The notes below the pieces were generated by a model, which was not told the DNA's origin, made no database searches, and saw nothing but the letters and a program-made list of their open reading frames with translations. The position numbers and the translations under genes are program-made. This document shows, piece after piece, positions 1-64,000 of a stretch of 64,000 nt of DNA. This DNA is from Cornus controversa (taxonomy: Eukaryota > Streptophyta > Magnoliopsida > Cornales > Cornaceae), in NCBI GenBank assembly GCA_026545225.1, contig CM048851.1:31681956-31745955 (forward strand), in the 5' to 3' direction. The stretch's first letter is position 1. Each line of letters begins with the position of its first letter.

Positions 1-3000
1 TCTCCAATACTTTGTTTATGTAGGCTTTCTGAGATAATCCTAATGTCCCTTGAGATCTGTCTCTATGAATCTCTATGCCAATGACATAAGAGGCTTCACC
101 CATATCCTTCATATCAAAGTTTTGAGAGAGAAACCTTTTTGTTTCTTGTAGCAAACCTAAGTCATTACTGGAAAGTAGAATGTCATCCACATATAAGACT
201 AGAAAAATGAATTTGCTCCCACTGATCTTGAGGTATATACAATGATCAACCGCATTCTCTTCAAAACCAAAAGAAGATATCACATTGTGAAACTTTATAT
301 ACCATTGACGGGAAGCCTGTTTTAGTCCATATATGGATTTCTTTAGTCTACAAACCAAGTGACTTTCCTTATCTAAACCAAATCCTTCAGGTTGAGTCAT
401 GTAAACCTCTTCCTCTAAATCTCCATTGAGAAATGTCGTTTTCACATCCATTTGATGTAGCTCTAAATCATAATGAGCTACTAATGCCATGATTATTCTA
501 AATGAGTCCTTCTTTGAAACTGGAGAGAAGGTTTCATGGTAATCTATGCCTTCCTTTTGAGTAAATTCTTTAACTACAAGTCTAGCTTTATATCTTTCTT
601 TATTACCATTTGAGTCCATTTTGGTCTTATAGACCCATTTACAGCTAATGGCCTTGACTCTTTTAGGTAATTCAACAAGATCCCAAACTTCATTTGCTAG
701 CCATAGAATTCATCTCATCCTTCATAGCATCATACTAAAATGTGAATTTATCGCCACTCATGACTTGTGAAAACGTAATTGGATCATTCTCAATATCAAT
801 GTCACAGTCAGATTCTTGTAAGTACACCAAATAATCTGAAGAAATTGTAGTTTTTCTTTCTCTAGAGGATCTTCTTAATGGGATATCGACAGTCTCATTT
901 TGAGATTGTTGAATATCACCCTCCATGGCAATCGGTTCTTCATTGAGTGGCAAGGTTTGAATTGGTTGTTCTTCCTCAATGACATTTTGTAGAACATCTT
1001 GAAAAACAACAAACTCAGATGTAATTGCAGGTGTAGGTACTGGATCCTGCATTTCCTCAAAGGTTAAACTTTGAGTTTGTGCACTCCCACTAATGTTGCC
1101 ATCCTCAAGAAATTTTGCATTTCTTGCTTCAACTATTTTCATATTATGGGTAGGACAATAAAACTTATATCCCTTGGATCGATCTGCATAGCCAATGAAA
1201 AAACCACTAACTGTTTTTGGATCCAATTTTCTCTCTTGTGGATTATACAGTCTGACCTCAACTGGACAACCCCAAATGTGTACATGCCTTAAACTTGGTT
1301 TTCAACCATTCCATAACTCAAAAGGAGTTTTAGGAACTGCATGCTTTAGTGGGAACCCTGTTTAAGATGTATACAGCGGTTTTTAAGGTCTCACTCCACA
1401 AGAATAATGGGAGATTGGAGTTGCTAAGCATACTCCTTACCATATCCATTAAAGTACGATTCTTTCTTTCAGCTACACCGTTCTGATATGGTGAGCCAGG
1501 CATCGTATACTGTGCAACAATTCTATGTTCCTCAATGAATTTTGTAAATGGACCTGGCTTTTATCCTGTTCCCGTGTACCTGCCATAGTACTCCCCACCT
1601 CTATCTGATCTCACAATCTTAATTACTTTATCTGTTTGTTTCTCTACTTTCACCTTATAGACCTTAAAAGCATTTAATGCTTCAGCCTTCTCAAATAGAA
1701 GATAGAGATACATATATCGTGTGTGATCATCAATAAAGGTGATGAAGTATTTCTGACCATTTAGACATAGTGTAGGAAAAGGTCCACAAATATCAGTATG
1801 TATGATTTCTAAAGTGTTAGAACTCCTCCTGGCACCCTTCTTGGTCTTGTTGGTCTGTTTGCCCTTAATACAGTCCACACAAGTACCAAAGTCAGAGAAA
1901 TCAAGAGTCTGGAGGACCCCTTCATTCACTAACCTCTTAAGTCTCTCTATGGATATATGTCCCAATCTCCTATGCCACAACATAGAGGATGTTTCATTCA
2001 CAATACTCCTCTTTATGCCAATACTTTTGGTTGTAGTAAAAAGATTAAAATCACAAACTGGATCTAGACATAGTTTATACAAACCACCATCTAGAAGGCC
2101 AGTACCAACAACAACAGAGTTTTTAAACAAGGTTACAGAACGGTCACAAAAACTGAAAGAAAAACCCAAAGGTTCAGGTCTGGAAATAGAAATTAAGTTT
2201 CTAGAAAATGATGGAATATAAAAGGTCTTTTCCAAATCTAAAACAAAGCCAGTTTGTAAAACAAGTCTAAAGGTTCCAACAGCCTCCACATGTGAACGCA
2301 TGTGGTTTCCTGAATAGATGCAACATTCACTTCCCATCGGATTCCTTTGGTTTAGAAAACCCTGCATAGTATTGGTAACATGGATTGTAGAACCAGAATC
2401 AATCCACCAAGTATTATTACTAACACAAACCATATTAGATTCATAACATACTAATGAGATGAGATTACCTTTCTTTTTAAGCCAAGCTTGAAACTTCTTG
2501 CATTCTCTTTTAAAATGTCCTGTCTTTTTGTAGAAAAAGCACCTGATGGGGTCTTTATTGCCAGATTTGATAACTGACAGCTTTTTATTCTTCTCATTAT
2601 TAGAAGAACTCTCCCCTTTATACCAATTCTTCCCTTTTCCTTTTCCATGAGAGACTAGATGGACACTTTCTAGACCCTCCTACTTCAACCTCCCTTCCTC
2701 TTGAACACACATGATCAGTAACTCATTAATTGACCATTTATCTTTATGTGTGTTATAAGAAATCTTAAATGGTCCAAATTGATGTGGAAGAGAGTTGAGT
2801 ATGAAATGGACAAGAAAGGACTCTGTAATCTCAATCTCAAGAGACTTTAGTTGTGCTGCAATGTCTCTCATTCCCATAATGTGCTCACGCACTCCTGAAG
2901 TACCATTGTATTTCATGGATGACAATTCTTTCATTAGAGTACTAGCCAGAGCCTTATCGGAACTTGCAAATTGTTCCTTAATAAATTGAAGATATTCCTT

Positions 3001-4044
3001 CACTTTAGTGTTGTCTAGAATGGATCCCCGAATACTTTTTCTCATATGAGACTTAATAAGCATCAAACTCAAGCGGTTGGATCGCTCCCACCGTTCATAT
3101 GATGCTTTCTCACCTGGCGTACTAATTTCAGTGGGAACAGGAGGTTCTTCCACACGGATAGCCAAATCAAGATCCATGCATCCTAATGTAAGGAGAATTT
3201 TCTCCTTACAATCTTTATAATTGTCACCATTCAGAAACGGGATATGTGATGATTCCTTCAATAAATAGGTAGATGATATAGCTGCAAAAATTAATAAAGG
3301 ATGCTTACTAACGTGTAATGAAAACAATAATATATTGAAAATTCAACCCACGTTAAATATTCCAGAAACAAATCATTGCATCATTGTAACCATCCTGTCG
3401 GTAAAAGCTACAACATACTATTAATTTGTAAAATATCATTTATAACAGAATAATTAAATTTAAGATATTGAAATAGAAAACTCTATACCTGTGGGCATTT
3501 AGAATATTTCTAAAACAATATCTCTTCCATATATAATTTCATTGCAATTAACCTCGTATATGTGACCTCCCTGTGGGGCCAAGTCACTGTCTCAATGGTT
3601 AATTTTAAACTTTAATGTTATTTACATTTTTCAAGATTCACGATACTTTGGCTATTCTAGAATCAGGCAAAATGTATTAACTTTATAATGACATTATTAA
3701 CAGGCACTAAAACATTACCTATATATATATATATATGCAACATATAACATGTATGGTATTACAGACAGTGAACGTGTACAATTACTTCACTACAATATCA
3801 TACATAATTTAGAGAGATCATGAATATCAAAGGATCATGAATATCTATTCTAGAAAATCATATTCTTGTCATGTAGAATCAATAATCACATATAATGCAT
3901 TTAAATTTAGTATATTCTGGCATGTCAATAATATGACTCTAAATCATGTAAAAAAGCATCAGAAACTTCATACGCTTTTCACATTTTAGGCATATTCTTA
4001 ACATCATATCAATTCAAATCAAAAACCAAACTGGAGTATTTTAA

Positions 4045-4057
4045 GGCTCTGATACCA
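4045..4057 (-). other. Primer-binding site, initiator tRNA-Met type
   Basis: On the minus strand the sequence reads TGGTATCAGAGCC, the standard plant copia primer-binding site, two bases from the LTR edge. It fixes the element's orientation. Confidence 0.85.
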
Positions 4058-4059
4058 AA

Positions 4060-4692
4060 TGATAGAATAAAAAATTAAATGCGGAAGAAGATAAACATAC
4101 CTCCAGCCATAGTTTTAATTTGATGATATCTTCAGAAATACCAAAATGCAAGTGAGTGGTAGTCCTTCTAGATGCAAATATGATGACATACAGCAGTACG
4201 GGAGTGTTTCCAAATGCAAGTGAATGGTTGTGCTTCCAGATGCAAATAGGATGACAATACGGCAGTACAACAGTGTTACTGAAAACCTTCAACTTCAATA
4301 TGCGATGTTGATGATAATATTGAACTTCAATATCCAGACCCAGACCTGATGATAGTGTTGAATTTCAAATATGATTATAATATTGTAATATTTCTTGAAG
4401 TTTTCTAATCTCTCCAACCCTTATGTCTCCAAACTGATGGAACACAGGCTTTCTGAAAATCATACGAGACTTTTCATTGTTGTGAGATTAGGGACCCCAA
4501 TATCTTCATTCACCGTATATACTTCTCCCATCAAGAGGCGGTTAACCAAAAAAGGGGAACAGTTAAGAAACTACTCATACGTCTGTGGAGAGAGTTACGC
4601 TAACTGGATAGTTAAGAAACCACCCATTAACACCATACAACGGTAACTGATGTGGCACATGGGCCACTAACAAAATAAAAAATCGTCTAACA
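4060..4692 (-). repeat. 5' LTR of the copia element
   Basis: The LTR is bounded on the plus strand by TG at 4060 and CA at 4692. On the element strand it opens with TGTTAGA, a usual start for copia LTRs, and ends in CA just before the primer-binding site. The length is about 633 bp. Its partner LTR is not in the window, so neither age nor target-site duplication can be read. Confidence 0.75.
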
Positions 4693-5081
4693 TTCTATTG
4701 TTGGTTGCCAAACATAGTGACTTAATGTAATACATATATCCACTACCTTTTGATCCGGTTAAACGAGGACATTCTTTATACCAGCCTTATAGTATGCGTT
4801 AATCAACTCTACATTGATTACTCTAATCCCTAAGATTTAGAATACATCCACAGTCCATGACTTGAGTCATCTTATTGCTTGCTGTAATACCCTGTACAAA
4901 TGCATTTCTAATCTCCATCACTCATGTCCCTACTGATCAGCAGTTAACAAATATCATGACCAAGGCTTTTTCACCAGGGCAATTACCGACTATCTGGCCG
5001 AAAATCCAACAGAGGATTATCAAGAATTAAAAAAGTTCTGAATACAAGTCAAAGAATTAGAGAATATTAAATTTTATATAT

Positions 5082-5117
<36 letters not shown>

Positions 5118-5995
5118 CTCTATAATAGGAGCAATATGTGTAATTTAATATATTGGGCCATTTTTAGGGTGGGGCCCAAAGCAATTGTCTAAGTTATCTA
5201 GGGCTCACATGATGATAATTTCTCTCTCTCCACATGTTGGTCCTAGCCATTTCTTTCTTGGAAAATACTTGTGGTAAGAAGATGTTATTTTTTTATAATT
5301 GACATGACATAATTAAAATATGGATCACATTAAAAAGAATTAATTGATTTTAGATCAGTTGACCCAAGTAAAAGTAAGTAGATTATTTTTTAAGAAAAGT
5401 ACACTGATCTCCATTTTATGTATAACTAGAAGACAAACCACCTGTAAAGATCTTGGTTTTCTGAAAAGGTAAACAGTAATTTTTTTTTTCCAAAGTAAAA
5501 GCAAACAGTATTTAAGAACAAGGATTTAATTATAATACCAATTAATAAACAGATCTCTGATCAACCATGGTTTTGTAAAATATTATATACACTATCCCAT
5601 ATTCACATGTATACGTGATTGCTCAGCTTTATATGTACCATAAACACATGCCATTATATTTAAGAAAAAGAATGGTAATCAAAAACATCAAATCTCTGGA
5701 TTAGCCTTTGGTGTTTTCTTGGACAATGAGTTGTAATAATCAGGAGATTCAACTTGGATTTGTACTGCATGGGAGACAAAACGTAACAAATGAAATATAT
5801 GTATATATATATACACACACTGACACTGACACACACAGCTAGGCAACAAATGAAATATTGAGTTAACTCGGTTTACATATCATAATTGAAATTTGCAACT
5901 TTTTGCCTCCATGCTTGGACTGATTTACGAACACGTACAGATGTTTGAAGCAAAATGTACTCGTCACACCACATGCAGTACAAGACATGACAACG
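4693..5995. other. Intergenic, AT-rich, no gene seen
   Basis: No coding sequence is supported. There is a (TA)n run near 5085-5115 and a short (AC)n patch near 5810-5835. The rest is unremarkable AT-rich DNA. Confidence 0.6.
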
Positions 5996-6805
5996 TAACA
6001 TGAAACTGACACCCTAATTTGATTAAAATTCCCTCCCATGGGTATATAATCACTAGTAATATTCTAATCATGGTTATCTATTATTTTTCAAAATAATTTC
6101 AACGAGAAAAAGGTCAAATTAAAGAATTAACACATAAAATTATGAAAACGCATTTGCACGAGAAGACAATACACAACTAATATGAAATATTCTCGAATTA
6201 AAGAATTAACACATAACCATGAAAGCGCATTCACACGACATGACAATACATGAAAGCGCACTCACACAACATAGTAGCATAACATGAAACTAACACCCTA
6301 ATTTGATTAAAATTTCCTCCCGTGAGTATATAGGTCTTGTTTGGTATAACTTTTGCTTCTACTTTTATACTGAAGAAAAAGATAAGCAGAAGTTATCACT
6401 TCTATTTGACTTATGTGTAAGTGTTTGAAAACTGTATTCTTAAAAAGCTTTTATAATGACATATATTGTAATTTAATTTTTTCTTGGCCTAAACAAAAAA
6501 GATACGCTTGATATTTTGAAAGTTTCATTAAAATATAAAGGTTTCCTGTGTCTTAAAAAAGAAAAACGTTTTAGAAAGCTGAGTCCCAGCTTCTTCCAAA
6601 ACGTTCTTCGAAGAGTTGAATCTCTTTTATAAAAATTAGTCAAACACTGTTTTAAATAACTTTTTAACTCAAAAAGTCAAAAGTAGCGTTTGAAAAATCA
6701 ATCCAAATAGGCCCTATAATCACTAGTAATATTCTAATCATGGTTATCTATTCTTTTCAAAGAAAATTTCAACAAGAAAAAGATTGAATTAAAGAATTAA
6801 CACTT
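5996..6805. repeat. Direct duplication, second copy interrupted by a transposon
   Basis: A block of about 150 bp beginning near 5996 recurs from about 6282, sharing the run that includes ACCCTAATTTGATTAAAAT, TAATCACTAGTAATATTC and AGAATTAACAC. Short subrepeats with the pattern GAAAGCGCA-TCACAC-ACA lie between the copies. The second copy is split by the insertion at 6333-6714, so the first copy shows the empty site. Confidence 0.8.
6333..6714. mobile_element. Inverted-repeat MITE, 382 bp, PIF/Harbinger- or Tc1/mariner-like
   Basis: The ends are GGTCTTGTTTGG and, inverted, GGGCCTATTTGG. Similarity continues inward through a CTACTTTT motif. Comparison with the empty copy upstream shows that only 2 to 4 bases of a TATA target were duplicated. 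This excludes the 8-bp hAT and 9-bp MULE patterns. The exact edges are ambiguous because the target itself is TATA. No coding capacity is seen. Confidence 0.7.
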
Positions 6806-8130
6806 GCCAAGTTGCATTCTATATAATCCAACGTCATCGAATCTCTTAAATTCCAATTCCATTGATACATTCAAAGAATGGTACGTAGCTTGGTTTGGAT
6901 TTTCCTTCTAAGTTTTTATTCTTGTGATTGGAAGATTAATAAATAAATGGCTAATATTTCAGCTAAGAACAGAATGAATTATGTGACTAAAAAATCAATA
7001 TGTATGGTTTTATCAATATTGGAAGGACAAAGCAAGAAACAAGAGAAGGATTGGAATCCTAGACCTAGAGAGAGTGTCTTACTAGTACTTACTACGGAAA
7101 ATGTTTTTTTCTAACAATATACTTATAAAAAGTAATTCAACACTGTACGTAGGACAGGATGGGTCACAGGAGTGTTGGAAAAGCAAGTGAGTCAGTCTTC
7201 ATCGTAGATGATCACATTAGCTTGTTGTGTGTTGTCACATGGATTCCATCAGCACATGTCCCCCTTAACCCTTTCTCTCTCCTCTTTCTCTCTCTAACAA
7301 AACATTTTTCCCATATCACGCTACAATCTCTGAGCCACTATCAGCTTTTCGCCATCAACTATCTCTCTCTCTCCTTCTGTATATTCCAATGCCCGACGTC
7401 CATATTATTACTAAATGAAACTATGGGTACGTATCATTTGAGCACGTCTTTACCATAATGATCATATACTGCACCCTTTGTTCGTTCAAGGAAATTGAAA
7501 AGACGAAATAAGCCTTGAATTTAACCATATGGTATAAAACCGAGAAAGGACATGACAGTCCTTGCATGTAATTGATATCTTGTTCACAGAAAAGTGTAGT
7601 ACCAAAATGCGTAAAGTATCACTATTGTTTGAGTACCTTGTTGCAGAGAAAATTATTGATTAGTTTGGAACTTTTTTTCATCTGATTATGAAATATTATT
7701 TGAACAAAATTTCAATTAATGTAATGATATATTCCAATAATTATTCCTCTTGTGAGTATCACTTTTAGATCACCATCTTCGGTCTTGGGACAATATGAAA
7801 ATATGACCTAATGTCAGAGCTAGCTCAAACTACAATTCTGATAGAAAACAGTACTCTCTCTAATACTACTAAGTCACATGTAACATACTGTAGCTAGCTT
7901 AGGTTGATTAAATTCTTTGAGAGCTTGACCATTCAACCATTCTCAACCGCAAAAGAGAATATAAAAAAAAATAGTTTCTTTGGTCTTCGGAAAGGGTTGG
8001 AATCCTCTGCAATACAATACAACAACACGTGTGTATTGTAAGTTAGAGACGCTTGTCGATGATTCACACGCGACTTCGTGTATGAATTAATCTCAGTCGT
8101 TCATTGCAGTACAACACACATGTTATAGTA
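6806..8130. other. Intergenic, no supported gene
   Basis: A CT-rich stretch at about 7260-7380 resembles the 5' untranslated leader of a plant gene and overlaps a 99-codon open frame at 7159-7458. That frame has low-complexity Ser/Leu-rich content and no recognisable domain. I do not call a gene. The remainder is AT-rich. Confidence 0.5.
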
Positions 8131-8139
8131 CAAGAGAGT

Positions 8140-8885
8140 CTGAACTCCTAGAAAGTACGGACACTTCGTATAGGAGTGTCGTGTCCGTGTCAGATACTCG
8201 AACATTTCTCGGACTCTTCTCGGACACATGTCTGACACTCTTTGAAAATGTCCTGAAATTTTATTTTTTAGGACACGGCAAGGATACGGATAGGACAGGC
8301 GGGGGACACAACGGGGTACATTTTGTAATTTTTAAAAGTACAAAGAACTCCTGAACTTTTTCAAAGTTACAAAAGACTCCTTTGAACTATTTTTTTGAGC
8401 ATTTCAACCCCTCATTTTCTAAAAGTTGACATCTTGACCCCTTGAAATAACTATAATGACATATATACCAATTAATATGACTATTATGCCCTTTTCTATA
8501 TAAATATAGTATTTTATAAAATAAAAAAATTTAAAAATAAAAAAATAGTTAGATAAAATTTCTAAATAATAAATTTAGAAACAAAAAAAAATAAAAAAAG
8601 CCAATAGAACTTTATTTAACTTAAAGTCATGTTGGTTTATTTGGTATTTTATATTTAAATTTATTTGTTTGTTATTAAAAAAATAAGTAATATACAAGAT
8701 TCTAGTAGTGGGTTTGAATATAATAAACATCCTTTTTGAAAATACATTAATTGCTTGATAATAAATTTAAGTATTTGTATAATTTATTATTTTTTTATTA
8801 TCGTATTCTATTTTTTTAAAATTTATCCTATCACCGTGTAAGTGTCGAATGATACTTATGTTCTATGTCCGTGTCCATGACTCTT
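8140..8885. repeat. Dispersed repeat with GGACAC/GATACGG-rich ends, copy 1
   Basis: Both ends are dense in motifs such as GTGTCCGTGTC, GGACAC and GGATACGG, and the right end (about 8830-8882) is inverted relative to the left. The AT-rich middle is non-coding. The same motif-rich ends occur at 13592-14156 and 56152-56640. Exact borders and target duplication are not resolved here. Confidence 0.55.
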
Positions 8886-9115
8886 AGGTGACCTCTCATA
8901 TTCTAATGTGGATTTTTTTGGAGATGACATTTCTTTGCTCCACTTGCCTGAATTTCCGGGAAAAAAAAAAAGAAAAAACATTTCTCAGCTCATAAACCTC
9001 TCTTTCCAGCTCTTTTTAGTCTAGTAATAGCCTAAATCTCTTTACACACACGTTTGTCTCCATGTAATTAGGACTGTGTGTGTGTCAGTGTGTGTGTGGG
9101 TGAGAGAGAACAAAA

Positions 9116-10536
9116 ATGGCATTAGAAAGTGTGGTGTACCAACAAGACTCGTTTGGCTATGGTTGCAAGGAGATTTACACCTTGGGAGGAAGTGTTTCTT
9201 GGGGCTATGAAATTGATTTACAACAAAAAGAAGAAGATAAAACAGTTGGGGTTTTTGGCAACAACTTGGACCATGCTCTGAATGGATCATATAGGGACTC
9301 ATCATCTTCTTCACCACTGATGCAAAATGTGAAGGAATGGAACCCTAATTCTTCAGGACTTCTAATGGAAGAACAGATGGCTACCTCCGGCCGGCGCAAG
9401 CGTCGGCGCACCAAAAACTGCAGGAATAAGGAAGAATTGGAGAATCAGAGGATGACCCACATTACCGTCGAGCGCAACCGTCGCAAACAAATGAATGACT
9501 ACCTCGCCATTATCCGATCGATGATGCCACCTTCTTATGTTCAAAGGGTAATATATATATATATATATATAATCTCAAATCTCCTCTAAATAAATCATCT
9601 GTAGTTCAAAATATTCAAATTCTGGAACCGATCATTTTATTAATGTCAATAATTAGTCTCACTACAACAAAAACAGATTTTTAGCTACGAAAACTTTCGT
9701 AGCAAAAGTAGAAATTTTGTCCCCAAAAATAATAAGTTTTTAGCGATAGATCTGTATCAATCATTTTACTAATATATATATTTTTATTTTCAAATCTCTC
9801 GATTAATTTGACAACACTAGAAAATAAAACTTTCAATCTGAAAGCATGCAATCAAAATTAATAAAATAATCCATCTGTTTCAACGAAAAATATTTTTTGT
9901 TTGAATCAATCAAGCTACCTATTCCATATTTTACGGGTCAAAACGAAGGGACTTATTTTGAAATGAAAGGTGAGCATATATAAGTCATATATAGTCACAT
10001 CATTGAAAATGAGTTTAATTGTTATATCACTGTTGTTTTGAAAATTTCTCAACTTTTCTTTTAGAGTGACCAAGCATCAACTATTGAAGGAGCCATTAAT
10101 TTTGTGAAGGAGATGGAGCAACTACTTCAAACCCTAGAAGCCCGGAAGAGAACAAATCAACAACCCAACAATGGATTCTCTCAAATTTTCAGGGACTTCT
10201 TCATCCTCCCACAATACTCAATGTATTCAACTCACGGTAACAATTCACCGGAGAATATTGCCGAAAACCGGACGGGCTCCTTAGCCGACATAGAAGTGAG
10301 CATGGCAGCTGAGAGCCATGCCAACCTCAAAATACTATTGAGGAGGCAACCCAAACAGGTCCTGAAGATGCTGGCTGGGCTTCATTGTCTCCAGCTTACA
10401 GTTCTCCACCTTAACATTACAACAGTTGATCAAATGGTGTTCTATTCAATTAGTGTTAAGGTTAGTTAATACAGTTACTATATATGGCAGTCACTTCTCA
10501 ATTAATCTGTCTTCTATATACATACTCTTTGTGCTT

Positions 10537-10576
<40 letters not shown>

Positions 10577-10694
10577 CTGTGTGTGTGTGTGTGAATTGAG
10601 ACAGATTGAGCATGGGTGCCAGCTGAGTACAGCAGATGAAATTGCGGATGCCGTAAATCATTTGGTAGGAAATATTCAAGAAGAAGCTGCTTGA
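9116..10694 (+). CDS. bHLH transcription factor, group Ia (bHLH94/96-like)
   Basis: There are three exons: 9116-9547, 10065-10460 and 10605-10694. All junctions are GT..AG and in phase 0, giving 305 residues. A basic nuclear-localisation-like run (GRRKRRRTK, about residue 92) precedes the bHLH. The basic region carries the His115-Glu119-Arg123 triad expected for E-box/G-box binding. Helix 2 reads [17 protein letters not shown], the signature of group Ia, which includes the FAMA/SPEECHLESS relatives and bHLH94/96. Intron 1 falls in the loop. An ACT-like C-terminal domain (about residues 203-300, motifs [15 protein letters not shown] and LHLNITT) should mediate dimerisation. The start is the first ATG and fits family length. 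I infer a nuclear regulator; which member it corresponds to is uncertain. No shared promoter is visible. Confidence 0.93.
9660..9745. mobile_element. Possible CACTA-type end inside bHLH intron 1
   Basis: The intron contains CACTACAACAAAAA followed by an inverted pair built on AGCTACGAAA / TTTCGTAGC. This resembles the terminus of CACTA-derived MITEs. The matching opposite end is not found in the intron, so only a fragment is claimed. Confidence 0.35.
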
Positions 10695-10738
10695 TTAATT
10701 TGAGCTGAAACCCTAATTAGTTTTATATCAACATATAT

Positions 10739-10951
10739 ATATTATATATATATATATATGGACTTCAATGTTTTAATGTCTACCCCTTTTTTTGCTTTCT
10801 TCTCTTTTCTGTGTACTGTTGAGAATATATTGTGCACAATATGGAAACATTTATATATATATATATATGGACTTCAATGTTTTAATGTCTACTCCTTTTT
10901 TTGCTTTTCTTTGTACTGTTGAGAATATATTGTGTACAATATGGAAACATT
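10739..10951. repeat. Tandem duplication in bHLH 3' flank
   Basis: A unit of about 100 bp starting with (AT)n GGACTTCAATGTTTTAATG and ending in ATATGGAAACATTT occurs at about 10739-10848 and again at about 10855-10951, with a small deletion in the second copy. It lies just 3' of the stop codon, so it probably duplicates 3'-untranslated sequence and any polyadenylation signals. Confidence 0.8.
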
Positions 10952-13590
10952 TCAGTGCCTCATAATGCAAATTGGTCGTGTAAAGCAGTGACGAACACTT
11001 CTGTCCCATTAATCTTCTGTTCTTTCAAAACATGATCAGTCATGTACCTTTAGTCCTTTACTAGTGTAGGAGGACCCACACGCCAATGGCCAGCACATCT
11101 GCCAACGCGGCAAATACAAGAAATGTTAAAAGGTCATTTTGCCATATAACTGAGAAGTTTCTTCCCCACAAGTAAACGTCTTGAAGAGTTCTTCACTTGA
11201 AATATGCTTCAAGTTCAATAAAATATTTGAGGAACTCTTTCTCACAAATAAGTCTCTCAATGGATTGGATAGGATTTTAATATGAATTCCATCCAAATTC
11301 AATCGGATAATTAAAGACTTAATCTCATAATTCATTAACTATTCGAATTCAATAATTTGTTAGTTAAACAATTCATATATGGATTGAACATAATCAAATT
11401 CTATAATGATCCGATCCGATAATATGTTGAACTTAGACAATTTAATGCTATAATATAATATATAATATTTACATATTAACAAAATATTATAATTATTATT
11501 TTCTCATCTTCTTCTTCCCTCTCTATTTTCTTTTTTACTCTCAAATGTTTTTTCATTAACAAAAAGTAAAAGATATAATTTTCTTCCATATTTTATTATC
11601 TTCCATTTTCTATCTTTTTTATTCTATTCATTATTAATTTTTAGATCTCTTTTGACATTAATTTCTTTTACTAAAAAAAGAAAAAAGAGAACTACACCTT
11701 TAACAAATTTGATATCAGATCAGATATCCGTTTAATAACAAATCAAATATGGATTCATTCATAAAATATTGATCCATCGGGTTATCGGATCATATCAGAA
11801 TGAATAATAGCTTTATCGGATTTGCCTTGATCTAGCTCAAATCAGATTAGTCTTAATCCAATCTGAATCTGATTCATTTGCAAGTCTACACACAAATAAA
11901 CCTTCAAAAATGCAAGCAAACTTGAGGAGTTATTCTGAATAAATAAACCTTGAGCAAGAATAGATGCATGAGTTATTTTCCACATATATACCTCGGGACC
12001 AAGTATTTCTTCCTTATATATAAACTTTGCCCCCAACCATAGCTATTTCATGACCAACCATTACCATTAATGAAGGATTACCAAAGTGATATGACCAAAC
12101 ATACTCTACATAAGACCTAGACTTAAACTACCAAGGTATAATACCCTTCAAGGAATTACTCAACTGTCATTAACTAAGCATCCAATGTGAGTTAGACGGA
12201 GCGAAAATGGTTCAGTTAATTTAGTGTGCGATGTTAATCCTTAGACCGAAAGGGGTGAATAGGTCTTTTTATCCAACTTTTATGATTGATTAATTACACA
12301 CAATGATTAATTAATTAAGTATTCAAACCAATTATAAAATAAATAAAGCAAGTAAGGAAAGTTAGAGATATCACTAAGAATTTTACGTGAAAACCTTAGG
12401 AAAGGAAAAATCACGAATGTGAGGCAGACACCTTCAGAGAAACCAATCCACTATTTCAAAGCAAAGTACGACAACTATTCCAGACTAATACCCACTACAC
12501 TCTGACAAGAACTTGATGCGAAACGCCTCAGGCTTACTCTTGCGACTCCTCGTCCAATTGCTGCAGACTCTCGGCTAACGTCACTATCTTTTGAGAAGTG
12601 TAACTGAAAGAACATAAATACTCTACAAGTATTTTGTCCCATTTGTAGCGATAGTTTCTCCTTCCTCTTCAAATCGAATCAAATAGTATCAAGGAATCAC
12701 CACTGTTGCTTTGATCAAACTATATAGACTGATAATGTCTTTGAGAATCTAGTTGATCAAACTGAAAAGTGCATCACAACTTAAACACTCCATGTGTGTG
12801 TGCTCTAAAAAATATTAATAATAGAATAAGATTCTCTGTTGAAAAATATCTCAATTGTTTTCTCTCTAAAAAAAATAATTTTTCTGATGTATATATGAAA
12901 GCATGATTAGAGAGAAAACATATGAGAGTTTATATAAATAATAAAGTCCAGATTTTACTTGAAAAATAAGTTAAAAATCAATTAGGAACATTTTCCAATG
13001 TTTTGGAAAGTTTAGAGACCAATCCTAGCCAAAATAAGACAAACTAAGTCAATTCACACATATCAGCGAAAAACAACCGGTTGCCTTTGGCCAATTTTTA
13101 AAATATGAGAAATTGAACTATTTTGGACCGGCTATGGGGTTAAAGCAACTGATTCCCTTTGTGAAAAATGTAAGTTTTTGTTCTGAACTGCTAATTTTCA
13201 ACCAAGGACTTCATCATATGTGAAACAAAGTATTCTCACACACTTACCTAAACTAAGTGATGCTCTTACATGATCAATAATGTCCATAATCATTTGTATT
13301 TGTCGAAACGCTTCAGATGATCAAGTTCCTTGTCTAGATTATTGATGTATTCTTCAGACAATGCATTGATGAAGAACACTATCAAAGTTCTCAGACTTTA
13401 ACTCCATGATTGGTTACAAAAATATGAATGAAATATTACAACTCGATCATACCTAGTTTTGACACCGAAGATTACCAATTACAAATATATACATCACGTC
13501 TAAGACATTGTAAATAGTGTCAACCCCAAAGCATTAAAGGCAAATACAATCCCATTGCTTCTCAATTACCTCTAGCATTGAATACACAAA
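10952..13590. other. Intergenic, no supported gene
   Basis: No conserved protein segment is seen in any frame. The part from about 12200 to 13560 has somewhat more balanced base composition and may be an old unclassified repeat, but I find no paired ends. Confidence 0.5.
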
Positions 13591-13591
13591 G

Positions 13592-14156
13592 GATTTAGGA
13601 AGCATGGATACAGATATGGATACAACATGACAATTTAAAAAAAAAAAAATAGAATACAGAGTATGGTAAGATACAACAATATAAAATAATAAATTATATT
13701 TTTATATATACAAAAAAAATTTATTTTACGTTATTAATATTTTTAATAAAATATATATTATTACTAACAAACAAAATAAGAGTTAAGAGTTATATTATAT
13801 AATTTGCATGGATAAATTTTATACTAAATCATAATATATATCTCAATACTTTTTTTTAAAATAAATATTAAATATTTCTTAACAATTATACTATGATATT
13901 ATTGTTAGAAGAAATACATTTTAATGTTCAAAACTAGTTTAAAATGTGTTTCGAAGTATTTGAGAAATATCGGATACGTGGTCAAAATATTTGATAAGTA
14001 ACGAATATATGTTAGAAATAAAAAATATATATTTTAGAAATATGAATACGTTTAGAAAGTATCAGACATGTATTCGTGAGTATCTGAGGAGTATCAGTAA
14101 TCGATATGGACACGATAAGGGTACATCACTCTTGTACAAGTATCAATGCTTCCTAG
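13592..14156. repeat. Dispersed repeat with GGACAC/GATACGG-rich ends, copy 2
   Basis: The left edge reads GGAAGCATGGATAC and the right edge inverted reads GGAAGCATTGATAC, giving short terminal inverted repeats. The inner sequence is very AT-rich with scattered GTATC/GATAC motifs. Length is about 565 bp with no coding capacity. No clean target-site duplication is visible. Confidence 0.6.
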
Positions 14157-14425
14157 ATAAGAATCCTTATGTAGAGCACATTGAATACATGCCTTGTGTA
14201 AAAAATGGGTTTGTTCTTTCCTTCCTTTTATTTTATTTTCGATGAGTCTATTTTTATTATATGTGATATATGCATATTTATTATTCATTATTTAATTAGC
14301 TTTTGTTAGTACTAAAGTCAAATTGTACTAAACCCTCCTCTATCAAAAAGTTGCAAATTATTTTTTATTTTTGTTTTTATAATAAATATCATCAATTTAC
14401 CAAAAGCTACACCCCTCCAGTAGAC

Positions 14426-14648
14426 GAATGTTGGAATTATGGTGTTAAAGTGGCAACACACGTGAGACATGGACAGATTATTTTGGACAAAATATCCTTA
14501 CGCGTGCAATAAACACACTCAACTTTTCATTTGTAAAATTAATTGTAAAGGATAAAATGAACATGCATAAAGATATTTTCATCAAAACAATCAGTCATAT
14601 GTCACGTGCGTTGCATGTCATCACTTTAATAATAAAACTCCAACATTC
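14426..14648. mobile_element. Small inverted-repeat element, 223 bp
   Basis: The ends GAATGTTGGAATT and AACTCCAACATTC are inverted. The similarity continues inward over about 45 bp (TTAAAGTG, CACGTG and GACATG blocks in inverted order). It is a MITE candidate of unassigned family, since the target duplication is unclear. Confidence 0.5.
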
Positions 14649-14910
14649 ACCCCCTAGAAGGGGGTAATTTGCAATTTTGATAATTTGAGAATGTTTGTTG
14701 CCAAAAGAATAATAGAGAGATGTATTTTGAAACTTTTGATAGTAGATAAGAATTTAGTTTAATTTGGCCTTAGTATTAAAGAACACCACAACATGCAATT
14801 TAATTTTTCACGCAATATTAAGAGTCGAATCGCTAATATCACATTTTTAATGACTGTCAGTACTTAACCTTTCAATACAATGGATACGACAATTGTTTTA
14901 TTTTCCTTTT

Positions 14911-15808
14911 GGGTTAAATTCACTAACCTCCCTTGAGATTTGGTCAAACTACACTCGGAGAAACCGTTTGACCTTAATTTCTTTCACCTCTCCTAAATCT
15001 ATTTTTTCAGTGGTCGAAGTAAATTTTAAGTATGAAAAATAATTTTGACATTGCATTATAATATCACATTATATTTCAAATATGGTAAAATATTATAATG
15101 ACCTCCCCTGAGGTTTACTGTAATTGTACTGACCTCCCCTAAAAAAAATTTAATTTTTAAAATGACATTTTTGTCCACATTATACTTTCTCTCTGTCCAG
15201 TCTTCTTCTTTTGTACTCTTGCTACACCACTACCGTCACCACATATGTCCATCATTGATCTTCGATCTTGATCATAACATATCTGATTAATCACCAAAAA
15301 TTCTATCACATAAATTCTTTTCAAAAATCTTCGATCATGGTGATATATATACAAACACATACATAGGATCGGATCTATGGACTGAGTTGTTGAGTTTAGT
15401 CGTGAGTCACGGGTACAGGTTCACGAAAACAACCGGACTGGCAGTGTCGTGTATGTGGAAGCGTACATATCATTTTAGAATTCAATTTTTTTATTGAATT
15501 ATTTGGGTGTATAGTGGTAAAATCATCTTAAAATATTATTTTAAATCATCATAGGGGAGGTCAGTGCAATTATAGCAAATCTTAGGCATATCAGTGCAAT
15601 TACAACAAACTTCAAGGGATGTCATTATATTTTATCCTATTTGAATATAATGTGATATCATAATGTAAGGGCAAAATTGTCTTTTCACTTTTAAAATTTT
15701 AATTTGACCACTGAAAAAATTGATTTAAGAAAAATGAAAAAAATAAAGGCCAAACGGTCTCTCTAATTTTAATTTGACCAAATATCATAGAAGAGTGAAT
15801 TTAACCCT
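14911..15808. mobile_element. Non-autonomous MULE, 898 bp, perfect 9-bp target duplication
   Basis: The terminal inverted repeats start GGGTTAAATTCACT and run for over 200 bp with a few indels. They are flanked by exact 9-bp copies TTTCCTTTT (14902-14910 and 15809-15817). A 9-bp duplication with long inverted repeats is the Mutator-like hallmark. The centre (about 15170-15500) is unrelated to the arms and may be captured DNA, but I recognise no gene in it. Confidence 0.88.
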
Positions 15809-15972
15809 TTCCTTTTTGTATATACCTGAGTTTTCTCTCTTGATAATTATATGTGCACTATTGATTTATTTCCAAATAATTAAGATACTTTTATAACTAG
15901 ATGTTGTAATAATGAAAAGCATATATTTTCCAATTTGTGAAAAAATTGAAAGAGTAACGAAATGATTATTAA

Positions 15973-16503
15973 TGGGGTGTTTGACTCCGATTGTAAAACA
16001 TATGACTAGGAGTGCGTCTTGAGGACAGGTGTCAGTCATAGTGTCCTACTCTTTTTCCAATTTTTCTGATGACATCAAAGAGATTCAAACTAATTCAAAC
16101 TAACTCATTTGTCATTAATTGCAACAAGATAGCTAGATTGATCAACAACAATGTGGATTCTTATTCATTAGGATATAGCAACTGTGATTTGTATGACGCG
16201 TATGAGAGATGTACTTTGACCAGGACTTTTTTATCTTCAGATAAGTCTAAGAAACTGAAGAGCCAGTCTCCTACTATGACACGTTCTCATTTGACTACTA
16301 TAAATACATAGACGGTCCATATAGCAGGTATGCAATTAATACCCTCTGAGTGTCTTTCTAACTTGAATAAGCCTTTCCGATTTCTAACTTGAGCGTCGGA
16401 GCACAATTGGCCGACACCATGCCGGTGTCCTTCCGATTACCTTTCTTTTGTCTTTTTTACAAGTTGGCGTTTAATCAAATCGGGGCAGATTTCTGCTTCA
16501 TCA
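15973..16503 (+). repeat. 5' LTR of the Tat-type element
   Basis: The LTR begins TGGGGTGTTTGACTC and ends in CA just before the primer-binding region. It matches the downstream LTR over most of its length, including the shared stretches GACGGTCCATATA and TTTACAAGTTGGCGTTT. Confidence 0.8.
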
Positions 16504-17004
16504 GTTGGCGCTGTATGTGAAAAACTATCAAAAACTTGATTGTTCTATCCGAAACATATACGAAACATGATGCACCTAGGATTTAGGCTAGAGACTACAA
16601 CCTGGCAAGACCCTCATATCGGCCATAATCCTCCAGCTGGACAGGACCCTCCTATAGGCCACAATCCTCCGGCCGGGCAGGACCTTTCTGTCGGATAGGA
16701 TCTTCCTACCGGCTATAACCTTCCAGCCGTACCAGATCCGTCTGCCACCCCTGACCTTCCGGGTCACAATTTGCCGATAGAAGGAGAATGAGGCATATAA
16801 CCCTTTAGTCAAGGAGACTTCCTTAGGGCATGCCCCGGAATCCCGAATGACCAGGAGCGAGTCACAACGTTAGAATACCAGGTTCAAAACTTAAATCATA
16901 GTCTGGCCCAAGTACTCCAGCAAAATGCAGCAATCCTGCAGCGTTTTCCTATTGTAGCTCCAGTGCCATCACGAAGTCACCTTAGGCCAATTGATCTAGA
17001 AGGG

Positions 17005-18163
17005 TGACGGGTGTAGAATAATGAATGTTTGTCGTTACTTCTCTACACTTTGTACAAAATTAAAACCTGCAAAAACTTTACTAAAAATTGTATAGTAATA
17101 AGTAGGGTCGAACTACTCTCAAGTGAGAATCAGTAACAAGTCTAAAATTCAAAACCTCAATCTTTTGGGATGAAGAATATTTAAAAAATTAATAATAAAA
17201 ACTAATACTAAATGTCTTTGATCAAATAATGAAACAAATCTCATGGAAAGAGAATTTACCACCATGGATCCATATAAATAAAGTTTCTAATATTCTTATC
17301 TAGTTTTTCCTTCAATAATCAATACACTTCACCAATCCAATTAGAACTTGGAAAGATGAAGGAAGATATGACATAAAAAAAAAAAGCAACACTTGATTAT
17401 ATAAGAGAAAACATTTTTTTACTTAATCTAATGCATATTGGCTAGGTAAACAAAGGTAGGCATTCTACGAATTACCCTTATTTGGCAAACACAAAGAATC
17501 CTCTCTCTAATTTTAGAAAATAAAAATCTAGAATAGAAGAGTAGAAGAATGCTCTTGGGAGAAAAAATTAAACAAGAAAATAAAAGAACTTACTTATATT
17601 TCAGCCATAGTGGCTTCATCACTCCCTTGAGACTTGTGTTTACAAGAAAATATTTTTAACTGCATTTTATTTTTTTTTACAATTTCTAATCCCCTTCACT
17701 ATCCCCTAAGACCCCCTATTTATAGAGTTAGAGGGAATGGTTTAGGTGAGAAAAATTTTAAATACAAAATTCAAAATACAAAATTTAAAAACAAAAATTC
17801 AAAATAAAAATTTTAAAATACAAAACTCAAAATACAAAATTTTGAATTTAAATATTTGATCTTCATATCTTTAATTTGAATTTTGGACTGCAGACGTGGC
17901 CATGTAAAAAGTATTTTGCAAAATTTTGAACTTGAGACCTCTTGTGAAGTAGATTGCATAAAATATCATCTCTCCTACAATTCTTTTTATTTTCATCTTT
18001 GGCTATATATATCATTTTTAGCCTTTTTTTGCTGTTTTTCGTCTTATTTGGAAATCAACCCCTATAAAACATAAAATGCAAAGATAAGAACATTTAAATA
18101 AAGTAAAAGAGTAATTAAAGACTTATTTTGAGATATAAAATAACATATTTTGTGCACTTATCA
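17005..18163. mobile_element. LTR-like insertion (probable solo LTR) inside gag
   Basis: A 1159-bp block starting TGACGGG and ending TTATCA interrupts gag. It is flanked by near-identical 5-mers (AAGGG on the left, AAAGG on the right). It has TG..CA borders, no coding capacity and no resemblance to its host. These features suit a solo LTR of another retrotransposon. The family is unknown. Confidence 0.5.
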
Positions 18164-20459
18164 AAAGGAATGACAGAGGGCGAGACAGTAGAGCTCCGGC
18201 CAAAGAGAGCTCGTGCCCAGGGGAGTTCGGGGTTTATGGCCCGTACTCATAGAGACTCAGGGCATCTAGGGGAGACTGCCTATTATGATAAAGAGTTACA
18301 AGACCTCAAAGCCAAGGTAGAGAACATAACTCACGCCATGAAGGGGAAAGGCCATGCTACAGTGAATGATATGGTTCAGCAAAACCAACCTCCCTTTCTC
18401 CGCTGGGGTAATGAACTGTTATTTGCCCAACAAGTTCAAGATACCCACCCTTGAAAACTTTGACAGGACCAAGGACTTGCTAGATCATCTGGAGACCTAC
18501 AAGGCTCTGATTCACCTCCAAGGAGTACCGAATGAAGTCATGTACAGAGCATTTCCTACTACATTAAAAGGTTCTACCCAGTCAAGGTTTAACAACTTGA
18601 AACCTGTATCTATACATCCATCAAAGAACTGAATCAGTTGTTTGTGAGCAACTTTATTGACGCACGAAGGCATAGGAAGCCCGTTACTTATCTTCTGAAC
18701 ATAAGACAGACTAATGGGGAATCGTTGTGAGACTACATCAACCAATTTAACAAGGAGATATTGCAGGTCGATACCCTTGACGACAAGGTAACAGTTATCG
18801 CATTCATGGGAGAATTGTAGCCCTCAATGTTCTTATACTCAATCCCTAAACATCCACCAGAAATCATTTCAAAACTACTTATAAATGTCCAAAAGTACAT
18901 GAATGCCGAGGATACCTTAGATGCATGGAGGGAAAAAAGAGATGGTGAGAAAAAGACGAACAGGAAAAGGGGGACATTCCAGTAAAGAAAATAGATACCC
19001 CAAGTATAGCAAGACATTGCGAGAGCAGAGCGATAGAGCATCGCATCGAGATAAGGGATTCAATTTGACCCATTTAAACATGTCGATAAGCCAAATCCTC
19101 CTCTACATCCAAGATGACCCCACTGTGACAAGGCCACCGAAGCTAAGAACTGATCCTGCTAAGAGATCACACAACAAGTATTGCAGATTTCACCGTGATC
19201 ATGGACATGACACAAATAAATGCAACGACTTAAAAAGGCAAATTAAAAATTTAATTTGTAGGGGCAGTTGCGTAGATTTATAGTTGGAGATGAAAGGGGG
19301 GCACAGAACCACATCCTTCATTAGGAAAAATCAGAGTTATCTCGGGTGGACTTGCAAGTGGCAGAGAATCCATAGAGACTCATAAGCCGCACGTAAGGAA
19401 AATCAGAAGTTTCTGTGAAGTGGGTGAGGTGAGCCAATCGCCCCCTAAGGCCATACTCCCCCAGCTGGATGATCAGATCAGAACCTTCTTAGAGGATGAT
19501 GTGACAGGAGTCTAGTAACCACATGACAATGCCCTAGTGGTCACACTGATTATTGCCAATTTCACAATTAGACAAGTATTAATTGATAGTTGTAGTTCTG
19601 CTGACATTCTGTTTGTGGGAGCTTTCAACCGGATGAACATTGGAAGGGAAAGACTTAAGCCTACTAAATCCCCACTTATCGGATTTTTTGGAGAAAAATT
19701 ATTTTCACTCGGTATTGTTGACCTTTCAGTCACTACTGGTACAAGCCCAAAGCAATTCACTAAAATGATAACCTTCTTCGTAATAGATTGCCCTTTTTAC
19801 ATACAATGTTATCATGGGAAGAGCTACGTTGAATGTCATAAAAGCAACTTTCACTTACCATCTCCTCATACGGTTCCCTACTAACCATAGTGTTGAGGAG
19901 CTAAGGGGAGATCAAGCCACTACCCGAGAATGCTATGTCACTTTCGTGAAAGAGAAAAAGATGTTAGAGACATTAAGTGTAGAGGGCCTAGAAGTCAAAA
20001 ATAAATAAAAGAACATGCTCAACTACGGGTGGTTGTGTATCAGCAAGCCATATCTTAGTACTATAGTGCTCAAGCTAGGCAGAGGAGTTTTCAACCTGAA
20101 GGATGAGTTTCCAACCTGGAGACCAAGTCCTCCGTGAAGTAACTTAGGCAACCAAACCCCCAGGCACCGAGAAACCAACTCCTAAATGGGAGAGCCCCTT
20201 CAGAATTATCTAAACTCAACGACAGAGGCATATAGATTGGAGACATTGAAAGAGAGGCAGTTGGTCCATCCTTGGAATGCTGAGCATCTGAGGAAATACC
20301 ACCAGTAAGACTTCTTTTAAAAAGTTGCATTTACTTTAATAGTTCTAGTTGAAACTTGGTTTAGTATCGAGCCTTAGGACGATAACTCCGAGGTTTTTCT
20401 CGAATAACACTTTATTTTATCAATAACAGTCTTTTTTGTTTTAAAATATGTTATTATAA

Positions 20460-21480
20460 CTAAAACAAAAAATGAACAAAATAGCCCTACGAGGGCACAA
20501 CCCTGCAAGGACACAACTCTAAAAGAGGGCCTTTAATAAAAAATGCGTGATGAATTAATTCCGAGAACATTGTTAAACAGCCCTATGAGGGCACAATCCT
20601 ACGGGGACACACATTTAACAGATGACCTTTAATGAAAAAAGCGGAATGAATTAATTCTAAGAACATTGTTAAATAGCCCTATAGGGACACACCTTTAACA
20701 GGGGGCCTTTAATGAAAAAGGCAGGATAAATTAGTTCCGAGAATATTGTGAAACATCCTTACGGGGACACACCTCTAACAGAGGGCCTTTAATGAAAAAG
20801 GCGGAATGAATTAATTCTGAGAACATTGTCAAATAGTCCTATAGGGGCACAGCCCTACGGGGACACACTTCTAACAGAGGCCTTTAATGAAAATGCGAAA
20901 TGAATTAATCCCGAGAACATTGTAAAACAACCCTACGGGGATACACATCTGAGGAAGGCTTCTAATGAAAAAGACGGAATGAATTAATTCTGAGAACATT
21001 GTATAGGAGACCCTACGAGGGCACACCTCTAAAGAGGGCCTTTAATAAAAAAAATGAGATGAATTAATTCTGAGAACATTTTATAAGAGACCCTACAAGG
21101 GCACACTTCTAAAGAGGGCCTTTAATGAAAAATGCGGGATGAATTAATTTCAAGAATATTGTTAACACAACCCCACGGGAGCACACCTCTAAAGAGGGAC
21201 TTCAATGAAAAAGGCAGGAAGAATTAATTTCGAGAATATTGTTAATACAACCCCACGGGGGCACACCTCTAAAGAGGACCTTTAATGAAAAATACGGAAT
21301 AAATTAATTCTGAGAATATTATTAACACAACTCCATGAGGGCACACCTCTAAAGGGAGCCTTTAATAAAAAGGCGAGATGAATTAGTCCCAAGAACATTG
21401 TCAAAAAATTTCATGAAGGGATGCCTCTAAAAGGGATCTTTAATGGAAAAGACAGAATAAGTTAATTCCGAGAATATGGT
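20460..21480 (+). repeat. Tandem array, about 12 copies of an ~80-bp unit
   Basis: The units share GAATTAATTCCGAGAACATTGT followed by CCCTACGGGGGCACACCTCT and AAGAGGGCCTTTAATGAAAAA, with successive starts about 77 to 96 bp apart. The array lies between the end of pol and the 3' LTR. Tandem repeats in this position are a known trait of Tat/Ogre elements and can seed satellites. Confidence 0.9.
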
Positions 21481-21739
21481 CAAGTGACCATATGTGGGCA
21501 CAGCCCACCTAAGGGAATGCTACCCAATAACAAGGTGAGTCTAGTGCACAAGTTCTTTTGTAGGATTATGCTATGAAGGTTTTTCTTATAAACTAGAGGA
21601 CACCTCAAGAAGAAAGCAAATAACTCCTCATTAATCAAGAAAAGGGTTACAAGACCGTAGGCGAAAAGGACGATATGGAAGAAAAGTATTACAATATAAT
21701 AAAGAATGGAAAGTAAGATCATATGGGTGAAACACAAAA

Positions 21740-22035
21740 AAAAGGGTCTATCCCTAGAACTGTCTGAAGAAGACTGTTCGAAGTATTAAAGGGCTTGTCC
21801 CTAGAACTATCCGAAGAGGATTGTCTGAAGTATTAAAAGGCCTGTCCCTAGGATTATCCGAAGAGGACTGTCTGAATTATTAAAAGGCCTATCCCTAGGA
21901 ACTGTCTAAAACACTAAAGGGCCTGTCCCTAGGAACTGTCCAAAGCACTAAAGGGCTTGTCCCTGGGAATTATCCAAAACACCCTAGGAACTATTCAAAG
22001 CACTAAAGGGCATATCCCTAGGAACTGTCCGAGCC
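21740..22035 (+). repeat. Second tandem array, short units
   Basis: Units of roughly 35 to 65 bp are built on TGTCCCTAGGAACTGTCC and AAGCACTAAAGGG. About seven copies are graded in length, suggesting expansion and contraction by unequal exchange. A GC-richer stretch of GGCCAG motifs follows (about 22030-22150). Confidence 0.8.
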
Positions 22036-22410
22036 AATCCCAGCTGAAGCCAGCCAATAGGTAAAAACCGACCAAGGTCGGCCAGTCCTTAGCAACTGGC
22101 CCAGGCCAGTCCCTAGGCCCGGTCAAGGCCGGCTTCTAAGGTCCAGCCAAGGCCAGTCCTTAAGACGCAACGCAGAACCAACCTTCCTGCCTAAGACGCA
22201 ACCCAGAACTGACCTTTCTTCCAGTGCAAAAAAAAAAAAAAAAGAGAAAACAATCCGCCTCAGAAGTGGTGGGTTCAAGGCTCGCTAATGGGTTAGGTTT
22301 GAGGACCAACGGAATGCCATGGGCTAAAAGGTCCATTTTTATAGCCCAATGGGCCAGTTGAAGTGTTCCTAAGATTCGACGAGCAACCCTCATGAACAGG
22401 GGGAATCTGA

Positions 22411-22770
22411 TGGGGTATTTGACTCTGATTATAAAATGTATGACGTAGCAATTGTGATTTGTATGACGTATATAAAAGATATACTTTGACCAAGAATTTT
22501 CTATCTCCAGATAAGTCTAGGAAATTGAAGAACGAATCTCCTACTAGGACATATTCACATTTGATTGCTATAACTACAAAGACGGTCCATATACCAGGTA
22601 TATAATTAATACCCTTTGAGTGCCTTTCTAGCTTGAATAAGCCTTTTTGATTTCTGACTTGAGCGTCAGAGCGCAGTCGGCCAACACCACGCCGATGTCC
22701 TTCCGATTGCCCTTTTCTTGTCTTTTTTACAAGTTGGCGTTTGATCAGCTCATGGTGGATCCCCTAATCA
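22411..22770 (+). repeat. 3' LTR of the Tat-type element, shortened
   Basis: The LTR begins TGGGGTATTTGACTC right after the polypurine tract. It lacks an internal block of about 170 bp present in the 5' LTR. The right edge near 22770 is approximate because the last 30 bp have diverged. No clear 5-bp target duplication is seen. Confidence 0.75.
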
Positions 22771-23086
22771 CATTTCATCTAATTGAGTCCTTGATTTTAA
22801 GATTAACATTGTTTCTCCCAAACTACAAATCTTCTAACATTCATATTGCCAATATTCATAGCAGAACAATTTTTCTAATAAATTTAACAATCGACTTGGC
22901 TTCTTTGAATTTCATCATTTAATTCATTCTGTGTTTTATATATATATATTGATTGTGCTGGCTCAATCACTAGGCAAGCTAGGAGGCCGCCTAAGGCTCC
23001 TCTAAAAAAATATCTTACTATATATATTTAAAGTGAGCCCATTCTATTTTTTCATTATATTTTTTATATAATTTTAATATATTTAG

Positions 23087-24003
23087 GGAGGCGATATTCG
23101 CACTCTACTTTTCTACATTTGCACTTCACTTGCCTTTTCCTTTTAAATAAAATGACAAGATAGTCCCTAAACTAATTAATGCATCATCCCTTATTTTATA
23201 ATATTATAACTACCCTTTATACTATACAACTCTTTTTTACTTAGGTTAATACTTTTTTAGTGTTCTAGCCAAAAGAGAACTTTTTCTTGGGTGTTTTTTT
23301 TCTATCCTCACAAATGAGAATTTATTTAATAGAGATAACATTTTTTTTTATCCTGTCAAAAGAGATAACGGGTACTCTAATTTTTTTTTTTTTTTGGCTT
23401 CTGTCAAAATTAAGAGAATTTATTCAAGAGAGAGAACTTTTTTTGGGTCTTTTTTTTTTGCGTACTAAACTTTTTTTTCGGTCATGTCAAAGGAGATAAT
23501 TTATTTAATAGATATAACATTATTTTTGGAGTTTTTTTTCCTCTCAAAAGATAATTTATTCAACAAAGATAACATTTTTTTGGATTTTTTTTATTTACGC
23601 AGTATACTTTTTTTTTTTTTTTAGGTCTTGCAGAGAAAAAAAATTGTCCATTTTTTTCGGTTCCTATCAAAAGAGAGAATTTATTTAATAAAGATAATAT
23701 TTTTTTTGGGTCCTGACAAAATTGATAATTTATTCAACATAGATAACTTTTTTTTATCATGTCAAAAGAGAAAGAAATAACTATTTTTTGGGTCTTTTTT
23801 TTTGGTAATTTTTATTTTTTTTATACTGTCAAAAAGATAGAAAATATTAAAGATTGGAAACAATGAGGAGATATCAGAAAGGATAATTGTGTAATTTGAT
23901 AAAAAAAAAATAATCATTATCTTGTGAAGTTAAGATTAGAAATGTCATTTCTTTTAAGATGGAAGTGCAAACGTAAAAAAGAAGAGTGCGAATATTGCCT
24001 CTC
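23087..24003. mobile_element. Non-autonomous MULE, 917 bp
   Basis: Inverted ends read GAGGCGATATTCGCACTC and GAGGCAATATTCGCACTC, followed by a GCACTTC block at similar spacing. Flanking 9-mers TATATTTAG (23078-23086) and TATATTTAA (24004-24012) match at 8 of 9. The inside is dominated by poly-T and repeated AGAGATAAC motifs and is non-coding. Confidence 0.75.
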
Positions 24004-24334
24004 TATATTTAAATAGATTTATTTGAAGTGTTTATGTTTAACATTTAATGTTTAACGTTTGAAGATAAAAAAATAGAAAACATCTTCCAAGTGCCACAAC
24101 TTCACTACAAGTTACAAAAGAATTTCTTGAAGGAATAGAGTTTTGACAAGTTGCTATTTTCCCGAAACTATAAACCTAAGTTCAACTATGTCACAATAAT
24201 GATTTAATCTCCCTAGCCATATCTATTGAAAAAGATATTATAAAAAACCTAAATTCAAAAATTAAATTAGTAATTTAATTTGCATTTCAAAAGGCAAGAA
24301 TGATTTGTGAATAACATTATTATTAATTTTTTAT

Positions 24335-25510
24335 GGGAGCTGATATTGGCACTCCACTAATATCCTTTGGCACTCCACGCCTATATTTTTGTAAAGTAAA
24401 ACTACAAAAGTGGTCATATGTTATACCATTTTAGGTTCTTATATTTTTAGTACCCTAATTACCCTTCTAATTCAAGACTCAATTTTAATTTTATTTTATT
24501 TTTCTTAAACAAAAGTTTTTTCAACTTTTTTACTTTAGGTTTACAATATAACAATCCATTTATTACCACCCAAATACTATAATTTAGACATTTTTCAATT
24601 GAAACTTCTTGTTCGTGTCTTTATCCTATATAACTCAAAGAATCTAAAATTTGAAATATTTTATTTTTACTCACCAAACATGTAATTTATTTTCCATGTG
24701 TGTTATTTATAAAATAACATAAATTAAAATTTTGAAACATACCATCAATTTGTGAACAAACAAAATAGAAAGGAAGGAGGAGAAAATAAAAAGCAAACGA
24801 AGAAAAAAATCATATTAATTTTTTTATTTTTATCTTTTGAAATTTTAGTGCAAAGACTCCTTAGTTAAATTAAGACAACTACAATTGAAAAAATATTTTA
24901 TAGTCATGTTTTTCTCTTTTCATCTTTTAATTTCTAAAAGTTCTCTATTAAAATAAAAAAGATTTTCTTAGTTTTCTTAAAGAACTATATATCATAATTT
25001 TTATTCAAGTGAAATTAAACTTTCTTTTCATTTTAAATATAATTAATTTTTTTTCAAATAGGTTTTATTCATTGATATAATGTTTGTTTCCAACTCAAAT
25101 ACATTTTTAATATTTCTCTAGGTAATCTATTATTAACAACTTCTTCACAACTTATCTAATCATGTAACTTTTATTATCTGAATCAAATACATTTAATTGA
25201 TACTCTCTAAATCATTATATTGAATCCTAAATTTTTTTTACTTCTAAAATAAATATTGATAAATTGATTCAACATGAAAAAATAATATTTTTAAAATCAA
25301 CGAAGAAATATTTTCACACCAAAAAGGAACGTGAGAGAAAAGTTGTAATTTGGAGTTAAGAATTCTAACATTATCAAATAAGGGCAATTAGGGTATTAAA
25401 AATATAAGAATCAATATTGTATAGTAGAGGGATACCTTTGTAATTGTACTTTACAAAAAGGTAGAAGTGGAGTGTCAGAGGATATTGGTGGAGTGCCAAT
25501 ATCAGCTCCC
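24335..25510. mobile_element. Non-autonomous MULE, 1176 bp
   Basis: Terminal inverted repeats of about 80 bp start GGGAGCTGATATTGGCACTCC at both ends. Exact 8-bp flanks TTTTTTAT (24327-24334 and 25511-25518) sit in a T-rich target, so the duplication could be 8 or 9 bp. The ends share the ATATTGGCACTC theme with the neighbour at 23087, so the two may be distant relatives. No coding capacity is seen. Confidence 0.75.
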
Positions 25511-25603
25511 TTTTTTATTTCAAAATATATAAATATGAAAAATGCCATTTCCGAATTTTTTGCCTTAGGCCTCTAACTATATTGAGCCGGCCTGTGTGTG
25601 TGT

Positions 25604-25604
<1 letters not shown>

Positions 25605-25643
<39 letters not shown>

Positions 25644-26930
25644 CACCTCTCATTTTCATCTTCTCTGTCATTCTTTCCTGGACCAAAAATGACAATTGTT
25701 TTAAACATTTTTCTTCAATATAAATGAAATGAACAGCATAAAGCCATTTTATTCTACCTAATCTGATAACTCATTAGCATTGTACATGGTCCAAGCCCTT
25801 TCCTGGCTGAGCACATGATACAGGAGTGGTTGGTAAAGCAGAGCATGTGTTTGGCTATTAGATGACAATTTTCCAAGCGACACATGAATGTTGTCACATA
25901 TGTAGAATTTGCTTTTTCTGTCTATAGTGATGTATACATTGCACAAGACAAGCTTCAATATAACTGAATATGCACACACACACATAAGTAATATAAAATA
26001 ATTAGAAGCAATGCATGATGATGCTATGTGAAGTGTTGGAAGAGAGAGAGTAGAGATAGGCTTATTCATTAATATTATTTTACATATATTAAAAGAAAAT
26101 AATTGAATTTTCACAGCCCCTACATGCTACAAACCTAATTATCAGTGGATCCAACATTCTTCACTAAGGTTAGGTTTATCAGTTTCACGATTCTTTGTGC
26201 TACTTTAGTGAACTTTTAGTTATACTTTCGAAAGTTCAAATACTGTGAAACAATATTTATTAGTTTTGTAATCCTTACCATAACACAGCGTTATTTCATT
26301 TACATATATATACATATATCATATCTATAATATTAATTCAAGAAAGAAAAATATACTAATGTCTCCTCTATGTTTAATAAAAATGCATGAACCTTTTTTA
26401 TCAAACATTTTTGTAAACTGGTGTTTACAAGAAAAAAAAATCCTAAAATTATATACTAATAACCATTGGCGAGTCCTGCGAGCATTTGGAAGGAAGAGAA
26501 GTAAGTGTTGTGAGATTGTTAACAATAACAATATATGATATCAAATATGATAATTCTTTTAATTATCACTTGCTAAATGATAAGTTTTATGACTACTTCC
26601 CGTGTAAGTTACTAGAGTAATAATCTTGTTTTGTTAAAACTTGCGAGATTATGTTTAGTTAAAATTTTTATTTTTTTTAAACCTTTCATCTCTATAATAA
26701 TGATATATTTTTCCAGAAGTTGAATCAAAGTAATCAAAACCTTTTTTCAAAAATTAAATTTTTGAAAAACTAAAACAATAATTGTTGAAGGAAAATTGAT
26801 TCTTTAACAGTATTTTTTTTCTTTACCTCTTCTCTTTTTAGTTGTAACTTATGACTCCCTTTTTTTATATTTTTTCTTTTCCACATCAACTTTCCATCTA
26901 TTTATTTAAGTTGCACTTTTCTCAATTTTG
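25605..26930. other. Intergenic; possible exon relic near 25770-25890
   Basis: A (GT)n/(AT)n tract at 25600-25640 is followed by AT-rich DNA. Around 25770-25890 the plus strand contains a short, compositionally protein-like frame (HGPSPFLAEHMIQEW) without recognisable homology. The minus strand also has a 118-codon open frame with no domain. Neither is called a gene. Confidence 0.4.
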
Positions 26931-27060
26931 AATTTTTTGAAGATATATACACTGTGACTAATATTTTAAAAATATATATTACAATTAATTTATAAATTTT
27001 TCAAATTTTAATTACATAATATAAATTTGACCCTCCAAATAAAAATTCTGCTCCGCCCTG
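26930..27060 (-). mobile_element. hAT-type terminus
   Basis: Read on the minus strand, the stretch begins CAGGGCGGAGCAGAATTTTT and continues with a TTTGGAGGGTCAAATTTA motif. This closely resembles the ends of plant hAT elements that start CAGGGGCGGA. The opposite end is not found, so size and completeness are unknown. Confidence 0.4.
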
Positions 27061-27277
27061 CTATACGAGTTATCCCTTTTGAGCTTTTTGCATCCTTAGA
27101 ACTGAAGTGATTCAATCTTCCAATCCTAAATGGTAGAATTATTATTTTTATTATTTATTTATTGATTTATTTTTTCGTTGACTCTAGTAGTTTTGCATCA
27201 AACTATTTGTTTTATTTTTCTCTCATCACTTGGTGAGAGGGTGTTTTGTTTTTTTCGTGTATTTCTCATTTCTAGAT

Positions 27278-27310
<33 letters not shown>

Positions 27311-27451
27311 CATTGTGTCTTGAGCTACTTTGTAACTATCGATAATTTTTTTTTTTTGTAAAAAAGAAAATTTGATTTAAATTTATAAATTCTTATTGTG
27401 TACAATCAATGAGATTCCTTTCAAAAATAAATTCATTTATTTATTTTATTA

Positions 27452-27485
<34 letters not shown>

Positions 27486-28398
27486 TTTTTTTTTCTTCTT
27501 GAAACTAGTAAATGATGGATTTATTAATATATATATTTTTTGAAACTAGTAAATGATAAATCTAATAAAACCTAACTAGATAGGAAGCACCAAGATAAAT
27601 TTCTCACCAGTCACGGGCTTGAGACATTCTTTTTAAGAATAAAATCTGAAACATATTATTTTATCGATTTGGGTCATGTCTATTACCCATTTAATATGCA
27701 AGTCTTATTGTTCTTGGGCCCATTCAGTCAGCAGACTCAGCAAGTTAAGTGGGCCTGAGAGAGACTGGCCCACGATCCATGGGTTTGGCATATGTTGGGA
27801 GTGGCTCATAGACATGGTGAACAATGAAAAAGTTTGGCAAAACTGCACTAAACATCCCTCAACTATGGAGTTGTTGCAAAATTCATTCTTCAATTATCAA
27901 ATGTTTTAATTGAGTCCTTCAACTTTTAAAAAAGCTCCCATTGCACCCTTAAACTAATTGTCGTCGCATATAATCGTTAAAGGAGTTAACATTACATAAA
28001 AGCCCTTTAACAGTTTTTTTTTTAAATAATAATAAAAAAACTAGCTAAAGAATTTGTACTCTACTTATTTTGTGCCTTCTCCTTCCCTTCACATCGTCTC
28101 CAAACCTATTAGGGCCCATTGTTGCCCAAGTTATCAAAGAAATAATACTTGCAAGACGACAAGCCTTCGATCTTCTTGAGATTGTCGTGTGTTCAATTTG
28201 CCCAAATTATCAAAGAAATAATAGTAAGATGCATTCATGTATATATATGTGTATATAGATAGAGAAGAGCACTACGAGCCTTCAACATCATTGAGATCTT
28301 CTTGAGCCTCAGAAGCTCCCGTTTCATTCAGAAAAGGTATATGGGTTTTGCTTATAGTGGATAGAAGTTTTTATCTTTATTGATATTCAGAAAGTTAA
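27061..28398. other. Intergenic, no supported gene
   Basis: Contains a (CT)n tract (about 27283-27310) and (AT)n tracts near 27450-27485. A segment from about 27835 has TIR-like text (ACTGCACTAAACATCCCTCAA) without a visible partner. A 23-bp motif, CCCAA-TTATCAAAGAAATAATA, occurs twice about 75 bp apart near 28126 and 28200. Confidence 0.5.
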
Positions 28399-28837
28399 GG
28401 CTCTGTTTGGATTGAGGGATTTGGAAGGATAATGAGAGAAAAGAAAAGAGAGGATAGACCATGTTATGTTTAGATATGCATCATTAAAAGAAAAGAAAGG
28501 ATAAGGAGGTATAACTATCCTTCCTTATCCCTCATATCCTATCCTCCCAAAAATGAAAAGATTGGAGGAAAATGATAGTGTTTAACTAGTACTTTCATAT
28601 TTTCAAAACTGCCCTCAACATTTAGAAAGATAAAATTTTTATTTCACCCATATCCCATAAATATAAAAGGATATGATAGTAATTTGGTTCTTAACATTTC
28701 TCTCACCTATCTTATCCAAACAAGAATATTATCATCTCATTTCTTTTCTCTCCAATCTATCCAAACATGACTAAAATTTATTTATATCATTTCCTCTCTT
28801 TTCTTTTCTCTTCTCTCGCGTCTATCCAATCGAAGCC
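28399..28837. mobile_element. Tourist-like (PIF/Harbinger) MITE, 439 bp
   Basis: Inverted ends GGCTCTGTTTGGATTGAGGG and GGCTTCGATTGGATAGACG are flanked by the 3-bp duplication TAA (28396-28398 and 28838-28840). The subterminal regions are purine-rich on the left and pyrimidine-rich on the right, as expected for long inverted repeats. The element is non-coding. The TAA duplication supports PIF/Harbinger mobilisation. Confidence 0.85.
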
Positions 28838-29267
28838 TAAAGGGTGGAAGTAGAGGCATTGATCATATGATAAATTGATGTTGATTTAGAATGTGGTGAG
28901 ACTATATGTAAGGAAGATGGAAGTAAAGATTCAAGCTCAAGTGATGAACTTGCAAAGAAATTGTTGGATAATAGAATTTGACAGTTTCTGTTACTCTTCT
29001 CAAACCTTTTTTCTATTCATCTAAAATTATTTTTCTTACTTAATAACTAGAGTTATGAATCTATTTAACTTATTTAATTTGAAAAACATAAATTCTTGAA
29101 TTTAACTTTGTTTCGAGAGATGAAACAAACATACCATTTTAATCACCAAAAACATGAAGTTGCAATTACTAGAATTAAAAAAAAAAGTTTGTTATTTTTC
29201 TCGTAAACCTTACATCTGTCCAAAATAAAATCCATTATCATACTCATTATTGAAATAATTTTAAATA

Positions 29268-30903
29268 GGAAAAATTACACTTACCTCTCCTGTAAATAGG
29301 CGAAATAACAGATACCACCTCTGTGTTTTCAAAAATAACACTGACCTCCCCTATCAGTGTTATCAGTTGACGAAATTGGTGAAAAGAGAATTATACCGAT
29401 GTACTTTTATTATTATTTTATTGAAAAATCATGTTTTGTAAAATGAAATATATACCCCTTCACATGCTTCCAAAATTATAACTGTGATTCTGATTTCCAA
29501 AAATTATGATTTTTATTTATTTTTCCAATACATCATTCAATATATATATATATATACCCACTTCCCTTCCCAAATCAATAGTGTCGCACATGACTGACTC
29601 TGCCAAACCCTTCTATTTCCTTACATTTTCCCTCTCTCATTTTTCTTTCCTATCACCCATGCCTCCGAAGATCCCACCGTCTACGATGAATAAGACCTCG
29701 ACAATGACGAAGAGAACGAAGAAAAAACGTAGCCCTAACCAATCCACTCCAAGCAGACTTTGAAAAAGATGTCGATGTCGAAGAGGAGAAATCCACCTCG
29801 TCCTCTAATCTCACTGCCCCTTCTACCATCGGTGAAGTCACCATCACCGTCGCTGGCATCCCCAATGACAAGCCATCTCAATTATGAAATAAGTACACAA
29901 ATTAAAAACCCTAACCCACCGAAAATTCCATACCCTTTCAAATTGTGGTTTGGAATTAAATTTATATATATATATATATATATATTGTTCTTTTATAAAA
30001 TTGGGAATTTGAGTGACTCTTACATTCCTTTATCCTTAAAATTTTTATTTCCTCTCTGTAGTTGCTCGTCTTGCCCCAGCGTCATTGACGACGGTGGTGC
30101 TGTTGTGGTGAAGAGATAATAATTACAATTTTTCTTTGAAGTGCTAAAGTCAACAACAAATTCTGGTGAAAAGGCAATAGCGACTTTGCGATGATGACTG
30201 ACCAAACTGATGAAAAAAGACGATCAGAATGATGATCGACAACGACCGCGAGATGTTCTGACAACGGTGCAAATACAATAAATAATCTGACTTCGATTGA
30301 TGACGATTCTAGTGACGTGATAACCTCTTCCTGTTATCCTTCTCTTCTTTTATTTTGGTAATGGTCGATTTCACAGTGAGTTTGCAACAACAGTTTTGTT
30401 TTGTTGGGTATATAGTTATTTTCATGAGTTGTGAGATTGTATAACAATGGTGGTTTGGGTGAAGGTAAATGTGTTTTATTTGAGAATATTTGTGGTCTAA
30501 TTCATTTGTTTGAAGCTTTGGTTAATCCATAAATGATGATTTTGAAACTTTGGTTACTCCATTTCTATAGAATGCACCACTGTTGAAAGATCATTTGGTG
30601 AATCGTGAATGATAATATGAATTGAAGTTTCTCCCTCTGCGTGTGCATTATGTATTGATTGAGGAAAAGGCAAACTTGTCCATCAAAATTATGTCAAACG
30701 GGACCATTTCAGTCATTTCAAACGTTTAAGGGCATTTTGGAGAAAAATATGATGACATCATCCATTTTCGTACTTGAAAAGCAGACAGGGGATGTCAGTG
30801 TTACAAAAAGTACACTGGCAGGGGAGGGCAGTGTTATTTTGAAAACACAGGGAAGATCCCTATTATTTAGCCTATTTACAGGGGAGGTCAATATAATTTT
30901 TCC
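29268..30903. mobile_element. MULE, 1636 bp, perfect 9-bp target duplication, possible gene capture
   Basis: The terminal inverted repeats begin GGAAAAATTA, span roughly 110 bp and include CTCCCCTGTAAATAGG. Exact 9-bp flanks TTTTAAATA lie at 29259-29267 and 30904-30912. The middle (about 29600-29890) has higher GC and a plus-strand frame rich in acidic residues with the run LTAPSTIGEVTITVAGIP, which looks like real protein sequence of unknown family. It ends near a possible intron. A captured host fragment (Pack-MULE) is my inference. Confidence 0.82.
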
Positions 30904-31104
30904 TTTTAAATAATTTTCATTATACTTAATGATATATATCAAAAAATTGATAGTAGTGTAATATATGATACAATGTCATGGTGGTTGATGAGTTTTTGGA
31001 TGGGTGTGGTGTATGTGCGCGTAACTATTGTGCATTAGTATTTATAATTATTTTTTTAGTTTAAGTGGTGTTTGGTTAGATGAGAGTGAAAGCTATTATG
31101 TGTC

Positions 31105-33465
31105 AACTTGTGCAAATATATGGAGGGAGTGGTCAAAGTGTGCAAGTGTAATAAGAGTGTATAAGATGAGTATGTAACATTGTGTGTAAGTAATTTGAGT
31201 GAGAACTCTTTGAAGTCGAAGGAACTACAATGGTTTAGTGATAAACTGTAATGGGTTGGATGCTTGCCCTTTAACCCAAAAGCCTGCGCTTGCCCTCTAA
31301 CCCAAAAGCCTAAGTTATTGGATAGTATTGCATACCTACCCTTATATGCCTAAGTCTTACATACCCACCCTTATATGCCCCAGTCCTTTCTCATCTGAAT
31401 TCGATGTGGGTCAAGTTAGCCCCTCTAACATTCTCACCCCCCCTAAAGGAACTACAATGGTATAGTGGTAAATTGTAACAGGTCAAGCACTTGCCCTCTA
31501 ATCCAAAGGCCTAAGTTATTGGGTAGTGCTTCATACCCACCCTTATATGGCTAAGTCTTGTGCAAATATGTGGGGGGAACTACAATGGTATAGTGGTAAA
31601 ATGTAACAGGCCGGACATTTGTCCTCTAACCCAAAAACCTAAGTTATTGGGTAATGTTGGATACTCACTCTTATATGCGTAAGTCTTTTGCAAATATGTA
31701 GAAGGAGTGATCAAAATATGTGTAAGTGTAATAAGAGTGTATATGATGATTATGTAATGTAACGTCATATGTAAGTAATTAGAGTGAGAATTCTTTGAAG
31801 TGTAACAGTCAGACATTTGCTCTCTAACCTAAAATCCTAAGTTATTGGGTAGTGTTGCATACCCACCTTTATATGCCCAAGTCCTTCTCTATTCAAACTA
31901 ATGTGGGATAAGTTAGCCCCTTTAACATTCTCTAGGAGTGATCAAAATGTGTGTGAGTGTAATAAAAGTGTATAGATAGAGTTTGTAACGTCATGTGTAA
32001 GTGATTTCCTCTAACCTAAAAGTCTAAGTTATTGGATAGTACCACATACTCACTCTTATATGCCAAAGTCCTTCTCCATCCGGATCCAATATGGGACAAG
32101 TTAGCCTCTCTAACATTCTCTCCCACCCATTATATGCCCAAGTCCTTCCCCATCCAAATCCGATGTGAGACAATTTAGCTCTTCTAACATTTTACCCCAC
32201 TCGTCCAGCCCAATCACAATGTATCAGGTCGAGCGCTTGTCCTCTAATCCAAAACCTAAGTTATTGGGTAGTGATGCATATTCACCCTTATATGCCCAAG
32301 TCATTCCCCATCCGGATCCGATATGGAACAAATTAGCCTTTTCAACATTCTCCCCTACCCATTATATGCCCAAGTTTTTTCCCATCCGGATCCGATGTGG
32401 GACAAGTTATCCCCTCTAACATTCTCCCACACATGTCCGACTGAACTTGCAACACCCTCGTTGCGGTTAGGCCACCGTGCCTACCCGGGATGTACCTGGA
32501 CTCTTCATGGTCAAGCATTTGGCGTGACACTGGATCAATGACCAAGTCTGGCTCTGATGCCAAATGTAACGAGTCGAGCGCTTGCCTTCTAATCCAAAAG
32601 CCTAAGTTATTGGATAGTACTACATACCCACTCTTATATGTCCAAGTCCATCCCCATCCAATCTAATTTGGGACAAGTTAGCCCCTCTAACATTCTCTAG
32701 GAGTGATCAAAATGTGTGCGAATGTAATAAAAGTGTATAGAATGAGTATGTAATGTCATGTGTGAGTAATTTCCTCTAACCTAAAAGCCTAAGTTATTGG
32801 GTAGTGATGCATATCCACCCTAATATGCCCAAGTACTTCTCCAACTGGATCCAATATAGGACAAAGTTAGCATATTTGACATTCTCTCCCACCCATTATA
32901 TGCCCAAATCCTTTCCCATCCAGATTCGATGTGGGACAATTTAACCCCTCTAACATTTTACCCCACCCGTCTAGCCCGATCGCAATGTATCGGGTCAAGC
33001 ATTTGCCTTCTAATTCAAAAACCTAAGTTATTGGGTAATAATGCATATCCACCCTTATATGCCTAAGTTCTTCCCCATTCGAATCCGATGTGGGACAAGT
33101 TAGCCCCTTTAACATTCTCCCCCCACTCGTTTATGCCCAAGTCTTTCCCCATACAGATCCAATGTGAGACAAGTTAGCCCCTCTAACATTCTCCTACACC
33201 CGTCTGGCCGAACTTGCAATACTCTCGTTGCGGTCAAGCCACCGTGCCTACCCGAGATGCACCCGGACTCCTTCTTGTCAAACGCTTGGCGTAGCACCGG
33301 ATCAAGGACCGGGTTTGGTTCTCATGCCAAATGTAATAGGTCGGGAGCTTGCCTTCTAATCCAAAAGCCTAAGTTATTGAGTAGTACTACAATCTACATA
33401 CCCACCCTTATATGCCCGAGTCATTTTTCATCCGAATCTGAAGTAGGACAAGTTAGCCCCCTAAC
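31105..33465 (-). repeat. Tandemly amplified TRIM-like repeat array
   Basis: About ten copies of a unit of roughly 130 bp start TGTAACGGGTCGAGCGCTTGC and end AGCCCCTCTAACA. Each contains CCTAAGTTATTGGGTAGT and GATCCGATGTGGGACAAG. Two copies of a short internal segment (about 32430-32566 and 33200-33331) end in GGCTCTGATGCCA, which on the minus strand resembles the initiator tRNA-Met primer-binding site. This suggests a terminal-repeat retrotransposon in miniature, multiplied with flanking DNA (a GTGTAATAAGAGTGTATA block also recurs). It codes for nothing. Confidence 0.6.
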
Positions 33466-34013
33466 ATAAACCTAAATAAAAGAAAGAAAAAAAAATAGAG
33501 GTAAAAGTGATAATAACTAATAAAGGTGTTGGTGTGAGAGACCTTGTTTATAAAGTTTTTACCTTAGGCGTCCACTCGAGCGGACCCTACTTTAAAGATT
33601 CATTGCCTGTAATAGTTCTCCTTCATAATTTGAAATTTTACCTAATAGACCAAAATCTATTCTTCTCAATCATACTACTCTTTGGTGATCATTTTTTCCA
33701 CTGTACACAGTTCAACATCTTATGACATCTATTGGATACTCATATGTACATGAATAAGAGAACTCCCAACTTACTAAGAGTTCTCATAACATACCTAAAT
33801 CTACATTATTGCAGACATTGATATCTCATAATAGCTTCACAAGGGAAGAACTGAATTTGGATAAAAAAAAGTTGGCCACCACAAGAGAAATATTTCTTCA
33901 TTAAAAACAGGGTTTTTGTGCGGAGATTGTGCAATCAAAGTACTATTACCAGTCTTTTAATGCTTGAATCTCTTTTCTGAAGAATACCCAAATCAAATTT
34001 TTACATCCTCCCC
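33466..34013. other. 3' flank of the ATL gene, no other gene seen
   Basis: AT-rich sequence downstream of the minus-strand RING-H2 gene. Presumably it holds its 3'-untranslated region. No further feature is evident. Confidence 0.5.
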
Positions 34014-35009
34014 CTAATCAGCTGGATTTCCTTGGGATTCAACCTTGCAGAAGTTCGTCTCAGCGAGACTAATATGTGCAGCTGATGATGATGAATCCAT
34101 TGAAATAGACCTCCTCAGTGGTTGTGTCTCATCCTCCATGTTAATTTTATTATCAGCCAAGTCAAAAACAACTCGAAAAACATCATGCTCATTAGAATTT
34201 ACAACCTCCTTTGAATTATCAAATTCATTCCTTTCATCATCCACCTGTGGTAATTCCAATTCATCCTCTGTACCAACCCTGTTTTCACAAATCTCCCCAC
34301 AAGTTAACGAATTGTTATCCAATTCACTATAATTCTCTGAATTCTCCATCATGGTATCTTCATTTGGACTTGAACTATGAGCAATCTGGTCATTTGAAGC
34401 TGAATTGTTACTCACAGTAGTGTTAGACACTACACCAGTGCGACAAGATGGACAATTGGTGTGTGACCTCAGCCAAGTATCAATGCAAGGAATGTGAAAT
34501 GCATGATTACACTTGGGTAGTAGCCGAAGAGTGTCACCTTCCCGAAACTCGCTTAAGCAAACCGAACAATCAGTCCCTTCGATCAAATGTTCACCTTTCT
34601 TGTACTTGAAGACTGTGATTGCATTGATGATGGAGGGTTGGAGGCCAACGGTGGAGATGTACCAGATGTGATGATCAACTGGTGGTCCCTGATTTTCATC
34701 CCCAAACTCTTCTTCTGCTGGTCCATTTGATTGGGTTGGTGGTGTACCAAAATGGTTGGAACAGTACTTAACGATGATCAAGTAACAGCTGACCAGGAAG
34801 AAGAAGCTGGTAAGCATGGCGAGTATGATGATCATGTAGGGTGGTGTGTGGTAGCTTTCCCTGGCTGAGATAGGCGACGGTGGTGGTGGAGGAGGAATGG
34901 AATAGTCTGGATATTCATAGCAGCCATACGGGCAGGTTAAAGAACAATAATCTGGACAGTCTACAGTTTGGTTAATTGTTAAAACTGGAAATAGTTTTCT
35001 GTGCTTCAT
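34014..35009 (-). CDS. ATL-family RING-H2 E3 ubiquitin ligase (ATL51/52-like)
   Basis: A single uninterrupted frame of 331 residues, as usual for the mostly intronless ATL family. It begins with a Cys-rich segment (CPDYC-TCPYGC, residues 18-30) and a Pro run, then one transmembrane helix (about residues 58-82). The GLxxxxI motif is GLQPSII (131-138). A canonical RING-H2 domain has ligands Cys148, Cys151, Cys167, His169, His172, Cys175, Cys186 and Cys189 with the invariant Pro and Trp (IDTWL). The acidic Ser/Asn-rich tail is variable, as in the family. It should act as a membrane-anchored E3 that recruits an E2 and ubiquitinates unknown targets. A GA/CT-rich leader (about 35018-35049) lies just upstream of the ATG. 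Confidence 0.95.
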
Positions 35010-35017
35010 GGAACTTG

Positions 35018-35049
<32 letters not shown>

Positions 35050-36031
35050 GGAAGGAGAAGGTCTGTTAACTTCTGTTAGGAGAGAGAGAAACGATTAAAA
35101 CAAGAGAGATGATAATTCTTAATTTTTTGCTTTGTTTTTGTTGTTGTATTAAACGAATCATGTCTCTTTCTATGTTTCGGTGGAAGAAAGTTGAATCAAT
35201 TGTGTGACATCTGTGTACTAGGCTTCATTTTTGGCTGGGCATGGAGTCTCTTTGGATATGCTGTAGTACTAGGGTACATGTCCAGTAAGCTTGTACATAT
35301 ACGTATATACTTCACTGCATATCTATATGAAAAATAAACATGCCTAGCTTATTGCTCCTTCATTGTGTTACCTTTTTTTTTTAAGCTGGTACGTCCATGA
35401 TGATAATTGTGATTTGGAGTAATCTTTTTATTGTAATTGGTATTAAGTTCACATCAGTGGACTATAACATATTAAATAGGTTAGGGTTGGTGCATTAATA
35501 GTTTGTTTGTGTGAATCATATATAATTAAAGATTGCGATGTCAATTAAGTCACACTCAAGGTTTTCGCTATCTATATGTATCTATCAGTGAAGTAGACCT
35601 CATATCTGACAAATTTGATCCTATTTTCTACCCCTTCTTCTGGGTAATAGATTTTTTTTTTTTTTTATTAATACCCTTGTATGGACTATGGACCCATAAT
35701 CTTGATACCCACTTTTTTTATAAAAAAAAAATTGTGAAATGATTGACAATGTGCTACCAAACATGATTGAAATACATGTTCATCACTTAACACGTTGAAT
35801 GTTTATTAAATGTGTAAAATAAGGCTAGTGGAAGCCAGTGACACTTTGTTTTGTGAGGGAGTCCAGAAAACCATATGTTATGTCAGGTGTTACAATTTTG
35901 TTGCTATTCGAAATAAAAGTAGTGGTTGCTATATTTGACATGATAGTTCATTTACCTATTAATGCATTATCACCCATTTTTTTTTTTTTCACTTTAAAGT
36001 ACTCTACTTTTTTTTTTTCTTTTTTATGTTT
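35010..36031. other. Upstream region of the ATL gene
   Basis: Contains a (GA)n tract at 35018-35049, expected to fall in the 5' leader of the minus-strand gene. The rest is AT-rich with poly-T runs near 35650 and 35980. No clear TATA box can be assigned. Confidence 0.5.
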
Positions 36032-36453
36032 TGTAAAATGACGTAAGTATCCTTGATTCAATTCATAAGAAACAAATATAAGAGACAAATTACATTATTT
36101 AGTTTAAGAAAAAACAAAAATAAAAAAAGTGGAGTGGATTTATAAGAATGTGACCTGCATTTATCATTTCCCTTTGGTAGTCTAGTATATCAATGTCTCA
36201 ATTGCAAAAATTTTAGCACAAGAGAGGATTTTGATCTGCCCAATTTTTCACTTTCAATTACTGTACTTATTATTACTTTTATTTATAAAATGACATAAGT
36301 ATCCTTGATTCAATTCATAAGAATCAAATATAAGAGGCAAATTACATTATTTAGTTTAAGAAAAAACAAAACAAAAAGCGGAGTACATTTATAAGAATGT
36401 GACGTGCATTTATCATCTCCCTTTGACAGTATAGTATATCAATGTCTCAATGG
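36032..36453. repeat. Direct repeat, two ~170-bp copies
   Basis: The block from GTAAAATGACGTAAGTATCC to TATCAATGTCTCAATT at about 36032-36207 recurs at about 36286-36453 with roughly ten differences. The two copies are about 80 bp apart. It is non-coding and may be a local duplication or two pieces of one repeat. Confidence 0.8.
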
Positions 36454-38530
36454 TTCCAATTGAGTGAACACGAGAGTTCATAAACATTAAACTCGAATGT
36501 TCTGGGTTTGATTTTCGCTGAATGCAAAAACACATGAGTTTAAATTAAATGATATGTGTGATTTGAGGGTGATTATACATATATGAGATTTATTTGGAAT
36601 CATAAATATATTTTTAAGGTTTACCTTACAATCATAATGTTCGGTGCATGTGAAACATAAAGATTGCATGTGTCCGGTGGTGAATTATGGGGTGTTCTAA
36701 GAAATCCGACACTACCATCGTCAACCAAGAAAAAATGGCAACGGAAATAGTTAAACATACACAAGAGGCTTGGATGAAATTCCTTATGTTCAAGTTTAAA
36801 AATACACGCATGACTACAAAGACTATACAGATAAGGCGAGACGATAAAGTTTGAAAGTACAACAATTCCGATTGTCTATAACTTATTAAATATTATAATA
36901 AATATAGTTTCAATTCATATTATCGAATTAGAGAATATATAATAAATCTAGGTTCAATTCATATTATTGAAATTAGAGTGCACCTGGTTATACAGAAAAA
37001 TATGTTATGGCATTTCTCAATAAGTCAGGGTTTTGGAATTTGAATTACAAATGTAAACTACCCCAGATCATTTGAGAATTTTCAAATATAGTTATCTTAA
37101 AGTGTCACGTACCAAACACATAATGTTTCTTCAATTGTACCACGTTTTTAGATCGAACATGTATGTCTATCAGACCTAGAACTTGCCCTATTAATGAGGT
37201 AATAATAACAAGCAATCATCTGTAGAATTAAAAACACAACACATACAATGAATAATATGTACTCGATATATATATATGAAATATGTTTTTAATAATGAAT
37301 CATACTCATACTCATCAGTAGTCTATGAATTAATATCTATCTATACGTTCTTAACACAAGGTTTCTGTTTCACGAGTGAGTCTATAATACATTCGATAAA
37401 TTTGACACCGTGTGTATATAAGATACAGAGTGAGTTTTATAGTGCGTGTACAATACACAAGGTTTAAATTCACTTGATATATTTACCCTCAATGTATTAT
37501 AAAAATTTTCGTGTTTCACAAATCTAATTCCTTAGACTTTCTCATTTCTTGCATAGTACAATACAATTATTTTTGATGAACAAAGTCCAAAATGCATCAT
37601 ATACAGACAAGTTGGAGAAGTGTAGAAAACAAGACTAAATCTTGTTAATGATATCCATGTAGAATTTGTGTATATGTTTCATTATTAGACACTAGACCAT
37701 TTATTATTGACATTTGACATTTTCGTTAGTGACATTGTTATGAAATTTATTTGTTGTTAATATCAATTTTTTTTTTTTTTTTGATAAAGCATAAAAGGCT
37801 CTGTAAATTGAGAACATGTTTTTTTTTTTTTTTTTCAAAGAAAAAAAAATTTTAATCAAATATTTATTTACTTGATTTTTTTTTTTTTTTTAAAAGTGCT
37901 ATATGAAAAATAGAAAAAAAAACTTCATAAAAGCTAGACTACGTTGTGACTAAGCTCACATCTGTGATCATTACCAATGAATCGAAAGGCAAGTAAACTC
38001 GTGATAAACTTGCTTTCTCTAAATCCATTTCTATATAACAAAGCTAAATTTGATTGAGAGACAATCAAATTCACGATAAAATTGCTTTCTCTAAAATCCA
38101 TATTCATATTTGATTTAATTAGCCACCCATAAATGTGGAAGATATGATCGAGGGATGACATGGTCATTAATTTGGTGGAGTAAACGTGTTTTTAATTTTT
38201 TTTCTGTGATAAAAAAATGTAGCAATTAAAATTGGAAGGTCCATGGAAATTCTGGAAATTGAAGAAAAAAGATAAAAAGTTGGGAAGAATAAACCGTTGA
38301 ATTTGAAAAACATGCAGTAACGTGTGTAAAGTATATAAAAAGGATTTAAATGAGCAGATTTGACTTTTCAATATTTATAATATTGACTTGATTGCTTGAC
38401 CAACCAAACAAGGTGTGTTGAATATTCTTATATTTGGTTCAATTGATCGAACATGTTTATTTTGTTCTACACACGTTAATCGTTATCTACTACGCACAAA
38501 CCTAAGATTCATTAACCTCCATTTTGATAG
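36454..38530. other. Intergenic, no supported gene
   Basis: AT-rich with several poly-T tracts (37770-37785, 37820-37835, 37878-37892). Two short related segments (37990-38030 and 38060-38100, sharing ATAAA-TTGCTTTCTCTAAA-TCCAT) form a minor tandem duplication. No gene is called. Confidence 0.5.
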
Positions 38531-38538
38531 TATATATA
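38531..38538 (+). promoter_or_regulatory. Probable TATA box of the plastid-protein gene
   Basis: TATATATA lies 64 bp upstream of the ATG at 38602, a usual spacing when the leader is short. Confidence 0.5.
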
Positions 38539-38601
38539 GCTACACAATCTTACTGAGTCCTATACACCGTAGAAATCGAATCCAACGCCAAAACATAAGC
38601 T

Positions 38602-39614
38602 ATGTCGACAACAAGATTTATAGTTCCTTACAGCTTCATCAAGCTTCATATCAACCCCTCTAGAAGTTCTCAAACATTCATCTTCAATCCCATTTCTCTT
38701 TCTGCAATCTCAAAACACAAGAACAAATCTTATTTTCCGGCTAACAGGAGGCTGCAATATCTCAGTAATGGCCGGAGAGGTCAAACAGATGCCAATACAA
38801 AGAGGTAATATATATATATATATATATATACACAGTTTCCATATAATGAAGCTAATTTGCATCTCTTGAGTTATTACTAAGGTGTGATATCATATATATA
38901 TATATTGATGCAGGGACTTGGCTGCCTATACTAGTGTACAACCAGGAGGAGCCCCACATTCCTCAGGAACCCCTTCAAACTCTTGGTAAGTTGAAATTAG
39001 ATTCATAGATTGTATTTGTACGCCCAAAATTTCATTCAATTCTTTTGATAATTTTAGTTCAACAGTGCAATTTAAAAACTTTTTATTTTTTGGTTTCAAA
39101 TTTAAAAACATTTTTAATTTGCAAATATTCTAGCAGGAAACATTGGATTCTGGGAATCCTAATATCAGCAATTCTACCATTTTTTAGGCACAAATTGGGG
39201 CCATTATTTACACTGACAGGTAAGGATTTAATAAACATTTGGTATAGTACTCATGCATACCATTCTTGCAAACATTTCAATTATTAGTGATTTTGTTTTT
39301 GTGCATTCAGATTTATTTTTATTTTATTTTTGTAAAACCTTGACTCATTAAACTTTGACGTATATATATATATATATATAGAAAAAGTTGAAAACGCGGT
39401 GGAAACAGCAGATGATATAGCAGAAGCTATTGAAAAGATAGCCAAGCAAGTGGAGAATGTAGCAGATGAAGTTGGCGACGAGCTTCCTGAAGGTGGAAGA
39501 CTTAGAAAAGCCTTTGATTATGTTGAAAATCTGGCCAACAAAGCCGCTAAGGATGCTCATTTAGTAGACGAAGTCCTCGACAAGGTTTCACTTCATACCC
39601 TTTATTTTATCTGC

Positions 39615-39645
<31 letters not shown>

Positions 39646-39792
39646 GCACCAAATGAATCAGATCATCAATTTTTCTTTAATGAAATGCAGGTTGTGGAAG
39701 TGAAGGAAGAGGTGGACTCATTCATTCATCCTGTCATTGATGAGCGCAGTGAGAGAGCCAAAGAAGCAAGTGAAAAAAAATCAACTACATAA
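38602..39792 (+). CDS. Probable plastid membrane protein of unknown function
   Basis: Five exons are inferred: 38602-38804, 38914-38985, 39137-39219, 39382-39584 and 39691-39792. All introns are GT..AG and phases agree, giving 220 residues. The N-terminus (about 65 residues) is rich in Ser, Arg and Lys and poor in acid, like a chloroplast transit peptide. A hydrophobic helix (WILGILISAILPFF, about residue 93) follows. A long amphipathic acidic helix region (about residues 120-185, with repeated VEN/IEK/VDEV heptad-like spacing) contains DELPEGGRLRKAFDYVEN, a run that looks strongly conserved. A charged tail ends the protein. This suits a membrane-anchored plastid protein of a plant-specific uncharacterised family. 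I cannot name it, and targeting is inferred only from composition. Confidence 0.8.
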
Positions 39793-41528
39793 ATTTCAAA
39801 TAAAGCAGGGTCAATATTGTACCATTAATTCTGACGTGTAATTTGTTAGAGTAAAGATGAGAGTTGTTGAACTTATCTGTAAATGCAATTTCATTGTACT
39901 ATTCAACATTATTAATTTATTTGTTAAATTAAATGCAATTTGATTATACTATTCTAAATATTAAATTTATTTATTTGTTTTCTTGGTCTTTCCGCTATTT
40001 TGACTACATCACCGGGAATTGCATGTGCACATTAAGATTAATAATTTAAGCATTCTCAAGAATTGGACTTATATATATATATATATATATATAAGAATTG
40101 AGCATTGGTTACAGCGCATATCTGTCATAAAGCTATAATATATTAATATTAACTTTTGGTATCAATGTTAGGTGTTGACTGTAGAGAGAGAGAGAGAGAG
40201 AAACATGTTGCTCCCAGATTTTAAATTGAATTCTCAAGCTGGCAAATATTTTGCCATTATTCCGAGCAAACTTCCACTAATACAATAAAAGCACAAACTT
40301 AGTACACTAAACTTTTATCATTGCGCGATTAGGAGAGTGTCAAATATATGTAATATTATTTCTGTATAGGGAGAGTCTGTTTTTCTTTTTGTTTTGATTC
40401 GTAATCTTCAAATTATAATGAAACAATTTTACTGTATGTCGAAGTTTGCCCTCCTTTGACTCAAATAATCTTTGTTAGAAATTCAAAATTTTCAAAATTT
40501 AAATTATCTATTAAATCAAGTAAGTTTTTCTTAATTGGAAAAAAGAAAAAGAAAAAAATAATATTGTGATATGTTATGTTTTGATCTAATATTTAAGTTC
40601 TTCGGTTAAGATTGTGATCCAACAAAGGTTTAAAGACTAAATTTTCCATCAATTTGAAAATTTGAGTTTTAGGACCTTCGGCAACAATTGGAATGAAAGC
40701 ACGAGTAAAATCTGGGACCTTCATCCCTGTCCATTCAAACTTGGATTGTACTCTGTTCAGAAATGTAAATCCATATGATATATAAATAAATAAATAAGCA
40801 AAAATTACAAATACATGGAGTCGAAATGAACGATTTTCAAAATCATGTATTTTACCTAAAACACGAACATGAAAAAATACTGTTGCTTTTTCAAATTGTC
40901 TTTTTAAACATTTTGGCCCTGTTGACAACCAGTGATATAAAATTAGTTCAAAATAGTGTGCACAAAAACTGATACTCACATCCAAAAAAGTGATACTCAA
41001 GTGCATAAATATAATACCTTATTGCAGAAACTGATATTTGAACCAAAAAAGGTTTTAAAATTTTGGAGAACCAATTAAACATGGTATTATAACATTTGTA
41101 TGACAAAATAAAAAATAATTTGGCCTTAGCTCAAAGAAAATATATCACCTTGATATCTTATTAAAACATCAAGTATTTACTTCCAAAATGTAAGAAGAGA
41201 ATGAAAAAGCATGAAAATGCTTAAGGAAGAAAGAATAGTGTTTTCCCATGTCCATCTAGTTTTTGAATCAAATACCTAATTTAGAAATCATTGACTTTGA
41301 CTATATGTATTTGTAATTTACACTTTAAAAATACATGTATTTGTAATTTTTTCTAGGAAAAAAAGTCCCAAGTTGTAGAAGCCTTTCTAGACTGTTTGAA
41401 TTGCTAGAAGATCAAGTACAAGGACTGACATATTTTACAATGCGATTCAAGGAATTTGTTTAGACTCACGAAACCTTACTTCTGATTGAAATTAGTCCAA
41501 TAATCAATACTTATAAGCATTGCTTGCA

Positions 41529-41576
<48 letters not shown>

Positions 41577-42290
41577 TTTCGACCAAAATTCATCATTTAG
41601 TGCGGGTACCCAAGTGAAAGGGATGGCTACATTATGTGTATGTGGTCTTGCTCCACCAAACTTCTTGTTACATGGATAGTACATTTTTAGGGAGGTGGAG
41701 TGAAGTTGTAGCCTCTGAATATATTCTTTCAAAAGTGTAAGATTGACAATTTTTTTTTGAGGTTTTTGTTGGAGGCCAACTCAAATTATTCTTATTTTTG
41801 GTAGTTATATTCGTTAGGATGTTTTTAGAAAATTGAAGTGTTTTTGGAATTACTTTAATTTAATGGTTTAAATAGATCTACAGCATAGCATATTTTTAGA
41901 AATATTAATATTTTTTTAGTTTGTCTCAGCAAATTGTAATTTCAATTGCATTAACAAATACTATTCAATTTAACTTCCACTTTGCCCACTAATCTATATC
42001 ATAAATATTACAACATTTTATATCATAAATACGAGTCCATAATGAAATCTTTATATAATAATCATCTAATATAATGGATGAAATTGAATAATTGTGACAG
42101 TCAGAGTGATTGAAATTATACAGTTACCAACCAATTCATCAGTTGGGAAAACAAAAAACAAAAAAAACAAATTCATCAGATGATATTTCAACCCCTTTGA
42201 TTTGATAATCGCAAGACCACCTATCTTCCGTGGTCTGAGGACCACTTGAGTTTTAAACACAAGGATCCCATCAATGTATCAGGACCCTGA
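39793..42290. other. Intergenic, no supported gene
   Basis: Simple repeats occur at about 40071-40093 (AT), 40182-40200 (GA) and 41531-41573 (AT, about 21 repeats). A 137-codon minus-strand open frame at 40593-41006 has no domain and is not called. The block is otherwise AT-rich. Confidence 0.55.
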
Positions 42291-42296
42291 TCCTTC

Positions 42297-42357
42297 CACG
42301 TGTACAAAATGGGACCCATCCTATCCATTTAAAAGGAAAAACCCGCTATAACGGCTA
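42297..42357 (+). promoter_or_regulatory. Promoter elements of the coiled-coil gene: G-box and MSA-like site
   Basis: CACGTG (a G-box) is at 42297-42302. A TATA-like TTTAAAAG is at 42328-42335. TATAACGGCTA at 42347-42357 matches the mitosis-specific activator consensus YCYAACGGYYA at 10 of 11 bases, including the AACGG core. MYB3R binding and G2/M expression would follow if it is functional. This is inference from motifs only. Confidence 0.35.
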
Positions 42358-42581
42358 GCCCTCTCAATTGCGACACTCAAAAGTCTCCAGACGTTTTTAA
42401 ACCAAAAAACAATCTCTCTCTCTCTCTCTCTCTCACTCTCAATGCAGTCCATTCTCATCATAATTGCAATTACGCCGCATATTTTGGAAATCTAGGGTTT
42501 GTTTCTTGAATTTTTTGCAATTTCAGGGGTATTAAATTCATTGAAGAAGCAGAGAACCAGATAATTCCTCGAAGATCAAGA

Positions 42582-45500
42582 ATGGATCTTCCACAAGAAT
42601 TAGACAATTTCATCAGAGAATCGATCGACCATTCCCTTGGCCTCTCTGTATCTACACGCACTCTGGAGTTAAAGCTCCGAGCATCCCAAGAAGCCCAACA
42701 GCGTCTTCGAGACCAGTGCTTGTGTTTACAGGCCAGATTGGAGGAGAAAGACGAAATCATCGCTCGTGCTAGGGTTCGTCTATGTCATTCATTCCTTAAC
42801 TGATTACATGATTACTTGTGTCTCGAAGTGTATTTAGGGTTTTTAGGTCTTGTGATTATTAGTTTATGATTGGTTTTTGAAATTAGGCTGAATCGAGTAT
42901 GAATGCGCAATCATTGAAGAAGTTTGTAGAAGAGAACCACAAATTGGCGATGGCGTGTGATGATCTTTTGAGTCAGTGTAAGAGGTGGGAGAAGGAGTGC
43001 TCATTATATGATCACGATCGAGAAGCGTTGATGGATTTCGGGAATGAAGCTGATGAGCGTGCCAAGGAGGTGGAGACTCGTGTTCATGAGTTGGAGGAAG
43101 AATTGAGAAGGTTATCCGAAGAAGTGCAGTTCTACAAGGATCAATGCGAGACGCAAACAGTAAAATTCATTCTTTTGCCTCAGTTTTCTTTATGCTTATT
43201 ATTTGTTAGTCTCAGTAAAAAGAATATTTTTCAGGCAATTTTATTTGCCATTGAATTACTGAATGCCAAATTTGTTGTGTATTCCCTTGGGCATGAAAGG
43301 TTATTAGTGTATAACAAGTATTAATTTTGACAGTGGGTGAAGGCTGTTTAAGAGTTTGTCACTTTCACCTTCAGAAAAAGACTGCTGCCAATTTGATCTG
43401 TCAGAGTTTAAGAAGTCATGACTAGTTAACCACAAGTTTAGAAGTTGTGAAATCAAACTTCCTGGATAGTAAATTGGAGAAGCTTAAAGCAAATTAGAGA
43501 AGCTTTTGTACAATCAGAAATTTGGTAAAATCCAGTAAAAAATTTCACATACATAGTAATGAATTTATATCATTATATGCTGGAATGCAAATGACAGCAC
43601 AGAGTTTAGAGGACTGAACTTTTAAGTAAAATCTGGGATTGAGCTATAGCTTATCATGATGCAAGACCAATTATTTTAGAAATAGACTCGATTAACTTTA
43701 TAACTTTTGTATAATGCATAAATTTTGTAGTTTGTCAACCTCAAATCTTAGAAATTACATGTCATAAAAAATAATTCAATACTGATCTAAAATCTTCGAA
43801 CATCTAGTAATTCACTGTTGTACAATATGAATACAGCAGATGAACATGTTTTCAACTTCTTTTAAATGTTTATCTCATAAATTTTCTTTAGTGATATAAT
43901 AGAAATACAGTACAGTACATAATCTTAACTTCAAGTCTCAAAATAATAACTGAAACTCTAAACATCAATCTTGCTAAATGTTTACAGCTCAAAAGACAAA
44001 GTGTCTACTTTATGATCCAAACACGTCAACCATCTACTATTTTGAGAGTTGAATATAACATCATGTAAGTTAGATTCTTCAAACCAGTGGTCTCTCACCC
44101 ATGGACCAACACCCGTAACTTATAGATTTATGAGCTTTCACAAGTGGACTGTTGCCACACCATATTAACCTCAACATTGCTTGCTTGTAATCTTATTTTG
44201 AAATTATATGATCTGCAATATTCATGTAGTTACTCTGAGAATTTTTCTCATTTTCCTATGGAATTTTTTTAAAAACGATGGACTGAACAGAAGAACCAGA
44301 CTCTGTGAATTATAGTACCGTATGTCATATTCTGAAGATGAAACTACAATTCCTTTGGTGATGCATATGTATTCTTTTGAAAACTGAGTAATCTACCTGT
44401 CTTCCTGTGGGTATGCATATAAATTCTGTTGAAATCCAAGGTCTACGTTTATGCAATCTTGTAGCACTGTCCAGATATTCATCATAAACTTGATTCTCAA
44501 TAGCAAGTGATACAATTCCAATATACAGTGTCAAGGAGATTAAATTCAAGATTTTAGGTGTATATGGTCATGAACTTGAATTTTCATTATAAGCAGGTTT
44601 GTTCGTATTCAGTATCCAGAAAATCTCCCTCTTCTCACTTCAACAGTTTTTCATATTACTTTCTCAATCTTTTGATGATGGTGCTAATAGTGTGTACAAA
44701 TAGATAGTTTGGTATACTATGGTGAATGAATGAATGCTAACAAACTGAGTTATAATAATTTTGGTGCTTGTTCTTGATGAATTTGATTCTTAAAGCAAAT
44801 TGTATTCAATATATTTACCAATGCGCCTTTCAATTTTTCATTCTAATTTCTAATGAAATGCTGATAACCTGTGCAAAATTGATTGCTTGATTTAATTCTG
44901 GAGGCTGACAATTTCTTTAACTTTATTACCTTAAAGGTTGATACTTGTATGGAGGGCACATCTGAGGAACAAGTTTTACTTGAGCAGTTAGTGGCAACTT
45001 TGGTTGGCAAAGATGATATAGCACCAATTGCACAAGCTTTTTTAGTGTCAAATAGTGGTATAGAAGTTTGTAAGAGGTTGCTAGAAATGTGGAACAGGTG
45101 AGCAGTTACTTGTTTTTCATTAAATTTGATAATTTAGGTAATCAGATGTTATGTTTGATTCAATTACAAATGCTAAACAGATACGCTATCATGAAGTGCT
45201 GCTCATATCTTGGCTGCAATTTTTGCAAAATATTTTACTGAAAATCCTCTATTTTACTTGGGTAGCTTGAGGCCATCAACTCAGAACATTCTAGCACTTG
45301 CTGCTGAGGTCAAAATCCTACAGAAAGATAAGGAACACCTAAGGATTAACCTTCATAGAGCTGAAGAGGAGGTGAGCAAATTAGTAACGTTAAGTTGCTT
45401 AGTAGATTCCGTGCTGTCCTAGTAATAACCAACCATTATTTTAATATGTTTAGGTGAATGTATTGTTTGAAGAAAACAACATATTGGATAAAGAGAATAA

Positions 45501-45997
45501 GAAGTTGACAAGGCAATGCCACAAAGAAAGGCAGCATCACGGTTCTGGTGAAAAGCATGCTAGCAGTGCTTCTACCAAGGTGAGAAAAGAATAGAGTGCA
45601 TGATTCTAATTTTGTGTGTTTGCATACATCTGTAAGTGGGAAAATTATTATTTACCCCGGGTATTCCGTGTATGATAGAATCGCACCAGTAATATACCTC
45701 TATTATCCATTATTATAGAAAATAATGTGAAATATCAAGTTTTTACTCGTGGAATTCTGTGTATGGTGGAATCCCGGGGGGCTATAGCCAATAACTTCTC
45801 CTGTAAGTGCATGATTCTAATTTTTTTGTTTTCTGGCATGACAATTATGGATACTTTTATAATTTAATAGTAAATGAATTGTGATGCAGGGAAATAAGAG
45901 AAAATCTTGCTTCAAGATGAGCAGTCCAATTGAGAGAAAAATTGATTTAAGTGATGTTGTTGATTCACCAAGACAGCCCGTCACCCTTGCAATATAA
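42582..45997 (+). CDS. Plant coiled-coil protein, unnamed conserved family
   Basis: Six exons are inferred: 42582-42773, 42887-43159, 44937-45097, 45266-45371, 45454-45579 and 45890-45997. Introns are GT..AG and phases agree, giving 321 residues. Residues 20-155 are strongly helical with heptads (ELKLRASQEAQQRLRDQ; KKFVEENHKLAMACDDLLSQ; the block ECSLYDHDREALMDFGNEAD), which I recall as a highly conserved plant segment of unknown role. A middle part (about 157-208) includes LVGKDDIAPIAQAFLVSNSGIEVCKRLL, and a second coiled coil follows (about 210-275). The tail is basic and ends SPRQPVTLAI. There is no signal peptide or membrane helix. A structural or cytoskeletal role is plausible but unproven. 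Intron 2 is large (1777 bp), and intron 5 holds a MITE. Confidence 0.88.
45639..45800. mobile_element. 162-bp MULE-type MITE in an intron
   Basis: Exact 9-bp duplications CTGTAAGTG flank it (45630-45638 and 45801-45809). The inverted ends are imperfect (GGAAAATTATT and GAGAAGTTATT), followed by a CCCGGG on each side. It sits in intron 5 of the coiled-coil gene, away from the splice sites. Confidence 0.8.
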
Positions 45998-47695
45998 CTC
46001 CCCTGAATCTAGAATGTATAAGAAATAACATACATTTTTGTGATTACTTTGATTCTTTTTTGTCTTTTGTCAGTAATTCTTGTTTTAATGATGGTGTTAC
46101 CTTTGCTTGGTAACTTGCTATAAGCTCCTTTTATGATTGGAATTTCTTAAATCTACACATTTGTCATCCAAAATAGGATTATGGATTAGATAACTTGTGA
46201 CAAAGGGAGTTTACTAGCTTATACATATTGCTGTTGAATTATATTAGGTAGATATTGGTGAATAAGGATTGGTTAACTTTGCTAATGCAATTTGTCAAAA
46301 TAAATTTGTTGCACCTAAATTATTTTTTACTTGTAATTGCCTGTTTACATACCCTAGAAATATTTAAAATATCTACTTACCAGAAATATAACTGTGGACT
46401 ATATATTTTAAGGTAAAATTGTAAAACCCAGAGTAAGAAATAAATCCAAAGAAGTTGAAATTCTACCTAATTATTAGGTAAAGCTTTGAAGATTTGATGA
46501 TTTATAATGTTGGAAAGAAAGTTGGTCAAAATCATAATAATACTGTTTCATCTTTGATCACAAGTTTGTCTTCATGTTTACTTGATTACAAAAATGCTAT
46601 AATTCAATACCCTACGGATCAATAGTGTGGTCTATATAACTATCACTGTCATCAGTTTGAATGTCATATTCTTGCAACCATACACATTTCAACCATATCA
46701 AGATGCGAGTAATGACTGCAATGAGAATAGCTACTAGTTTCATATACCAAAGTCTTCTTTTCTTGGTTTTCAAGTTATATATTTTCTACCTTTTGCATTT
46801 ATCTTCTTTCTTTCTGTTTCGATATATTTTTTTAATAGAGAAATATTAGTTCCACATGATTCTATGCTGACTTGATCCATGTGAATTAACAACTCACACA
46901 CGCACGTGACCTTACAAGTAATTGAAAAGTGAGAAGATATCATTAGGTTAGAATCTATTCCGATAATACCTTAAGGGCTCATTTGGTAACTTGATTATTT
47001 TTTGTGTTCTGTTGCTATTTTTAAAAGACGAGAGGTTACATTAAGAAACGTGCTTTCATTTCGAAAAAAATTAATAACGGGTTAGATATAAGTTGAAAGC
47101 TTCAAAACGAAGCTATCGATTCTAATTTTTATTTTTAAGGGTACTGTAAGTTCTCAAACGTATTCTGTTTTTGACAAAAATGAGAGCAGAACTGAAAAAT
47201 ATGTTAACTCCTAATGTAATGTAATGTAAAATAAATTCTTTCACAACTTCAACAAACAATTTTGAAGTGATTAGAATGCAGATAATATAATTAAAAGTCA
47301 AGACCAAATTAAGAGATACAAGTTGTTATTTGGACACTTGAACCTCAAGAATGACTAAAATCAAATGTTGTGTGGTTAAGATTGAACAAAATAGGGTTAC
47401 CAATTTAGCATAGACAAAAGAGGGCAGTTGAGCCAACCTACTGGATCCTCACCGACCCCCAACCAAAGTCAAGTTACCAAACCCACACAAAAAGCAGGCA
47501 TTATTATGATCCTTTTCTTGTGTCTGGCATGTGAGGACTGAGGACTTGGTTTGGGGTAAGGATAACCAACTGTTGATGATATATATATATATATAGGCAT
47601 ATATACAGTAAGAGATAGAGAATTGATTGGGACAAAAACTGTTGTTGTTAATCACCTCAAGTTGATTTATTCAATTAACTCGAAAAACCAGCATA
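45998..47695. other. Intergenic, no supported gene
   Basis: The beginning should contain the 3'-untranslated region of the coiled-coil gene. The rest is AT-rich without recognisable coding sequence. A TATA-rich run at 47580-47606 lies about 100 bp before the hairpin at 47701 and could serve as its promoter. Confidence 0.5.
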
Positions 47696-47700
47696 TTTAT

Positions 47701-47946
47701 CAATTTCCTTAATTTCTTGAGTGTAGGTGAGCTTGCATGGACTAATGGGCTTGTAATTAATTTTCCTTAAATTTCTATAATATCGATATATTTAGCAATC
47801 TTCTATATTATAATCATGTCTTTCTGTTTGCATATATATATATAGAAATTGGTAAATATATCGATGTTATAGAAATTTAAGGAAAATTAATTACAAGCCC
47901 ATTAGTCCATGCAACCTCACCTACACTCAAGAAATTAAGGAAATTG
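47701..47946. repeat. Long near-perfect hairpin (MIRNA-like or foldback element)
   Basis: The left arm 47701-47799 and right arm 47848-47946 are inverted copies with about three mismatches over 98 bp and a loop of about 48 bp. Arms include CTTGAGTGTAGGTGAG and CATGGACTAATGGGCTTGTA. A transcript in either direction would form a long double strand. No target-site duplication is obvious, because the flanks are AT repeats. It could be a young MIRNA gene, an siRNA-producing inverted repeat, or a foldback transposon. Confidence 0.85.
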
Positions 47947-48196
47947 ATATATATATATTGTCAAAACAAAGTATTATGTATCATTATAGATATATATAGT
48001 TGTACCATCTATTTTCATAGCTATATTGATAAAGTTAATCATGCCTTAACAGGAAGCACGTCATTATGATGCTTAATAATAATCCCTCTTTACTCAAAAT
48101 AGTTAAAAGAAAAATTAATTCAACTGCAAGCAGCCTACATTTAAAACAATAATAATATATAATTGAGAAAACGCTTAATTGCTTTTGTTTATTTTT

Positions 48197-48523
48197 GTTT
48201 GACAAATCTAAAATCTCTCCCGCGATTTATGACTGTATCTCCTATATTAGGTTAATTCATTGTATCTCTAATTTTAATTTTAGGTTGATTTATGATTGTA
48301 TCCATTTTGTTTAGCCTTTGATTGATTATTTGTATCTCAAATTTTAAGTAAACCTAAATCAGTGATATAATCAATCAAACACTAAACTAGAGGGATACAA
48401 TCATAAATCAATGTAAAATTAGGGATACAATTAATAAATCTAAATTAGTGATATAATTAATGAAAGACTAAATTAAAAAGATACAATCACATATCACGAT
48501 AGAGATTTTAAATTAGTCTAACA
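48197..48523. mobile_element. AT-rich inverted-repeat MITE, about 320 bp
   Basis: The ends read TTGTTTGAC-AAATCTAAAATCTCTCCCG and, inverted, TTGTTAGAC-TAATTTAAAATCTCTATCG. Inside, several inverted copies of GTATCTCTAATTTTA-type motifs occur. Borders are accurate to a few bases and no target duplication is defined. It lies 450 bp upstream of the phytocyanin start codon. Confidence 0.6.
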
Positions 48524-48886
48524 ATTCTGTTTCTCCATCTCCGAAAGACAATTGCACAAAACAATTTAATAGAAACAGCTTCTTTTTTTTTGTTTTTTTG
48601 GTGGTTTTTAATTTTTAATATAGATGGCAGAGGTAAAAAAAAAAACTAGTATAACTTATTTTGAAAGCATTATTTATATATTAATTTATATGCTTTATAT
48701 GGGTAGGAGCTGGTTTAATCAAAGAAAACATCATAACTAACCATATGATAAAACCCGAAATCAACGACCCCACTTTTGTGGGCATTAGGTATGGAGTCTG
48801 ACTCAAGTCATACCCAGGGAATGATCACCTTTAGAACTATACACTTTAATGGAATTTTAAACCAAAACAAACACACATTGTACCAT

Positions 48887-48894
48887 TATATAAA
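48887..48894 (+). promoter_or_regulatory. TATA box of the phytocyanin gene
   Basis: TATATAAA lies 84 bp upstream of the ATG. It is followed by a CT-rich leader (CTTTCTCTCTCCTC), the typical arrangement of a strongly expressed plant gene. Confidence 0.7.
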
Positions 48895-48977
48895 CAGCTA
48901 CCCTTTCCCACCTATTATCATCTCCATCACTTTCTCTCTCCTCTTTCTTTCTCTCTCTAAAAAAAAACTCACACACA

Positions 48978-49493
48978 ATGGCAAACTCTAGTGCCCCATT
49001 TGTGTGCTTGATCTTAGTCTTGTGCTTTGTTGTTCCAAGCTTGGCTACAGATTACACAGTTGGTGACTCAACTGGATGGGCACTAAATGCTGATTATACC
49101 ACCTGGACTAGTGGAAAGACCTTTTCTGTTGGTGACACCCTTGGTGAGTACCTCATATATATATATACACACACACACATCACAACATTAATTATATATG
49201 ATTAATTGATAGATGATCAACAAGTTTGTATTATTTGTTACACACACACATATATATACACATCACAACATTAATTATATATCTTTAATTGATAGATGAT
49301 CAACAAGTTTGTATTATGTAATACAAACTTGTTGATCATCTATCAATTAAAGATATATAATTAATGTTGTGATGTGTAATACAAACTTGTTGATCATCTA
49401 TCAATTAAAGATATATAATTAATGTTGTGATGTGTATATATATAATACAAACTCGTTGATCATCTATCAATTAAAGATATATAATTAATGTTG

Positions 49494-49538
<45 letters not shown>

Positions 49539-49999
49539 CAGTGTTACACACTTTATTGATTGTGAATGCTAATTTAATTTGTGATTTTGATTACATGGTA
49601 CTAGCGTTCAATTACGGTAGTGGTCACACTGTGGATGAAGTGAGTGCAAGTGACTACAACACTTGCACAGTAGGCAACGCAATTACTTCAGACAGTAGTG
49701 GGGCGACCACAGTCACTCTCAAGACCACTGGGACACATTACTACATATGTGGTGTGATTGGCCATTGTGGCAGTGGCATGAAGCTAGCCGTGACTGTGGC
49801 AGCAGGCGGCGCTGCCACGTCGCCACCGGGAAGTAGCCCGCCTTCTGGGATTACTCCGCCTGCCGGCACCACCACCACTACCCCGACACCACCTAAGGCG
49901 CCGTCCACTGTCCCAGAATCATCTTCAACGGCTCTCTCTCCATTTGTTGGTCTTTTAGTTACTCTATTGGTCGCATTGTTCAAGTTTGTTATTGTTTAA
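48978..49999 (+). CDS. Phytocyanin (uclacyanin-type blue copper protein), GPI-anchored
   Basis: Two exons, 48978-49143 and 49605-49999, join in a GCG codon to give 186 residues. The single intron position is the one usual for the family. A signal peptide (about 1-23, ending SLA) precedes a plastocyanin-like domain (about 24-122). Type-1 copper ligands are His63, Cys104, His109 and Met114; Met as the axial ligand separates it from stellacyanins and from ligand-less early nodulin-like proteins. Cys76 and Cys110 should form the disulfide. A Pro/Ser/Thr stretch (about 125-165, [10 protein letters not shown] type) suits arabinogalactan glycosylation. A hydrophobic C-terminus suits GPI attachment. 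It should be an apoplastic, membrane-tethered copper protein acting in electron transfer or wall development. The intron is unusually palindromic. Confidence 0.94.
49179..49500. repeat. Five-copy direct and inverted repeat filling the phytocyanin intron
   Basis: A unit of about 57 bp (CATCACAACATTAATTATATA to GATCAACAAGTTTGTATTA) occurs twice forward (49179-49233, 49261-49317) and then three times inverted (about 49319-49376, 49378-49437, 49444-49499). The axis is near 49318. (AT)n follows. The copies are almost identical, so the expansion is recent. Confidence 0.9.
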
Positions 50000-50345
50000 C
50001 TAGTCTGGCACTCTGGCCAGGACAGAGGCAGTGCTTTCCTTAATTCCCTCTTTCCAAGTTTTCTAATTTCTCTCTCAGTATTTGTATTTGAGATCTTGTT
50101 TGATTTGAGTAGGTTATTTCACTTATTTCTGATTAGATCATAATTATTGTATCATACCTATACTTTTTTTCTCCTTAATTGTTTCCTTGAGGAGTCTTTA
50201 GTGGAAACTAATCACAAAAATTAAATATTTTTCTGTAGTAAATATTCTATTTTTCATCCATTAACATGTCCTTCTAATTTTAAAGCATTTACATTAGTGT
50301 CATTAACAAACAAATAAAGCTATAAATATAAGGTATTAAAATATT

Positions 50346-51744
50346 GGATAAATACCACTTACAACCCTTTCAGTTTAGGCAACATCCCGACTAGAACCCC
50401 TCAAGTTTCAATAATCTCAACTATACCCCCTATAACTAACGTCGTCAATTAAACTATCGATTTTTGGTAATTTTATGAATTTACTTCTGATTAAAATATT
50501 TAATTTAATTAATAAAAATTAGTGATCCTAAAATGACCAAATTGCCCTCTATCTCCCCATCTCTTTCCTCTCCATTTCTCCTCTTTTCTCTCTCTCCACT
50601 ACCAAAGCACACCACCAACTCAACCGGCCACCATCACATACCGGAGCACCATCGCTAGAAAAATAGAGTCAAAGTTTAAACCAGCACCACCGTCAACCAC
50701 CACAGACGGCAACGAAATAAATAATAAGAGACGGCTCAATGGGAACCACCACATAATCCAAGATTTTTTTCTTGCAACAAATGAATAAAAGACTCAAGAT
50801 TGCAAGAACAAGGACACCACCAACAACAATTCTAACAACAAGCCCAGTGGAGATGCCTGATGAGCTTGACGGAGGTGATGGAGACGTTGAGGTTAACGGA
50901 GGTGGTGGCGAAGATCTTGCTGTCCCGGTAGACGATGGTGGACTTCGATTCACTGGCGACGACGACATTGAACTCGCCGGAGGAGGTGGAAATGAGGAAG
51001 AAGGCAGCGTTGGAGGCGGCGACCCGGTAGATGACGGTGGTGGCGAAGAGGTTGATGGAGCTAGAGTTGACGACGACGGAGGAGAAGTAGTTGGCTCTAC
51101 GGGTGGTGGAGAAGAAACAATCGGCGCAACCGGAGGTGGCAGAGAAGCAGCGGGAGGGGGAGATGTCGCAAGAGGTGTCAGATTAGATGGAGACGGGTAA
51201 GTCGTCGCCGCCGACGGTGATGTACTATTGGTCGATGGTGGGGATGTGGGAACCGGTGCTGCTCCCAGCAGGGATGATGACATTATAAGATTCCATCGAT
51301 TTCTAGAGGGATTTGGTTAAGGCTTTATTTTCTGTAAATATATATATATATATATATAAAAGAATATATAACATATAGTATATAGATATTATAAATATAA
51401 ATATATATATATATAATATATAAGAATATATACCATAGAGAGAGAAAGAGAGAATGGGTAGCTAGTGTACATATATGTACATTTGTTTTATAAGTTAAGG
51501 GTACTTTCGTAATTGAGCATTTCTTATTAAGGTTAAAGATGCCATTTTATGCATGAGAAGGGCAAAATAGACCATTCATACACTTTTCTGGTGTTGATTC
51601 TGTTTGCTGCTGACGTCACACTAATGAAGGGGGTAAATCGATACGTGAACCCAAAATTGAGGAGGTGTAGTCGGAATTATTGAAACTAAAGGGAGTTTAG
51701 TTGGAATATTGCCTAAACCGAGAGGGTGTAAGTGGTATTTACCC
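50346..51744. mobile_element. Pack-MULE, 1399 bp, carrying a PERK gene fragment
   Basis: Terminal inverted repeats of about 100 bp or more begin GGATAAATACCACTTACA and GGGTAAATACCACTTACA and include CAGTTTAGGCAA / CGGTTTAGGCAA. The centre carries GC-rich host-gene sequence at 50693-51283 with an adjoining CT-rich leader. Flanking 9-mers (TAAAATATT and TAAGTGATA) match only partly, as expected for an aged duplication. The same inverted-repeat family forms the small element at 51776. Confidence 0.8.
50693..51283 (-). CDS. Captured PERK receptor-kinase N-terminal fragment, open frame
   Basis: A 196-codon uninterrupted minus-strand frame lies wholly inside the Pack-MULE. Residues 1-142 are a Pro/Ser/Thr-rich extensin-like region with repeated SPPP/SPPSS motifs. 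Then comes GISTGLVVRIVVGGVLVLAILSLLFICCKKK, the single membrane helix and stop-transfer that ends exon 1 of proline-rich extensin-like receptor kinases (PERK). After CCKKK the sequence leaves the family, consistent with capture ending at or beyond the exon 1 donor. The kinase domain is absent. If expressed it would make a membrane-anchored wall-facing stub that could compete with full PERKs. Expression is unknown, and it may be merely passenger DNA. Confidence 0.7.
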   Translation of the reverse strand: MSSSLLGAAPVPTSPPSTNSTSPSAATTYPSPSNLTPLATSPPPAASLPPPVAPIVSSPPPVEPTTSPPSSSTLAPSTSSPPPSSTGSPPPTLPSSSFPPPPASSMSSSPVNRSPPSSTGTARSSPPPPLTSTSPSPPSSSSGISTGLVVRIVVGGVLVLAILSLLFICCKKKILDYVVVPIEPSLIIYFVAVCGG

Positions 51745-51775
51745 TAAGTGATATTTTTAATCATATTTTTTTATA

Positions 51776-52053
51776 GGGTAAACACCACTTACACCCCCTC
51801 AGATTAGGCAATATCCCGACCAAACCCCTTTTAATTTTAATATTCTCGACTACACTCTCTGTCAATAACGTCCGTCAATTTTTCTCTCTTGTTGACGTTA
51901 GCAAATTTCGTTTGTTTGTTATCGTGGCACTAATAGAAGGGAGAAATTGATACATAAACCCAAAATTCAGGGGGTGTAGTTGGGAATATTGAAACTAGAG
52001 AGAGTCTAGTCGAAATATTACGTAAACTGAGAGGGTGTAAGTGGTATTTACCT
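51776..52053. mobile_element. 278-bp MULE-type MITE of the Pack-MULE's family
   Basis: The ends GGGTAAACACCACTTACACCCCC and (inverted) AGGTAAATACCACTTACACCC match those of the neighbour at 50346-51744, with the TTCAATA/TATTGAA block at similar depth. Arms nearly meet in the middle, so it is an internal deletion derivative. It is inserted about 30 bp from the larger element. No clean 9-bp duplication is visible. Confidence 0.75.
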
Positions 52054-52333
52054 TATTGTCCTGCTTTTAAATATTTTTAATAATCTATATACTTATTATA
52101 ATCATTTCTTATATAATTTTTTAAAATTTGTAATTATGGTTAATTGAATTAAAGAATATATTTTTCTTTGATAATTGAAGAATTATTATATTTATAGTTT
52201 TATTTGTTTGTCAATGGCACCAATGTAAATAACTTGAAGCTAGAAGGGTATATTGATTGATGAAAAAATAGAACATTTATTACAAAAAATCAGGTATTTT
52301 TGTAATTGGTTTCTACCAATCACTAAAGCGACT

Positions 52334-53100
52334 GTGCAAGGACAATCGATCTATATCACTCCTCTTGTTTCCTTTTACCAATTCATATAACTAATTCAGT
52401 GCTAATAAAGAGTTAGAGTTTGGTAGTCGGACAATTCTGACTGCTTTCTTGGAATGAAGTCAATGGTAGGACTCACGTCCCGTGCAAACTACAAAATCAT
52501 TTTTCATAACCAATAACAGACTTTGGATACATCTGTTCAATTACCTGTAAAAAAAAATCAATTTTATAAAAACTTAAAACAGTTTTCAAATAAAATAATT
52601 CTATGAAAATAGTCACTTTTTATTTTTATTTTCAAAAGCAAAAAAGTATTACTAGAAAATAGAAAACTGAACCAAGTCTGGTTCATGAATATATGTTAGT
52701 TGTAAAGGGAGAGGGTAGTTGGTGGAAAGCAACAGACGGTTGTTACCAGTCTTTTCACGTTCTGCTTTTTAATTGTTTATTGGTATCACTTTACAGTTCA
52801 AATAGTAAGTTTGTGCATTTGGGGGTTGGTTTTGGACAATTTGGAAAATGAAAATATGGAATAAGTTGGCAATATCTGGGACGTGTCAAGTGAATGAAGG
52901 GTCCACGTCCGTCTTGATGGGGGTAGGTAAGCGATGGACCACTTGCTTGAATGGATCATGATATTTAAGGGCTTGTTTGGAAGAAGGTAAACTTGAATGC
53001 ACCTAAGTCATTAACTTGTATCCACATAATCAAGATATGTAGTCAATCTAGTGGTAATGTCTAGGTTAAAGTTACGTAAGTTTCTTGTCACAATAAATAG

Positions 53101-53140
<40 letters not shown>

Positions 53141-53960
53141 GAATTAGTGTGATTATATTTGATCTTTTCTGAATTTTGTTATATTTTCTTTTTAATGAAA
53201 TTTTTTGTTAAATGACTCTGAGCTCCCTATCAGACTTAATTTCGTCAATTTATTTACAGAATCTGTGAAAATACCGTTTTGCTCTCATTAAATATCTCTT
53301 CATTGTTGATGCATATATTCCGTGATATCATCAGCTAAAATGTGAAAGTAGTTATCTAACCCTCCATGAACTGAATTGACATTGGTTACTATCACACTCA
53401 AACACGATTGGGCTTCTCTCACTCATCACCCTGCATTCTCTCACTAACTCAAACACGATCTGACTACTCCCACTCGGCAAAGTGCTTGCAAGAACATCAT
53501 AGCATCATCAGTAGTCCCCGTCTTTAAAATGTACTCAATAAATGGATCTAAATAAAAGATTGTTATTGATAAAACATTAAAACAGAACTTTAATTTAAAG
53601 AGTGATTTTAACAAACAGAGGTTCACCATCATTTAGCAAAAAATTTCAATCGAGAGATAATTTAGCAAACCTCATGGATGAGTAAGGGTGAATATCTCTG
53701 ACTTTCTCTGAGATTTGCCTTGTTATCACTCGCAGAAACTTTTCGTAAAATGATAGTTGACCTCTCTTGAGGAACCCTAATGTAGGGCTACAACTCAGGC
53801 GGGTTCAACCCGGCCCAACCCTAATCCAGTCCGAAATTTTTCTGGCTTGGGCACTATATATTGAATATCGGGCCGAGCTTGGGCTGGAATATAAGAACCC
53901 GAAGTTATTTTGGGCCAGAGGGTGAATATAGACCTTCTCTAAGATTTGTCTTACTATCAC
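52334..53960. other. Intergenic, no supported gene
   Basis: Contains an (AAT)n microsatellite at 53099-53141 of about 14 repeats. A GGGCTTGTTTGG motif next to TTA at about 52973 resembles one PIF/Harbinger end but has no partner. No coding sequence is called. Confidence 0.5.
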
Positions 53961-53969
53961 TCGAAAAGC

Positions 53970-54770
53970 GATGGCATTTTGTAATGCTATTGTTATTGTG
54001 TATGAGGAAGAATACATGCGCAAACTGAACGAAAGCGACATAACACAACTACTTTAAGAAGGAGAGTCTAGAGGATTCATGGATTTACTTGGTTTCATTG
54101 GCTATACGCACTGGGAGTGGAAGAATTGCCCAGTGGTGTGGCATGGTTCGCACAGGGGACACTCACATAAGCTACTTTCATATTAGAGGCGGTAACCTCA
54201 CAAGATTTGTAGATTCAGCATACATTTTTTGAAATGTCGGGTTCACACAATGATCTAAATGTGTTGGATCATTTCTCGATATTCAACTGTATTGTCAATG
54301 ATCGATTGCCTCCGGTTAATTATATGGTGAATGGGCATTACTATAGCATGGAGTATTACATGTCTGATGGTATATACCCTAAATGGACAACTTTGATGCA
54401 GACCATTCCAAATCCAAGAACTGGAAAACACAAATTGTTTGTTTAAAGACAAAAGGCATGCAAGAAAGATGTGGAGCGAGTATTTGGGGTCCTACAAATC
54501 AAGTGGACAATAATGCAAAGACCAGTGCGTTATCGGGATAAAATAGACTTGTGTCTCATAATGAAAATATGTATCATCCTTCACAACATAATCATTGAAG
54601 ATGAGTGTCATGCCAATTTTGTCATTTGGTCTCTGCCCTTGGAATCAAATCCCATTTTTAGATTAGACCCCAATGTTTTAGCGGTACACATCTACGCTCG
54701 CCAACTTCAGTACCGTATCAGAGAGACAAATACGCAATTGAGAAACGATTTGATAAAAAATTTGTGAAAC
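53970..54770 (+). pseudogene. PIF/Harbinger DDE transposase, degraded
   Basis: Consecutive pieces in shifting frames match the plant PIF/Harbinger nuclease. In order they are AFCNAIVIVYEEEYMRKLNE, then GFMDLLGFIGYTHWEWKNCP (normally G-LGS-DC-HWEWKNCP, so the first catalytic Asp position reads Tyr), SGSHNDLNVL (54240), a VNGHYY-DGIYPKW block, DVERVFGVLQIKW (54465) and ICIILHNIIIEDE (54575). There is an in-frame stop at 54054-54056 and at least two frameshifts before 54234. The downstream block 54471-54767 remains open. The DNA-binding partner gene is not seen. Element ends are not identified with confidence. Confidence 0.85.
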
Positions 54771-54779
54771 CGTTTTGGT

Positions 54780-56150
54780 GTTGAAAATGAAGATGATTAA
54801 GTTTATGTTACATTTTTATGTACTAGAATCTTTAATTTTATGTTGTATTTTTATCCTTTTGAATCTTTAAGTTATGTTGCATTATTTTGCTTTTAAGATA
54901 TTATGAAAATTATGCAATAAAATCTCGCTTATGAAATTATTTTTTTTAACAAAAATATTATTGACCCAATACAACCTAAGTTATAGAGGTGAAAAAAGAA
55001 AAAATAAATAATTTTTTATTTTTATTTTTTGACCAATATAGTCATTATAGGCATTGTTTGGATCTACCAAACAGTGCCTAACAGCTCTATTGGCAGTCCC
55101 ATAAATTTTTTTATAAAAATAAAATCAAATAACAGAGCATTAAAAAGCTTTAAAAAAAATCCAAAAAATCGAATTCATCATTAGGGTCTGTTTGCGTCTG
55201 CCAACAGTCATATGACCATTGGCCTTTACAAGGCGCGCTGAGAGCAGGCCGCGTGTTTTTTTTATTTCTTTTAAACCACTTGCCAAAACCACGTCGTCTC
55301 GTTTCGATAAGTGTATTTTAAAAAAAAACAAATTGGGCCGTGCCAACGGAGACCCACGTTCATTCATTTCGATAAATGTTTTAAAATAAATAATTGGGCC
55401 CGTCCACGTTCTTTTCTGATAGCGGAACCGATTTCTTAATTAAGTGATTCTTTTCGTGATGCTTGCACGGGCCCACCTCCAATGGCTAATTAAAATTAAA
55501 CCTAAGTGAGCCCTCATCAAAAACACCACCACCTTAATTATGTGCTCTTAAATCACTGTCCTGATGGATGGGTTTTGTATAAGTTTTTGTTCAAAGCCAT
55601 CACTAATGTAGTTGGCACGTTGTACAATTGTTTTAATCACAAAATAAACACTAGTATTATCTTGACTATATATATTTTCATATAATTATTCCACGTACTA
55701 TCTTAATTTTGAAAAATATCAATAAATTAGTATATTTTTATATATTATTCTTATTAATATGATGGCTATCTTTGAAATAAATAGTTTATATATAGAAGAT
55801 GATTGATAACCCTTATGTTCTAAAATGGTATGAGATTAATTAGTGGCATATTTCTTTTTCTTTTTTTTTTAAATCATATTGGACTCCTGTTCGTGCAATT
55901 ATAAAAGTTCAATTTTAGAGAGGAAAGGTGAAGAGGGTAAAAAAGTAAATTGATGTTTCGTTAACGATGTCAGCACACGTTAGAATAGTTTTGCAAAAAA
56001 ATTCAACCGATAAATAATAAAACAAACTTTAGAAAAGGTTAGAAATATTCACCTGACAGATTGTGGTGTTAGTAAATTCTCATGCAAAGAAGAATTCAAT
56101 ACAGGTAAACACACACAACCGAGAGACAGAGAAAGAGTACCTTTTAGTTA
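54780..56150. other. Intergenic; possible transposon ends near 55035-55200
   Basis: The text AGGCATTGTTTGG-ATCT-ACCAAACAGTGCCTA at about 55038-55071 is a compact inverted pair of PIF/Harbinger-like ends. GGGTCTGTTTGC at about 55184 is another such end. They may belong to the transposase relic upstream. No gene is called. Confidence 0.4.
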
Positions 56151-56151
56151 G

Positions 56152-56640
56152 GAAGCACGGATACGGACACGGAATATGGGTACGATATGATACGGATACG
56201 GCAATACAAGAAATTTAAAAAAAATAGGACACGGACACAGCGAGGATACGACTATAAAATAATAATATAATATATTAATATATATTAATTATTCAATAAA
56301 AATATACTACATTACAAAAATACTTCAATTCATCGCTAAACAATTAAGAATCAAACAAACTAATAAACAAAAATAAATAAATAAATTAAAGAAAAAGACT
56401 TATTTAATCTTTACATATATTTAGTTTAGATTTTTAATAATAATTTAGTAGCATATATATTTTTCATTCGAAATACTTGAATAAATATCACTGCTACGAA
56501 GTCTCCGACACGCGTTTGAAAAGTGTTCAAGGAGTGTTCGAGAAATATCTTAAAAATAAAAATATCAAGACACTTCTATAAAGTGTGTGACGCGTATACG
56601 AGAAGTGTCTAACAGGATATTCGACACACATACAACATTA
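56152..56640. repeat. Dispersed repeat with GGACAC/GATACGG-rich ends, copy 3
   Basis: The left end reads GGAAGCACGGATACGGACACGG and continues with GATACGG and GGACACGGACAC. The right end is rich in AAGTGTTC, GTGTC and GACACAC in the inverted sense. The centre is AT-rich. It is the same family as 8140-8885 and 13592-14156. The right border is uncertain. Confidence 0.6.
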
Positions 56641-56858
56641 TGGATGAAGCTTAGCTCAGCTTAACATCTTATATAAACTACCTACAAATGACTGTTTAGG
56701 ATAGTATGGGATTGGCATTGACAGACTAGTAAATTCGAAAAAAACGAAGGTGGTGAGAGTGAAGGAATCAGGGGCTCTCTCACCATTATGTTAGCACTGT
56801 TATATAAAGCGTATCCTAGTCTGCCCATTTCTGAAATGGGTGATTTTACAAGCAATAT

Positions 56859-57095
56859 ATGAAATCAATGGAATCAAAAGGCCAAACCACAACTAGTAAA
56901 TGTAGTAGTCGCTGCTCAGTATCATCCTGTCCAAGAGTCGCCTATTTCAGGGGCCAATATCACCCTCAGGTTTTGGACCCAATTCCCACTCTAGCCAAAA
57001 CAATCTTTCGACAAAATAAAAAGATCGACGACTTGGAGTTGGCACACATGCATATGTTCCAGAAGCCCTTTATAAAATATTCCAACCAACCATAA
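56859..57095 (+). CDS. Small open frame, unassigned
   Basis: A 78-codon frame with a moderately complex composition, including a Cys/Ser-rich start (SKCSSRCSVSSCPRVAYF) and a possible helical part (TLAKTIFRQNKKIDDLELAHMHMF). A TATA-like TTATATAAAG lies about 60 bp upstream at 56800. There is no recognised domain and no evidence of introns. It could be a relic exon or chance. Confidence 0.2.
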   Translation: MKSMESKGQTTTSKCSSRCSVSSCPRVAYFRGQYHPQVLDPIPTLAKTIFRQNKKIDDLELAHMHMFQKPFIKYSNQP

Positions 57096-57489
57096 TATAT
57101 ATATATATATATATATATACGAGCACACTACATGGATGTGTCTGTTGGTACAAATTTTGTATCTAATAATATAGAGTGAATTTACTCCACCAACCCAAAC
57201 CACACAGATTATGCTTGTACATTTTAGAATAATATCATCCTTAATTCAATAGACAGTTGCAATTAGATTGCTCAATTTCTCACTACCATCTATAAACTAA
57301 CAAAAGTATCATCTTCATCATGAATGGATAAATTAATAAGCCTAGGGTAATAAGCATTCTTGTTACATCTTTTTGTATAAAAAATTTGAGACAGCTACAG
57401 TACAAATGCAAGGGATAAGATAATTGTCCACTCAATAAATGACAATTTTGATCAAATGAAACCCACTTCACTCATGATGATAAAACTAA

Positions 57490-57701
57490 GAGAAATGCTA
57501 AACGTCATGAAATTATTTCATGAATTTGTATCATGAATGATGTGGCAGGTAACGTGGAGAGTTAATATTGGTGGAATTCAGTGATAATATCATGGGACAA
57601 TATGTATGGGGGAATCCCACCAATACTAACTCTCCACGTTACCTGCCACATCATTCATGATATAAATTCATGAAATTATTTCATGACGTGTAGCATTGCT
57701 C
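57490..57701. mobile_element. MULE-type MITE, 212 bp, perfect 9-bp target duplication
   Basis: Inverted arms of about 90 bp read GAGAAATGCTAAACGTCATG and GAGCAATGCTACACGTCATG and share GGCAGGTAACGTGGAGAGTTA. Exact 9-bp flanks TAAAACTAA lie at 57481-57489 and 57702-57710. The arms almost meet, so single strands fold into a long hairpin. High arm identity suggests a fairly young insertion. Confidence 0.92.
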
Positions 57702-57710
57702 TAAAACTAA

Positions 57711-58640
57711 AGCCCAACTTCAATATTGCATGTTTGGAAATGAGACAGCTAGGCCACATCATGAGGGTTCCAAAAGGCAATCCGAGCATGACCCCAAAGA
57801 AGTGTGATAACTTTATTTTAATTTTAATTTTTATTTTATGTCAAGTTTTGAAAATATTTAATATTTTTCAAAAAGACAATTTGGAACATGATACATAAAT
57901 AAGTGTGTCAATTTTATTTTAATTTTTGATTTTGTCAATTTATGATTGGTCGATAAATAGTTCCAAGAATACTTAATATTGTGTTTAGCACTAATTGGCC
58001 GGAAGCAATGCATTGGTGCCGGAGTACTTAATGTTTCTCAAAACTGACATGTTGTCAGCTTAAATTTGAAAAAGTATGAATTATATAATAAAACACTAAT
58101 CCCAAAATTAAAAACCTTAATCACTTGACTAAAAGTAACTAAACTCTCATTTCAATGCCAATGATGCTATTGCACATGGGGGTACTCTGTAAAAGTAAAA
58201 TTCAATAACAGGCTGTCAAGCACGTGACACATGTAGCTTAGAAGCTATAACAGGACAGGACAGGGACAGCTAAAAAGAACCAAATTACAGATCACAACGC
58301 AATAGGACAAAAAAGCACATCCGGAACTGCAATCCCCATCTCTCTCTCACACACAATCTCGCGCGCGCACACTCTCTCTCTAACCAATCTGCTCACAAAC
58401 ACCAAAAGTACAGAGTAACACAAATAAAGGTCACATCACTAAATAATGAAGAAATAAGCAATAGATATCAAGAAAAATAAATCATAATTCATAACAAAGA
58501 ATCCATAATTAATTCACAAAATAGAGCAATAAATCAAATCTTTATCACCATCACCGACTGAAATACAAAATAAAAGTAGGAATAAACAAAAATAATAATG
58601 AACCCTAAATCATCAACTCCGGCAAAGTATTAGAATTTCA
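57711..58640. other. Intergenic, no supported gene
   Basis: AT-rich. A CT/CA-rich patch (58340-58380, CTCTCTCTCACACAC and GCGCGCGCAC) is a simple repeat. The last part should hold the 3'-untranslated region of the minus-strand AGP gene. Confidence 0.5.
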
Positions 58641-58654
58641 ATTTCAGATCAGAT

Positions 58655-59050
58655 CTAAAGCAACAACGCCGACACCAAGACGAGACCAGCCACGGATCCA
58701 ACGACGGTGACTCTGTTCAGAGTGGCGACATTGCTGGGAGTCGACGAAGGAGATTCTCCGGGAGAAGAAGACATCGACGGAGGCACGGCGGTGGAGGGAG
58801 ACGAAGCGGGAGCTTCGGAGCTTGGAGGAGCAGGCGGAGAAGCAACGGGAGAGGAGGTCGGTGCGGTTTTGGGAGCCGAGGTCGGTGGAGACACGACGGG
58901 AGACGGCGTCGGAGGAGTTGCCACCCGTGGCGGTGAAGCAACCGGAGTTGCCGTCGGCGATACAGTCGGCGATGCTCCCGGAGCCTGAGCGATAGCAGAT
59001 CCAACCGCCAAAGCAAATATCAGTGCACAGACAACGCTCGAGTAAGCCAT
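58655..59050 (-). CDS. Classical arabinogalactan protein (AGP), GPI-anchored
   Basis: An intronless frame of 131 residues starts at the ATG at 59050. An in-frame ATG 11 codons upstream is rejected because the signal peptide MAYSSVVCALIFALAVGSAIA then follows directly. The mature protein starts QAPGASPT and is made of Ala-Pro, Ser-Pro, Thr-Pro and Val-Ser-Pro dipeptides (about residues 23-108), the non-contiguous Pro pattern that directs Hyp-arabinogalactan addition. The C-terminal hydrophobic tail (VTVVGSVAGLVLVSALLL) after a small-residue Asn/Ser region is a GPI-attachment signal. Family length fits classical AGPs of the AGP1/4/10 kind. It should act at the plasma membrane-wall interface. 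A TATA box lies at 59211-59220. Confidence 0.93.
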   Translation of the reverse strand: MAYSSVVCALIFALAVGSAIAQAPGASPTVSPTATPVASPPRVATPPTPSPVVSPPTSAPKTAPTSSPVASPPAPPSSEAPASSPSTAVPPSMSSSPGESPSSTPSNVATLNRVTVVGSVAGLVLVSALLL

Positions 59051-59210
59051 TCTTGCCCTCTTCTCTCTCTTCAAACAACGCAACAGATGATTTTAGAGAG
59101 AGAAAAAGAAACCTTGAACGTTGAATCCACAAAAACACTAGTATGGAGAAAGAAAGAGAGTTTTAGAGAGAGAGAATAGGGTGTGTGAAGCAACGATGGG
59201 AGAGGAACTC

Positions 59211-59220
59211 TATATATATA
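59211..59220 (-). promoter_or_regulatory. TATA box of the AGP gene
   Basis: TATATATATA is 161 bp upstream of the AGP start codon on the minus strand. A GA/CT-rich leader (59145-59175) lies between them. Confidence 0.6.
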
Positions 59221-59229
59221 CAGGGAGTG

Positions 59230-60134
59230 AAGTGATAGTGCGATGTTTATAGTCGGTTTGTTAACGATTAATTTGGAGTGAATTAATTTTGCCGCGTTGT
59301 CTAATCGTTAGTTGACAACTCATCAAAATCATAGCCGTTGATGGCTTTTGTTTCTTTTTCGTCTTTCCTTTTCTTTCCTTGAAGAACTTTGACTTGCCTT
59401 TCATCGTTAATGCATCCTAGCCGGCCACGTGTTTGATTGGATATCTCTACCGTCGATTCTGGGATTATGTTTAGACACTGTCGACCTACTAAGATTCTCT
59501 ATACCGTTTGATCATTTAATAACAACAAATATTCCGCGTACCGTTGTGATTTTCCATTAATAATTTTTATAAAACAAGGCTATAACATTATTAACTATTA
59601 AGAGAGAGTCTTCTTAACTTTATTTCTCATAGAGAGTAGTACTCTCTTGGTCGTTTTACTCGTGGGATAAAAGTATAAAACGATATATATATATATATAT
59701 ATATATAGTTAATTAAAAAAAGTGAGCTTCTGGTGACGAAGCGGAGAGGGTGATAGAGTGTCGTCAACATCAGCGTACGACGCGTAACGTTCGTTTTTTA
59801 TTCTTTATTTGTTGGCATAGAGAAGCGCATCTCTGTCTGTCGACGCGCACTTATTTGCTGTCACCACCGATGTGGGACACTCTCCTTACGGATCTGAGCT
59901 TTCAATAAGCTGTGTTTGGTGGCACTCAAAAACCCGTCACATGTCCACCATCTCCAATAACTACAAGAGCACGATAAAGACCGTTACATAAACGAACTTT
60001 CCTCACATCTCTCTCTCACACACACACACGTATATATATTATTAAATATTTAAATGTTTCAGAGAGAGAGATTACCTTGTGCTTCGCTTGTGGGATGAAG
60101 ATGGCCATTCTCCAAAGAGGACTGTTAGCTGCTA
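59230..60134. other. Upstream region of the AGP gene
   Basis: Contains an (AT)n tract at about 59684-59706, a short (AC)n stretch near 60018 and a (GA)n near 60062. No gene is recognised. Confidence 0.5.
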
Positions 60135-60500
60135 TAAAAAAAAATTATTTAAAAGCAGAAAAATATAAAAAAATATTTTAATACTTTAAAAATATGTTCT
60201 TTAATTCACTTAACCATAATTACAAAATTTTAAAAATTATATAGAAAATGATTATAATAAGTATATAGATTATTAAAAATATTTAAAAGTAGGACAATAT
60301 AAAAAATATATTAATAAAAATATTTTAATACTTTATCTTTATAATTTTATTTGTTTGTTGATGGCACTAGTGTAAATACTTTAGAACTGGAAGGGTATAT
60401 TGATTGATGAAAAAGTAGGACATTTATTGCAGGAAAGTATTTAATTTTTGGAATTGATTTTCACAGTAGAGCGACTGTACAAGGACACTCACTTGAGCGA
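60135..60500. repeat. Copy of the TIR element found split at 50193-52333
   Basis: From AAATATGTTCTTTAATTCA through TTAAAAGTAGGAC the sequence is the reverse complement of about 52056-52160. The next part (TTTATTTGTTTGTTGATGGCAC to GCGACTGTACAAGGACA) matches 52195-52345 directly. This copy has no nested MULE and so shows what the uninterrupted element looks like. Confidence 0.7.
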
Positions 60501-62299
60501 CTGCCGCTAACACTCCTCTTCTCGAAAATTTGTTTTTTGCTTCCGACCAAATTATACTTGAAAAATCTTTACCTAGGTCAAATTACGTAAACCTTCCTCT
60601 GTTTTCAGAAAGTGACAAAATACTCCATATATTATTTTGATAAATATGACTGAAACATTCCGATGTTTGACATATTGTTATTGGATTATAATTTCGTAAT
60701 TTTTCTTCACTAACACCTATGCTAAGTTTTTTCAATTTAAAAATGTGTGAAATGTCTATATTGCTCCCTTATATTTAATTATTTTCTAATATAAAAATAT
60801 GTCACAATCAAATTAACAAAAGTACCCCTAACTAATCACACCCCTCTTTCTCCGCAATGATACATATCCGACCCCTTTCTCTCTCCTCCCTCACTCTACC
60901 CAACAATCGACCTCAGTCTCTCCATACTTGCCTTTTTCCTTTTCTTTCTCTCTCTTCACCTCTCAGTTCTCTCTCGTTCTTCTTTGAAGCTTCCAATTAA
61001 ATATGCATATAGGTCTTTAATGGACACGGTGGTTTGTGCTTTATGGGTCTATGAAGAGGAGCTTCAGCTACCTCGTCACTGGTAGAGTTGTGGGTCTTTT
61101 TTTCGATGGTTGAAGATTCCGGCAATGAATAGTAGAGACCGTGTGTGATGGCTTTGGGTTAGTGCTCGCCTACTGTTACAGGTGGTGATGAAGATGATCA
61201 TATATGATCACAGGTGATGGTGATGGCCGGAATTGATGGCTTCCATGGTTGGCCTATAAAACATTCTTGTTACTTATTTGCACAATTCTTTAATTATTAA
61301 TTTAAGGATTTGACATATCTTGCATAATTAACAATTTCATCATTTATGAATTTGATATAAAAGATTACATCTCACTTAATCTCTTAATCAAAATCATTGT
61401 TTATAAGACAACCATATGATTTGATGTAAAATATTATTTTCTACTTAATCTTTTAATCAAAAAAATTAAAAGAGATCAAAAACTTTCAAGCTCAAATAGT
61501 TGCATCAAATAAACATTACTCAAGTAAAAGATTATTATTTTTACATCAAAGATGTACATATACCAATTAAGCATAAACAATGTTATTATCACTCAAATAC
61601 CATAGAATGTACAAAAGTGAGTTGAAAATATTTTTAAGAATTTACAATCTTAAAGGATAACTTTTTAAGATATCTTAAAAAATTTATGAAAATTTTGCAC
61701 AAGTTGTTAATTCAAATATAAGGTCATTAACATATACTTGAAGAATCAACACTTCTTTTCTATGGTCTTCATAATTAAGATGTTAAGTCTTGACTAAGAC
61801 CAATTGTTCATGACATAGTCACATAAACAAACCATCAGTTCGGATTTGCATCATTAATCCTCGAATAATTATATATTATGATTTTATGGAGAGTGGACAA
61901 ACTTCGAAATTTCTCCATTCCAATTCAAACCAAATGTGCAAAAACTTGATAATTTTATCTCTTTGAGATTCAACTTTAAATATTTTGGATTCTCTTACGA
62001 TTTATTTATTTCATCTTTAGAGTTTTCTATTGAGAAAATATTTTAACATAATCATATGCAATTTGCATAGATTCTTGATAACATTGAACATATTTTTCTA
62101 TTCAAATGAATAATCTCGATAAACACATATATCACTTAGGATATTTTAATCATTTAAATCATAGCATGTGTACCCAAGATAATCAACATTTAACATAGGG
62201 TGACTTCATTTATTTCCCTTTCAAAGAACTCTTTATTTTTAAAGCTTAAATCTTTTAATCCTAAAAGATTAAGATTTTTTAACATTCTTATCTAGAAGG
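60501..62299. other. Intergenic, no supported gene
   Basis: A CT-rich block at 60865-60985 resembles a gene leader and may be captured DNA in another TIR element starting near 60565 (GGTCAAATTACGTAAACC), but no partner end was found. From 61260 on the sequence is AT-rich and featureless. Confidence 0.45.
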
Positions 62300-63345
62300 A
62301 ATACTACTATGAGTGTGTCGGGAATGTGCTATTGAGATAGCTGGACGAAAACTTGAGTTTAACTTCATTCTTATCAAGATAACCAATATTATTCTCGGGA
62401 TGGATTGGTTGTCTGAGTTTTATGCCACCATAGATTATTTTAGGGGACGAGTGATAGTTTGTACGTCTGAGGGAGATTGCTTTTGTGTTGTGAGATATCA
62501 GAGTGATTTACATACTTCTTCATGTTATGGCAACAATCGGGATAGACAGAGAGAGGTAGAGTTTGTCATTGATCTTATACCTGGTACAACACCTATTTCA
62601 ATGGCACCAATGAAGTTGGTGGAATTGAAATGACAGTTAGATGACCTGAAGGCAAAGGGTTTTATTAGACCTAGTGCTTCACCGTGGGGAGCACCGGTGT
62701 TGTTTGCTACAAAGAATGATGGTTCTTTTAAATTATGCATTGATTGCCGAAAATTAAATTATGTGACAATCAAGAAAAAGTATCAATTACCGAGGATAGA
62801 TAACATATTCGATTAATTGAAGGTAGCTCATTACTTCTTCAATATTGATTTGAGGTTAGGTTATTACCAATTGAGGATAAGAGATAAGGATATTCATAAG
62901 ACAGCTCTCCGTACGCAGTATGGACATTATGAATTACTTGTGATGCCATTTGATTGACAAATATGCTAGTGGCATTTATAGATTTGATGAATCGTACATT
63001 CCATAAGTATCTGGACACTTTTGTAGTAGTGTTTGTGGATGACATACTCATGTACTCATCTTCAGAAGCGGAGCATGAGTGAAACTTGAGGACGGTGTTG
63101 TAGATTCTAAGAGAGCACCGATTGTATTCTAAATACGAAAAGTGCGAGTTTTGGCTCCAAGAGGTGAAATTCCTTAGATATGTTATTTCAGGAGGTGGAG
63201 TCTAGATCGATCCATCTAAGATTAAGGCCGTGATGAACTGAAAAATTTTGAAGAATGTGTTTGAGATTCGGAGTTTTCTCGGGTTAGCGGGCTACTATAG
63301 AAGGTTTGTGAAATACTTCCCAAGTATAGCTGTAGATATCCAAAA
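62300..63345 (+). mobile_element. Ty3/gypsy (chromovirus-like) pol fragment, broken
   Basis: Protease-end sequence (ILGMDWL, about 62390-62410) is followed by a linker and the reverse-transcriptase fingers and palm region (about 62640-63230). The start of the RNase H connection follows (FLGLAGYYRRFV near 63270). Gag, the rest of RNase H and the integrase are missing, so it is truncated at both ends. It carries many breaks and is an old fossil. Confidence 0.88.
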
Positions 63346-64000
63346 GAAAAATTTATTATTATTTATTTTTCAGAAATGGAATTATAAATGGAATTGCATA
63401 TGGTTTAAATGTAATTTACAAATGTTGAAATTTGTTTAGAGATTCGGAGAGTTTTATAGGTCATTCCACTCATTTTAAAATTTTGGATTATCGGGACCCA
63501 GGACGGGGGTTAGGTGGGTCTGAGAATCCAGATGTTTTTTCAAAAAATTTCATTTTTGGTTATAGACCAATTAGAATATTAGAAGAGATATAGAGTTTAT
63601 TTCAAAGCCATAGCCACTTTCAGATTCGAAAACGAAGGTCGAGAGGGTGCGTTAAGTGAACTAGGGGCGTTTTGGTCATTTTACACCCTAGGGTTTATAA
63701 ATTTCTGGAGTACAGATATTTACATCCACTTTCTCTCTCTAAAAGTCTGTATTTCTCTCTTCTTTCTTCCCTCTTAAGCTCTCTAGTTTATCTCTAAGTT
63801 TTGGAGGCCTTGAGGCTTGATTCAGAAGGTGCCGAACAAGGAAAGTTTTTTTTACCTAGCGAGTGCATCATTTTGAACCGAACAAAGTTAGGTTTGGACA
63901 AATTTTGAGTTGAAGGATTTGGAGTATAGCTTGAGATTTTATCTCTTGATGTAGGGGGTGTATGCTGTATCTTTCAATATAAGTTAAATTTCATGTTATA
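63346..64000. mobile_element. Probable LTR-retrotransposon LTR/leader sequence, running off the edge
   Basis: The sequence changes character after the pol fragment. It includes TTTGGTCATTTTACACCCTAGGGTTTATAAAT followed by a CT-rich region with TATA-like text, a layout common in Ty3/gypsy LTRs. Family and borders are not determined, and the partner LTR is outside the window. Confidence 0.35.

Follow-up and report, generated by a model that had tools for sequence, protein, structure and literature searches.

According to the available text of two papers, more than 3000 Pack-MULEs have been described in rice (PMC4858842, PMC8903248), and the accessible part of one of them gives Ka/Ks values below 1 for some MULE-derived genes (PMC4858842). 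As far as the available text of three papers goes, the capture of GC-rich fragments by Pack-MULEs is well documented (PMC4858842, PMC8903248, PMC13317346). With Ka/Ks below 1 in some of the rice MULE-derived genes, the question of function is settled copy by copy. A literature search for “Pack-MULE” together with “proline-rich extensin” returned no paper with both. The gene captured at the locus described here, of the proline-rich extensin-like receptor kinase (PERK) type, may so far be unreported from Pack-MULEs, in which case it simply adds another captured gene.

The window analyzed here, a 64,000-nucleotide stretch of Cornus controversa DNA, contains a 1399-bp element (50346..51744) whose end at 50346 (GGATAAATACC...) pairs with the end at 51744 (...GGTATTTACCC) with 81.6% identity over 87 bp. 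The left terminal inverted repeat occupies 50346..50431 on the plus strand and the right one 51660..51744 on the minus strand, the latter matching the terminal 21-mer exactly. This 21-mer has four matches in the window at up to three mismatches (shuffle mean 0.00) and 776 genome-wide at up to two mismatches, vs. 1 for a backward-read control pattern. The element has no recognizable transposase of its own; comparison of the window with five transposase-like proteins gave no match.

The left arm (50346..50667) is common to family members without the PERK tract, and element positions 1 to ~317–334 match alone at many loci. It is followed by filler (50668..50765), of which parts of the first 87 bp are present at other loci lacking the PERK tract, and then by the captured PERK exon-1 tract (50766..51294, minus strand), which matches positions 5100–4554 of the parent locus (L016) and runs from 11 nt 5′ of the ATG to the CCKKK codons. 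The right arm (51295..51744) is matched exactly, from 51295 onward, by two elements with other interiors, C6:45536016 (L028) and C2:94587905 (L037), which fixes the capture junction at 51294/51295, base-exact from both sides. As a separate observation, these two elements reuse the arm boundary at 51295, as if it were a preferred capture point. The 196-codon open frame (50693..51283, minus strand) draws residues 1–173 from PERK and residues 174–196, a 23-residue C-terminal tail, from the filler; a Pfam search of the frame gave no match. It encodes a Pro-rich ectodomain and membrane helix of PERK type, and within the codons for GISTGLVVRIVVGGVLVLAILSLLFICCKKK (50765..50857, minus strand) a glycine of the parent is replaced by arginine inside the helix. 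The cytoplasmic kinase domain is absent, since the frame ends 23 codons past CCKKK and the capture stops within exon 1.

A search of the 771.7-Mb genome with the 196-codon frame gave 11 matching stretches, including that of the window itself. Two of these (C7:45073564-45074100) fall in exon 1 of the parent gene (C7:45073552-45074187), on the same contig as the window, and this exon is 80.7% identical to the element at the DNA level over 554 bp. In the product of exon 1, a Pro-rich ectodomain is combined with a membrane helix and CCKKKKK. The exons that follow show similarity to protein kinase families (PF07714, 1.6e-15 and 2.2e-09) and to 33 sequences of solved structure, the best of which are plant receptor kinases. 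We take the parent to be a PERK gene from this architecture. A locus on C9 that matches more distantly (40% identity) likewise combines a Pro-rich region with a helix; Pfam matches to viral membrane proteins, below the cut-off for parent exon 1 and above it for the C9 locus (PF07204), were ascribed to helix composition and set aside. The GC content of the captured codons is 55% in the window copy and 64% in the parent.

An earlier note on this DNA had proposed a Mutator-like element with matching inverted ends at these coordinates, an uninterrupted 196-codon frame and the capture of PERK exon 1, and had named the absence of a PERK parent from the genome, or of the inverted-repeat family elsewhere, as grounds for abandoning the proposal. 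The element, frame, parent and family are all present, and the comparison with genomic PERK sequence that the note suggested for the capture breakpoints defined the tract given above. The note’s further claim, that the element keeps the CT-rich leader of PERK, did not hold: PERK homology ends at 51294, the CT-rich run (minus strand, near 51437–51454) belongs to the right arm shared with members without PERK, and the parent’s own CT-rich leader is absent from the window copy. The window element is confirmed as a Mutator-like element with a PERK exon-1 capture, and the name Pack-MULE fits the family.

Target duplications were assessed in 19 elements with both ends located. The 9-bp flanks agree at 9/9 bases in nine and at 8/9 in five, while 182 mismatched flank pairs from 14 elements, taken as a control, reached 8/9 twice and 9/9 never. 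The others agree at 7/9 (the C3 copy), 6/9 (one element), 5/9 (the window copy and C2:81122) and 4/9 (a sibling in the window), where the ends of C2:81122 and the sibling may be a base or two off. The flanks of the window copy (TAAAATATT vs. TAAGTGATA) thus contain no recognizable duplication of its own; two other copies of the PERK tract have exact 9-bp duplications, C1 with TAATTTATT and C6:56957 with TAAACTTTT.

The sibling, a 278-bp element with the same ends (51776..52053), lies 31 bp beyond the PERK element and has no recognizable 9-bp duplication. Both are enclosed by an outer inverted repeat (left arm 50198..50331, plus strand; right arm 52186..52319, minus strand; 79% over 135 bp), which makes a nested, older element likely. 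Elsewhere in the window, tandem and inverted 60–80-bp repeats cluster at 49155–49520, with complementarity of up to 100% over 67 bp. The frame at 49475–49999 (plus strand) resembles part of a phytocyanin-like gene, the frames at 735–3342 (minus strand) resemble a Ty1/copia retrotransposon polyprotein, and the frame at 58655–59092 (minus strand) resembles a classical arabinogalactan protein.

Candidate transposase partners came from elements sharing the family ends. A 6164-bp element has the same ends, an exact 9-bp duplication (TAAGTAATA) and a SWIM finger (7.3e-8). With four of its frames, Pfam searches returned no match at E 0.01. When two frames were searched at E 1, one yielded two matches that stayed below their cut-offs, and a short SWIM piece alone passed. 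A relative of its transposase at C1:94064492, ~2.2 kb from an exact family end, matches DBD_Tnp_Mut (5.4e-14) and has a SWIM match (L061) just under the cut-off, and a third such locus (C4:54515542) lies 2.2 kb from another exact family end. None of the partner frames searched matched PF10551, the MULE domain proper, and an intact autonomous element was not found. These similarities tie the ends to elements with a MuDR-type transposase; the partners found are decayed.

Five MULE-domain proteins (L054–L058, among the 150 places listed) were considered as the partner transposase and dropped: the 6164-bp element was matched once and weakly (24% over 41 aa, 5.8e-4), the four other elements and the window not at all. 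They resemble FAR1-type host genes. The element at C3:57709119 (L040) and its relatives have a different interior between the same ends, recurring at many loci, which could be a second captured gene or older filler. A search with this interior, in which 40 of 95 candidates were scored, gave 63 stretches, several at known family members, and no clear parent gene was seen among them.

When the middle of the element alone served as query and all 16 candidates were scored, 22 stretches were obtained, of which eight represent six elements and the parent. The remaining 14 are short (43–101 bp): 13 lie in filler, and one, on C4, lies in the PERK tract (74% over 101 bp). The six carriers of the PERK tract are the window copy, C3:46552412, C6:56957100, C6:32047461, C2:94575784 and C1:113043893. 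The C3 and C6:56957 copies align to nearly the whole window element at 83–84%; most of the left arm is missing from C6:32047461, and C2:94575784 lacks the right arm. The latter arm was sought in the family piece 11 kb away (C2:94587905), but this has another interior and the terminal repeats of an intervening insertion were not seen, and it was treated as a separate element. The membrane-helix codons of the C1:113043893 copy are broken by a 283-bp insertion.

All six copies have the same downstream PERK breakpoint (position 5100 of the parent locus), and the upstream limit agrees within 12 bp in five. The C2 copy extends 30 bp further out, and its homology with the PERK 5′ leader is longer by ~30 bp than that of the other copies. 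Alignment with the parent shows a 30-nt gap and a 12-nt insertion (11 nt in C2) common to the six copies, indels that could also be changes of the parent since capture. Given the common downstream breakpoint and indels, a single capture followed by spread fits best for all six. Over the captured codons, each copy is 85–91.5% identical to PERK and 81–87% to the other copies, and no copy is nearer to another copy than to PERK (one tie). This pattern fits a radiation soon after capture while the PERK gene stayed constrained.

The earlier note had taken the uninterrupted frame to hint at a function and had looked to dN/dS below 1 between copies; neither expectation was supported. Four of the six frames contain stops or frameshifts, those of the window and C3 copies being uninterrupted, as weak constraint could also leave them. 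Differences between the window copy and the parent fall evenly on codon positions 1, 2 and 3 (19, 18 and 20 of 168 each). In a neutral null of 2000 runs, the observed changes were dealt among like bases, with CpG kept apart. The window copy has 19 synonymous changes, 37 nonsynonymous changes and 0 stops, vs. neutral means of 14.8, 40.5 and 0.68. For all copies, the counts take in changes on the parent branch and ignore indels. The probability of so few nonsynonymous changes is 0.12 for the window copy and 0.94, 0.89, 0.16, 0.81 and 0.96 for C3, C6:56957, C1, C6:32047 and C2, so that none of the six, each compared with the parent, departs significantly from neutrality. The nonsynonymous-to-synonymous ratio lies under the neutral expectation in two (0.71 in the window copy and 0.75 in C1), neither significantly. 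The open frame is under no detectable selection, and its changes look like drift.

Because 39% of the 2000 neutral simulations of the window copy were free of stops by substitution, the integrity of a frame captured with a Pro/Ser-rich fragment argues only weakly for function. Among the three complete copies, the captured tract is 81.8–85.2% identical and the arms 87.0–91.4%; faster decay of the tract runs opposite to the expectation for a constrained frame, and its GC- and CpG-rich make-up may add to the difference. C>T plus G>A changes exceed those in the opposite direction by 42:3 in the window copy and by ratios from 28:3 to 65:3 (46:2 in one) in the other copies, a bias that fits methylated, unconstrained DNA, the methylation being presumed from the spectrum. 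Judged from these comparisons, the open frame most likely survived by chance, in a Pro/Ser-rich reading frame poor in stops, and has no protein role.

These results bear on several other readings of the locus. Translation of the 196-aa frame would yield a kinase-less membrane stub acting as a PERK decoy, for which the frame offers the parental ATG, ectodomain and membrane helix intact. Such a protein is very unlikely: codon positions, simulation and the comparison of tract with arms all lack a selective signature, most copies are broken, the helix has an arginine in place of the parental glycine, and only 11 nt of PERK sequence 5′ of the ATG were carried along. The unrecognizable target duplication of the window copy might instead suggest a degenerate PERK paralogue whose inverted ends arose by chance, with no transposon capture. 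This reading has a negligible probability, given two further loci that align over near-full length and family ends by the hundreds, and the exact duplications around the same PERK tract in C1 and C6:56957 in effect refute it.

A role through RNA is somewhat less improbable. Transcripts of the element could give rise to small RNAs with matches to the parent PERK gene, which they would damp in trans. Over the membrane-helix codons, 47 nt of the window copy still match the parent exactly, and the copy shares 48 24-mers with the parent, vs. 24 to 39 in the other five. According to the available text of a 2026 review, sequences captured by Helitrons, Pack-MULEs and Sirevirus elements in maize act as siRNA reservoirs (PMC13317346). 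The C>T/G>A bias would agree with methylation of the copies, but it is expected of any silenced transposon, and the identity of the captured codons to the parent is only 85–91.5%; we regard this reading as improbable, though the least so of those set against the main account. The stronger version, in which the dispersed PERK fragments jointly form a small-RNA source tuning the parent, is a shade more doubtful still; if true, it would mean that a cell-wall receptor was rewired by a transposon burst.

We consider it very probable that the window element is one copy of a small Pack-MULE subfamily that passed through capture, spread and neutral decay, its frame inert as protein. A non-autonomous MULE would have taken up ~530 bp of the PERK first exon, probably in a single event, and the composite would then have moved, presumably by transposition, to the six places where it now lies. 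Mobilization probably occurred in trans, through a MuDR-type transposase of same-ended elements now represented by the decayed partners. The copies would afterwards have been silenced and have decayed without detectable coding constraint, mainly via C>T/G>A changes, as expected if their cytosines were methylated. With the parent, breakpoints, six copies and decayed partners all locatable, the locus serves as a clean case study of how transduplication proceeds in a plant genome.

Like the exon-1 product of PERK genes, the element frame has a Pro/Ser-rich ectodomain, a membrane helix and a basic stop-transfer; unlike these genes, the element lacks the kinase exons and almost all of the PERK 5′ leader and adds 23 unrelated C-terminal residues. 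Like the rice Pack-MULEs, it is non-autonomous, has MULE ends, belongs to a family with 9-bp duplications, and contains a GC-rich fragment from a GC-rich parent, and as far as the available text on the rice elements goes, it differs from them in nothing essential. The window element is an ordinary further example of the well-known Pack-MULE kind.
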